Assembly: GCA_015179125.1 (NCBI GenBank)
Contig: WHVA01000003.1
Span: 186,001 to 250,000 of the forward strand
Reading direction: 5' to 3'
From: Gautieria morchelliformis
Lineage: Eukaryota; Basidiomycota; Agaricomycetes; Gomphales; Gomphaceae
Length of the DNA stretch: 64,000 bases
Shown here: piece by piece, positions 1 through 64,000 of the stretch
Layout of the letters: the number at the start of each line of letters is the position of its first letter
Position numbering within the stretch: the stretch's first letter is position 1
Program-made: the position numbers and the translations under genes
Notes under the pieces: model-generated
Databases searched by the model: none
The model's input: the letters and a program-made list of their open reading frames with translations, nothing else
What the model was told of the DNA's origin: nothing

Positions 1-659
1 CCGGGAGATAGCAGTGGATGGTTACTGAACCCGCTCTCAGAATGGTTGGCTTTGGGTGCCACCATGGGCATGAGCAGGCGTGTGGTGGCCCGGAAACACG
101 CTTATCATCACGAACCTCGGGACAAAGCTCAAATTATCTGGTTTGTGCATGATACAGCATGGACGCAATGTAGAGGCGGCAGGCGGCAGATCCGACTCGG
201 ATGTAATTGGTACCTGTATGAAAGGCTTACTATGCATTTGAAGTCATCCTGAGTTCGATTACAGGTACTCCTCGTACGTACTAATTGTAACTGTATACAC
301 AATACTTGACAACTATAATCCAGATTTCGTACATGTACATACAGCCACGGATGCATGGCTGCTAAGCACCAGTGACCACTAGTTCTGCCTGTCACTATTG
401 CACTACTGTACTGCCAAAGATGTTTCAATTCTATGTAGGCACTTCCATGAACGCAAGCACAGCCGTGAAGACCTCTGGAAGTTCTGCTTGTTATCTTTCC
501 GCAATTAGCGTCATGGCTCGATCAGGGGTACGTGGTCACAGTCTTTTATGACTCCAACGAACTTGAATTATAGCACATGGCACCACCAAAGTAATACTAC
601 TCACCTCAGGAAAATCCAGCTCCGTCGCCGAGTGTTTCATGCATGCTATTTCATAAGGA
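1..659. other. No gene recognised
   Basis: Only short overlapping reading frames on both strands are present. None has a family pattern, and none has a convincing splice-linked extension. No RNA gene or terminal repeat was seen. Confidence 0.5.
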
Positions 660-2010
660 TTGCTTGAAGGCGCAGTGGTGCGTTGAGTCACTCTAGCGAT
701 GGCGTGAAACTTCTTCAACATAGATAGGCCCTCAGGAAGAGGTTGGGTTACACCGGTCGTTGAGTGACCTTTCTGGAAGCACATAGTTGTTGGATGTACG
801 ATGTCACACAGCACCACATGCACCCACATACGTGTCAGTACATGTATTTCAACCGCCGCCGACCCCTCTTTCCCTCAGTCGTTCACCTCTTTCCTGAACG
901 TCTGAGGTAAGAGCTAGCTACTACTCCCTCTCATCGTTATGCGTCGCTTACTTGTCATTACCCGCACTACAGCTAATCGTAGTGCAGGTATAATATAGTC
1001 GTTCACCTCCTTCCTGAACGTCTGAGCTAATCGTAGTGCAGTTCCAACAATAGTCTGTCGAGTTCGAATTGCAATTGTACACCATTGCAACGCATGCAAT
1101 TCACGGGCCATTGCCTGCCCTGCTGCAACTCCGCATTAAGAGAGACGAGTGACCAAAATAACAGTCACCTCGGGTACGTTTGCGATCAGGGTTTGCGATC
1201 CCGTGGTGATCTGAACTCGAGCTCGAGACGACGCTGCTATGCGCCCTCGCCGAATTCCACGGTAAGCCAAAGCGTATGATCATGCCATCGGGTAAACATG
1301 CGGCACTCTAGAGAACGACAAATGTAAGAGGACAGAATACCGCCGAGAACGCGAACACGTCACTTCCCTGCCGCACGTGGCATTTGAGCAGTCACCCACG
1401 TGCACACAATCAGGAGCACGTCCATTGATCGACTCGGTCATTGATCGGTCACATTTGCCACCCAAATGCTCTCTCACGGCAAGCTGGTACCCGGAATACG
1501 GCGCGGATCGGCATCAGAGAGCCTCGCATATCCTGCCACCATCACGATATCTGACACCTTAAACGTCACCCCAGAACCCAGCACGAGAGCCCTCATCATC
1601 CCCACCAATCACTTCTTTCTACGCCAACATTATCCTTCCTCACTATCCAATACGAAACCTAAATTTTGACGATTGACCGTGCTCCAGGGTCTCGGCGTGA
1701 TTCATAAACTCGGCCCAGTCCCGAAAACGCGTCTCGCGATCGACACCCACACGACGCGCCACCTTGCTGTTGTACCCTTTCGGACGCAGTCGGCGTCCAT
1801 CCTGCAGCCTCCGGACCTCCCTTGAAACTGGCGGCACATTAAACTCACACGACACCAGACACTCCTGCTCTGTAACTCATGGCTCACGTCTGTAGCATGC
1901 CTGATTCAGTGATTCTTGCGCAAACGCATGGGATGAGACGTGAGAGAAATTGGCCACGACACCGGGTCTACCGTTCCAATCACCGGCGCTTTAACCTCCC
2001 CGTTGACCCC
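660..2010. repeat. Left copy of a dispersed direct repeat
   Basis: This block aligns by eye, in the same orientation, with 14415-15480. Shared tracts include the segment around 667-735, the run around 1091-1290 (with the GAACTCGAGCTCGAGACGAC motif), and the stretch around 1590-1800 ending in the cytosine-rich part. The copies differ by many substitutions and several indels, so the duplication is not recent. No protein is recognised in either copy. It could be a segmental duplication or two members of a degenerate repeat family. Confidence 0.75.
750..1086. repeat. Segment of about 337 bp found only in the left repeat copy
   Basis: The flanks of this segment are contiguous in the right copy near 14490, so it was inserted here or lost there. 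It contains two copies of TCGTTCACCTCYTTCCTGAA followed by CGTCTGAG (879-906 and 999-1026), 120 bases apart. It also contains two copies of AGCTAATCGTAGTGCAG (971-987 and 1025-1041). An ACACC pentamer lies at both edges. No coding content is seen. Confidence 0.55.
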
Positions 2011-2660
2011 TCGCCCCGCCGCTCCACACCGCATTCCACGCGCCTGGCATAGAGATCATCGCCCCAAGTTCCAATTCCCCACCCGATAGAATTTTAGGTC
2101 TCCGTTCCATGGCACCGTATCTCTCTTAGGCCGTCTAGTCCAAAATTAGCCGGAGGAGAACGCACGAGACGGCAGGCGGAGTGATGGTGTTGAAGTGTGG
2201 GGATGATGATGATGTCTCAGTTTAGCTAAGATATGGACAAAACCATCGAATGGCAAACAACCCTTGGTCTATCGCGGTGTCGAAGCACGGTAATGCAGTG
2301 ACGTCGCAGCATACTCTGTCCCCAGAAAATATAGCTGTGTATGTAGTGTTTTGCATGCGCGCCCCTCGTCTTCGGCAGACTCTGGAGTGAATGAGTGGAT
2401 AGTGCTGGGAGGAACACCACTAGAACCAGCTACTGACAAAGGACTGCAGCTGTTAAATGACTCACAATGGTCGGGGTTCAAACATAACCATCCATGATGC
2501 CCTATGGCTGTCCCTTGTTTGTCTCGAGTCCTTCACAAGCGACCCCAGACGCTGCTGTATGATGGGGGCTTTTCCAGCCGCTGTCGCAGGCTCTACAACC
2601 GCCGGATCCAACAAGTGATGGAACGGCCTGTTCAAAGGTGGATATATAACCCCCCAAGTA
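2011..2660. other. No gene recognised
   Basis: Intergenic sequence downstream of the kinase-like gene. Only short reading frames without family features are present. Confidence 0.4.
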
Positions 2661-3356
2661 TCACTCCATCAGCCCAAGGGACAGATAATCATTCTCATAC
2701 ACCAACACATTCAGTACATTCAGCCGTCCCAATGGGGTGGTGAACAATTTTTGGCCATTCATGGATGTTCCAACGGGCTTACAGGAGTCAAAGTCAATGA
2801 TTATGGGTGTGGGTGGGGTTGCAGAGGAGAGCATGATCTTGCGGGGGTTGAGGTCATTGTGGAGGAATATGATACCTGATACGATGCTGCGGAGAATAAC
2901 CGCCCGATTGAGCTGCTCCAACTTGTAGTGTTCAGACAAAGTATTGCTTTGCAAGCCATCATCAGCATGAACCTGCCTTCCATGCGGGATTACATGCTGC
3001 AGTATCCAGGGATAGCGTTGCAGACTCAGCCAAGCTATCGACCCATCCATCAACATGCACCCCCAAAACCGGGCAATGTTGGTGTGTGGGCTCTTCTCTA
3101 GCAGGGTCAAGATCTCAGCCTCTGCAAGCAGAAACCGCGCAATTCTGTCGTCGCAGATGTAATATATAGCACTAGGTCGTTTGACATACGAGTCCGAGTC
3201 GTGGGGCCCGGGAATAGCCTCCGACTCAAGCTCAGGATCAGATGCGATGGGAAGACCAGGGTGCCATGGCGGGTACAGATGATCGCCCTGAACGGGATTC
3301 TTCTCAAGCGATTCAAGGTCGAATGTTTGGCAAGGATGACGGCCGAAGTAGTGCAC
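2661..3356 (-). CDS. Fungal kinase-like protein, C-terminal lobe (possibly pseudogene)
   Basis: A reading frame of 231 residues. The clearest signal is a catalytic-loop-like HNDLNPRK followed about 17 residues later by IIIDFDSC. In the Agaricomycete kinase-like family I recall, the loop reads HNDLNPRN and the metal-binding triad is DFD instead of DFG. Here the usual loop asparagine is lysine, which in a classical kinase would weaken metal binding. The frame is open at its 5' end and begins at a GTG. An in-frame TGA lies five codons upstream, and beyond it the same frame again looks coding (a TFDFQSVL-like stretch). The gene may therefore carry a nonsense change or a small missed intron. No glycine-rich loop is visible, so the N-lobe is missing or unspliced. 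Substrate is unknown. Confidence 0.6.
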   Translation of the reverse strand: MHYFGRHPCQTFDLESLEKNPVQGDHLYPPWHPGLPIASDPELESEAIPGPHDSDSYVKRPSAIYYICDDRIARFLLAEAEILTLLEKSPHTNIARFWGCMLMDGSIAWLSLQRYPWILQHVIPHGRQVHADDGLQSNTLSEHYKLEQLNRAVILRSIVSGIIFLHNDLNPRKIMLSSATPPTPIIIDFDSCKPVGTSMNGQKLFTTPLGRLNVLNVLVYENDYLSLGLME

Positions 3357-3419
3357 GCCGTGCTCCTCTCATAGGACGGACTGGAAGTCGAACGTGGTGT
3401 CAGAGCTATCGAGGGCTCT

Positions 3420-5266
3420 TTTTTTCGTGCAGGAAGGAGGATATGAGGCTCATGGAGAGGGTGTAAGTGTCAGTCCTATGGATGAAGTGTTGGACCGGTG
3501 GCGGCAATTTCACGTCACCCAAGTCACCGTAGGTGACCGTCACGGACACCTTCCCCAGTCCTCCCTGCCTCCAGAATTTTTATTATATCTATTCCGACAC
3601 AAGCCTGCATCAGCTTTGCAGCAGCATCCATCTCGTATTATCGCAGTGCTAGCTGCGATTCCCTCGACGACGTGGTTCTGAGATATGACATGCCCGCTCA
3701 ATAGTCTCATGATTATTTCCTTGCGCCGTCCCAAGGGTTTAGTCAGCCTCGAAACTGTTGTTATAAGACTACGCAGCCGTGAGGTGTCGACTTGCCAGCA
3801 TCAGCGCCTTGAACTTGATCAGTTGGGTCCAGAATGGACGAATCGTAGCACGACTCGGCCTAGGCAATCTAATGCGATCCAAAGAAGCCTGGCCCCAAGT
3901 GCCTTCGTTGCATAACCCTGAATTCACAAACTGTCTCAGAGACGAGAGATTTGTTGATCTAGGCCATGTTCTATCGGGAACGAGTTGGTTATGTTTATGT
4001 AAATGGGCCCGCGATGGGCCGAAAGTCAGAACGAACATGTGGGTGGGGGGTAAATAATATCTCGGAGGTGGGCACGAAACTCGCACCACACCAAGACGTC
4101 ATGCCAGTCAGTCCGCTGTACAGGCGCTGTGTAGAGGGCCAGTCCGTACGGCGGACTGGCCATCGACACCACGTCCGAATGCCCCAATTGCTGCAAACTC
4201 ATGGCGCTAGTGGGAGCAAGAGCAGGCTGCAATGATGCCAATGGTGAACAACCTTCAACGGGAATGGCCCCGTTGTGGCACAATCTCCATCGCCATTGCG
4301 TCTCAGTATTGGCTACTGAGCATCTGAAGAAGTCGGAGTGAACGGGACCCGCTAATCAAAGCATAAGTAAGACAATCGTTTAGTAGCGAGCACTCGGCCT
4401 GCTACTCTTTCGCTGGCCGAGGGCTTCTTGTGAAGTGGTATGACAACTTCCGCCGGCGGAAATGGTAGACATTTGTACATTGGTCAGTAATCACTGACGA
4501 GTAAAAGAGACTCACGTACCGGTATGGATCCTGGAATGTGCGGCCTGTGGTACTCCCAATAGCCAAGTTGTTTGGAGGTGGTTTTTTTACGCGGTTTTTC
4601 ACGCGGAGAATAGAAATGCCGAGCCGCTTACATAATATAAATGGTTCTGCCGATGACGCGGCCGTACTTGTGTCGTACGCGTGGGTGCTAGCGCCTTCTG
4701 TGCATGTTCACTGTATCACTTAGCGTCGAGTCCAGGTATCACTTAATGACACATATACGGTGCCCGAGCAGTACCAGGTCTGTTTCAAATGGCGAAACGT
4801 AAGCGCCAGAGGCAAACTAATAACTTTAGTCATACAATATGGATGCAATGCGGGCTTCGATCTGTATATCTGTACGTACTCCTTATCACGTGCTTGTTGA
4901 CGCGATGTACGACGAGGATGACCGCCACGAGCCTGTCCTCGACAGTAGTTCAGGCTTGCACAATCGCAACCCCACTGGTAAAAACCAGCACAAAAGCTGC
5001 CGTAAGTTTCTCCACTTAGAACTGTAGGTCACGATAACATTTGTTACGAGCCTAGCGTCGGCCAACGACCCTCACCTTCAAGCCTTCCTCACAGAATACC
5101 ATCGGCGTGGTATAACTAACCGCATAACTCTGAGCAAATTGCTCAAGGTGGAACATGACATTACCATCAGGTTCGTTTGTCCGCTATTCACTTGTACTTT
5201 ACTGAAGTGACTCTGCGCACATGCACGTGCTTTAGTCCAACCTCGGTGGCGAGATGTCGTTCCAAG
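3420..5266. other. No gene recognised
   Basis: A stretch of about 1.8 kb with short, mutually overlapping frames on both strands. No domain, repeat array or RNA gene is evident. The last 200 bases may hold 5' non-coding sequence or an unseen first exon of the integrase-core gene that follows. Confidence 0.4.
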
Positions 5267-6515
5267 ATGGGACTCAAAGGAAGTAAACTTACTACCCATG
5301 AGATACCAGAGGTTGTCAAGCGACAGCTTGTTATGGACCAAATGGCGAAGGATCCGACGAGACGGCACGGCCCACGCCTCATCAAAGAGGACATTTCCAG
5401 GCAAACTGGCATTCACTTAACACGGTCAGTTCTGTTTATGCTTTATATTAGACGACCATCTCAATCTTTGACCAGAGACTATGTAGAAATGGAGATGCGC
5501 CTGCAAGATCCCGAAGGGTTCTCAGACTGAGATCCTACAGCAAAGAAGGTGCATCGGGTCCCACTCGTTGTCCTAGGTCCTCACTATGAATGGAGCGGTG
5601 ATGGTCATGACAAGCTAACTGCAATCGGCTTTCCCATCTGGGCGTTACGTGACGTATGGTCAGGTAAGTGGCTAGGGCTGTGGGTCGTACCAAATAATCG
5701 CCTTGGGGAGGCTATTGCGTACCTCTATCTTAGTCTCGTTGAGGAACTCGGAGGTATGTTTGTTATTCGTTGAATAAATGACAAGAATCATCTATATACA
5801 GGGATGCCGATTCAGTCAACCACTGATTGTGGTTCGGAGACTACAAAGATGTACGGCTTTGCCAATGCACTTCGGTATGTCACTAAACAGATTATAGTTA
5901 TCTGTCTTAATCAATACATTTACCAGTGAGGCATTCTCGCCCGACCTGCCGGTGGCAGAGCTCTCGGCTCATCAATTCCTCAAGAGTATCCACAATACAA
6001 CAATAGAAAGAGGGTGGCTTCGTGTCCGCCTTCAATGGGGTGATAATATCAAGGATATATGGAGGAAGGGTGCAGAGTCGTATAACTATGATAGCAATAA
6101 CGCACACCAATAGTGCGTAGTTTGCTAGTTTTATCCAATGCGTGCTTATTTGTTCAGTGAGCTGGTTCAATGGCTCTGGCCCATGTTCATTAAACAGGAA
6201 CTTGATGTGTTGAAGGACAACTTCAATAACCATGTTGTGCGTACCAATTGTCACAAGAAAAATCCTTCAGGGGTTGCACCGAATGTAGCCATCGCTATGC
6301 CTGAAGAGTATGGCGGTCTCAATTGCTTGCAGCCTGTTGATGTAGCTATCATTCGAAGGCTCAAGGATGAGCTCGGAGGTGACGACCTCATTCGCTTTGT
6401 AGATCTGGAGTACGCAGCCCATGCTCAGGACACCTTTAGCGCCTTGAATACCCAGCTGACGATGGAGAACATATGGCTAGTATTCCAAACCATGCTCCAC
6501 ATAATGTATCCATGA
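5267..6515 (+). pseudogene. Fungal integrase-core (DDE/RNase H fold) protein, degraded
   Basis: Exon-like blocks follow the order of a family found widely in Agaricomycetes and annotated as integrase core domain. First comes a basic N-terminal part (KLTTHEIPEVVKRQL, MAKDPTRRHGPRLI). Next is the first acidic motif in EWSGDGHDKL, then GKWLGLWVVPNNR, the second in TTDCGSETT, and a glutamate in TIERGWLR. The C-terminal block contains NPSGVAPNVA and IRFVDLEYAAHAQ. Short introns fit at 5425-5475, 5754-5801, 5875-5926 and 6113-6157. The putative DDE residues are present, but the frame carries at least one break, so it is probably not functional. No terminal repeats or target duplications are seen beside it. 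Whether the family is a captured integrase or part of an element is not decided here. Confidence 0.7.
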
Positions 6516-6570
6516 TTGTGCTGCTGTGTTCAGCGATAATCGTAACAGGCACCTTCGGACTACAATTATA

Positions 6571-6595
6571 AATGCTTTTTTTTTTTTTTTTTTTT
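6571..6595. repeat. Poly(T) tract
   Basis: About 25 consecutive T, 55 bases past the stop of the integrase-core gene and just before the 3' end of the convergent alpha-kinase gene. It may act in 3'-end formation or be a retroposition scar. No target duplication was found. Confidence 0.5.
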
Positions 6596-6702
6596 CTAAA
6601 TAATTTCCACAATGCTAGAGAGAGGTACTGAACGGTAAAAGGTACACTAATCCCATCCTAAGGCCCAGCTGGATGTGAGTGCAATATACACCGCTGATAA
6701 AA

Positions 6703-9148
6703 TTATAACATACCGTGTCTCAATGGGCCATTACACAGTTTATCGGGTAATATACTTTTAGGTGCGTATTGTGTCGGGTTGGTAGACGGCAGCTGTAGAC
6801 CCTTACAGAAGGCATTACACACATGCTCTCTGAGAAACTTTTGGATTGCATCGGCAGGTGATAGATCGTATAATGTGGTCTTCGTAGTTGTGTCTGCGGT
6901 TCTGTAGACAAATGTTCAGCGTGACATAGTAATCAACGTAAATGGTGAACACTAACATGCGGGCTTGAGGATCAAAGAGAATGAATTCATTGTTGGTTAT
7001 GAACCCTAGTTAGACCATGATTTAGTCTTATAAAAGGCCTTCGTGTGCTATACTTACCTTGAAGGTCGCATAGGAAGACCGAATTCATGCTATCAACAAC
7101 TACATGGTGTGCGAATGTATCCACTGCTGCTCCGAACCCAGTTTCACCACTTTGACCTGTCTGTAATGAACCTGAGTATTTGCGAAAGTCACCTAAAAGA
7201 AGAGGTGTCGAGAGGAATAGTGTGTGGTGAGTGTGCGATTATCTGGCCCTGTGACTGGACAAGGAAGAATCTTTTCTGCATTTATTACGCCAAGGAAGGC
7301 ACCACTAGCATTGACTCGCATTCCTGATAGGAATCATTAGTGAACTATATTTGCCGCAGTTTGATACTTCTATACTTACTGGGAAGGCCGTCAAAATTAA
7401 GCTGCTTGGCACGCTGATAAAAGCTTTTCATAAAATAGTCAGCCAGGACAAGGGCTTTCAATCCCTGCCGAAGCATGTTATTATTCTCGTCCTCTTGGAT
7501 TATAAATAGCGAGGCAATTGGGTTGATTTGAAATACTGCAACATCTGCACCGCCAACTTGTCCCTGGCAGTAAATCAATGGACGTCGGACATATCATTAC
7601 GATAGAATAGCATACCTTGAATGCATACTTCTCGACACCCCTTCCCAAATACCCACCCCGTGGTTTACTCTGATATTTATGTTCTGGCCAATCCTTCGCA
7701 ACGAGTATAGTTTCCTTTGGTGACCCTTCAATAAGTGAAATTGTGCCCCACTTATCAATAGTCCAATTGATGCGCTCAAATGGGTAGGCATCATATCGCA
7801 CTGCAGGTGTTGAGGGTAAAAGTGACGGGCCTGCAATGGATGGCCGATACATGCTAGTGTACTTTAGCGGTGTTAAGACATGGCTCGCAATAGATCGCTG
7901 CAAGCTAGCTGTAACTGAGCGTTGAGAGGTTAAACTAGTACTACGGGTGGAAATATTCATAATACGCCTGTAACTATTTTCAACAACCGAACATTTTGAT
8001 GGTGGCGAAGCATCCTCCTTGTTAGATCCACCAGAGTCATCGTCACTCTAGAGTAAAAGAAATTTAATCATCTGAATAGAAAGTGAAGGTTTTAAGGTAC
8101 CTCTCTTGACCGCTTTGCGTTATGAATAATCTCCCACACATAAACCCGGAGTGTGATTGACTTTCCAGCTGCATCTTTTTTCGAGATCCCATCGCTCTGA
8201 CTGAGCCGATTGTGAAGAGTCCCGATAGAGCCGCTGGGGACGTTGAGCTGATATGAGCTGCTGTTATCCTTCTGGACAGCGAATGTCACATATTCCCTGT
8301 GCACACTTCATTAGTACTTGGTACTACTGTGTCATTGCGAGCAGAAGGGTAGAACGAGCGGAAGGGTAGAAGAAATAAACATTACTAACAAAGTGATCTT
8401 TGCAGTCATTCGGTCATGTTCTTCCTTTTCATCTGGGTCGACTGGCAGCGTCATGTAAGCAGATTGAAGTAACTCTACAAATGCTCTAAATGCGGTCTCT
8501 ACAGGGACAGCCGATGTAACCGTATATCTAACTGTTGGGTGTTGAATCTGCGAGTCTGCTGAATCAATACCTGTTGACAACGAGGCTAGGATATAGTTAC
8601 GGTGCGAGCTTTATTCCCATTCGCAGGATAAATCCATAATGTCCCTGTCAAAACATTTGTTTCGGTGTGACTAAGTTCTCTGAGGGCCTGGTTGCGCACA
8701 CGTGCCTGTGAAGCATTCAACAAACCCCGATTCAAGGTTTGTTTAGCTGGCTGTCGGTTGAGTCGATGCAGCGAAGCCTCGGACTGGTGAGTCGCCACAC
8801 TCTTGATAATGCTGCTGACGACCGGATGGGTTCCTACCTGTCCGGCATCGTCACCAGCTTGTAGATTGTTCAGTAGAATAACTCGGTATATAAATGGATT
8901 ATTACTTTTTACTTTGCAAGAGCCGCACAGGACACCTTGCATACGAGGATACACTGCTCCGCATCCTTCGCATTGTTGAGTTTCCTGCCATAGTAGAAAT
9001 ACTCAGGTCTAAATATGATTAACGAGGTGGTGCTAACCTGGATAGCGTTCTTCTCTGGAAGCGCTGCGGCTTCAATCTTCATGCACTTACCACATGTTGC
9101 AGGGTGATCGCAGAAGACGAAGATGCAGCCACACAAATGGCATTGCAT
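6703..9148 (-). CDS. Alpha-type (MHCK/EF2K-like) protein kinase with N-terminal zinc-binding CxxC motifs
   Basis: A multi-exon gene transcribed leftwards. The N-terminus starts MQCHLCGC and has CGKC about 20 residues on, then CEGC and CGSC, a two-module zinc-ribbon-like region known from Agaricomycete alpha-kinases. The middle has low complexity. The kinase domain includes YLGRGVEKYAFK, ADYFMKSFYQRAKQLNF, KYSGSL, FAHHVV, the core FLCDLQG, then DPQA and the zinc motif HVCNAFCKGLQL. Introns that keep frame are 8985-9037, 8297-8399, 8048-8100, 7564-7615, 7324-7379, 7006-7057 and 6902-6956. Two more junctions, near 8570 and near 7190, are unresolved and shift frame in my reading, so the exact protein is uncertain. 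The stop is TAA at 6703-6705. Catalytic and zinc residues appear intact, so this is the best-preserved host gene in the left third. Substrate is unknown. Confidence 0.8.
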
Positions 9149-10504
9149 TCTGTTCAGTAGTCGAAGATAAGCACCGAGGACACGTCGAGATAGAAAGTTA
9201 ACGTAATTAGCCCGGTTTAGCTGGTTGGCGTTCGCTGTAATTTTTTTTCATTCATTCCAACCCCGCGAGGGCGAGGCGCACTGAAACACCGGATATGCTG
9301 CGTAAGTATCGGTGTAAAAATGTTACTTCCTTCGTTTGTAACTTCCCAGGGGTACTGAGTCAGTCCAAGAGATTCTAGGTAACATTCAGGCAACAGGAGT
9401 GCACTGACCAACTAAAGGATTACACGAAGACTTCATGAAGGACTGCTGGCGAAGACGACATCGGACTTACAACTAAGCTTCCGAGACAATGATATGTAAG
9501 CTGTGTTCCTGCTTTCAATTTCCGTCAGCTGATTTCTATTTCGCCATTTGAAACAGACCTGCCTGGTAGAAGCGGGTGAGGCACCTCGGCGGATTTGGCG
9601 TAAAAACAAAAATAGAACCACGGTTATGAAAGGATGGACCGTGGGATCACTGGAAGCCCTGCACAAGCTCAGCCTTACACAGCTCGGATGCTCGGCATCA
9701 AAGCGTGCGTCGACAAACCAATCGTTGCGCCATTATTCCTCGAGGCTGTGCACCACTCTCTACATCGGCATTTCGCTGCAACCAACCTTGCCTTAACCAC
9801 GTGGGGCCATCCGTGCCATCTTGCATACAGTAACTGTCTATGCTATGCCGCCCGTGCATAAATTCAGCGTCGACCTTCACAATGTTGAGCGCGCGGCCAC
9901 TTCAGGTCCTGTCTAAGGCATGTGCCATGGCCCACTCTTATTCGAGACCTCTCAGCTTTCAAGGACATCTTCCTTGGACAGTCTGATGCCAAACAGTCTG
10001 GAGCCCAGAGACGGACTTCTCGGGGAAGCCTCGATCGCATGGGAAGGAGTAAGCCGAGGTGGCGCGCCACTGAGCAATTTGCTTACTCGTCCTTCACTCA
10101 GTTGGTCCAATACGCTATGGACTTTAAGGCTTCTGCAGAGACCTGTGTTCATGACACAGCTTCACCATGGAATCTGACTCGTTCAGGATGTCGACATTGC
10201 GGTTACTCTACACCCTATGGCTTTGCTGAGACGGAACCCATTGTGGGTCGGGCACATTCAAAGTCCCCACTGCCTACACCTCCCTCGACTTGTTCCATGG
10301 CATTTGAGCATGGTGAGCCTGGCAGTCCTCTGGCAGGCGTTGTGTGCTGTTTGGCGGCGAGGAATGATGATCACAATGCCAGATCGCGTACACCATCTAC
10401 CAGACTGACACGTCCCATCCCATTTATTTGCCACAGCTTCATAACTAACATCTCCTGCACTAGTCATAGACAGTAAAAGCCCATGTCGTTCCCCTTCGCC
10501 AGAT
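9149..10504. other. No confident gene; possible upstream exons of the zinc-finger gene
   Basis: An open frame of 184 codons on the plus strand (9922-10476) has no recognised domain and could be chance. A possible acceptor (CGCCAG) lies at 10495-10500, just before the zinc-finger exon, so upstream exons probably lie in this interval. Their boundaries could not be fixed by reading alone. Confidence 0.3.
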
Positions 10505-11041
10505 GTGGATTCTCGCCTCAGCGTGGAGCCGAGAAAAGCCACGTTTAAAAGAAGTCACTCCTCGATGGTGAGTTCTTTGCGTGGAAGCGAGTACCCAAAG
10601 CTTATGTCTTCCTTGAAGGTCACGCCCAATGAGTGTCCTGGGAAAGGCATAGCCGTCAATGCCCCGAGACCTCGGAAACGTCGGGCGGCAGTACTAGAAA
10701 CTAACGAGGCTCCTGCTAGTTCTGCAGAGATTTCAGAGCCAGAGCCGTCCAGAAGGAGCTATAGGACGTCGAAGAAAGACTCTCGTCGGGACTACGAGAG
10801 CGATGAAGAGTACAGTGATCTCGGCGGTCGAAGTCGCGCCAGCAAGATTTCGACCAACAGATACGAGTGCCAACAGTGCGGGTGCAGTTGTAGCCGCTCT
10901 TCTGACCTCACGCGGCATATCGACACAGTCCATCGCAGTCGTCAATGGCAATGTTCCGGCTGCTCACAGATATTTTCACGCAAGGACGCCGTCAAACGGC
11001 ACATCAAAAGGAAAAAATGCAGGAGAAAAAGCGAGGTCTAA
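10505..11041 (+). CDS. C2H2 zinc-finger protein, last exon
   Basis: The last 55 or so residues hold two tandem C2H2 fingers. The first is YECQQCG...SSDLTRHIDTVH; the second is WQCSGCSQIFSRKDAVKRHIKRKKC, whose final ligand is Cys. A linker of about six residues separates them. The preceding part is rich in Ser, Arg, Glu and Lys, with basic stretches such as RPRKRR and RRSYRTSKKDSRR that could act as nuclear localisation signals. This layout suits a small fungal sequence-specific DNA-binding protein. The true start is unclear: 10503 offers an out-of-frame ATG, while the in-frame reading opens just after a likely splice acceptor, so one or more 5' exons are expected. Targets cannot be inferred. 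Confidence 0.7.
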   Translation: MDSRLSVEPRKATFKRSHSSMVSSLRGSEYPKLMSSLKVTPNECPGKGIAVNAPRPRKRRAAVLETNEAPASSAEISEPEPSRRSYRTSKKDSRRDYESDEEYSDLGGRSRASKISTNRYECQQCGCSCSRSSDLTRHIDTVHRSRQWQCSGCSQIFSRKDAVKRHIKRKKCRRKSEV

Positions 11042-12264
11042 AACAAGGACATCAAAGTAATTCTCCTAAAGTTCGGTTTACCTCAATCTCTACCATCATG
11101 TCTTGATAAATCCCTCCCGCCTTCGAACTACAGTGACGAACCCACACATTTTCTGTGATATGTCCCTCCGCTGCTTTTCTTCTCTTCTTGAGGTGGCCTT
11201 GGAGCTCCAATCCTCTGCTGGAAATACGACTGTTGGGGTCACAATTAAGAACAATTTAAAGAGGTTGGAGATATTAGATCGAGGATTTGTAAGGAGATAA
11301 TATTACATTAACGGTGGCTGTTCTCCACGTCCTCTTATAGGGCCACGCAGTGCGGTCGCTCAGGCAATATGGCATTATGTCCACTAGATAAAGGCTGGGA
11401 TACTCGACCCCCTTTACACAGATAGAAACTTCCCGCGGCCAGTTGCCAAAACGATCCTAGTCTGCATTACTTTACCTTGCATCTGTGCACCGCGTGAGCA
11501 ACCAATACACTATATACAATCTGCCGAATAAATCGTCGGGATGGTGGGATCCGAGAAGCAAGCGAAGAAGGAGGAAGGCTTTTTGATTGTGATGATTATC
11601 AGCTTCGAGTGGTACATACGTCTATAATAATCAGCTAGCTCAGGGACCACGCACGACATAAATGGTAGGGTTTACTGTCTAATGGCACCGGAAGACCGTG
11701 ATGTAGCTACGAGAAGATATAAGCCTGCGCCTATATAGCATGTCTAGACTTACGTCCCATATATGCCATTATCTAGCACAAAATGACATTCGTATCATCA
11801 CAACTGCACGGGCTTCAGCGTCCTTACGGCGATCCTATTGTCACTCCAATAATTCCATTCGTGATTGATCAGCATTTTTCGCGCAAGTCAGAACACTAGA
11901 CATACCACCACGACTTCAATCGTACAGCATCAAAACACTAGTCGACGCTTATTTTCATGCACCAAAAACATGCGATGTCACATGTGACCGTGACAGACGG
12001 GGAAAAAGTGCAACCGCCTTCACGCCGCCGACCGCTCCACTCGTACGTCAATGGGAGAATTAATAGCCAGCCCAGTCATCGTACGCTGCGCGTGAGAGGT
12101 GCTGGGTCAAGTGCCGTCGTGATCATACAACTCACAAGGTCGGATGCGGGTATGAGTTTAGAGACGCCGTGCGACGTCAATCACAGCTAAGTATAATCGT
12201 CATTATCATTATCATTATCAGTCATCATCCGATATCCCAAGATGTACCAGTTGCAGAGCCTTGC
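11042..12264. other. No gene recognised
   Basis: About 1.2 kb with only short frames. A short (ATTATC)-type microsatellite lies at about 12197-12220. No terminal repeats, RNA genes or domains were seen. Confidence 0.4.
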
Positions 12265-13820
12265 ATGAGCGGATTGTCAGCGGATCGAACGCCGTTGTTG
12301 GATGTAGACAAGGCGCTCGTGTGCTGGATGGGACGGCAGACAACCTCCAACTGCGTTGTTGTCTCTCTGCACTAGAAATTGTTGACGAGTGAGTCGATGG
12401 ACAGATGTTGGTGTGCCGACATCGGCGGGGGCCAGAGAGGGTGCGGGTCGCGAGCGTGACCATCGACGGGGCCGTATGCGTATTCTCTATCGGTGAGCAG
12501 GGACATTGTCGATTCAACACGCTGAGTGACGGACCTGCCGTCAGATAAACGAGAAACGGTGTCCCGGTTCAAATTGTCAGAGTTTAGCGCCGGGGACCCG
12601 ACGTTATCCTCCATGATATTCAACGTAGGCGCAGGCGCGAACAACTTGCTACAGTGCGTGTGAATTCCCGTTGACGCCGTACGGGTTGCATTGAAGTTAC
12701 CTTTCGACAAGATGGTTCGCAGCGAATGTACCCAGATAACGGTGCGTGCTCCCCTAGTCATGACCAAGGAACATAAGCGGCGTTGACGGCCAGCTCTGCT
12801 TAGTGCGCGACCAAAACCGTCATCCTCCACCTCCAATGGTCCGAAACCAACGCTGCCGCCATGGAGCCCACACCATCGTCGCCTCTCCCACCTCCGACGT
12901 TTCGCCCACCCCACTCGGACTCACGTCCCCCGTCCCCGCCCCCACACGCACGCGCACCACCTCCTCTCCCTCTCCCGCTCCACTGGCGCCAAAATGCCGC
13001 GCCAGCAGTCGCTCAACACGTTGCACCGCGGGGGTCGGGCGCTTATCGAAGCCCGGGAGCCCCCGGCCTTCGACGCCGCTCGCGCCGCTGTCCGCCTCGT
13101 CGCACATGAGGACACCGGCGGTCTTCGCGACACGGTGATCGAGACGCCGGACGTCGCGGTGGGCGTGGTCGACCCGAGGGGGAGGGGCGTCCTGACGGCG
13201 ACGCGGTTCAGCTCGCGCGCGGGCGCGGATAGGAGGGTGAGTCATGTCTCCTCTCTTTCTCTTGTGTGTGTGATATGGAGTGCCGAGATGACTGGCGTGC
13301 ATCTAGATATTCATGTCGACGCATGACGACAAGCGGGCAAGGGCCGTGACGCGTGATATTCCGGAGGACGAAGAAGATGGCGCGGCGGCGGCGGCGGTTG
13401 CTGACGAGGAGCCCGACGGGACTGGAACTGGAGGGGCTACCGACTTCTCGACGTTCATCAATGCGATGGCGGGTGCGTGGGCGGCGTTAGCGACACACGA
13501 CAACAGCGGGAGCGGCGGCGGCGGCTTCCCCCGTGTGGACGGTCTCCTGCCAGTGGGCATCCTCGCCGCGAAATTCTTTGGGCTCGCCACGCCCAATAGA
13601 ACCCGGTGGCTATGAGCTACGAGGAGCTGGTGGTCGGCTGTGCAGACGGCATGATACAGTGAGTGCTTACATCCATTATAATACGGCGAGGGTTAGGTGT
13701 CGTTCTGAGATTCATTGGCGATATAGGATGTACTTTGTGGGGTCTCAATACTGCGGCGGAGGCCATGACGCGGACCTCCTTGTCGACGCGTCCCGGGGCT
13801 TGAATGACGTAAGTTGCTGA
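12265..13820 (+). pseudogene. F-box/WD40 protein, C-terminal fragment (copy A)
   Basis: Blocks in order match the C-terminal half of a basidiomycete F-box/WD40 family. A WD piece reads DKALVCW; another reads ASVTIDGAVCVFSI; then FKLSEFSAGDPTL, and VILHLQWSE just before a Pro/Ser/Thr-rich tail. The tail continues with [31 protein letters not shown] and [11 protein letters not shown]. An intron with donor at 13237 and acceptor near 13307 leads to STHDDKRA, an acidic/alanine-rich stretch, and GLATPN. A last block resembles [12 protein letters not shown] followed after an intron by YFVGS. The reading frame changes several times without splice signals, and the F-box and early WD repeats are absent. 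Copies B (36.3-37.6 kb) and C (46.8-53.0 kb) belong to the same family. Confidence 0.65.
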
Positions 13821-14414
13821 GTCATAACTCAAGTCGGACTCGAGGAAATCTGAGTTTTACTGTGTGAAGTCGCTGACTCGTAATTTATGGATTCAAGCCG
13901 AGTCAGGTTGAGCTGCAGCAGCATTATAATGCCGTTAATGCAGCACATGATTACTGACCAAAAGTTTCTTCATTTGATCAACAGGATCCCGACCATACTT
14001 CCCATCTCCTTTGACAAATTGACACGCAGTGAATTTGTCGAAGGAGAAGGGAAGTATGGATGCCCAAATATGGTCCAACAATCCACGCCAAGCTTTGTCG
14101 GACCATTTTCGCTCGAGGGCGGCAATGCTGCCCTGTTGGGTTTGCACATGGAGAGGCTCTGTACATGAAAACCCAACTGGGCAGGCTCCGTTCTGGACGT
14201 AGAGGGCGGACACGCGAAGGTGTTACGGGCACTAGTAGGTGAGTGCCGCTGTTTTCCAATTCTCTGCGATAGAGCTCCATGAATACGTGCTTCGTTCAGA
14301 TGACAGGTGACGGCAAGCACCCCAACTTCAGCGTGCATGGGCGCAATTCATAAGAATAAATAAATGCCTTGGGTGGTAGCATTAGTACCTAATAAGCAAT
14401 ACCGACTGTCTTCC
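13821..14414. repeat. Spacer with three consecutive inverted repeats
   Basis: Hairpin 1 spans 13993-14059: arms of 28 bases starting CCATACTTCCC, with a few mismatches and a loop of about 11 bases. Hairpin 2 spans 14070-14106: ATGGTCC against GGACCAT, a weak stem. Hairpin 3 spans 14130-14182: GCCCTGTTGGGTTT against AAACCCAACTGGGC, one mismatch. No protein is recognised. The cluster ends just before the right copy of the direct repeat. Confidence 0.6.
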
Positions 14415-15480
14415 TGAAGGAGTGGTGTGCATTGAGTCACTCTGGCGATGGCGTGAAACTTCTTCAACATGAACCAGGAAAAGGTTGGGTTGCAACGGAT
14501 GCAATTCACGGGTGTCTGCCCTGCACCTCCGCATTAAGAGAGACGAGCGAACGAAATAAAAGTCACCTGGGGTGCGTTTGCGATCTGGGTTTGCGAGCGC
14601 GCGGTGATCTGAACTCGAGCTCGAGACGACGCTGCTATGCGCTCTCGCTGAATTCCACGGTAAGCCAAAGCGTATGATCATGCCATCGGGTAAACATGCG
14701 ACACTCTAGAGAACGACGAATGTCAGAGAACAGAATACCGCCGAGAACGCGAACACGTCACTTCCCTGCTGCACGTGGCATTTGACCAGTCGATCTCTGA
14801 CGGCAAGGTGGTACCCGGAATACGGCGCGTATCGGCATTAGAGAGTCTCACATATCCCGCCACCATCACTATACCTCACGCCTTAAAAGTTACTACTGAA
14901 CCCGTCACGAGATGCCTCATCATCCCCACCAATCACTTCTTTCTACGCCAACATTATTCTTCCTCACTATCCAATACTGCGCCCATATTTGACGATTGAC
15001 CGTGCTCCAGGGTCTCGGCGTGAGTCAAAAACTCGGCCCAGTCCCGAAAACGCGTCTCGCCATCGACACCCACACGACACACCACCTTGCTGTTGTACCC
15101 TTTCGGAAGCATTCGCCGTCTTTGCTGCAGGCTTCTGACGTGAGCACTTTGTTGCTTTAAGGGCCACATGCGACCTTGAGGCACTGGCAGATGTAGGAGG
15201 ATGTGGGTTCCGGATGTGATCCAAAGCTGAACAGCCTGAACTCGCGGTGCGGGGCGTCGTCATTTTTCCAAATCGACAAGTCTCATACCTCCCTTGCAAC
15301 CCGCGGCACACTAAATTCACGGGATGCCAACTCCTCCTACTCTGCCACTCATGGCACAGGCTCACGTCTGTAGCGGGATGAGAGATGAGGAGAGAAGCTG
15401 ACCCCTACACCAGGTCTACGGCTCCAAAAACTGGCGCTTTAACCTCACCACCGACCCCTCGCTCCGTCTAGCCCCGCACA
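14415..15480. repeat. Right copy of the dispersed direct repeat
   Basis: Same orientation as 660-2010, sharing most of its length but lacking the 337-bp segment and about 70 bases corresponding to 1393-1465. It has its own extra sequence around 15135-15280. No coding content is recognised. Confidence 0.75.
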
Positions 15481-15939
15481 GAGAAGAAACGACGTGACGC
15501 GCAGGGAGACCTCGCTGATGCGTGAGGCGCAAAGACTCAAACACCACGCCCACGTAGGCACGGACTCGCTCAGGGGTTCGGCCTATGGGTGCAAACAGAG
15601 ATAGATAACGAAAGGTTCTGACGGACATACACGTTGACCGGGTATTTGTAGCTACCGTCTTACATGGGGCCCGGCCCCAAAAGACGATAACTTGGATATA
15701 AGAAGAAAAAAAAAAAGAAAAAACGAGGCACCTGCTGCATACGGCGTGTCAGTGCGCCCAAGTTCCATGCCTGTGTGCAAGGCATATTAGTCTCGGAACA
15801 GTATTATGATCGGAAAACACACAAAAGGTCATGGACAAGATCCAGAACGGCAGTATTACCAGTGCGTGTGGCGGCATTTTCTTGTAGTGCTAACTTGAGT
15901 TGATTGAACTTGTCCCGGAAAGGTCCTTCATAGAGTATG
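15481..15939. other. No gene recognised
   Basis: A purine-rich tract (A-rich with G) lies at about 15700-15725. Otherwise only short frames are present. Confidence 0.35.
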
Positions 15940-17805
15940 TCATCCTGTTGAATTCCCCAGGCTGTTGCCAGGCTGTATTAACCTCGGGAAAGGCCCAAAA
16001 TCGGAAAACACACAGGAATCCCAAAGCATCGGAAAGGTTAGCAGTGGGATTTTAGTGTCGGCGTGGTCCTGTATCGCCAACCTGAGTTTGTTGAGCGTAT
16101 CCTGATATTGCTTGACTTTGTTGTCAATATTCGGCGCTAGATTCTTTACGGTTTGTTTCCCTGAACAAAGGTCAAGAAGGACTATTACCGCCTGACATAA
16201 TGGGACAACATACATAGGTCCTTGTTTATCACGTAGTCGCTGATAAAATAGGCGCACTCTATCGTCTGATTCGTCAAGGACATGAAAATTGACTTTTGCG
16301 ATGCAATTCCCTTCAACGGCTCCGCCAAGTGGACGAACGCGTAAGTGTCTCCAATACTCTCAGCAATGAAAAGAGTAAGAGTGTCTAAGTGCTGTGTCGA
16401 AAGATCATGTGATTCAAACTTCTATGTGAAGTTGAATAATCAAGTGTGCGGTCGTTCCGATAGGAGTAGATCGCACAGAGTGTATGAGTAGTGAGACGGA
16501 TATAACGCAGGGGAATGCATCTCGAGGTGAGTAACTATGTGTGAAAACAATGAGTTCGATTGACTAACGAATTCGATATACAGCGCAGCCTTTTATCTAT
16601 CGTGTAGGATGCACTATGATATAAGAGGAATGGGAGTGGGGATAAGCATGTGTGTGCGGCTCGGGGGTCGGTGCGCCGGACGCTGCGGTGGGTACGTACT
16701 ACGTGGATTGGAAGGAATGTGGTTCTAACTAGGGGCATCAGATGTGTGATGATTGGGAATATGGAATGGTTGTAACTATGATATCAGAATTAGAATGTGT
16801 CTGTTCGAAGGGAGGTGATGGACGAAGGAAGTAAAGAGGGAATGATGTGCGTGATGAACTAAGCGTCGAACTGTTCCATGGACTGATGCATCTCGGGTTC
16901 GGGGTTCAGGGTCGATCCGTGGATCGCTGGGTCGGCTGTGCGTTCATGAGTCGGCAGGGTGTTGTGGTAGCTCGTGTGGTCATATGTGCATTCGAGGGGG
17001 GAAGGGCTGCTGATCAGTGGCACGTACGTGTTGTGGGCAGGAGGGATTAGATAGGTTGAGGGAAATATGAATGATGTTTTGGAATGGGGTAGAATTGTGA
17101 CAAGCAAGCCTATTGATAGTATCGACCCCGTCCTTCTCAGCAATTATCCTCTGCATATAATCAACCCAGATGTCAGATATAGCTATCCAGTTGGTGCAAG
17201 TGATAGATATGCCTTGTGCACACTGGACAAGACGGAAAATGCCATTATTGCATCAAGATGGATCTAGAACCAGGTCGTACGTCATTATCAAGTGATCAGG
17301 AAGGCTGACAGCTTGAGCTTGATTACATCTGGTATGCCATCCACAATCTTTGTAAACAGCCTGATATTGTCCAAGAGAGGATTCCAAACTGCCATTGTCA
17401 GATTGACAGTGTTGGTGCCACTGGTGGCAGTGATGCCATCATCCACATCACCTGCATCAATGATTAGGGATGGCGCGGGGTTTATCTTAGTGACATCTTT
17501 TGCTTCGCTGACTATTTCATTCAACTCGTACTTCGGTGCCTCATCGGCCATTGCGAAAGATGGAATCCTGAGCTCTCCCATAGCTTCATGCATCTTCCCT
17601 GCCTTATGACGTTTACGCAGTATGTGGACTGTGCTCGGAAATCACGTGTGCATCCATCGATGAGCGAACAAGACTGACCTCCAATTTCTCTATCTGCACG
17701 TTGATGAAGCAACTCGATCGTTGTCTTCACACCACCGATGTACCTGTCCCAGCCAAACCACCGGCACCTATAGATACCAAGTTCCAACATGGGAGAGCCA
17801 TGCAA
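15940..17805 (-). pseudogene. Possible NLR-like N-terminal remnants in two pieces
   Basis: The right piece (about 17288-17593) contains VWNPLLDNIRLFTKIVDGIPDV. It resembles the segment before the NTPase domain of Agaricomycete NLR-like proteins as I recall it. The left piece (15940-16257) contains IDNKVKQYQDTLNKLRLAIQDHAD, resembling the helical region that follows in such proteins. Both read on the minus strand in the expected order, 1 kb apart. No P-loop is present. The interval between them may be an insertion (see findings). The match is a weak resemblance from memory and could be wrong. Confidence 0.3.
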
Positions 17806-17942
17806 TTTGTCACTTGGTAGGTGACATGCATTTCACATCGCATGAATATCACAACTCAAAAAGTGAACGCACAAAGAGAATGGTTTATTCCAGGTCACTG
17901 AATCGCCTCCTGCAGCGATGGGAGCCTTCATGACATCCTTAA

Positions 17943-19430
17943 ATTTTTTTTTTTTAAATCCAATTTAACATCTTTTGGCGCATGGCCCTATGTAAGATGA
18001 TTGCTACAGTGCGCTGGTCAACATGTGTTCTATCTAGCCTTTAGTTCTCTGTCTCCGCTTGTGCACCATGGGCGAAGCCCTGGGCATGTCCATGCCTGTG
18101 TGGGCGAGGGTGTTAGTTTTGTTGCGTCTCTTGCGCAACCATTCGGTTCTGTCATTATATGTGGTACAGTCCATCCTCTGTCGTGTTGTCATGGCCATGC
18201 TGCTTGATGATAGATTTGCGGGTGTTGCATAGCTTGTGGTTGGTCGCTGCATGGGGGCCTCCGCACAGTGCACATTTCGGTGTCACATGCGGGCAGACCG
18301 CTTCTTGGCATGCACTCTGGTTTGGGCACTTACAGTCACGTGTAGAGTGTAGACCAGCACATGTTCCACACTTTGGGGCATTCTTGCATGAGCATGCAAA
18401 GTGACCTAACTGGTGGCAGTTGAAGCATTGCAGTGGATGCCATATGAACCGTTCTGTTGAGTGAAGACACCCTCGGTATGCAACATGTTGTTGGATGCAG
18501 TTGTTGGATGTGTTATGGTCAGTTAGGTATAGGACAAGGGATGAGTGTGCCTTCTGGCATTGCTGTGGAGAGCGGGAGACGAATTCAGCATGTTGCAGCA
18601 TGGAAGGATGGGGAATGATGTGCTCGTTGTCGTCCAATAGTGTAGCGATGTCATCACTGTCTCGATCAGGATTAAACGAAGTGGGAATGGTATGAACGAT
18701 CACTGGGTAAGTCTTTGGGGTGATGCGTAGGTTCGCCGATATGACCGGGAGCCATCGGTGAGCTTTCCTGATTATCGCATCATGCTCATGCTCTGAGCCT
18801 GCGGCTATCCATATATCGCCGCTTCAGTGTCGTCCTGCAGCTCGGATACAAAGTAAACTCTCCTCTTCCTCCTCTCCTTCAGGGTCTGGGTCCCAGAATC
18901 ACGGGACCAGGGCTTTGTTGATCTCTTTCCTCAACTCTGAGTCCAGGAAGCCCACAAGGGCTGGGTTCTGTTGGTCGATCTGTGACAGCGTGATATGGTG
19001 TTTGGTGTCATGGTGAGGTTTGATATGTGTCGCACGTGTTGGTGGGCTGGCTAGGACTGACATGTAAGAGGGCTTGTTAGGGGATGCTGTAAGGCCTATG
19101 TGTGTCAAAATTGCCTCCAGCTTTTGGCAGATGTTTGAAACATGTGAGCTGAAGTAGGACGTCTCAATTGTTTCCCACGCAGAGGAGATTAGATCGCGAG
19201 CGCTATGTAATGTATCGATAGGGATAGTGCAGGTCTTTGCGGCCCTTGTTTTAGGGAGGGCTATGCTATGGATTAGCTCATATAGGGTGCTGAGAGTATT
19301 ATGGATGGTGTCTGTAGGTACAGAGGGAGTAGTTTCACTGTTTTCTGCGCTGGCAGATGGTGGTCGGAGCGTGGGAACCATTGGCATCCTTATTAATATG
19401 CAGCTTCACATAGTATTTACCAGGTGGTTG
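17943..19430 (-). mobile_element. LINE copy containing ORF1 only, with poly(A) tail
   Basis: On the minus strand a gag-like ORF1 starts near 19387 (MPMVPTLRPPS). It contains ITLSQIDQQNPALVGF and KEINKAL, then, after a stop and a frame change, the segment IIRKAHRWLPVISANLRITP. Three Cys/His zinc-knuckle-like units follow: CFNCHQLGHFACSC, CGTCAGLHSTRDC and CALCGGPHAATNHKLC. The frame ends near 18034. About 75 bases later comes a run of 12 A on that strand (17944-17955). This is the structure of a Tad/I-type non-LTR ORF1, but no endonuclease or reverse transcriptase (ORF2) follows. It is therefore an internally deleted or ORF1-only non-autonomous copy. A stop near 18900 and a frame change near 18800 and again after the knuckles show it is dead. 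No target duplication was found. Confidence 0.65.
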
Positions 19431-19862
19431 GGATGACCACATGACCACACGAAGCTCAATGCTTTTTAAGTCTGTTATCAATCGCCAGCAGTCATTATAC
19501 AATATTTGGTGTAAACAAAATCACCTTTCCTGCAACTTTTGCTGTGCTTGTTGCTGCCGGGAATGTTCTGGGCCAGCCCAGTCTCAGGATAATAGCTCAC
19601 CTACACGTTATTGCGGACTCACAGGGATGCACTCTTGCTGCGTGTGCCGTCGTTCATTGCTGACGTTTGAGGTGGATGGAAGACATAGAGCTTGTTCGGC
19701 GGCAGAATTGTAATTTGCAATTAGAAAATGCAATGTCAATTTGGGTGGTGCGGTAATGTGATCTCGTTTGCTCAGTTTCAGCCCGCCGAATGCGACACTC
19801 AAAATGCATGATTTTGCCCAATTTCACCAAAGGCAAGCCGAACACTCCAAACTGAAATTCTG
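19431..19862. other. No gene recognised beyond the Myb/SANT exon
   Basis: Sequence between the LINE 5' end and the second Myb/SANT exon. It may hold the rest of that gene, but no further domain was recognised. Confidence 0.35.
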
Positions 19863-19952
19863 TCACGTGACACAGAATTTGTCTGTGACAAGCTTCTTGC
19901 CCTCATTCCATCCGAACCTGGATTGCTCACGCAATGTTTTGACTATCTTGTA
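19863..19952 (-). pseudogene. Myb/SANT-like gene, exon 2 (left of the Gypsy insertion)
   Basis: On the minus strand this reads YKIVKTLREQSRFGWNEGKK, the usual end of a fungal Myb/SANT-like DNA-binding domain (the xxLRxxSGFGWD motif). It continues exon 1 at 30892-31170 on the far side of the Gypsy element. The break is at the element's target duplication. The frame ends at a TGA at 19863-19865, unless a further intron precedes it. Confidence 0.65.
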
Positions 19953-19957
19953 ATGTG
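19953..19957. repeat. Target-site duplication ATGTG, left
   Basis: Five bases directly before the TGT start of the Gypsy 5' LTR, matching 30831-30835. Confidence 0.85.
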
Positions 19958-20172
19958 TGTAAATAACCTGTGTTTCTACATGTACGATAGTTATTACATA
20001 ATCCCAGTGGGCCCCTTAGGGACCCACTGTATAGTTTATGTGTGGGAACCGGCTAGCGGTCCCCATCGCATCTTACTCTTACCTGTCACTATGTAGCATT
20101 CAGAATACCACTCATTGGTCAAGTTCTGTAGTGCCCTTGTGATACAAGGTCCTAAGATCGACACCCTTTACA
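19958..20172 (+). repeat. 5' LTR of the Gypsy chromovirus
   Basis: 215 bases, TGT...ACA termini. It matches both ends of the 3' LTR with a few substitutions and is about 307 bases shorter. Confidence 0.85.
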
Positions 20173-20346
20173 CCTTTTTGAACTATCCTGCGGTTGATCG
20201 CCACGCGACCAACCGATAGTGGATTCGAAGCAATCTTGAAAAAGATTGCTGCGTCGACGACTAAACATCGTTGAGACCCTCCAGTAGACCTTCTACTGTC
20301 GGCTGCGAGCATGATGATTCCATGCAGTCGAAGATGGACATGAGCG

Positions 20347-22640
20347 ATGAGCTCGAGGTCCACGCCTCAGGCGCAGCCTGGCGACACGATGGCTGACACT
20401 ACCCTGGACCAAGAGTCCAGGACGGTAGAAGACGGAGAGATCGTAGATCTCACCGCCCTCGTCCCCTCAGTAGAGGACGAGGAAAACCCCGACCACGTCT
20501 CGTCGAGCGTGGCCGAGGAAGAGACGACGCCGGGCAACGAGCCGGCGCCGCCGCCCCATTCCTCTCTGCCCAGAGACAAAGGAAAGGGCAGAGGAGTCTC
20601 GCCGTCATCAGACGGTAGAGCAACAACGTCGAGGCGGGCACAAAGCCACAACTCAAACCGACGCTCATGAAGTAGAGTGACGACGATCGTCCCTGAAGAT
20701 GGATGATGGCAAAAAAGACGAGCCCCAGATGATGGTCAGGACTCGGAGTACTCGAGCTCCAGTCGCAAGAGCTCGAGGGCTCACGCCATCAACCACGAGA
20801 TGGCAGAGGCCCTGAACAAACAGGTGCAGGCTGCACTGCACCGAAGCAGGCTGACGCGCCACAAGCATGATCAGCTGGCATCGCAGCTTGACAACGCCAC
20901 CGCCGCCCTAATGGCAATCGGCAAGGAACTCCACCAGGCAGAGGAGATCAGGCTGCAAGATGCAGCCATGCTGGAGGACGTCCAGAAAGCCCTGCGCCCA
21001 CACGGGGAACGCGACGCAACTCGTCCGAGCTTGCGACAGTCCGCAGCCAACGAACGCAGTCGCGACGTGGAAGACACGTGCCGAAAGGAGCGGGACAAGC
21101 AGCGAATGCCGCCGCCAGCTGTCCCGGTCGAACAGGACGTAAGGTTCGGGAACGAACCTCAAGAGCAACCGGCTGCCCCAACGGACAGCCGTAAAACGAT
21201 CCAACAGATCGTTAGGGATCAGGTCGCCTCAGAGCCTGACTCTGAAACGACAACCGAGAGCTTAGAGCTCGAAGTCGTACACTGGCAGCATAAAGAAGCC
21301 ACAGCCGCGCACCGCCACACACGGGCACTCGAGCTACTAGTGAAGAACACTGAAGAGACAGTGGCCCACAGCCACACCGCTCAGCTGCCCGACGAGCAGC
21401 TCACGCAAGCTGTACAGGACGCACAGCAGGCTGCGGATCTGCAATGCGGGACTGACCGGGGACACCAGGCACAAAACGCCCCCGGAACCGAGAGCACAAA
21501 ATGCTCCCAATCCCTAGCCCGATCCGGGCCTGGGACCTGTCAGAGCATATAACAGCCTGCCCCACGCGGTGTCACAACCGCGTGAGCGATCCATGGCCCC
21601 AACGGAAGGCCAGGGAATCCCTGACCAGGCCGACGTCATACCAATGGAGTTGTACAACAGGATCACACGGATGATCCGCGTGGCGTTAGCAGACACCACG
21701 GACACAGACCCAGAGAAGTCTGTGCTAGCGAAAGCCGGCGTAAAATTGGCTCACCCCGAGCCATATGCCGGGGGATCTGACCTCGAAGAGTTTGAAATCT
21801 TTGTGGCAGCCATCCTACGATGGCTGAAAATGAATTGCCTCCTAGGGCCAACCAGCATAGACATGCAGGTCGGCTACATGGGCACTCGCCTCACCGGCGA
21901 AGCCCAGGAGTGGTTCCTTTGAAACGTAGAACGCTTCGATCGCCAGGTCCGCAGCTGGACGCTAGAAGCTGTGATGCAAGGCCTTCAAAAAAGGTTCCTG
22001 CACACACTGACGTACCATCACACATCGAATAAGTTTGACGAGGTCATGCAGGGCATGAAAACCGTTCAGGAAATGCTGAACGAGCTCATGAAATACGCAG
22101 CACATATGATACAGCCGCCAGACGATTACACGTTCCGGAGATGGTTCGTATCAGCGCTGCGTGAAACGCTGCGCAACGAGGTCCTCAAAAAGGGCTATAA
22201 TGCCGAGAGCAGCTCAATAGAGCAACTCTTCGAGACGGCCCGGATGATCGAGGAGGCATCCCGATATAACATGGGGATGCGCCGTGCAGAAAGCACAGCA
22301 GCAACGGCAAGCACTGCCCGGCTCACAGGGAGCAAGCCGTTGACACAAACGGGCCTGACCAGGCCCAGCCTGTTCTCAAGAAGTGGAACAGGACAATGGC
22401 TACCGCCCTCACACCCAGCACAAGCTGGACGCCCGCCTGAAGCTAAACAGCCTCAAGCGTCAGGGTCATCCCCATGACCTGCCCCACCAACGAAAACATT
22501 GGGCCGGCCTAACGATCGGCCCAGCGGCAGCCAAAGCAACACCACATGCTTTGAATGCGGCCAACCTGGCCACAAAAAGGCAGAGTGCCCCCGGCTTAGG
22601 TCCTGTATAAGGACAGCAGCCGCGAGGCACGACGATGAGG
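20347..22640 (+). other. gag: Gypsy gag region
   Basis: Part of the fossil chromovirus. It begins with an acidic, Ser/Pro-rich leader. Then comes an alpha-helical, Gln/Ala-rich stretch likely to form a coiled coil (about 20800-21500). A capsid-like segment with PEPYAGGSDLEEFE, LTGEAQEWF and TFRRWFVSALR follows, and finally a CCHC zinc knuckle near 22550. Not functional as it stands. Confidence 0.75.
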
Positions 22641-25230
22641 CTGAAGATCCGGAGATGGATCTCGGTCAAACTTCTCTTCAACAGATTGATGAAGAGGGGG
22701 AGGGTGATACCCAACCCAACGACACTCCAGATAACGGAGACGCGCCCGCTGAAGAGTGGGACCCCGAGCCGTCCCAATACTATGAATGGGGTGAAGAGGT
22801 GGAAGACACCACCTACAGGTCCAGCGCGATCAGATTTGCGCTGGAAGACGAAACCGCCACGAAGGTCATGGCGGCACGCACGTCGGTCATGCCAGACAAG
22901 GCGGCCGAGCCGGTGTATCACCACCAAAGCGCGCTGCAGCTAGCCTGCATAGGCAGCCGTTCCACGATCAACGATGGAATGAACACGACCATCAAGTTTG
23001 GTCGTGAGACATATGACGAATATTTCAACGTAGCAAACGTCGAATATTACGACACTATCTTAGGGACACCGTTCCTAAGGAGATTCGGCATAACCCTGGA
23101 CTTCTCGAGCCCAGGGACGATCTGCAAGGGGAACGAAGTGATCCCCACGGGCAAGGTCTCATTCGATGACAATGGATTGACGAATGAGGACAAGGGGCCA
23201 CGGGTGAGCAGGATCACCCAGGCACCGAAGCCTAACCCGGCTCATTGAAGCCAGGAGGACAAGTTGCGGGACGACTCATTCTCGAACTCACCCTACAACC
23301 GTAGGGAGAGGCGCTCTCACCTAACGGTGAAAGCGATGGGAAAGAGGAAAGCAGGTCCGCGCGCCACGGGACCTAATAGACGCCAACAGCGCCTAATGGC
23401 TTCTAAGCCAACCACCACCATCATCCTCATGGATGATGACCTTCCTCACCTCTGCGAGGAATGGATGGAACGAATCACTGACTTAGTCAGTGGAATTCCA
23501 TTAGAACTCCCACCACTACGGGAGATCAACCACGAGATCAACCTCATCGATCCCAACAAGCACATGCGGTATCGACTACTGAAATGCCCTGAACACTTCC
23601 GAGAGGAACTGTCGGCTAAGATAGAACGATACACCACTGCAAAGTGGTGGATTCCGGCAGTCGCGCAGCAGGCAGTGCCCATGCTGTGTGTGCCGAAGAA
23701 GAACAGTACATTGCGGACCGTCTTTGATCTGTGCCAGCAGAACGAGAACACGGTGAAGGACGTCACACCCTTCCTGGAACAAGATATCATTCACAGCAAC
23801 ATGGCTCGCTGTCAATATCGAACAAAACTCGATATGTCAGAAGCTACGAGCAGATCCGGATCCATCCGGATCATGTAGCAAAGACTGCCTTTGCCACGAT
23901 CCTTGGCACCTTCAGGAGCCAGGTGATACAGATGGGGGACTGTAATGCCCCATCAACATTCCAATGGCTGATGACAGCCATTTTCCGCGACTGCATAGGT
24001 CGCTTCGTCCATGTATACATGGTCGACATCTTCATATTCTCGCTCTCAATACAAGAGCATGAAGAGCACCTCTACATTGTCTTTGACAGACTGAGGAAGA
24101 ATCACCTGTTTCTGAGCAAGAAAAAGGTGGACCTCTATTCCATCCGAATGGAGTGTCTCGGCCATATCATCAATGGCCGAGGGGTACATGCCGACGAGGA
24201 CAAGATGCAATGCATCCGCAAGTGGCGCAGGCCACGGATGTTCAACGACGTCCAGCGTTTCCTCATGCTGGTACAGTATCTGGCACACTACATGCCAGAT
24301 GTTAGTGCATATACCACCCCACTATCGGGCTGTGCGCGTAATAACCATCCATTCGAATGGACGCCACTACTAGACAAATGCTGGCAAAGCATTAAGGCGT
24401 TGGCCTGTAAGGCCCCGATCCTGCGTCCAGTAGACGCAAGGTGCCCAGAGCCGATCTGGGTGATCACCGACGGATCAAAATACGGCGTCGGTGCGGTCTA
24501 CGGCCAAGGTCCTGACTGAAAAACTTGTCGACCTGCCGGCTTCTTGTCAAAGAAATTCAGTGTTGCTCAGCAACACTACCGGACTCATGAGCATGAGACA
24601 ATCGTGGTGCTTGAGGCTCTCATGAAATGGGAGGACAAACTGCTGGGGAGAAGGTTCACCCTCGTCACAGACCACAAAGGGCTCGAGTACTTCGAGACCC
24701 AGAAGAGCCTATCTGACCGCCAGGTCAGATGGTGGGAGTTTCTCTCCCGGTTCAATTTCAACACCGTTCACGTTGACGGTATAGAGAACAAGGTAGCGGA
24801 CTGCCTGTCGCGCTACTACGAGAACAACATGAGTTATGACAATCACCCGGACCACATCTTCGTGAATGCGGATGCACGTTTAAACCCAGACTGTGAGTTA
24901 TTGCCCACCGACCGGTATATTGAGCTGCGAACAGTGGCGACAAGACGCTCTAAACGCCTCGCTGAGAAGACAGAGGTGAGAGTAACGGAATCCGCTGCAC
25001 TAAACGAGGGCTCACCAGAGCCCACGAACGTCGCCATGTCACGCGACAACGATGATGATGTCAGAGCCATCACCGCAGGAAATGACGGCGCGCCCCTGCG
25101 CCGGGTCGTTGCACAAGGCGTAGACCTGTCTAGGTCCTACGAGACACATACCACAGGGACACCATGTTCACAAAGATCATGGCACACCCAGACACGCACC
25201 CGAGATTCAGGATCCGGGACGGGCTGATCT
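22641..25230 (+). other. pol: Gypsy pol region: protease, reverse transcriptase, RNase H
   Basis: The protease-like part lies around 22950-23130 (the GTPFLRRFGITLDF stretch typical of the end of that region). Reverse transcriptase lies at about 23500-24300, with palm-like segments and the IINGRGV motif. RNase H lies at about 24450-24830, with VITDGSKYGVGAV, TLVTDHKGLEYF and VADCLSRY. Fossil, with several breaks. Confidence 0.8.
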
Positions 25231-26608
25231 GGACTAAGAATCAGCTCAAAAGAGACGTCATTGCCGTCCCCCACTCTGTTCTTCAAGGGGGAAGGAAGCT
25301 GATCGAAATTATCATCGATCGGGCACATCAGATAGTCGGCCACTACGGCCATCTGAAGACTTCGAACTACGTTCGAAGAGCATATTGGTGGCCGGGCATG
25401 AGCCCAGACATAGAAGTGTTCTGCACATCGTGCGCGAGGTGTCAGATGATGAAAACCGGACCACAACGGCCCAAAGGCCTACTACACAGCCTACCCATTC
25501 CAGATAGGCCGTGGCAGTTGATTGGCATCGACTTCATGGGGCCCCTGCCCAAATCCAACGACTGTGACTACCTGATGGTAGTCATCGACTGACTAACGTC
25601 GCTCGTACACCTTGTACCAACCACGACGAGCGTGTCAGCCAAGGGAGTAGCCTGGCTGTTTCTGAAGGAGGTCATTTGACTCCATGGAGTTCCCTACTCC
25701 ATCGTCTCGGACAGAGACTCGAAGTTCACATCAATCTTCTGGCGTGAACTACAGCGACTCATGGGGACTAAGCTCCTCATGTCAACTGCCTTCCATCCCC
25801 AAACGGATGGAGCCACCGAGCGGGCAAACCGCTTGATCGGCCAGATATTGCGCGCGGTCGTCAGAGACGATCAGAAGGTTTGGGCATTGAAATGCCCAAT
25901 GGTTGAGGTCACCCTCAACAGCAACATCAGCGCGACCACAGGGTTCGCACCTTTCGAGCTGAACCACGGCTATATGCCGCGGATAGACCTCCCATAGCCG
26001 TGGACACCCTGTTCAAGGGGGTAGTCCGGTTCGCACATCAGGCAAGATGGAACCTGATGGCGGCACACGATGCAATCATAGAGCATCGAGTGACGCAAAT
26101 GTTTCATGCAAATAAGAAATGTATGGTGAGCGACAGGTACATGGCCAACGACCGCGTCTACCTTTTGACACAAAACCTAACTCTCCTGAAAGGAAGATCC
26201 AGAAAACTAGTCCCGCGGTACATCGGACCGTACCGCATCGTCGAGGCTCACAACGACGCCTCGACGGTGACCCTTGATCTTCCCGACGAGCTGAAAAGCC
26301 ATCGTATTTCACCGGTCTTCCATTCAAGCCTCGTACGGTGATATGAGGTCAACAACAACGAATTGTTCCCCCGTCGTGAGGCCAAGTCATTTTATGACTT
26401 CGGAGCGAATGATGACGAGGAGTGGCTCGTCGACGAGATTGTCGCACATCGATGGATAAACTCGACGGACCTGGAGTTCCATGTCCGTTGGACATTAGGC
26501 GACGTGACATGGGAACCCATGTCGTCCTGCAAGGACCTTGAAGCCCTAGATAGCTATCTGGAGCTTAGGGGGGTGAGCAAGCCACGTGACCTCTCCAGAC
26601 ACCGCTAG
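25164..26608 (+). other. Gypsy integrase and chromodomain
   Basis: The zinc-binding N-terminus shows H-x3-H (HQIVGHYGHL) and C-x2-C (CTSCARC). The core follows, with DFMGPLPKS and HPQTDGATERANR. The C-terminal part (PRYIGPYRIVEA, DLPDELKSHRISPVFHSS) leads to a chromodomain at about 26410-26590 (WLVDEIVAHR, FHVRWTLGDVTWEP). The chromodomain places the element among the chromoviruses, which are thought to favour heterochromatin. Fossil. Confidence 0.8.
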
Positions 26609-26712
26609 GCGCATCTGTCATGTGCAGACCATGTGACGTGCCGGCCACGGCACGGTGAAATTTTCACCTCGGATCTTTCCGAGGGTGCATCGCTTCCTGG
26701 AAGCTAACCACC

Positions 26713-28245
26713 TGTCAAGATTGGTTTTCAGGTGTTAATATCGTGTATTAGTGAACACAGCGAATGCCCGAATAACTTGTGCAAATAAGTATGCCGTTCG
26801 GTTAATAGGTGAACCAATGAATGTTCACAAGGTAAGATGGTTTGCCTAAACGGGGCTCACCCTATCTACAGTCTGTAGAGGACAGGAATTATAGGCAGTA
26901 GGATGGACTTGTTGCTCAAAAGAATAGACTAGAAAACAATTCACTCTCTCAGTGAATTTAGTGGTCACTATAAATATATTATACACTACCTAGAAAACAA
27001 TTCACTACAGAGGATTTCTAGGTTAATAAATCGAAAGGATACTAGACTAATTTACTTGCCTCTCTCAGTGAATTTAGTGGTCACTGAGAGAGGGGGAAAT
27101 ATGTTCCACTGCGCATATACTACTACCCGGCCCTTTGGCGCCCAAGAGCTCGCGTGTCGAAGTCATTTCAGACTCCGCTGGGTGCAGCCGCTTGTGAAAG
27201 TAGGAATAACAAAATGAAACGGAGAGATAAGGAGTGAGTGGAAAATTTCGAAAATAACCAGAGAAATGGATGCATGATACAAGAACAATGTGAGAAGAAA
27301 TTGAGAAGCCACACAACAAGTTGGATATATTATGCTTGATTTTGGTGCAGGAGCATAAATGCACCCAACACAGTCGTAGCGAAATAGCCCGTGGCTCTTG
27401 ATGATGTAATGTGCAAGGTCTCACGGAAGGGCTGTCTAAGTCTCGACAATCCCTTCGCTGGCGAAGGTGCTCCTTCGGAGCCCTTCGCCAACAGCACAGA
27501 AAATGGTTTGAAGGCTAAGGTAACAAAGATGAAGTATGAGAACTCACCAGTGATGCCTAAGTCCTCTGCTGGTCGAAGATAGAAGTCTCCAAGAGAAGGC
27601 TTAAGATGACGATCACAGCGAGGTCAAGTTTGCACAAGATGGACGACGTATGATAATTGAACTGGGGAATATACATGCGAATGTAAACTACTTATATCAA
27701 ATGCTTGTAAGGTATCAGCAAATAGGAAAGAGGCCGTCATGAGTCAGGGTTGGATAGGGGTGCGCAGTCATGATACTAAGTAGATGGAATAAACATACAA
27801 TAGAGTGAGGGAGAATGCGAACATGAAATGACGGAGAGTAAAGGGGGAGAAGGCACTTATGGACAAAACCATGTCTTGGCACCCGCATACACGTTACCCT
27901 GCACGGACTCTTCGTTTACTGGGTTGATCCCGCACGGCCTATGGAAGGGACGTCCTGCGACCACACTTTGGCCATACGAACACCCAATGGGGTTGGATTA
28001 AGAAGATGATGGAGTTAATGATGAACCATCATGCCGGGTGAATGGTATCGATCATATTTGATGGCGTACCTGCTGGCAAAATGCGCGAGCAGCGAATAGC
28101 GGTTCAGAGAATGGGGCGAACAGCGGGTAGGGTGGATGTAGAGGAGGAGTGGTCGGTGGGTGTGGCGAACTCTGGCGAAGATGCTAGGGAGTGACGAGGG
28201 GGAACATAGAGGTAGCGCGGTAGGAGAAATAAACCAGTCATGACA
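26713..28245. mobile_element. Solo LTR (copy 1) nested in the Gypsy element
   Basis: It starts TGTCAAGATTGG and ends CAGTCATGACA, so the tips are inverted TGTCA/TGACA. It is flanked by CCACC at 26708-26712 and 28246-28250. It is about 1036 bases long without its own insertion, and matches 47480-48510 end to end with moderate divergence. No internal coding region or second LTR is present, so it is a solo LTR left by recombination. It landed between the end of pol and the accessory ORF. Confidence 0.85.
26874..27370. mobile_element. Probable solo LTR nested inside the nested solo LTR
   Basis: 497 bases starting TGTAGAGG and ending CCAACA, flanked by CAGTC at 26869-26873 and 27371-27375. The sister LTR at 47480-48510 lacks it exactly at this point (CTACAGTCGTAGC is contiguous there). 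TG...CA tips with a 5-bp duplication fit an LTR. Inside is a 12-base perfect inverted repeat, CTCTCTCAGTGA/TCACTGAGAGAG, at about 27061-27094, and a TATAAATATAT stretch near 26970. Confidence 0.75.
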
Positions 28246-28265
28246 CCACCATCATCCTCACAAAG

Positions 28266-29831
28266 ATGATGCCCCCCAAAGATGGGATGGACGTTGATCC
28301 ATCAACGTCCACAACGCGAGCAACGGCCCCGAGACAGGGGGCCGCGGATATTCTCCGTGCTCCAGTAGACCAGGAGCACTGGATGATCGTGGGATGGGAG
28401 GACACCCTCGCCATCGACCATCCGGACGATTGCGCAACGTGTGCGGACTACGCCGCGCACCTAAGGGCCGCGACAGGCACCCGCAAGGTCAAATTGCGGG
28501 ACGAAGACATCGGTGACGCCGTCGATGCAGCCTGGGGATGGCTCCCAAGGGGCATCACGTGTGACACGCGAGAAGAGCCCCTCCGGGACATCCACGACCT
28601 TAAAAAAGAGTTCAAGGAGTTGGAACGCGCGGTCGAAGACCATGACGACACGCTCGCAACCGAGCGCGCCAAGATCAAGGAACTGGAGCAACAGCTAAGC
28701 GCAGCCCAGATCCAGGTTACCCTGGCCCACGTTGCCTCAAAAATGCCACAACATGACCCGGCCACGGACCCAGTGGCCGGGCCATCATCACTTCGCGCGA
28801 TGGTGCCTCTGCCGGTGCACACAACATTGGGACTAGCGTCCCGATTGTCGGCGCCGACCCCGACGACGGAAGGGCATAGCATGCCTTCCGACTCTGTGTA
28901 CGGCGTCCCAGATGGATGGGAGTCAGACTCGTCCGTCTGGAAGACGTATGACCCGGAAAGTGCACAGCGGCTGGCAGAGCAGCCAAAGAAAAAGCGCAAG
29001 AAATTGCGCGGCTCCCCCAACACCGTCAATGGGCTAACCATTGTGAGGGAAAGTGCGATTAGCACTTACCTAGCAGCGTCATCGTCACACACTGTCAACG
29101 ACCCCGCCCTTCAACGGCGGATAGCACAGGTCGAGGCCCAGTACATCAGGCCTGGCGTGGCCCTGCCTCCACCGGCGGGGACAGTTCACCCTCCCTACCC
29201 GGGGGAGGGGACGCTCATCCCACTCGGAGATCCACCGATCTCCGAGACGGGTGTCCTACCATGGCCGGTAGGGAAGGCCCAACAGTGTTGTACTCAATGG
29301 TATGACGTCTGCCCGCTTGACGAACCACGCTTCGTCGAACTCTTAGCACGGGCAAAAGAGACGCCACAGCTCGCGCGTACACGTGAGATGATCGGCATAT
29401 TTAAACACATTGAGCACAAACAACGCGCTCGCAATCCCAAAAGGGATTGTCTCGTGATAGCGGGCGGTACCCCGCACGATATTGCGGCCATCCTGAAGGG
29501 TTGGATACATAACCCTGAAGGAATCCCATCCGCCATCCGTGACAACGCGGATGGCACCTTCAGCCTAGACGAGATGGACGTCTGGATGTGGTTGATGGCC
29601 CTTGCGCCCCGGGTCAAAGGGGTCGCATCACCACTCAGGGCGAGGCTACTCGACCTATTCGGCTCGACAGACCAATGGTCGAGCCTCGTCGACGCCAGGG
29701 AAGTGCTGACGCCTCAGAGCACCACCCTGCGGCTCTCCATCACAGGCCCATTCCCCATGGGGGGCCGAGCCGGTGCCGACACAGCGAGTGGGATGTCAGG
29801 GCCGAGCCGGCCCCGACATCCCACTCGCTGA
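28266..29831 (+). CDS. Accessory ORF of the Gypsy element, function unknown
   Basis: An open frame of 521 codons from an ATG (MMPPKDGMDVD) lying between pol and the 3' LTR, in the sense orientation. Residues 37-60 include HWMIVGWEDTLAIDHPDDCATC, with a DDCATC cysteine pair. Residues 115-160 are charged and heptad-like, probably a coiled coil. Residues about 245-253 are strongly basic (PKKKRKKLR), a candidate nuclear localisation signal. A later globular part includes WYDVCPLDEPRFVELLARAKETP and GGTPHDIAAILKGW. It has no reverse-transcriptase-related motif. Extra ORFs after pol occur in some fungal Gypsy elements; I do not recognise its function. Coding-like composition continues to about 30272 in a different frame. 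It may instead be an N-terminal gag-like ORF displaced by rearrangement. Confidence 0.65.
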   Translation: MMPPKDGMDVDPSTSTTRATAPRQGAADILRAPVDQEHWMIVGWEDTLAIDHPDDCATCADYAAHLRAATGTRKVKLRDEDIGDAVDAAWGWLPRGITCDTREEPLRDIHDLKKEFKELERAVEDHDDTLATERAKIKELEQQLSAAQIQVTLAHVASKMPQHDPATDPVAGPSSLRAMVPLPVHTTLGLASRLSAPTPTTEGHSMPSDSVYGVPDGWESDSSVWKTYDPESAQRLAEQPKKKRKKLRGSPNTVNGLTIVRESAISTYLAASSSHTVNDPALQRRIAQVEAQYIRPGVALPPPAGTVHPPYPGEGTLIPLGDPPISETGVLPWPVGKAQQCCTQWYDVCPLDEPRFVELLARAKETPQLARTREMIGIFKHIEHKQRARNPKRDCLVIAGGTPHDIAAILKGWIHNPEGIPSAIRDNADGTFSLDEMDVWMWLMALAPRVKGVASPLRARLLDLFGSTDQWSSLVDAREVLTPQSTTLRLSITGPFPMGGRAGADTASGMSGPSRPRHPTR

Positions 29832-30308
29832 GATCGCACGGTGGCTGGCCCACTATGCCAGGGTCACTCGTGAGCGAGTGGCACGCATTGAACATTATGT
29901 TCAACGCAGCATCACCGGCGCGGCATTCAGTGCCGCCGCCCGCGAGGGCCAACAAAAGGTCATCGAGACCAGCCATGTGAGGGCTGTGGTGCCACGACCC
30001 CTCACGCTCAGCTCGACCAAGAGCTGGCGCACTTCCGGCCCCCTCCTCAGACTGAGGACCCGGCCGTTGAGGCCATGCTCCGCGAGGACACTGGCCTCAT
30101 CACCCAGGCGGGTACCGCCGCTAGTGGTGAGGCCGACCAGCCTCACCCAATCACCACCGATGACGCGGAGGTGCCCCCGGAGGAGTCACGCGCTCCACTG
30201 GCCCCGTACGACGACGACATCATCGTATTGGCCACTCTAGAGGACTCCCTCATGGATGACCTCTATGAATAGTAGTTGACCCCTATAGTTGTCTATAGAG
30301 GAGGAGGG

Positions 30309-30830
30309 TGTAAATAACCTGTGTTTCTACATGTACGATAGTTATTACATAATCCCAGTGGGCCCCTTAGGGACCCACTGTATAGTTTATGCGTGGGAAC
30401 CGGCCAGCGGTCCCCATCGCATCTTACTCTTACCTGTCACTACGTATCCTTCAGAATACCACTCATATTGATTGGTTATGCGCAGTAGACTAAGTACGAT
30501 GGGCTCAGTGAACGATAGCTTCACTGTAACATGTATAGCTACCTAAGTACGATGGGCTATACATTACGATTAGCGATGCGTGTGTAACTATGAGAGACGA
30601 TGCGTACCTCAGTGAACGATAGCTTCACTGAGGTGCGACTGCTCGTACGTCTGAACTATATACTAGCTTCGGTCATGCATGACCGAAGCTACGAGTATCC
30701 TCCCTACGTTGATGCCGGGCACGGCCCTGCTGTGTTCCACGCTTACCAACGGTGTCGTATCCCAATAACTCATTGGTCAAGTTCTGTAGTGCCCTTGTGA
30801 TACAAGGTCCTAAGATCGACACCCTTTACA
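30309..30830 (+). repeat. 3' LTR of the Gypsy chromovirus
   Basis: 522 bases with the same ends as the 5' LTR and an extra internal block. That block contains the repeated strings CAGTGAACGATAGCTTCACTG and CTAAGTACGATGGGCT, plus an inverted repeat around GCTTCGGTCATGCATGACCGAAGC (about 30665-30690). Confidence 0.85.
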
Positions 30831-30835
30831 ATGTG
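30831..30835. repeat. Target-site duplication ATGTG, right
   Basis: Directly follows the ACA end of the 3' LTR and matches 19953-19957. Confidence 0.85.
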
Positions 30836-31170
30836 TCTTGAGCTAACTAGTAGATTAGAAGCCAGTAGTATAGAATTGAAAAGGTATTTACGCGCTGCCA
30901 GCACATCTTACAGGGCCCTATTTTCTTGGCTACTGCAGGACTGAACTTTGTTGCCAATGTCATGACAACAAGAATCCAAGTGGTGGCCTTCCAGCCCGAT
31001 TCCGCTTGAGTACCACCCTCGCGTGCTTGGAGGAGTACAGCGACGAGCTCGGCCTCCTCTTCAGCTGTCCAGTCAACGCTTTCCTTTTTTGGCTTGTCCG
31101 ATCTGGGAACCGCCATGACATAGTGCGTAGAGCGAGCTGGTGTAATGACGGAAGGCAATTCGGTTTTCAA
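30831..31170 (-). pseudogene. Myb/SANT-like DNA-binding gene, exon 1 and start of exon 2 (cut by the Gypsy element)
   Basis: On the minus strand the frame starts MKTELPSV and reaches VDWTAEEEAELVAVLLQARE, GWKATTWILVV and GPCKMCWQR. This is the pattern of the fungal Myb/SANT-like domain: acidic start, central W, and W-Q-R before the last helix. A 55-base intron (30837-30891, GTAAAT...CTCAAG) follows in phase. Exon 2 begins at 30836, and after six bases the Gypsy target site interrupts it. The frame resumes at 19952 with the expected last helix (see that entry). The domain occurs both in Harbinger-type DNA transposons and in domesticated fungal genes. No nuclease gene or TIRs were identified, so its origin is open. 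Before the insertion the gene appears to have been intact over the domain. Confidence 0.7.
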
Positions 31171-31675
31171 AATAACGAGGAATTCTGGTCAGAACCAGAA
31201 TGCCAACTTACCTATGAAAATTGCGATAGCAGAAGTTGGCAATTTCCGAAATTGTGTCAGCCGAACGGTCACACAATCTCACGCAATTTTCGGAATCATC
31301 TGGAATCAACATTATCTCATTTTGGGTGTGTGATTCCATACAATTCCGTAGTCGAACGGGCTCATGTAAAGATACATTTTGATTAGGAGAATATAGCCCT
31401 ATTTATATGGGGTTACTCCTGACTGTTAGTGAGCACTTAAATGTGAAATTGCATGCATGTATAAGACATGACAGTTAAAGGGAAGAAGCCTTTACGCGAA
31501 GTGCATGTCCCACGGCACGTCCTCGTCGAAGAGTTCACAACTGATGCGGGAGTGCTTAATTGAGGAGGTATCGTGCGGGAAGTCGGGAACCAACTATGCG
31601 ATTTTAACGGACGTTGTACTCACCCCATCTACGGTAAGCCAAATGTACTGTAAGCACTAGTGAAAATCCCCTAAG
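31171..31675. other. No gene recognised
   Basis: Likely upstream region of the Myb/SANT-like gene. It has imperfect inverted segments (for example AGAATGCCAACTT against AGAAGTTGGCA, about 31196-31246) and repeated GTCAGCCGAAC/GTCGAACGG-like words, but no complete terminal repeat. Confidence 0.35.
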
Positions 31676-31853
31676 TGTTACTCGCGTGCTACTCGCGAGA
31701 GATCACGTGACGCAGTCACCCAATATGGTAGTCTGAGTTCGAAGGGAAACCCTATCAGTTTTCCCTTCGAACTCAGGTGCGTAGTGCTAGGTACTCACCG
31801 AGTAGATAGTAATCTTATCAGTTTTCCCTTCGAACTCAGTCCTGCATGTAACA
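31676..31853 (+). repeat. 5' LTR of Copia element 1
   Basis: TGTTACTCGCG...TGTAACA. It contains CTGAGTTCGAAGGGAAA, its perfect inverted copy TTTCCCTTCGAACTCAG, and a third copy of that word near the 3' end, so it can fold into either of two hairpins. Confidence 0.9.
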
Positions 31854-34800
31854 GGTTATGGGCCCCGCGCTATAATCGAAGGAAAAGAACTCAGCATGTC
31901 CAAATCAGAGGCTGAAGGTCGCGCGAAAAGCGTCAGACTCACGGGCACGAATTACGATGTCTGGGCAACCGAAATGCAGGAGAAGCTCAAGAACATAGGC
32001 GCATGGCGAATAGTCATCGAAGACCTCAAAAGACCGATGGACGCGAGAGAAGCGGAAAAGTGGATTCTGAAGAGGGAGGAGGCCGCCGGCACCATACTCG
32101 AATCCCTAACTCCGACACAATACGTTCACGTCGAGAACATCATGGAAAATCCCATCGAAATGTGGAAAAGGCTAAAAAGCAAGAATCTGGATAGAACTAC
32201 TATCGCTACAGGAAATAGAAACCTGAAGCAACGAGGATCTTTTGCGCCACTTGCAGAGAGGCTATCCGCACCACGAAAACAGAAGAAAAGTACACCGAGC
32301 GATATCACAGAGGAACTCGCTGGGAATGCGAACCTACGACCTTCGCCTTCATCATCAATCAACGGAGACGCCGATCTGTGCTGGAACACGGACACAGGAG
32401 CGACCAGCCACATGACTCCTCATCGTCATTGGCTGCGGAATTACGAGTACTACAGAGTACCTATCAGACTAGCAACAAACGAGGTAGTATACTCGGCCGG
32501 GCGCGGGCAAGTATTGTTTTCCCCCATGATCGACGGGAAGCCGACACAAGACATTTTATTCTCGAAAGTTCTACACGTGCCCGCACTCCAGAACAACTTA
32601 CTCGCAGTCCTCCACCTTACCACACACCACAGTTTCACTGTCTGCATCGTGAAGGACCACATATCGTTTATCCAAGGCAATAAATTGCGCTTCTGTGCCG
32701 CCGTACGAAACGGGACAGGTTTCTTGACTGGGAACACAGTCCCAAATCAAGAACTCGCACTCGCCATCTCTTCGCAAATAGTAGACCGACCATTACTCCA
32801 CAGACGACTCGCGCACATTGGACAGGCGCGGCTGGAGAAGCTCCTAGAAAATAACATGGTTGATGGGATACAGGTAAACTCAAATGGGACTGTCCCTCAT
32901 ATCTGCGAACCATGTATTGCTGCGAAGCAACACCGCAACCCCTTCCCAAAAAGCACCAACCGCGCATCCAGCCCACTCGACCTTGTTGTCTCAGACGTCC
33001 ATGGGCCTCTCCCAGTCCGCACACCATCAGGACACCGATACTGGATTACTTTCACGGACGACTGCACGAGGTACAGGACCGTTTATCTCCTGAAGACAAA
33101 GGATGAGGCATTTGATGCCTACCGGGCCTTCGAAGCACTGGCAGAAAATCAATTAAACTCGAGAGTGAAGCGTTTTAGGGACGACAAAGGCGAGGAGTAT
33201 ATTGGTCATAAGTGGGACCAACATTTCCAGCACCGTGGTATACTCCACGAACATACTACGAAGGGCACACCGCAGCAGAACGGCATCTCAGAACGGACGA
33301 ATCGGACCTTCATGGAAGGAACGATCGCACTACTACAGCAAGCCCATCTACCAGCGTCGATGTGGGGAGATGCCCTAAAATTATTGGTTCGAATCGTCAA
33401 TGCCACTCCAACCTCTGCGCTCATAGACAAAACTCCCTACGAGGCCTGGTTTGGCCACAAACCAAACCTTGGAATGCTACGTACCTTTGGCTGCACTGCC
33501 TATGTCCATGTGCAAAAGGATGAAAGAGCTGGACTGCAACCCAGATCTCGCAAATGCATTTACCTCGGCTTCGAGGATGGTTATAAGGGTTGGCGCTGCT
33601 TGGACCCCATCACAAAACGCACCATCATATCTCGAGACGTCATCTTCGATGAATCTGAATTCCCAGGTCTTACCACGGCGAACAATATTACCGAACCACT
33701 CTTACCTTCCGCCATACTTCCCGACCAGATCGTAGCTCCACTGGAAGGGCAACCGGACCAAGGCATTGAACTCCCAGAAGCCGCCCCTCCAGAAAATCCC
33801 AGACCAACAGCCAAACCCAACCCACCAGTTGCTCCCAACCCTCCTGCCGACCCTGACCCACCAGCCGACCCCGTCCCACCAGCTGACCCTGACCCACCAG
33901 CCCCACCCGCACCTATCGCACCCCTCCGTCGGTCCAGCAGGAATACTGCCCGGATTGATTATCGCCATCTCCATGACCCATTCCTCCAACCTCGTCCACC
34001 TCCTGATCATGACGATCCAGGCCCTGAAGGGGGTGCAGCAGCCAGCGCTTCAATCATTCAGGCCCTGGAATTCATCTATGATGAATCAGACATCATGGAG
34101 GCAAACGCGATCTCACCGGGTATGATCAGAGCAGCACTGAATGCAACAATAAAAGATGGCCGTGTTCCCAAGACGTTCGCTGAAGCAATGCAACGCTCCG
34201 ACGCGCCAATATGGAAGGACTCGACGGACGCAGAGATCCGAGCCCTCCTAGACAATGGGACATGGGAATTAGTAAAATTACCTCCTGGAGAGAAAGCCAT
34301 TGGCTCTCGGTGGGTCTTCCGAATCAAGCTCCATTCGGACGGCTCTCTAGATAAATACAAGAGCCGCCTGGTAGCAAAGGGATATACCCAACGACCAGGC
34401 ATCGATTACGACGAAGTCTTCGCTCCTACCACACGATGGGCAGCCCTGCGCACAATATTAGCTCAGGGAGCACTACAGGGAGCACATATCGAGTCAATAG
34501 ACATATCGAACGCTTACCTAAATGGAGTACTCGCCGATGACGCAACAATATACATGCAGCAACCGGAAGGCTACCATCAAGGGGGATCAGACTGGGTATG
34601 CAAGCTGAAGAGAGGGCTGTATGGATTAAAGCAGAGTGGAAGGTTATGGTACGAACGGCTTGGGACTGCGCTAGAGAGTATGGGATTCAAGCATCTCCAA
34701 TCTGCGCCAAGTGTCTACATCTGGTTGAGCAACACTACCAAGATCGTCATACCTGTTTTTGTCGATGATTTGACTCTGGTATCAAACTCCAGGCAGGAAC

Positions 34801-35747
34801 TAGACCAGGTCAAAAACAAACTAGGCGAAATCTTCAAATTGAAGGATCTGGGCCCGACAACGTCGTTACTGGGAGTAGAGGTAGAATACAATCGCTCACA
34901 GAGGACATTAAGACTCTCACAAAGCAGTACATCCAAGAACTCCTCGATCGGTTCCAGATGTCGGATTGTCGACCCGTATTCACGCCTATGGCCCCAGGTT
35001 CAAATTTGAGCGCTGCCATGGGACCATCAACACCAGAGGAGATAGAGGAAATGAGGGATGTGCCCTACCTAAATGCAGTCGGAGCGCTGAATTATTTAGC
35101 CATCGCGACTCGTCCTGACATTGCCTACGCCGTCGGACGCCTCGCACGATTCAACTCAAATCCAGGCCCAGCGCATTGGACAGCGGTGAAACACCTCCTA
35201 CGCTACCTGCAAGGGACGATCGATCTAGCACTCACCTACGCACCCGATCCATCAATCAAATCGTTCCAGACATGGACCGACGCTGATCACGGAGGAAATC
35301 CCGACAACGGTCGATCCACCTCTGGGTTCCTCACAAAGGTCGGGACTGGAGCCGTCAGCTGGGCCAGCAAGTTGCAGAACATAGTCACCTTATCAACAAC
35401 CGAGGCCGAGTTCGTCGCATCAGTCCTGGCAGGGACCGAAATCGTCTGGTTGCGAAGCTTATTGGATGAGCTTGATTCAAGAGTTGAAGGACCATCTCAC
35501 CTATTCATTGATAATCAATCTGCTCTATCTGTTGCCAAAAATCCCGAGCATCATGGACGCATGAAGCACCTGGATATCCGGTACTTCTGGCTGCGAGAAA
35601 AGGTCGCTCATAAAGTCATCCAGCTCGGTTACGTACCTACGAACAGTATGCCGGCGGACCTACTGACCAAAGCGTTACCTCGCGAATTGGTCGAACGACA
35701 TAGACGCACTATGGGACTCTTCTAACGTTGACCGCGTCAAGGGGGTG

Positions 35748-35925
35748 TGTTACTCGCGTGCTACTCGCGAGAGATCACGTGACGCAGTCACCCAATATGG
35801 TAGTCTGAGTTCGAAGGGAAACCCTATCAGTTTTCCCTTCGAACTCAGGTGCGTAGTGCTAGGTACTCACCGAGTAGATAGTAATCTTATCAGTTTTCCC
35901 TTCGAACTCAGTCCTGCGTGTAACA
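35748..35925 (+). repeat. 3' LTR of Copia element 1
   Basis: Same as the 5' LTR except for one base near the end (GCATG versus GCGTG). Confidence 0.9.
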
Positions 35926-35930
35926 CTAAG

Positions 35931-36295
35931 ATGAAGATGGCCAGCACTGGCCACACGCTACGACGCTATGGCCCGACCTCGGTTCGTAAGGTCTGAGTCC
36001 GAGTAAACACATGAACGCACTCGCGTTGATCACGTGCCAGGAATCCGAATCATACTCCATCATGCTCAATTGACGTGACGCGCGTGTCGCCGACACAGAG
36101 TCAGCGTCATGATATAGTACAATACTGTATGCATACAGACCGAAAAACATAGTAAACCCAATCTACTATACTCCACAGCACGTTCTGTACATCCGAAACA
36201 ACTCATGCCTCAGCCAGCCCATGCCTCAGCCAGCCATGGCAGTTTTACCGTCGACTGCGCCTGTCCGGGACACCGCAACCGCACTGTCGACAGCT
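35931..36295. other. No gene recognised
   Basis: Sequence between the Copia target site and the F-box/WD40 copy B fragment; only short frames. Confidence 0.35.
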
Positions 36296-37600
36296 TGAAG
36301 GAGGTCCGCGTCATGGCCCCTCCGGCAGTACTGATACCCCACAGGTCTCATCAGGCTACATCGGCAACACATCTCAGCACGACACACAACACACTCACCG
36401 TATTATGATGGATATAAGCACTCACTATATCATGCCGTCCGCACAGCCAACCACCACCTCATGGCTCAGCGCCATAGCCATGGGGATCAAATTTGGCGTG
36501 GCGATCCCCGTGAATTTCGTGGGGAGGGTGCCAAGGGGGAACCGTCGACGTGGGGGAGGCCGCCACCGCCACTCCCGCTGTCGTCATGTGTCGCTAAGGC
36601 CGCCCACGCACCCGCCACTGCATTGATGGACGTCGAGAAATCGACAGCCCCTCCAGTCCCAGTCCCATCGGACTCCTCGTCAGCAACCGCCACGGCCGCC
36701 GCGCCGTCTTCGTCCTCAGGGAGATCACGCGCCGCGGCCATTGCCCGCTTGTCGTCATGCGTCAACATGAATATCTAGATACACACGCCAGTCACATCAG
36801 CACTCCATATCACACATACAAGGGAAAGAGAGGAGGAGAGAAGACAAGAAGGAGAGAAGACACAAGGAGAGAAGACAAGAAGGAGAGAAGAAGATAAGGA
36901 GAGAAGGAGAAGGCGAGAAGGAGAGAAGACGAGAAGGAGGGATGACAAGAAGGAGAGAAGACGAGAAGGAGAGAAGAAGATAAGGAGAGAAGGAGAAGAC
37001 GAGAAGGAGAGAAGACGAGACGGAGAGGAGACGAGACAGAGAGGAGACGAGAAGGAGAGGAGACAAGAAGAAGAGAAGACGAGAAGGAGAGATGACTCAC
37101 CCTCCTATCCGCGCCTGCGTGCGAGCTGAACCGCGTTGCCGTCACGATGCGCCTCTTCCTTGGGCCGACCGCGCGCACCGCGACGTCCGGCGTCTCGATC
37201 ACAGCGACCATGCGCTGTGGCGCAGTCCCGAACCGCGTCACGAAGACCGCCGGTGTCCCCATGCGCGACGAGGCGGGCAGCGGTGTGAGCGGCATCATGG
37301 GCTGGCGGCTGCCCCCAGGCTTCGATAGGGAGACGCCCGACCCCGGCGGCGGCGGCGGTGACATTAGCGACTGCCGGCGAGGCGTTTTGGAGCCAGAGCT
37401 GGAGAGGGGGAGCGCAGAGGTGGTGTGCGTGGCGGGCACAGGGGGCCATGAGTCTGAGCGGGGTGGGCGAAGCATCGGAGGTGGGGGAGGCGACAACGGC
37501 GTGGGGCTCCATGGTGGCGGCGTCGGTGTCAGACCATTGGAGGTGGAGGATGACGGATTTGGTCACGCACTAAGCGGAGCCCTCTTGTTGGTTGCCTGGT
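36296..37600 (-). pseudogene. F-box/WD40 protein, C-terminal tail fragment (copy B)
   Basis: On the minus strand the order is [20 protein letters not shown] near 37555, a Pro/Ser-rich tail ([20 protein letters not shown]), [13 protein letters not shown] and [12 protein letters not shown] splice donor follows at about 37095, and a long intron made mostly of GA-rich repeat. The next exon ([41 protein letters not shown]) runs to about 36490, then an [11 protein letters not shown]-like end near 36450. It parallels copy A (+, 12.8-13.8 kb) block for block. Frame changes without splice signals and the lack of any WD repeat upstream mark it as a truncated pseudogene. Confidence 0.65.
36824..37095. 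repeat. Purine-rich minisatellite in the copy B intron
   Basis: About 270 bases built from variants of GAGAAGGAGAGAAGACAAGA on the plus strand. The strand is almost free of pyrimidines apart from single C/T positions, so it could form triplex DNA. The matching intron of copy A is only about 70 bases, so the array expanded after the copies split. Confidence 0.8.
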
Positions 37601-38488
37601 CCACAGAAAGAGAATAGCTGGGTGCGTGGTATAGATCGGTTTGGATATACGGTTCATGCCAGGTGGTGAGGTGCTCCCAAGAATAGGCCAAGAGAACAGA
37701 GCAGACGGAGGTTCAAAGTCATCGAGTGCGAACTGACAAACAGGCGGTTGATGCTGGTCCAAGAGTGAGCCATATGCCTCAGAGCCACACCAGTCACCTC
37801 CATCATCATCCTGGCCATATGAATAGAGGTCACTGCCCTTTATTTCTTGTGTCTCCCTCATGTCAACATCCAGGATGTAGTTGTCCGGAAGGATTTCTGG
37901 ATCGGAGGAGAGAATTAGCATCACCCTCACCATCCAAACTGTCTCCGGTATCATTTTCGACGTGATTAGTGTCCGTGAGCTCTAGGGCTTCAGCATCCGA
38001 GATTCCCACTGCAGATGCCGTCTGATTGTCCGGAAGGGCAGAACTGAATTTTTGCGCAGGCTGCACGACGTAGACCGAGCATTCTACGAAGTCGTGGTGT
38101 CAAACAGAGCCTACTTATAGCTCAGAGCGTTGAGGACGCGACGCGACGCGACCTCACGTGACTGTGGCAGAACTCCGCTAAGTCAGATCCTGACGCCACT
38201 ATGGAAATATTGCTTACAGCTATGTATAAGACGTTTCATATACATAGTATCGCAGTGGTCACGTAACTACCCCAGATATCAAATATCAAGAATTTCCAAA
38301 ACCATCGAGATCTTCAAAACAAGGTAGCAATTCCGCCAAGAAGGTTGATGCTGAACAATTGTAATCATTGTAAATCTTCAAGTAGATCAGTAACGGTGCA
38401 ACAAGGCCATATACCGGTTGTATGTCTAGACCTGGTCGGTTGTCGAGGGGTGGCGATGCGCGGGTGGCGGCTTCCTCTGGTTAATCGA
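37601..38488. other. No confident gene; acidic short ORF on the minus strand
   Basis: A minus-strand frame at 37863-38066 (MQPAQKFSSALPDNQ, SDAEALELTD) and an overlapping one at 37529-37954 are rich in Asp and Glu. They have no recognised domain and could be remnants of a first exon. Nothing else is seen. Confidence 0.3.
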
Positions 38489-41400
38489 TTAATCCACCAC
38501 CTGCATAGCCTGCTTACCGAGGTCGCACAACCGCAGCTCGTTGGGTGGCGTGGGTGAAGGCGGTATCTTATTGAAGAAATAGTCAAACTCCATCTCCTCC
38601 TCCCGTGTTCTTTTGCGCGGGATCCACGTTTCTGGATCAGGCGCCGGTGGTGACCTGTGCGTTGACAATACCTTCACAGTTTCTTCAGGCTGAACGGTAT
38701 TATCGTCCGCCCGCGATGTAGCTATGACGTCCTGCATCGCGGAAGCCAGCTGATTCTGAGAGGTGATACCATCCCCCGCCGACTCAATGATGGTGACCAG
38801 GCGATCTGAGGTGGCGAGATCTGCAGCAACCGCCTGAAGATGAGCAGCTATATCAGCTTCAGCCTGCGCCTTTGCTGCAGCTATAACTGATGCTTTAGGA
38901 GGCCGAATGACCCGCGAGCGACGTTTGAACATATGAGAAATATTAATCTCCAGAGGTGCAGTGAAAAAAGAAGTTGGCCGGGACCGAGGGGCGGAAGCCG
39001 CGTCGGAGTCATCGCTGTCACTTGAGTCAGTGACCGCAGCTCGCGCCTGGCTGGGGTTGTCCAGCGGGAGGTTGTCCCGAACACGCCGTTCTGATATCCT
39101 GCGTTTCTTTGATCTGCGGTCTTGGGATGGAATGCGCGGACAGCGAGCTCGATGGGTCCGCCAATGTGATCCCTCGTACTTATATCTCGTGTCGAGTCGT
39201 ATATTTGTCCCACAAGCTTTGCACGTCACACGATGAGGGCTGACATCCGTGGCATAGGCGTCATCGTCGAGCAGTTGCTTTCTCGAGTCTTCTTTCTCGC
39301 TCTTGGCCCGAATCTTAGCGTCCCCGGGACTACGAGGGTTGTTCAGGGAACAAGATAATTGAAAACCAGATGTGAAAACGCACACTACCAGCTGAATGTC
39401 TTTGCATGACGTTTTGTGTAGTGGCCATACACTCTGAGAATAACGAATGATCGGGTGAAGCTTGATCCAGCAGTTACAGTGTTTGCACAACAGCCGATGA
39501 GGTTCGATTCTCTGAACGTCAGGATCATCAATGAACTGTTGTTTGCGCTCGTCCTCGCCAGGCCACCTTGGTCGCAACGGCAAAGGCGGTAATGTTATCG
39601 GAGATGGTGCCCTCCTGTAACCTGCGGCTTTGCCTTTGCCTTTTGGAGGCGGACGGATGGCTCGAGGGACTGCATTCCGATGTATTTCGGTAGTGTGCGT
39701 CTTTATGATTCGATTTGTATGTTGGCGAGCAGCATCACGCGCACCACTGCCGATCGAATTAACGACCACAGGGATAAAACGAATAAAACAAACACACCCG
39801 GCTTGAGTTGTTTGGTCAAGGCATTTGTCCTTGTGTGCGAGCCATTTCTCGATCATATACGCATCGGGACCCTCTAACTCGACCCGGGACTGACATCTTC
39901 GACATACCATAGACCGCGGGTCCGCGTCCAATACATCCGGATCCTCTAGCAGTTTGCGGCGTCTAAATTCGACCGCGTCGTGAACTGGACTTTCTCTGCG
40001 AGATTGCTGCTTAATATCCCTTGGAGAGGCGTTAACTGACATGTGGTTGCCATCATGACCATTAGCAGGTAAATCCCCCAGTCCCAAGCGGTTATGACGA
40101 CCGACTCTATCCTCTATGGTGGTGGTAAGGACGGGTTTACTGGTGGCAGATAAAGAGTTGGCTTCGGCCGGAAGCTTTGGAGCTATGGGGCTCTGAAGGT
40201 CTGGACTTAAGACAACATTTCGTGCTTGCACAGGATCGTTCTTGACGGCGGAAGAACCTGGACTACAGGTGTTGTTGCCATTCTGATTCTGTGTGGAGTG
40301 AATGGTGGGTTCCACCTTTGAGGGGGGAGCGCTGGATACTTTAAGTGTTTCATTATGTCCCTTTGTTGCTGGAGTTTTGACCACGCTACGTCTATTATCA
40401 CGGGCAGTTTCGGGTGCTGCAGGAGCTCCAGAATCTTCCTGAGAGCGATCGCTTGTTGTGTCGTAACCGTCTTCGGTGTTGCCAATACGAAGGCGGTTGC
40501 TGAGGTGAAGAAAAGTACGTGAGCTTACGGGCAGAGAAAGGGGTGAAGACAAAGGGTGATGATACAATGTTTGGCATGATGGCACTTACTGTTTGTCTGT
40601 TTTTCTTACGTGACCTTTCCAAACGCCATAGCTGTACGGGGTTCGAGATGACAGATCAACCCAGCGATGGCACAGGGTGCAGAACGCGCGAAACGGTTCT
40701 AATTCACCAATGTAATGTTCTCCCATGAGCGCTTTATAGCTCGCTTTCCGGTGGGGAGAGAGTCGCTCTAGGGAAAAGGCTGTCGCCCGCGACGTGGGCA
40801 TAATGGCCGAGGGTATCACCCCGTCCTTCGCAGAAATAGAGATAGCGCGTGCACGAGTAATGTGATGGGGCGTGCTAGGGGCTCGAGGTTGACCCGCAGA
40901 TTGGACAGGCGACCCCAAGAAGTTGGATCGTGCGACTGGTAGCAAAGGCGGTTTCTGGGCGGCCGGAGGTGGGGGTGGGGGTGGGGGATGCATTGACTTT
41001 TGTGACATGTTTGGCTGACCGTGATGTGGCGAAGGAGGTTCATTCGACTGTGCCTCGGTACGATAGTAGTTGAAAGCAGCGACAGTCTGAGCAGATAAAT
41101 TTGCAGACTGGTGATCAGGTTCAACTCCCTGGGGCATCGTGTCCCCGCCAAGGCTCCTGTACATAGTTTGTGAGTATTGTTATGCGCGCAAAGTTTAATG
41201 AAATATATTACAGCATCGTTGGCAATGCTGCAGGTGCAGAAGCGGTTGAAGGATTATCAATGATAAACTGGAGTTCTTCTGTACTCCTTTGGTTAGTTGG
41301 GCCTATTATCTTCCCGTCCTTTAACAGGTGTGGCGCTGGGGCAGTCGCATTGGGCGGTCGCATATTGCTAAATACGAGAGCGCTCAGCGTTATATAAAGA

Positions 41401-41606
41401 AGCCCCGAGTAAGGGCGTTACTGTGTCGCGTATACTTACTGTGACTTTGTATTTCTGTGGGATCGCCAGACGGAAGCAGCGTACAGTTTAGTCTGATTTA
41501 GTTTGAGCCATTTGTCGCAGCGGTTGCAAAAGACGCGGTGAGGCTCTACTACGGATATATCTGGGTCATCGAGGAGCATCTGCTGCCGTTCCTGCAGTGA
41601 GGCCAT
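38489..41606 (-). CDS. Protein with five copies of a Cys-x2-Cys / Trp-x2-His-x3-Cys unit
   Basis: A multi-exon gene read leftwards from ATG at 41606 (MASLQERQQMLLDDPD) to the stop at 38489. Exons that keep frame are 41606-41440, 41156-40590 and 40499-38489. The last one has two probable in-frame introns, each marked by a loss of conservation right after a repeat. The repeated unit is about 47 residues: a lead of D-D-P-D-V, then P-H-R-V-x-C-x2-C-x3-I/L-x-L, a Tyr, and W-x2-H-x3-C. Unit 1 is in exon 1 (FCNRCDKW, VWRSH) and unit 2 in exon 2 (FCTLCHRW, VWKGH); both lack the last Cys. Units 3-5 (VCRRCQSR/KWLAHKDKC, LCKHCNCW/VWPLHKTSC, TCKACGTN/HWRTHRARC) are complete. The spacing suggests one zinc per unit. 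Linkers are Ser/Pro-rich and basic. The C-terminus has RKRTREEEMEFDYFF. It probably binds nucleic acid or protein in the nucleus; I do not recognise the family. Confidence 0.7.
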
Positions 41607-43828
41607 CGCAACCTGGAGTAAAGGGACCGGGGAGGGGAGAGCCAGATAAGCCAATAAACGAGGAAAATGAACGTGAAGCTGTAATGGGAAGGGGAGTGAG
41701 GGGGAAACGAAGTTCACGTTGAAGGGTATCTACGCTGTGATGATGTGAAGATCAAAGTTGGTTGTAGAGGGGGTGGCAAGTTACTGTTGGACACGACGTA
41801 TGAGGGGGAGCTAATGTAAAAGAATGAAGGGGGGTGAATATAAACTGTTCTTACCTGTCCCACTTCGAGAGCGACTGCGTTTGGCTGAGGGGGAGGACGG
41901 AGGAAGAACGCCTGCGCGTTCCCTGGGAAAGCTACAACTCCGCTGCTCCGTCGGCGATTGCCGAACGGAGCACCGCGCGGCCGCAAACTCTGGAGATGTT
42001 TCCTGCCTCACGTACTGTTCACTATTTGGGCGGAACTGATTGCCATGCATGTGCATTGCTATGGAATTGTAGCGAAGATGTCACCTGTACAAGTTGTAGA
42101 GCCCTTGAGCTCGTGTTTGGTGTTAACTTTCCTTCTGATCTACGAGTCGAAAGTCGAGTAAATACTCCATAACCTGGTCATGCGCATCCCCCTAGTCACA
42201 AGCCTGATATATGATTACGTTCCCCAGCCCAACATCTACGGGAAACGTAGGACTGCCCTCGGGGTTGTTTTAACCACGGCTGTACGGTCAATGGCTAATC
42301 ATAGACACACAAGCCAAATGGAAGGTCAGATGCATTTTTAATCAAAATCATGTGCTTCTATGCTATCGGGGGACAGAATCTTTTCATCCCTGAACATGGT
42401 GAGTGATGGGAACTTCTCATGTACGATTTACTGTTCTAGTGTACTATGTGCTGAGGTATATCCGCCGGATGCTGCCTATAGTGGCCTCACTTCGCATAAA
42501 CAGCGTTACAGTCGATTACTCATCCAGGCTTCATCGTGAGCCCCTGCCGTGAGCACTGTCAGCGAATACTTACTCCCCAGCACAAGGGATATGGATTTCT
42601 GGTAGCGTCTCACTCATGCATGCACTGCTTCCCCCCCATATCGATCAAAATCTCAAAGCACCCCGAAACGGGATTTGATTGTATCGATAAGTGACCTCGA
42701 TATTCCTCCCCAACAAGCTTTCCCGATACTATACATATGTGTTCAACGTGTTAGGCGGAAAGCTAGCTCTGAACCAGTAAGCCTTCATGCGGTATACTTA
42801 TTGCTAACTCTTATGGCTCGAAGTAACACGACTTACAGGTTTCTATTAAGTCTTGTGCTCGACTGGTCTTAATGTGCGCTTGGACCTATTGCTTCCAGTG
42901 CATGCAAAGCTAGCTTCGCTGCAATCCATCTTACTCTAGGGCGTGAAATTCCATGCATCCTCATTGGTTCGCTCCTATATATATACATGCAAAGAAGCAC
43001 CAGAAACACCATGCGCTGGGTTATCAGGGAAATGTGTAGTTGTTACCGAGTGTCCCCAAATTTTGGATATTCACATGTTTGCAATATGAGTCAGGTCTCG
43101 TGTCTGCATCAAAAAGAGAAGGGAGCGGTATACTATACAATTACTGCTGATTCTGTAAGTGTCAATATTGGGCTGTACACGAGACATTACAAAACAGATT
43201 GAATATGGACAAAGATTATAACCATCATCTGTGAGGGTGAATTTATTGAAATATATTTTCGAAACAATTTCACAAAAATATAAAGCATACATATCTTAAA
43301 ATACAATAAGAAAAGAAAGACAAATGTCAAGGCGGAGAATGCTGTATTGTATTGTGGTCAGGTTCAGATTCAGGTTGGGGCAGGTTTGATTTGGCTGGGG
43401 GTTTGGGTTTGGGTTCGGGAAGTGTGGAAAGGGAGAAAGGAACAGAGGAAAAAGATAAGGGAAAAGAAGAAGAGACAGAGGGAAGAGCGGAAGTGGAAAC
43501 GGGAGTGGGTTCGGGTTCGGATGATGGGGACGAGGATGCGGGAAAGACGAGGGATGGGGTTCAGAAGATGAGCGGGTGATGGGGGAAAGGACGTGGATAA
43601 GGCTGCTACTATGGAGGATAACTAGCTAATAGTTTTTTTGGATTTTCTATTTTAATGTGAATATTTTTTCTTGGTGTTTTTTGTTTTGGGAATGGGATCG
43701 GAAACGGGGTGTGAAATGAACAGACAGAGAGAAAGGACAAGCCGAGAACTACAAGCGTAGCTATTCAGCAAAACAGCCAAGATAAAACATAGTCAAAGGA
43801 GTGTTGTGTCTAACTAAGAACATGACCG
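41607..43828. other. No gene recognised (2.2 kb)
   Basis: A short minus-strand frame at 41811-42056 (MHMHGNQFRPNSEQY, ending in a Ser/Arg stretch beside a GTAAG donor) might be an extra 5' exon of the Cys/His-repeat gene, but it does not splice in phase. The stretch 43340-43600 is G-rich with purine repeats. Nothing else is recognised. Confidence 0.4.
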
Positions 43829-44400
43829 TCAAATGAGTGAAAGGAACCAGGAGAGCCGAAGCTCAGGTTCAGGGAACCCATGGTCCAGGCTTGGCAGGTA
43901 GGCCAAGTGAAAGTCAGTCACGATCTCAGCCGCATGGCCAAGCTTGGTCGCAAGGACCCATGACGTCTCTTCATCAGTTCCTTCATAACCAGCCCAACAG
44001 ACAAGGTACAGGAGGTTACAGGGTCTACATCGTTGGTCGATCTTGGAAATCTCATACTCTGTCTTGCCATCAATCTCAACTGGAGGTGGCGGAGACTGAA
44101 CCCGATTCGGGATGGTGTTCGGGATTGTGGGTTCGAGCATAGAGAGATGGAAGACCGGGTGGACTGCCCAAAGGCTATCCGGCAGGCGTAGAATGTAAGC
44201 TCGGGATCTGGCTTGGCCAATAATATCAGAGGGACCAAGGTACTTCTCAGCCAGCTTCTTCAAGGGCCGGGTTGTCCGGAAGCACTGCACTTTTACAAAT
44301 GTGGAGGATCCTATCGCGAACTCAGGAGCAGGAGTGCGATGCGCATCAGCCGAATGACCGGTGACGGCTCTCCAGTGTTGCTCTCTTTATACTGAGCGAA
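43829..44400 (-). mobile_element. Ty3/Gypsy chromovirus 3' remnant
   Basis: Minus-strand sequence encodes the end of a Gypsy integrase (KLAEKYLGPSDIIGQ, YILRLPDSLWAVHPVFHLSMLEP) and a chromodomain (EYEISKI, LYLVCWAGYEGTDEETSWV). Everything upstream in pol is absent, so it is a fragment. It is a different subfamily from the 20-30 kb element. No LTR is identified next to it. Confidence 0.75.
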
Positions 44401-44892
44401 GCCCATGCACGGACCACCCTCCCGTATATGGTCGCTGTATGGGAACCGCTGTTCAACCAGCACTCTACATGGTCTCAGTTCTAGCTGTTCAACCAGCTCT
44501 CAAATGTCTCTTTATTGTAAATTTGTAGTCTGCATCAAAGGCCTTGAAAAATAACCAATTATCGCCCATAAAAAATGTCTACTGTCCTCATAAGGCCTAT
44601 TCAAACATCCCTCTAATTATCTATGAATTTTACCTATTTTTCCGAGGCTGTCTCCACTCAAACTCACTTATTTCTGTGCAGCAGAGTTGTGGATACACAT
44701 GTCCCCACAACTCTGTTTCGGACTTCCGATTTCAAACTCCGACCGGACGCTCGCGTAACTCGCGGCTTGTGCACCCGCGGTCACCCACAAATCCGGTCAG
44801 GTGGCTCCTTCAGACTCAGCCTCTGAGTTTGAAAAGCCTAGTCATTTGCTTGTACAGCCTCAATGACTCAACTGACTCATGCACTCCTTGGT
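44401..44892. other. No gene recognised
   Basis: Contains a short inverted repeat, AGAGTTGTGG...CCACAACTCT, at about 44684-44714. That could be an LTR tip or a hairpin. No coding region. Confidence 0.35.
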
Positions 44893-45390
44893 GAGTCACA
44901 TGCTCATGACTCACCCAAGCTGTCATGAATCACATGGGCCCAATTAATGACTCATTGCTGACAAATCAAGCCCTGATTGGTGGAAAACCCAGTGGAGTCA
45001 CCAGTAGGAGTCATTTCTAGTCACTGTGAGTCATTATGAGTCAGACAGAACCTTCCTAGAGTCACACGCTCATGACTCACCCAAGCTGTCATGAATCACA
45101 TGGGCCCAATTAATGACTCATTGCTGACAAATCAAGCCCTGATTGGTGGAAAACCCAGTGGAGTCACCAGTAGGAGTCATTTCTAGTCACTGTGAGTCAT
45201 TATGAGTCAGACAGAACCTTCCTAGAGTCACACGCTCATGACTCACCCAAGCTGTCATGAATCACATGGGCCCAATTAATGACTCACTCCTGACAAATCA
45301 AGCCCTGATTGGTGGAAAACCTAGTGGAGTCACCAGTAGGAGTTATTTCTAGTCACTGTGAGTCATTATGAGTCAGACAGAACCTTCCTA
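44893..45390. repeat. Three tandem copies of a 166-bp unit
   Basis: Units start at 44893, 45059 and 45225 with GAGTCACAYGCTCATGACTC. They are almost identical, with a handful of substitutions in the third. Each unit carries four perfect TGA(C/G)TCA heptamers (one fewer where the leading base differs) and further GAGTCA hexamers, so about fifteen bZIP-type (Gcn4/AP-1-like) sites lie within 600 bases. More TGACTCA words lie just before and after the array. Confidence 0.85.
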
Positions 45391-45394
45391 CACA

Positions 45395-45560
45395 TTCCGA
45401 AAGCTTCTTCGTGACTCATTCCCCCATTCCATTAATAGATAGAAGGTCCTACCGCTTAGTTAAGCGCCTGTACAATACGATATAAAAGGAGGCCCTTTTT
45501 GCCTGCCTTTCATCAGCCTATCTACCCATCTTCTATCCTACACGTGACCTCGTGTGACTT
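45395..45560 (+). promoter_or_regulatory. TATA-type promoter downstream of the bZIP-site array
   Basis: TATAAAAGGAGGCC at 45481 is followed at about 30 bases by a pyrimidine-rich run (CTTTCATCAGCCTATCTACC) of the kind where fungal transcripts start. No open reading frame follows within 500 bases. This arrangement is also typical of the U3/R junction of a fungal LTR, so an LTR from an unrecognised element is the main alternative. Confidence 0.45.
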
Positions 45561-46789
45561 GCATCTTACTAAGCTGCTAATCCCAGCTAGGGTTATTCAC
45601 TTACTTTAGTGTCTAATTCCTTGTTAAGTAGTTACTTTACTGCTTAGCCACTTGGACTAATCCTCCGGGTGTAATTCTACAGAGTGAGTCTGTCAATTGA
45701 AAGTCTTGCCATTCGCACTCCAATACCCGAGACGATCTAGCCAGTTGATTTTCCTGATTAGAGACTTTCACAAGTCGCTTTGTTCACAAAACTCGTCCCT
45801 CGTTTTATTGCTGTGCGCTGGTAGATTATCAGGGCAGTCCATTTATAAACTCGCCTGCTAAGTACATTCCTTTATATTTTGGAATATGCTTGGACCCCGA
45901 TAGTGTCCTTGAACCTACAGTCTTTTAGTTTATTGTTCAGTGCTGCTAAGAAACACATTGCCTTCCATCCGTATTAACTTGGACTAGTTCTTACGTGGAT
46001 TGCAACCAAGGTACAAATATTAAATTATTTTCGGAGTTGTGCTGCAGCATTGTTTAATATTCTTTGAGTCTCGTAAACGACATGTTCTGATAGATTGAAG
46101 TGTTAGCAATAACACCAAAGTCTTGAAGGGTTCCAAAACAGTCGCGAGGGATGCGAATCGGTCGCGTGACCAGCCATGCTGCCAGCGTCAACTCGCGGCT
46201 GCACCGCTTGCTCACGATTGGACTGGTCAGTGGCACTGGCTTGCGATTGGCTGGCTGACTAAGCTTACCAATCGTGACATAACCGACGCCCACAACTACC
46301 CTGACCTGCGCGACTTTTTTGATTTTTGGATTCACTTTTTGGATATGATGAAGCCGGCCTGATGCATGATCATCCAGTTATCCAGCTCGACATATCTCAA
46401 TCCGAATAATTCGCAGGAACGACAGATTGAAGAAGAGTAATGGTCACTGAAGGCAACCAACCACTTCAATGGTTCAGCTGTTCCTGCGAACGAAACTGAT
46501 TTGGACCAGTTGATCATCGTGCCAGATCATCAATTAAGCACTTTTGTTGGCCATTGGCTTTTACTACCGTCATGCCAGGCCTTTTTCGCAAGGAGGGATG
46601 CATAGGTAGGTAAGAGCTGTTGTGGTTACGGCAAGACTCACTCGCCATCCCATCGCTGTTGCTGATAATTCAGTTTTCTCGTCCTTGTTCGCAATCTCCC
46701 TGTAGTTCTGCGAATCCTGGATGCTGCTTTTCTCTCTCGATTGAATCTTATTATCATGAAGGATATTGCTACGATTGTGATTGCTGACA
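45561..46789. other. No gene recognised; possible LTR or leader sequence
   Basis: Non-coding, AT-richer sequence follows the TATA box to about 46040. A short minus-strand frame at 46054-46335 has no family match. LTR ends and a target duplication were looked for and not found. Confidence 0.35.
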
Positions 46790-47479
46790 CTGGAAATATG
46801 CGGCTGTCAATATGTTTGTTAGTCATCACTAGGGGAGTACGCACCGCCATCTGGGTACCATGCGCAGGGAACCATCTTGTCGGAGGTTAACGTCAATACA
46901 ACCTGTACGGCGTGAACGGGAATTTACATGCACTGCAGCATGTTGTTCGCGCCGGCGCCTACGTTGAATATCTCGGGTCCCCAGCGCCTAATTCCAATAA
47001 TTTGAACTGGGAAACTATTTCTCATTTATCTGACGGCAGGCCCGTCACTCAGTGTGTCGACTCAACAATGTCAAGGACCCTCTGCTCACCAATAGAGAAT
47101 ACACGTATGGCACAGTCGATGGTCATGCTCACGACGCGCTCTCCACCCTCTGCGACCCCTGCCAGTACCTGCAATATCTGTCCACCGCCTCGTTTGTCAA
47201 CATTTGTAAGTCTAGAGGGACGGCAACGCACTTATGTTTGTCTGCTGTCCCCAGTGCACGATCTTTGTGCTGGTGCGCCACGCCCAGCACACGAGCGCCT
47301 TGTCCGCACCTGCCGAGATGAGGTATATTGGCGAGCACACGACGGCGCGGATGCCATACAGGTGACTATGCGGAAGTGCCAGCATGTGCCGGGGGATTTA
47401 ATAATTGAGTCGTTCACTCTAGTTGTTGCAGTGGATTGAACGTGGCGGAGGAGAGCAAGCGTGTGAATGAATGGTGTGC

Positions 47480-48510
47480 TGTCAAGATTGGTTTTTAGGC
47501 GTTAATATCGTGTATTAGTGAACACAGCGAATGCCCGAATAACTTGTGCGAATAAGTATGCCGTTCGGCGAATAAGTGAACCGATGAATGTTCACGGAAC
47601 AAGAGGGTTGCCCGAACGGGGCTCGCCCTATCTACAGTCGTAGCGAAATAGCTCGCAGCACTTGACAACGTAACGTGCAAGATATCGCGGAAGGGCTGTC
47701 TAAGTTTCGACGGTCCCTTCGCTGGCGAAGGTGCTCCTTCAGAGCCCCTTGCCAACAGCACAGAAAATGGTTCGAAGGCTAAGGTAACGAAGATGAAGTA
47801 TGAGAACTCACCAGTGATGCCTAAGTCCTTGGCTGGTTGAAGATAGAAATCTTCAAGGAGAGGCTCAAGACGATGATCACAGCGAGGTCAAGTTTGCACA
47901 AGATGGACGACGTATGATAATTGAACTGGGGAATATACATGCGAATGTAAACTACTTATATCAAATGCTTGTAAGGTATCAGCGAATAGGAAAGAGGCCG
48001 TCACAAGTCAGGGTTAGATAGGGGTGCGCAGCCATGATACAACATAGATGAAATAAACATACAATAGAATGTGAGAAGAGGGAGAACATGAAACGACAGA
48101 GAGTAAAGGTGGCGAAGGCACTTATGGACAAAACCATGTCTTGGGACCCGCATATATGCTACCCTGCACGGACTCTTTGTTGACTGGGTTGATCCCGCAC
48201 GACCTATGGAAGGGACACCCTGCAAACACACATTGGCCATATGAACACCCAATGGGGTTGGATTAAGAAGATGATGGGGCTAATGATGAACCATCATGCC
48301 GAGTGATTGGTATTGATCATTTTTGATGGCGTGCCTGCTGGCGAAATGCGCGAGCAGCGAACAGCGGTTCGGGGGATGAGGCGAACAGCGAGTAGGGTGG
48401 ATGTAGAGGAGGAGTGGTCGGCAGGTGCGGCGAACTCTGACGAAGATGCTAGGGAGTGACGAGGGGGAACATGGAGGTAGCGCGGTAGGAGAAATAAACT
48501 GGTCATGACA
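47480..48510. mobile_element. Solo LTR (copy 2)
   Basis: 1031 bases, TGTCAAGATTGG...GGTCATGACA, flanked by TGTGC at 47475-47479 and 48511-48515. Same family and orientation as 26713-28245. It lies between two WD40-coding parts of the F-box/WD40 gene. No internal coding region remains. Confidence 0.9.
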
Positions 48511-48593
48511 TGTGCAAGCTGAGAGGCGTGCGTACCCAACGTTATGAAACCCGACGACGAATACCTCTGCAACATAATATGAGTACAGGACTA

Positions 48594-48623
48594 CAGTTGC
48601 GGACACTGAAAGCCCGCCTATTT
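48594..48623 (+). repeat. Left terminal inverted repeat
   Basis: CAGTTGCGGACACTGAAAGC continuing CCGCCTATTT; preceded by TA. Confidence 0.85.
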
Positions 48624-49436
48624 CACAGCGGGTTGAGAAATAATTTTGGCCCAAATCTGACTTCAGAATCGGACTCGCAACCCTCGAAAGCTTCCAAAAA
48701 CAGCCTTACCTTAATTTTCCCACGGGTTTTAGGTACCGGCCAAACTTTTGGGCAAAATTTTGACTCTATTACCTTGCTCACGTCTTCTCCCAACCCCTAA
48801 ATGTCGCCAGGATTCGCGACAGGTTCATGTTCATGTTCGTATAAGTTGTATCCCTGGCTTTTTCCCATTTTTGGCGCTTCTGTCCTATATATCCTTTGCT
48901 TCTGCCCGTTTTCGGCACTACTTCCTTGGCCCCCTGCAGGCTATCTGGACTCGCGCTGAGCTACGTCGCGTGACAACCAGTGGCCTGTTGGGTCCTGCTG
49001 TGGATTATGTGCGATGCGAGGTGTGTTTCCATACCAGGTATCATATGCCTCGCGACATCTGTCCTTCGTGTCGACCTATGTAGCGGTACGAGGTAATACA
49101 CGCGTCGCGCCTTCTGTCTTTGAGTGCCGTTTTATCTCCTGGTGTATGGTGATATACGCATGTGTGCGTCCTGTTTACTGTGTTGTATTTGCTTTCTAAT
49201 GTTTTCTATTCTACTGTTTTTTTTTTTTTGTTCACTGTCCCTCGCTTCGTCCATTCTCCTGTCTCTTCTCATCTTTTCCCACCAGCTTTGGGTTTTTTTT
49301 TTCGTTCAGTTCCTTCACCTAGACAGTAATCTATTAATACAGATGCTTTTATAATGATAGATTGTGGTTCCATACTGAATCGAGCAAGGTGGCTGCGGGC
49401 AATGCTCTGCACTTCTAGTATGGGTTCTGAGCACTA

Positions 49437-51963
49437 TTAATACATTGATTTACCCTTTGCCTGAGCTTCAAGTGCCTTCATTGCACTCTCTGACACTGAT
49501 CTATGACTTCTCTGCTTGTGCACAACCCATGCCGCAGCCTCCCCTTTCAAGCCTTTTTGGTAAGCATCTATGAATCTCTATGACCGATTAATAAATCTCC
49601 AAATGACGTCTGCAGGGAATGCATCAAGAACTTCCAGTGCACATGCTTTAGCCTCTGCAAAATTGTTTTTAGGGTGCTCCCGGTATCGGTATTTGCACCA
49701 TCCCCAGTACTTTCAGACACTTGTTAGATTAGTATTCAATTAGCAGAAAATTACTCACCATTTCAATGGGGTTCAGCTCACAGTGAAATTTTGGAAGGAA
49801 AATACACTCATGGCCTGCACCTTTGATCAGTATCTCAATCATTGATTCTTGATTGACAAAATCTTCTTGCTGAGAGAGAAGCCTAGCCATGCAGCAGTTC
49901 TGGCTCTCAAAAGGGCAGACTGGTGCACACTTGGCTTTCAAGTGTGAGACCTCAAATCCCCGTTCTTTAAGAACAGCCTGCAAGCCCTTTGGCTGCCCAG
50001 ATAATGTCGTCATCTGCTGTGGCTGTCCTCGGAAGTGAGGGTCGGGATTTGATTGAGGAATTAGTGTGTCGCACTGCTTGTGTTGCCTTCCACCGTCAGA
50101 TTTATTCATTTCAAAAGCTTTCAGTGCATCTGGGGGCAAAGAAGCATGGGCAGATGACTGATCAAAAATAAACAAGGCTTGGCAGTCAGGATGGGCAGTC
50201 CCAAAAATTCGGATTGCAGTTCTTATCTGCTCCATAAGTTGTTTGGTATCCCACCAAGGGTCACCATTTGCACCCGGATAAATTATCTTTCGAGCATCCT
50301 GGACAATTTGGCCATCTTCATCCAAACGCACAAGCCGGCCATCCTCTTCATTAATGAAATCTAAAACATGAATTAACCTGCCTCGGCCTTTTTAACGAAG
50401 TGGCTGCTCGCTTTCTCGCAACCAAAGACTTCGTGCCTCATCATTTGCATGAAAACAGGACTTGTCATGGTACTGGATAATAATCCGTCGCTGTCCTTGT
50501 TGCAATTCCAGCATGATCTTCTTCAAGTCAGGCCCTTCATGTTTTGCCATCCGAGCTTCAAACTGAGCAATCAATGGTAGGAAAATGTTGTTTCGGTATT
50601 TCACCACATCATTGCGCTCATGCCCATCCATGTAAAGCCCCTTCTGCACAACTGTTCGACGCCACCCAAGCTTGATCAGCCACCGACGAGCTGTGCGCTC
50701 ACTAATAGGATTTGCGAGAGTAATATTTAACTCTGGAAATATGATCCCATTAAGTGCATGATGAAGTCAGCGGGGAGTGACATCCCCTGTCTTCTGTGAG
50801 GTGAGCCAATCACATGTGCGTGTCCGAATGTGCTCATCATGAAGCCATGATCGCAGATTTGCAGACCCTCCACACTTCTGAATGGGAAGCTTTTCGAAAA
50901 TCTGATAATATCTTGCCAGTGCTCGGACCCTTCGGGTAAACCAGTTGCCCTGCCCTTAATGCCATTGTCGCGCGATCTGGAGACTTGCCTGAGTACGGGA
51001 GAGTCCTTTGAGGCGAAGGGTGGCAAAATTGGTGAGGATGAGGAGCTGGTTTACTTGAGAAAAAGGCATTACTTTGCTCTTTTTTTTAAGGAGGTCCTTG
51101 ATCTGACTTCGAAGATCAGACCAGTCTTGAACATGACTCTTCCGGTCTTGAAATCCTTCCTCAAGCTCGCATTCCTGGTCCTTGATCTCAGCTTCGCTCT
51201 CAGCCTCAGCTTCCTGGTCCTCGATCTCATCTTCGCTTTCAGCCCCAGCTTCATTCTCGGCCCCAGCTTTGTTCTCAGGCTTATGTTCCTGGTCCTCATC
51301 TCCATCTTTGTTCTCGGGTTCGCATCCCCGGTAGTCAATCTCAGCTTCGTTCTCGGGCTCGCATTCCCAGTCCCCAATCTCAGTTTCATTCTCAGCCTCA
51401 GCTTTGCTCCCGGCAACCTCTACAAGCTCTGCAGCCTGGTTATCCGTTGATGGATCCGAAAGCACTGACGATGACCTCACCCTCAATCGTTTGGGTTCAG
51501 GTTGATATCTGATCTGTTCCTCTGGATCGATGATCGGCATCAACGAATCTTTCGTCGGTATCTTTGGCCCCACAACCCTCGCTGGATATGAAGGAGCTTT
51601 GAAACTGAACATGGTTAGCCTGCTTTGACCTTGCATCGCTCGTGCATGCCTCATCTGTGTGCGATCTGATTTGGACATGACATCTGGACCCTTCTTGTAT
51701 GTCTTGGGTCTTTCTGATCGCGTGATAAGTAACAAAAATGCGAATGATGATGAGTACTTGCCTTTCTTCTCTTTCTTTCTCTTATTTCTTTTGTTCTTCA
51801 GCTTCTCAGGCAACCAGTCCGAATCAAATGCGTCATCTGCCTTACACAGCTCGACCATCGATTCAGCAAGACCTTCATTGCAGAATCCCTCCCATTCCTC
51901 TAACTCCTCATTCTCCAGCTCCTCTCCATCATCTCGGCAAGCCTCTTCATATGCAAGGTTCAT
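49437..51963 (-). pseudogene. DDE_3-type transposase of the Tc1/mariner-like element
   Basis: The first exon starts MNLAYEEACRDDGEE. It has a Lys/Arg-rich patch (NKRNKRKKEKKGK), a likely nuclear localisation signal, and an acidic repeat of E-P-E-N-E/K-A-E type (about residues 195-280). The helical DNA-binding part reads RTQASLQIARQWH and RRVRALARYYQIFEKLP. The catalytic region has YHDKSCFHANDEARSLW (first Asp), FIFDQSSAHASLP (second Asp) and LPKFHCELNPIEM (third acidic residue, Glu). A 49-base intron (49710-49758) leads to YWGWCKYRYRE and the C-terminus, with TAA at 49437. At least five in-frame stops lie along it: after QWH at 50956, in the next segment, before KGRGRL at 50392, and in the last exon after FINRS, among others. 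It is therefore inactive. Confidence 0.8.
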
Positions 51964-52451
51964 TTTCAGAGAATCAAAGTGAATTAAAAGAGACAGATCC
52001 TCATCCTCCTCCTCTAGGTCGTCCCTATTGGGGCTTGGCGCTTGAGATTGGCGTGGAATGGGCTGAGGGGTTGACTCAGAGAAATCAGTGGGGTCTCACA
52101 ATTGATTTTTGAGGCCAGAGATGTTGCGGGTGGCCTGTGCTCTCTTCGATGGTTGACCTCTGGCCATGGCAAGGTGAGACTTTGGAATTTTTTTCCGCAG
52201 TCCCAGCTGTATTTACCGACTTCTTTTCAACATGCGCAAACACAGCACATCAAATGCTATTGAATCGCGATTTTATTGTGATTTACGGCGTTAAAAAGGG
52301 GGTACGGCCAAAATTTAGGGGGGTAAAAACTTTTTTTGTCAATTTTTGATAATCGGCTCGTGCAAATATTCTCATAGTGATCTAGATTATTGTATTTTAC
52401 TGTTTAGAAACAATCTGGGCCATTCTCGCCGTCCTAAAAAATGGTCGACCA

Positions 52452-52481
52452 AAATAAGCAGGCTTTCAGTGTCCGCAACTG
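52452..52481 (-). repeat. Right terminal inverted repeat
   Basis: Reads CAGTTGCGGACACTGAAAGC then CTGCTTATTT on the minus strand; followed by TA. Confidence 0.85.
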
Positions 52482-53000
52482 TATGACCTAGAGGGAAGGC
52501 ACCCACCCTGCTCACTCAAAAGCTGACACAGCTGATGGGTTTCTTGACCTGGAGGTATTTCTTCTCCTCTTCCTTAGTGATATCCCAGAACCCAATCGTC
52601 TCATCGTAGGAACCGCTGATAAGCCGTTTGCCTAGATTGCGGCCCACTATCAGCAACGCAGCCCATCTAGTCGATCCCAACGCACATTTGAGCAGCAGCA
52701 TCGTGCAGAAATTCATGTGCCCATTCAGGAAGTGGACACTCTGTGGCAGCGCGTTGCTGGAGTTCCACTCACAGTGGAACAGGCTTCTGTAAAGCACCTT
52801 CTGCCCGTCGGGCTAGGCGGGCGAGCGAGTGCTTGGCAGTGTGCACGCCAGAATGCCAGCTTCTGCCACTTGTGCGAGATGAGCTCGGCAGGAGCAGGTC
52901 ATGCATGGGCAGGTGCTGGAGACAGCACATGCCCAGCTCCGGCGGGAGTGTGCCGATGAGGTCAAACAAACTCTTTGCCTATTTTTTGAGCTGGAGGATC

Positions 53001-54636
53001 TGCCAGGATATGTTGCCAGGAAGACGCTAGGAGTGTAATGAAGAAGTATAATTAAGTATAGACAATCCCCAGGGGAAGAACGCGCAGCTGCACACGCACA
53101 GTCAAGGATAATGGCGATGCTGTAGTGGGCTGTGAGCATAGAGCGAACGGCGAGCGAGACGAAAAGGCACACAGACGCATCCGGTCCCCATTCTCTGTCC
53201 ATGGACAGCCTTGCATATGTCTTCATCGTTGAAATTGTGCGGCCATCCCCACGCAGCGCAGGCGCGACACTCCAGCTGGCAGAGTCATCCGGGTGGGGCG
53301 TCATGATGATGAGGCACTCGCAATCCCTGCGGAGCTCACTCTCTGGCATAGTGGCGCACTCCTGCCCCACTGCGGCATGCAGGAGACACAGCTCAGCCTG
53401 GGGGCGTGGAGTTGTGTGGCCGATGCGGTCTGGGTCTGTTCAAGCAACCATTTGAGATCGGGCAGTTGGTGTGTGCATGCGTCAGCTGAGAGAGTGCAGC
53501 TTGGAAAGAAATGAGCAATTGAGAGCATCTGGAGATCCATGTGGCCATTGCCATCCCAGGGCGTCTCTGCGGAGGACATGTCAAATGCGCTGTGTGGTGG
53601 CTGTCCGGGGGTGGCGGGATATAGTCACCATCCTGGTTGGCGCGCATGAAGGTGTGGGCCGAACTGGCGAAGAGCTTTGCACTGAGGCCTCTAGTGCGCC
53701 ATTATTAGATGACCAGGGCCAGGCAGCATGGACGGGGGGAGACAGACGAGGCTGGAGGGACAGGCGTCGCGCTTGGAGAGCGAGCGGACTGCTTTGAGTG
53801 TGCGCGTATCTGGGAGGTCTCTGCGCGCCTGACATCAGTCACAGTCACGCTCTTGGGACATGGTCACGGTCACAGGAAAGGACTGTTGTCGCAGTGTAGG
53901 GTCGTCTGGCTCGTCCATGCCCCGGACTGTTAAGTTTTCGGTGCGGACCTCAAGAGTTGACAATAATCGTGTTTGTCTGAGCTCTGTCAAACACGTAAGG
54001 AATCTAACTACGGTGACTCAACTTAAATATCCTTGTGACCAAGCTTACTAATATGCTAGTAGCTTCTAGCGCTCGCCATACTCCAACACGGGCCTTGGGC
54101 GCTGGTTGCATATTACCATCCCCACATATCTCCGCTCCATGATACGCCAGAATGCTGAATGCATGCTACACACATCACATCCCTTGGTGTAGGGCAGAAA
54201 AGTGGACTTTAGGTGTACCACATCCACGTGTACATATATATCACATGTACCTCAATGCGCACTCTCCTAATTGCGTGTATCTCCACGACAATGCCGAAGG
54301 AATCAAAGCTGTCCATGTCAACACTCGCTCAAGCTCTAGACAATTAGAACTCTTCTCATCTGCCAGCCGTTCATATTCAATCCAGGTCCTCTCTCATCTG
54401 CTTATTTCTTTCTTCCTGCACTATACCTTTAGCCTGGTGTGTTCTTGGCTTATCTAGACCTAGTTGCTTGTGTTCAGTGTGAGCTACTTTCGCTACGTCA
54501 ACTTCCATTCAATTCGACCGACGTCCGATGTGTCACTACGTAGCATTGTTAAGTTATTCAATTGTTCCCTCCCATGTTCATTTTATACAGAACGTGGCTA
54601 TGACTATTCTCGTGAAATAGCATATATACGTGTACA
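53001..54636. other. No confident gene; possible 5' part of the F-box/WD40 gene
   Basis: Minus-strand frames between 53300 and 53650 lie where the N-terminal exons of the F-box gene would be expected, but none shows a domain. 53900-54636 has only short frames and serves as the intergenic gap to the NLR-like gene. Confidence 0.35.
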
Positions 54637-55269
54637 CTATGCCTGGTTATTATTTTCGTTCAAGGCATCAAACTGGTCTGACAACCTCAGGTATCGCCAC
54701 CTCCTGCGTCTGCACATGACAGAGTCTGCTCCATGTTTGAGCAGCAGCTGAACAATGGCATTGTTATGTTTTGACGATGCAGCCCGCAACATGCTGCCAT
54801 GCTCCCCCCCTTGGGCGTTGATGTCCGCACCCTTTTCCAGCAGCAAGCGAACAATGACCATGCCTCTACGAGAATGTGATGCCGCCGCGGCTTGCAGAGC
54901 ACTGCCATATTTTCCGCCTTGTGCATTGACATCCGCTGCATTCTCCAACAGCAGCCGAACGACCGCATCACTGCCAATATATGAGGTCGCTTGCAGCGCA
55001 TTGCCGTACCACCCGCCTTGGGCATTGACATCCGCCCCCTTGCACAGCAGTAGCCGAACGACCTTCTCACTACGATGATATGATGCTGCCGCTGCTTGCA
55101 ATGCATTACCACAGCCCCCCCCCTGTGCATTGACATCTCCTCCCCTCTCCAGCACCAAGTGAACAAGAGCATCATTGCCACCAAACGATGCCGCTTGCAG
55201 CGCACTGCCATACCACACTCCTTCTGCATTGATGTCTGCTCCATTCTTGAGCAGCAGCCGAACAACTGC

Positions 55270-56880
55270 ATCTGAACCACTTGACAATGCTGCAAGCAGT
55301 GCAGTACCACACTTTCCTCCTTTAGCATTGATATCTGATCCCTTCTCCAGGAGCAGCCGAACAATTGTAGCATGACCTTGTTTGGATGCTGCCTGCAGTG
55401 CACTGCCAAAGCATCCTCCCTTTGCATTGATGTCTGCGCCCTTGTGCAGCAGTAGCCGAATGACCTTCTCAACATCAAGATCCGATGCTGCTGCAGCTTG
55501 GAATGCATTACCATAGCCTCCCCCCTGTGCATCGACATCTGCCCCCTTATCCAGCACCAGATGAACAAGAGCATTATTGCCGCCAAATGATGCTGCTTGC
55601 AGTGCACTGCCATACCGTTCTCCTTCTAGATTGATGTCTGCTCCATTCTCAAGCAGCAGCCAAACAACTGCATCTGAACCACTTGACAATGCAGCAAATA
55701 GTGCATTATCACACTCTCCTCCTTGAGCATTGATATCTGATCCCTTCTCCAGGAGCTGCTGAACAATTGTAGTATGACCTTTTCTGGCTGCTGCCTGAAG
55801 TGCACTGCCATTTAATCCTCCTTTTGCGTTAACATCCGCCCCCTTCTCTAGCAGTAGCTGAATGACTGCTTCACTAGCACGACCTGACCACACTGCTGCC
55901 TGCAGCGCATTGCCATAGACCCCTCCTTGCGCATTGACATCCACCCCCTTATCCAGCACCAAACGAACAAGAGCATCATTGCTGCCATACGATGCCGCTT
56001 GCAGTGCATTGCCATACAATTCTCCTTCTGCATTGATGTCTGCTCCATTCTCGAGCAGCAGCTGAACAACTGCATCTGAACCCATTGACAATGCCACAAA
56101 TAGTGCACTACCATACACTCCTCCTTGAGCATTGATATCTGATCCCTTCTCCAGGAGCTGCTGAACGATTGTAGTATGACCTTGTCTGGCTGCTGCCTGA
56201 AGTGCACTGCCATTTACTCCTCCTTTTGCGTTAACATCCGCCCCCTTCTCTAGCAGTAGCTGAATGACCACTTCACTAGCATGATATGATGCCGCCACTG
56301 CCTGCAGTGCATTGCCATAGACCCCTCCTTGCGCATTGACATCCACCCCCTTATCCAGCACCAAACGAACAAGAGCATCATTGCTGCCATACGATACCGC
56401 TTGCAGTGCATTGCCATACCATTCTCCTTCTGCATTGATGTCTGCTCCATTCTTGAGCAGAAGCCGAGCAACTGCATCTGAACCCATTGACAATGCCACA
56501 AGCAGTGCACTACCATACTTTCCTCCCTGGGCATTGATGTCTGATCCCTTCTCCAGGAGCAGCTGAATGGTTGTAATATGACCTCAACTGACTGCTGCCT
56601 GCAGCGCATTTCCATAGACCCCTCCTTGAGCCTTGATGTCTGCTCCCCTTTCAAGCAGGAGCCTAACAACCGCATCACTGCCATCATATGAGGCCACTTG
56701 CAGTGCATTTCCATACCAGCCTTGCCGCGCATTGACATCTAACCCCTTATCCAGCAGCAGACGAACAAGAGCATCATTGCTGCCAAGTGATGCTGCTTGC
56801 AGCGCACTGCCATTTTTTCCTTCTGCATTGATATCCGCTCCATTCTCAAGCAGAAGCCGAGCAACTGCATCTGAACCCTT
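55270..56880 (-). repeat. 402-bp higher-order repeat in the ankyrin region
   Basis: The phrase CTGAACCC/CTGAACCA followed by TTGACAATGC recurs at about 55277, 55680, 56081, 56483 and 56876, a spacing of 402 bases (393 for the last). Each 402-base unit encodes four ankyrin repeats of about 33.5 residues. Each has its own signature: EKGSDINAQGG, ENGADINAEG, DKGVDVNAQGG and EKGADVNAKGG. The middle units are nearly identical, implying unit-level duplication or gene conversion. Confidence 0.8.
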
Positions 56881-57951
56881 TGACAACGCCGCAAGCAGTG
56901 CACTACCATATGCTCCTCCTTGGGCATTGATGTCCCATCCATTCTCCAGGAGCAGCTGAATGGTCATAGTATGACCTTTACTGGCTGCTGCCTGCAGCGC
57001 ATTTCCATAGATCCCTCCTTGCACATTGATGTCTGCTCCCCCTTCAAGCAGGAGTCTAACAACTGCATCCCTGCCATGATACGAGGCCGCTTGCAGCGCA
57101 TTTCCATACCAGCCTTGCCGCGCATTGACATCTGACCCCTTCAAAAGACTGCTGGATACTGTTCTCAACCCAGCCATTGATGTGTAATAAATAGGAGAAC
57201 ATTTCATGCTACATGTAGCATCCTCCCATGGCATGTTTGGATTCCAAAGACTCACCCAATTGGAATAGACGGGATGCTCAGGTTGAAGAAGTTCCATAAT
57301 CAGTAGGTGCAATGTTGGCTCCTCATCGTTATCTGACTGAGCGTGGAACATCCAGTACTGCGCCGAATATGATGAGAGTGGATAGGATGTGCGTGTAGTG
57401 TTATCTATGCAACCATGCTTGTCAAATTGCAACAGGTAGGCCAGGCATGCCTTAGCGATGAACGTATCAGCTAGTTTCTTGTTGAAATGATTTATATGAC
57501 TTTTTGCTGTTGCCTTTGCAGAGGTCCTCCGAGACAAGATATTCTCGGACAGAGAAATGTGCCAGGCTGACCTCTTCCCGCTGAGGGAACTGTGCCCGGT
57601 AGACAATGCTGTCAGTGCGGAGGTCTTCTCCGTCCTGCAATCGGATGTCGGGGACCATAATGGTGACAAGACTCGCACATATCGTCAGAACGTCACCTGG
57701 ATTCCAAAGCCACCGATTTGGGTCAAATAGGGGACCATTTTCAGTATCAGGATCTGTAGCAAGCAAATCCACAGCCTCGCTGAATGATAATTTGCGGGCT
57801 GAGAAAGCGAGCCCTTGCAGCAACTTCAGGGCATCCTGTCTGTAGTCCTCGTTGATTTCCAGAAGAATCCTATCATAGGTCTCGTAAAGGGTCTTCGGTA
57901 GACAGGTGAGTGCCTTCTCGAGTGCGGCAGGGGATCGACACCTTCGCAATA

Positions 57952-58662
57952 GGGCTGATCACAGTAGAGGATTTGGAGGGGATTTGATGGGGATTTGAGA
58001 AATGGATTTGGGGGGCAAATCCATCCAAATCCTCAAATCACCTCCAGGAGGTGATTTGGGATTTGTGCGTGGATTTGGATTTGGATTTCGGCCGGCGCCG
58101 TCGCAGGCCCTCAACTAGTCCGTCGGGATCTCCCTTTGTGCCTGCAGAAAGTAACCCGGAAACTGAAGTACTCGCTAAAGTGACTCCATACCGCCGCTAC
58201 AATCTAGTGGCCTGGTCCAAGGCCATGCCGCCAACCAGTTATGACACCTGTGCAAGCCTTTGAATCTGGTCAATTCAGTAAAAACTCTAAAAAATACATA
58301 GTTCCATCTCTTTTTTATTCTTCAGTGTTTCTCTTCTATATTTTTATATAATTTTGAGTTTCTCTTGATCTATGTTATTTGTTATTTTAAGAGGACACCT
58401 AAAGGTAAATTAATGCTTTCATATATGTTATTTTTTAGAGATACATTATAGCGCAGAACCTACCTTCCGCTGACAGACCGGCGAGAGCGCCATCCTGCCG
58501 TGTCCGGCACCAGCGTTCTCAAATCCACTCAAATCCAGTTTCAAATCGGGCTAATCACAGTTAAATCGCGATTTCGGGGCATTGTCGGGTGTTCTAAAAA
58601 AATCGAAATCCTCCGTCAAATCCTCATCAAATCCTAGCCAAATCCTCTACTGTGATCAGCCC
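57952..58662. mobile_element. MITE-like element in the NLR-like gene
   Basis: 711 bases with perfect 25-base inverted ends starting GGGCTGATCACAGTAGAGGA then TTTGG, flanked by TA at 57950-57951 and 58663-58664. Both subterminal zones repeat GGATTTGA words. No transposase. With the element and one TA left out, the host frame reads VCQLDALLRRCRSPAALEKA without a break, so the insertion is precise. The ends differ from those of the 3.9-kb transposon. Confidence 0.85.
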
Positions 58663-60515
58663 TAATGCATCCAGCTGACAAACAACCCATCGAAACCTGG
58701 CCGTCCTGTCAGTCATGATCTTCCAAGAGGAGGAATGATAACTCACATCCCATCTGCACCTTTCATCAACGTCATCTTAATGGTTTCCTTCATCTCTGCC
58801 GAGCATTTACTGAACTTGATATCATTATCCAGCGTCCGGGATACATGGACTTGGATATCGCCACCAACAAGACACTCGTCCATGAACATCTGATGTGAAA
58901 CCAAGCCGCTTAGTGTTTCTTCAATGTCTTGCTCCTTTCTACTCGTTGCCAGAAGGTGTAAATGGTCCAGGCTCCAACCGTGGATCTATTCAAGCAGCTT
59001 CAAAAACTCAGGCCGACTCGGGCATTCGTCGAGGGCATCGAAAACGATATATACGTTCTCGAAACTGCCGATGATAGACTTGAGAGTTGACTTCAGCTCG
59101 CCCGGAGCTGGCGATCGGCGGCTATCTGCGTAGGCAGAGAAGAGTTTCTCCAGGCTGTCGGGGATGCTCGTGCATTTCGAAGACAGCTGCTCGATCAGTG
59201 CACGAAGGACGCCATGTGGCTGTATGTCTTTGCTGTGATAATCGAAATAAACGTATGCGACTACCAGCGAGACCTTGATGAGCTCCTCGATGATGGTGGA
59301 GCTTGATGGACACATTCGTTAGCATGGTAGCTAGTCGGAGACATTTTATGTAATTGTTTACCATAAGACAGTCTTCCCAGCACCGGCTGTGTGTGTTTAT
59401 TAGCGGCGACTATCAAACAAGTATAAAACGTACGCTTGCCGTGAAGCCAAAGAAACGACTGCGCCGCACTTTTCCATTCCAGAAAACTGACTCCTTGCAG
59501 AAACCAGGAGCCCGTGTCCCGTGCAGGCATTCCAGTGCTTCGGCCGATAATCAGGAGCGGACAACCAATGGTAGATTTCCTGTCGATGTTTGTCTGCAGG
59601 GGATCAGTCAGTTTCACACCATCGGGCAGTAGCAATGTCGTACTCACTCTCATGTTCGTCATGTGCCGTCAATGCCAAATTTCTGTAAGCACAATAAGGA
59701 GTGCTCGGTGTTTGAGATTAAGCAGGGAACGTACGTTTGGTCAATGAGCAGAGCAGAAGTAAGCAGCTGATGAAACCTTTGCAGGTTGTCCAGAGTCTTT
59801 CTGACCTCGCCTTGCCTGAATGTCCATGTCAGCACTTTCTTCCGAGATGTGCCTCCATCCCTGCTGTTTATCTTGTTCAAAAGACTTTTCAGCTCGGCGT
59901 GACAACCCGCAAGGGCACACGGTATCGCTTCTATTCCCCCATCTTTGCCTTCTAATACATTATCCACTGTAAGTCCACCTTCGTTGATAAGTTATCCCTT
60001 GCGCTTGCGATAGCTGGGGAAATGGGCATACCGTCTGTGCGTCCACTTTTAGTTTCAACGCTGTACGAACGATCTTTGGTCTTCAACTTCTTCCAGAGGC
60101 TGTTTACCATGGCATGGCGACCCGTACGGCTATTTGGCGTGGAGTCTGTGCGTCGATCTTCGAGTTCTAACTGATTCTCGAGGCTTGTATCAGAAGTTTG
60201 ACGGTCATAGGGCGTATTGAAGGCCGCAATCAAAGTCGGCAATCGGGCGGTCGTTTTGGTTTCCTCATCCTTTATAAGTTCATGGATAGCACTGAGCACC
60301 GGAACTAGTCTGGCGACCTCATCACTGAGCTGATTCATGTCTTTGGACGCATTTTTGTATGTAGTGCCATACGCGGAGCATGTGCTGATAACCGTTTTAC
60401 CGAGTTGAACAACGGCAATGACGCTCGCTGAATGGGCTGATGAGCATGGGAGAAGGAAGAAAACGAGGATCAGTAACTTGCCTGCTACTCCCAGGCCTGC
60501 CAGAGCTTCGGCCAT

Positions 60516-61458
60516 TGGGTCGATTCGATGGCTATTGATATACTTGACAGGCCAGCGCTGCCACCTTTTATACTGATATCAGCGCTTACCATGGCATTAA
60601 TGCATCATGAGAGTCGACGATTAGCGCCATGCACTGACTCAGAGACCTAAAGACGATCACAGCCAGGCTAGGCGATGAACTTTAATTACAGTAAGTCTAT
60701 TGCCTCGCCCATACCGCAGTTGGCAAGTAGTTTCACGTGTGCGCCGGAGACATCAGAGACGCTGCACCGGCTCCAACACTGAAGAGAGGGAGGGCCGAGA
60801 ATCGCTGCTAGCAAGAAATGCGAAATAGAATTTCACGCGTGGGCACCCAGGCCCTTGGCAACGCCGCGAGCATTGCAAAGCGGTGAGTTGCAGTAACCAC
60901 CCTAGAATAGTTTCTACTGCATCATGGCATGTCCGGCACCTCAGGTCACTGCACGTTCTGGCATGCAGTACATTCTGATTGGCTCCATTCATTCAGTAAT
61001 CTGCGGGTGCTGATGTCTGCTCTCCACCGAAACGTCACGATGCGGGTGGGTTTGGTAGTTACCCTCCCCTTTTCATGGCAGATCACCCTATTCGTCCTCT
61101 CTGCACACGCCCCAGGCTACGCCCAATACAAATAAACAGACGAGGTAGAGGCCCTTTTGATTGTCAGATGATATCTTACGGTTGTCAACTATTCCAGGGT
61201 AATTCAGAATTGCTCGTCATAATACCCTGTTCCTGTGGGTTTGGGGCCTTTACCTAGACCATCGTAACGACGAGCTAACTCACCATGATGTATAGCATCC
61301 ATGCAGTTGCCACATTATCTGTGCATACACTCAGTTATCATATTCATCGTCACCGGTCTCGTTGACGACTAGTGCTCGCGCGTGATCGGCCTCGGTGGTA
61401 TTCTCTAGACTACACGCGCCAACGTGGTGATGAGTCGTTGTCCATCGCTATAACGAGC
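60516..61458. other. No gene recognised
   Basis: Divergent space between the NLR-like gene and the Copia element. Its first 100 bases are probably the NLR promoter. A TATA-like word (TTTTATACTGATATC) lies at about 60567-60580, some 55 bases upstream of the NLR start. No other feature seen. Confidence 0.4.
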
Positions 61459-61680
61459 TGTGGAACGAAGGAGATATAATAATCTGATATACTACGATCT
61501 CAAGTAGATCGTTATGCCTTATATACAAAATATGATGTCCATTGTATTACCAATCTCTTCGAGCTGCTGTGCCGATGCGATGCCGGTGCACCAGCAACCC
61601 GGGGTCGAGAGCGATCTCGAGCCTCCGGCTAAATACGTGCCGGCTCTGCCTCGGCCCTATTATCGTCCCGATTACTAACA
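61459..61680 (-). repeat. 3' LTR of Copia element 2 (outer end tentative)
   Basis: Starts TGTTAGTAATCGGG on the minus strand right after the polypurine tract. It contains TATATAAGGC and is closed tentatively at TTCCACA. The exact end needs the missing 5' LTR. Confidence 0.5.
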
Positions 61681-64000
61681 CTCCCCCTCAGCGAGAAGTC
61701 CCTTCGGTAAAATCCTAATTTCCCTAATAGATACCTGTGTTGGTGTAAATCCAATCCCTTTGTAAATATGTCCGCTACATTCTCCTTCGTCGGTACGTAT
61801 GTAAGTGATGTCTCGTGAGAGGCCACTTTCTCACGGATAAAATGATATGCGACATTGATGTGTTTGGTACGCGCATGATACGTTGCGTCATGCGATAGTG
61901 TAATGGCGCCTAGATTGTCTGATCGAAGTGACGTGGGCTGGGTTTGATTGATTCCAAGTTCCTCGATGAAACGCCTCAGCCAGATTAATTGCTTGGCGCC
62001 CTCGGTAAGTGCCATGTATTCGGCCTCCGTGGTAGATAGTGCGATCGTTCACTGCTTCTTCGAGCTCCATGCGAGAGCTCCCCCTCCTAGTATAGCTACA
62101 TAGCCACTAATAGATAGTGCGTTGTTTCTATTAGCATAATCTGAGTCGACAAATATTTTGAGGTCGAGACCAGCGTCTCGTCGGAATGTTATGCCATCGT
62201 CACGTGACCCTTTGAGGTACCTGAGCGCGTGCTTGATCGCCGTCCAGTGCTCAGCTCCGTAAGTAGTAGTGAATTGGCTCAGATGTTGTACGGTAAAGGC
62301 CAAATCAGGTCGCGTGCTGAGTGCTGCATACATGAGTGATCCGATCGCCTTAGCATAGGGTACTTCGGCAGTTGGACCTGTTGAGTCCATAGGTGTCGTG
62401 AGTTTGATCATTTTATGCAGAGGTGTAGATACGGAATGTGCCGTAGCCATGTTGAATCGATCGAGTATGATGTCGATGTAATGTCCTTGAGACATGATCA
62501 GTGTTCCCTCATTCCTATTCTTCTCAACTCTAATTCCCAAGATTTTCTTCATTTCTCCTAAATCTGTTAAAGCGAATTTTCCATGAAGCTCCCCCTTGAG
62601 CTTAATCATCCCTCCTTTGGAGTCAGCAAATAGTCCAAAGTCGTCCACATATACTGATATGACTTCGATTGAGTCCTTATCTTGTCTGATGTAGACGCAT
62701 TCATCGGCTGTGCTTTGATGGAAGCCGAGATCGAGTAGTAATTTGCGTAAGCGCTGATGCCAAGCTCGTCCCGATTGCTTGAGTCCGTAGAGCGCTCTGT
62801 ATATTCTTAGAACGCGTCCAGATCCATCATCAAAACCGTCGGGCTGGCGCATGTAGATCTCCTCATCTATGGTTGAATTGAGGTAGGCGCCTTTGACATC
62901 CATCATTTCGATTTCCCAATAAAGTGTGTTTGCGATCGCTAATAGAACACGTAGTGAATCGAATTTGACCACGGGTGAGGTTATCTCGTAGTAATCCATC
63001 CCTGGCCTCTGTGTGAATCCTTGAGCCACAACCCTTGCTTTAGCCTTATCGAATTGTCCGTCCGGTTGTGTTTTGACAGCGTATACCCATCGGCAACCGA
63101 TAGCTACTCGTCCGGGTGGTAGTTCTGTTAATTCCCATGTTCCTAATGTCTTGTGTTGATCCATCTCAATTTCCATCGCTTTCTCCCAGATCGGCGCATC
63201 ATCACGTGATACCGCCGCTCTGTAATTCTCAGGTTCAGTGACAATTTCTCTCGTTACGTAAACCTGCTCGGTGCATCCTGAATCATTCAGTTTCCGATAA
63301 TCTGGTCTTTGAGTGATACGCGCGCTCCGTCGAATTTGTGGGGCTGGCGCTTGTTCAGGTGGATCAGGAACGGGCGTTGTCTGGGGTGATGATGTCTGTG
63401 GGGTAGATGTGATCGGGTCAGGCACATGCTCGCGCGGTGAGTGCTCCCCCTCGAGCGGTGCCGTGTCGTCATCGTCGTTATCTGGGATAGGGTAGAGTCT
63501 GTTGTCGTTTTCGTCGAATGTAATATTTCTTGAAATTTGAACATGCTTTGAGGCTTTATTGTAATACCTCCAAGCTTTTGCATGTTCTGCTACTCCGACG
63601 AAGATATGTTCTTCTGCCTTTGGATCAAGTTTGGCTCGACGTTGATCCGGCACCATAACCCAGCAATTTGTCCCAAATTCCTCTAGACGTGCTATGTTCG
63701 GCTTCTTGCCGAATAGTGCCTGGAACGGCGTTGCGTCATCTCCAAGCGCTCGCGTGGGTGATCGGTTTTTGATATAGCACACGTAAGCCACGGCCTCGGG
63801 CCAGAGTATTTTTGGCAGGTTCTTGGCAAAGATCATTGCCCGTGCGTGCTCGAGTAAGGTCCGGTTGAGTCGTTCAGCGATTCCATTCTGGGCTGGGGAG
63901 TATGGAGCTGTGGTCTCCATGATAATGCCATATTTTGCACAAAATTCCTTGAAATTTTTATTGACATATTCCCCTCCATTATCCGAGCGAAACCTCTTCA
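61459..64000 (-). mobile_element. Ty1/Copia retrotransposon 2, 3' part, runs off the window
   Basis: Minus-strand pol. From the right edge: integrase core (FSPAQNGIAERLNRTLLEHA-like segment near 63900), a Pro-rich linker, and reverse transcriptase (GCRWVYAVKTQPDGQFDKAK, TQRPGMDYYEITSPVV, VYVDDFGLFAD). RNase H (FVDSDYANRNNALSISGYV, WLRRFIEELG, ADIFTKGL) runs to about 61650. A polypurine tract (TGAGGGGGAG) ends at 61681, and the 3' LTR begins TGTTAGTAATCGGG at 61680. The outer LTR end is tentatively 61459 (TTCCACA); the target duplication cannot be checked because the 5' end is outside. It has about one break within the visible part. It is a different family from the 31.7-kb Copia element. Confidence 0.85.

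Follow-up and report, generated by a model that had tools for sequence, protein, structure and literature searches.

Classical C2H2 zinc-finger proteins are arrays of small modules copied within one lineage, each module obeying the spacing C-x2-4-C-x12-H-x3-5-H. Two other finger types combine cysteines and histidines in a comparable way, namely the CCHC knuckle, spaced C-x2-C-x4-H-x4-C, and the BED finger, described by the rule C-x2-C-xn-H-x3-5-[HC]. Here we analyzed a locus of the fungus Gautieria morchelliformis lying in a window of 64,000 nucleotides (positions 186,001 to 250,000 of contig WHVA01000003.1, hereafter C337) and set it against these systems. Within window positions 38489-41606 we found five related Cys/His units (U1 to U5) of about 50 residues each, all encoded on the minus strand:

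41588-41442, minus strand: U1, last Cys absent
40741-40592, minus strand: U2, last Cys absent
39964-39812, minus strand: U3, last Cys present
39547-39392, minus strand: U4, last Cys present
39283-39128, minus strand: U5, last Cys present

The original prediction of a five-unit repeat was confirmed, as a profile built from any four units recovered the fifth (E 8.4e-18 for U1, 3.2e-7 for U2, 9.2e-7 for U3, 1.4e-13 for U4 and 6.3e-11 for U5, the profile rows being taken from a single alignment built with all units), while the top place outside the units in these five scans of the window reached an E value of 0.098. A proline, the C-x2-C pair, a leucine, a tyrosine and W-x2-H are invariant across U1 to U5, and the consensus reads C-x2-C-x3-[ILV]-x-L-x5-Y-x4-W-x2-H-x3-C, with a ligand spacing in units 3 to 5 of C-x2-C-x19-H-x3-C. 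The proposed DDPD lead held exactly in U1 and U4 only, being EDPD in U3, DDDA in U5 and GEHY in U2. By contrast, the prediction that the last Cys is missing from units 1 and 2 but kept in units 3 to 5 was correct not only here but in all six copies of the gene described below.

The genome searched comprises 122 Mb in 1113 contigs, and all counts of relatives in it are lower bounds. At least four contigs hold further, more diverged multi-unit loci: C268 (126751-127599), C152, C158 and C227; decayed units were seen on C917 and C114. Weak candidate places on C383, C606, C446 and C758 were not upheld by the profile and were dropped. An alignment of 13 units, excluding C158c, C227a and the decayed C917 and C114 units, shows C-x2-C and W-x2-H to be invariant. 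Scans of viral and of prokaryotic sequences, each with one single-unit query, found no relatives; similar units are presumably common in mushroom-forming fungi.

How does this unit compare with described fingers? It differs from the CCHC knuckle in its Cys-to-His gap of 19 and in its H-x3-C ending. The likeness to BED fingers is closer, since units 3 to 5 fit the BED spacing rule, but the last ligand is missing from units 1 and 2, and to our knowledge neither the tyrosine nor the tryptophan three residues before the His is a BED hallmark. When the raw open reading frames (ORFs), the 13 units and the spliced protein were compared with Pfam, the zf-BED profile was unmatched at E values up to 10 and no zf-C2H2 match was listed for the unit ORFs, the 13 units or the spliced protein. 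The same library detected an ordinary C2H2 zinc-finger ORF elsewhere in the window, at 10445-11041. The earlier statement that the unit fits none of the C2H2, CCHC and BED patterns needs qualifying for BED, whose loose spacing rule accommodates units 3 to 5.

The Pfam matches obtained with these three query sets were all weak, none exceeding a cut-off where one was shown. They included CpXC for a raw ORF (E 0.022, below the curated cut-off), DUF5817 for one of the 13 units (E 0.0059, reported without bits) and DUF7828 for three of the 13, with a best E of 0.004 (again reported without bits). Over the three query sets, the DUF7828 scores shown were 14.5, 15.4 and 8.1 bits, against a cut-off of 25.7. 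We rejected an identity with DUF7828: run over the whole genome, its model picked one place (E 0.73), at another locus and in a frame without C-x2-C. Reading that place as the CCHC knuckle of a Copia element was also discarded, as the knuckle sits elsewhere in that locus. NCBIfam yielded two weak matches (E 0.059 and 0.15), and the best PDB matches had E values of 0.84 for one unit and of 0.21 and 1.9 for two profiles. Among the publications listed as matches, the opening portions of the abstracts contain no description of the unit. These searches bear out the original view that the family was unrecognized, nothing in Pfam, NCBIfam or PDB having passed a shown cut-off, and judging from sequence we file the unit as a putative C2HC-type, finger-like family without a description so far.

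By eye, the nearest pattern is the second finger of Rua1_C (PF14616), a fungal transcription-factor domain; Rua1 itself is described as a transcription factor (PMC9600162). That the unit could be a distant, repeated version of this finger is suggested by a weak Pfam match of one of the 13 units (positions 76-121, E 0.064) and by the genome's own Rua1_C genes, two of which, spliced by eye, encode a second finger with C-x2-C-x2-W and W-x2-H-x3-C. However, the match, at 14 bits, fell short of the cut-off of 27, and no match was listed for the other 12 units. In the Rua1_C finger the Cys-to-His gap is 23 instead of 19, the near-invariant tyrosine is missing and the putative introns fall inside the finger; nor was the finger repeated in the stretches read, whereas our units are. 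An hhalign comparison of the unit profile with Rua1_C gave a probability of 48% (P 1.8e-4, on two sequences), and shuffles holding Cys, His and Trp in place reached the Rua1_C score in 2693 and 324 of 5000 cases with a 12-unit profile and in 1350 and 295 of 5000 with a 5-unit profile. Such shuffles attain its score, so that the comparison does not establish homology to Rua1_C, which on balance we regard as quite unlikely.

The units are carried by a six-exon model, inferred from the sequence, that forms a single frame of 931 residues:

41440-41606, minus strand: exon 1, with the ATG at 41606 and unit 1; open frame; donor GTAAGT at 41439, phase 2
41212-41367, minus strand: putative exon 2, a unit-less linker with phase-2 joins at both ends and the same splice letters in six copies
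40590-41156, minus strand: exon 3, carrying unit 2 with a proline-rich linker; phase-2 donor GTAAGT at 40589
39798-40499, minus strand: exon 4, comprising a linker and unit 3 in an open frame, with a putative phase-2 donor, GTGTGT, at 39797
39747-39797, minus strand: probable in-frame intron of 51 nt, GTGTGT...GGCAG with GTTAAT inside; the same donor and acceptor letters in six copies
39384-39746, minus strand: exon 5, basic linker and unit 4; open frame
39330-39383, minus strand: probable in-frame intron of 54 nt, GTGCGT...CCTCGTAG with CTGAAC inside
38489-39329, minus strand: exon 6, unit 5, basic clusters and an acidic Ser/Asp run; frame open to the TAA

In this model the introns measure, in order, 72, 55, 90, 51 and 54 nt, and all five are of phase 2, exons 2 to 6 each beginning at codon offset 2. 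The splice letters are conserved across all six copies apart from donor 1 (41439), which is GC in the C416 copy; the donor of the last intron reads GTACGT in the C416 and C215 copies. On raw reading, units 3 to 5 sit in one open frame of 698 residues and look like a single exon because the 51- and 54-nt introns leave the frame open. The window gene thus probably has one unit per exon: the predicted spread over separate exons is borne out by the model, and it probably extends to units 3 to 5, which the segments 39797-39747 and 39383-39330 would divide among three exons.

A similar arrangement was apparent beyond the window gene. We scanned the stretch 12-45 nt past the His codon (510 nt in total) for the donor consensus GTRNGY in 15 units, five from the window, three each from C268 and C158 and two each from C152 and C227. 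Ten of the 15 units together contained eleven sites, all of them in phase 2 except one in phase 0, against an expectation of about 0.3 per phase from the background (17, 16 and 13 sites by phase in 25,650 nt of window open frames of at least 190 codons, that is, 0.51-0.66 per kb per phase). The five units with no strict donor in the scanned stretch were U5, C268c, C152a, C152b and C158b; by eye, C152b has GTATGA and C152a GTTAGT, both in phase 2, C268c has only a phase-0 site and C158b only a doubtful one within the unit. Flanking of unit exons by phase-2 introns would allow modules to be gained or lost without a frame shift, and the finding of units in separate exons joined at phase 2 supports the proposed growth by exon duplication. 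What this does not extend to is growth of the five units inside the window gene itself. U5 shares 49% identity with a C268 unit of another gene and at most 38% with its sister units, and the tree of the 13 units, in which none of the 10 inner branches is fully supported, joined U5 with that C268 unit at 90/85. Since U5 is nearer to the unit of another gene than to its own sisters, the five-unit array is probably, on sequence comparison, older than the gene that now carries it.

The whole gene is present in six copies in the genome, three of them on C337:

C337 223653-228742: the window copy (w)
C337 316888-321994: copy b
C337 337438-341098 and 352781-354183: copy c, split
C268, C416 and C215: one copy on each
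Window 36541-42790, no strand assigned: approximate block common to the duplicated copies (from a blastn comparison of the window with the other copies and from an all-against-all comparison)

Pairwise identity between copies is 96.5-99.0% (for copy c, over its 3.6-kb part only). The C416 and C215 copies, which share a longer collinear stretch at 96.8-98.0% identity, might represent two haplotypes, an explanation not open to the three copies on C337. The whole gene has been copied recently, several times, within the same genome. Copy c is interrupted upstream of the ATG by 11.7 kb (C337:341099-352780), both ends of which match the Copia-like element of the window (31676-35918, Copia-like by ORF reading), and its two halves overlap by 5 nt, as expected of a target-site duplication. 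Just downstream of the gene, window positions 36541-37633 contain short-period internal repeats; the corresponding stretch of the C215 copy (C215:339503-340464) is longer than that of C416. A tandem repeat at 44893-45390, made of two overlapping 332-nt stretches 98.5% alike with a 166-nt shift, lies inside 44436-46140, a stretch missing from copy b. Long ORFs with what by eye are ankyrin-like repeats, and with strong internal DNA repeats, occupy window positions 54637-57684.

A repeat at window positions 37653-38179 recurs in pieces, 70-85% identical, on 30 other contigs, and many of the matches begin at the same point near 38179; the ORFs tried over it gave no Pfam match at 0.01. The start of this repeat, 310 nt past the stop of the gene, together with the presence of six nearly identical copies in what reads as a transposon-rich region, would suit a gene carried as cargo of a mobile element, its copies being copies of the element. 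Against this, the ends of the shared block vary from copy to copy, no fixed termini were seen and the spliced protein had no transposase model among its listed matches at E values up to 10, so that we hold this reading to be most improbable. KDZ elements are placed in Basidiomycota and some Pezizomycetes (PMC12730594). KDZ transposon cargo in particular was unsupported, as none of the KDZ transposase matches listed, at least 91, falls on C337, C268, C416 or C215.

The original prediction had noted no sign of decay. This is true of the window copy, in which all six exons are open, as they are in the C268 and C416 copies, whose exon lengths differ from it only by multiples of three; but three of the six copies have broken frames, namely b (exons 4 and 6), C215 (exon 6) and c (exon 3). 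Together with whole-protein dN/dS values of 0.56-1.13 (eight of the 15 copy pairs, those for which dN/dS was calculated), this could indicate a dying duplicate family, functionless now, whose window copy is open merely through youth. Three copies nevertheless retain six exons in frame. Moreover, among the open copies the dN/dS of units 2 to 5 was 0.20 (w-C268), 0.38 (w-C416) and 0.27 (C268-C416), although counts are small (5-8 synonymous and 6-7 nonsynonymous differences per pair), against 0.77, 0.84 and 0.54 for the linkers of the same pairs. Pairs including broken copies gave 0.28 to 0.55 for units 2 to 5, except b-C416 (0.83), and the changes in unit 3, 0 to 3 per pair, were all nonsynonymous. 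Units 2 to 5 thus look constrained in most pairs and the linkers are near neutral, or nearly free to change. As the Cys and His ligands are, in addition, unchanged across the six copies, we consider a functionless family unlikely.

Unit 1 behaves differently. In its distal 20 codons, 11 of the 20 residues are variable across the six copies, versus 120 of 932 codons overall, and shuffled positions gave 11 variable residues in some 20-codon stretch at a frequency of 0.0021, in a test that presumes uniform variability along the protein. For the w-C416 pair, dN in this part was 0.30 and dS 0.037, on 14 synonymous sites. Either diversifying change in a single finger or a relaxation of constraint once the fourth ligand had been lost would fit this variation. 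The suggested specialization of units 1 and 2 is conjectural; unit 2, with 4 of 50 residues variable, is not unusual.

The units, the family they form within this genome, the gene copies and the structure of the frames are observed directly. We infer zinc binding, splicing, a nuclear location and nucleic-acid binding from the sequence, and somewhat favor, as a whole, a finger protein of an undescribed family that would be nuclear and whose fingers would grip DNA or RNA. In each of units 3 to 5, one zinc would be held by the two Cys of the knuckle together with the His and Cys of the segment after it; lacking the fourth ligand, units 1 and 2 might hold zinc weakly, through another ligand or not at all. 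Basic clusters resembling nuclear signals, along with the acidic Ser/Asp run after unit 5, point to a nuclear protein, in which the linkers may form contacts other than those of the fingers with DNA or RNA. Segmental duplication would have carried the locus to six places, with three copies now decaying and three open. An array of several fingers most likely serves to bind nucleic acid; the main rival is protein binding, with the fingers acting as clips on a scaffold with long disordered linkers. The latter is a possible, if doubtful, reading: it agrees with linkers that are long, fast-changing and rich in proline and serine, and no known nucleic-acid-binding finger profile of Pfam, DNA-binding ones included, was matched over a shown cut-off; on the other hand, the basic clusters of exon 6 and the basic linker preceding unit 4 are in keeping with a nuclear or nucleic-acid-related role, though they weigh weakly either way.

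In summary, our work describes a recurrent zinc-finger-like module, with its exon logic, that has no convincing Pfam or NCBIfam model or PDB chain. A profile of it would annotate several genes in G. morchelliformis and perhaps in other fungi, and the young set of copies allows loss, constraint and fast change to be compared finger by finger. With respect to C2H2 fingers, the unit has a Cys-to-His gap of 19, not about 12, and its last ligand is a Cys (H-x3-C), but like C2H2 multi-finger proteins it forms an array of small modules with copying in one lineage. We think it very unlikely that this is a lineage-specific, exon-modular C2HC family undergoing rapid duplication in a transposon-rich genome, its specificity altered through the distal half of finger 1; if true, it would be a fungal parallel to the fast-evolving multi-finger proteins with which animals track transposons.
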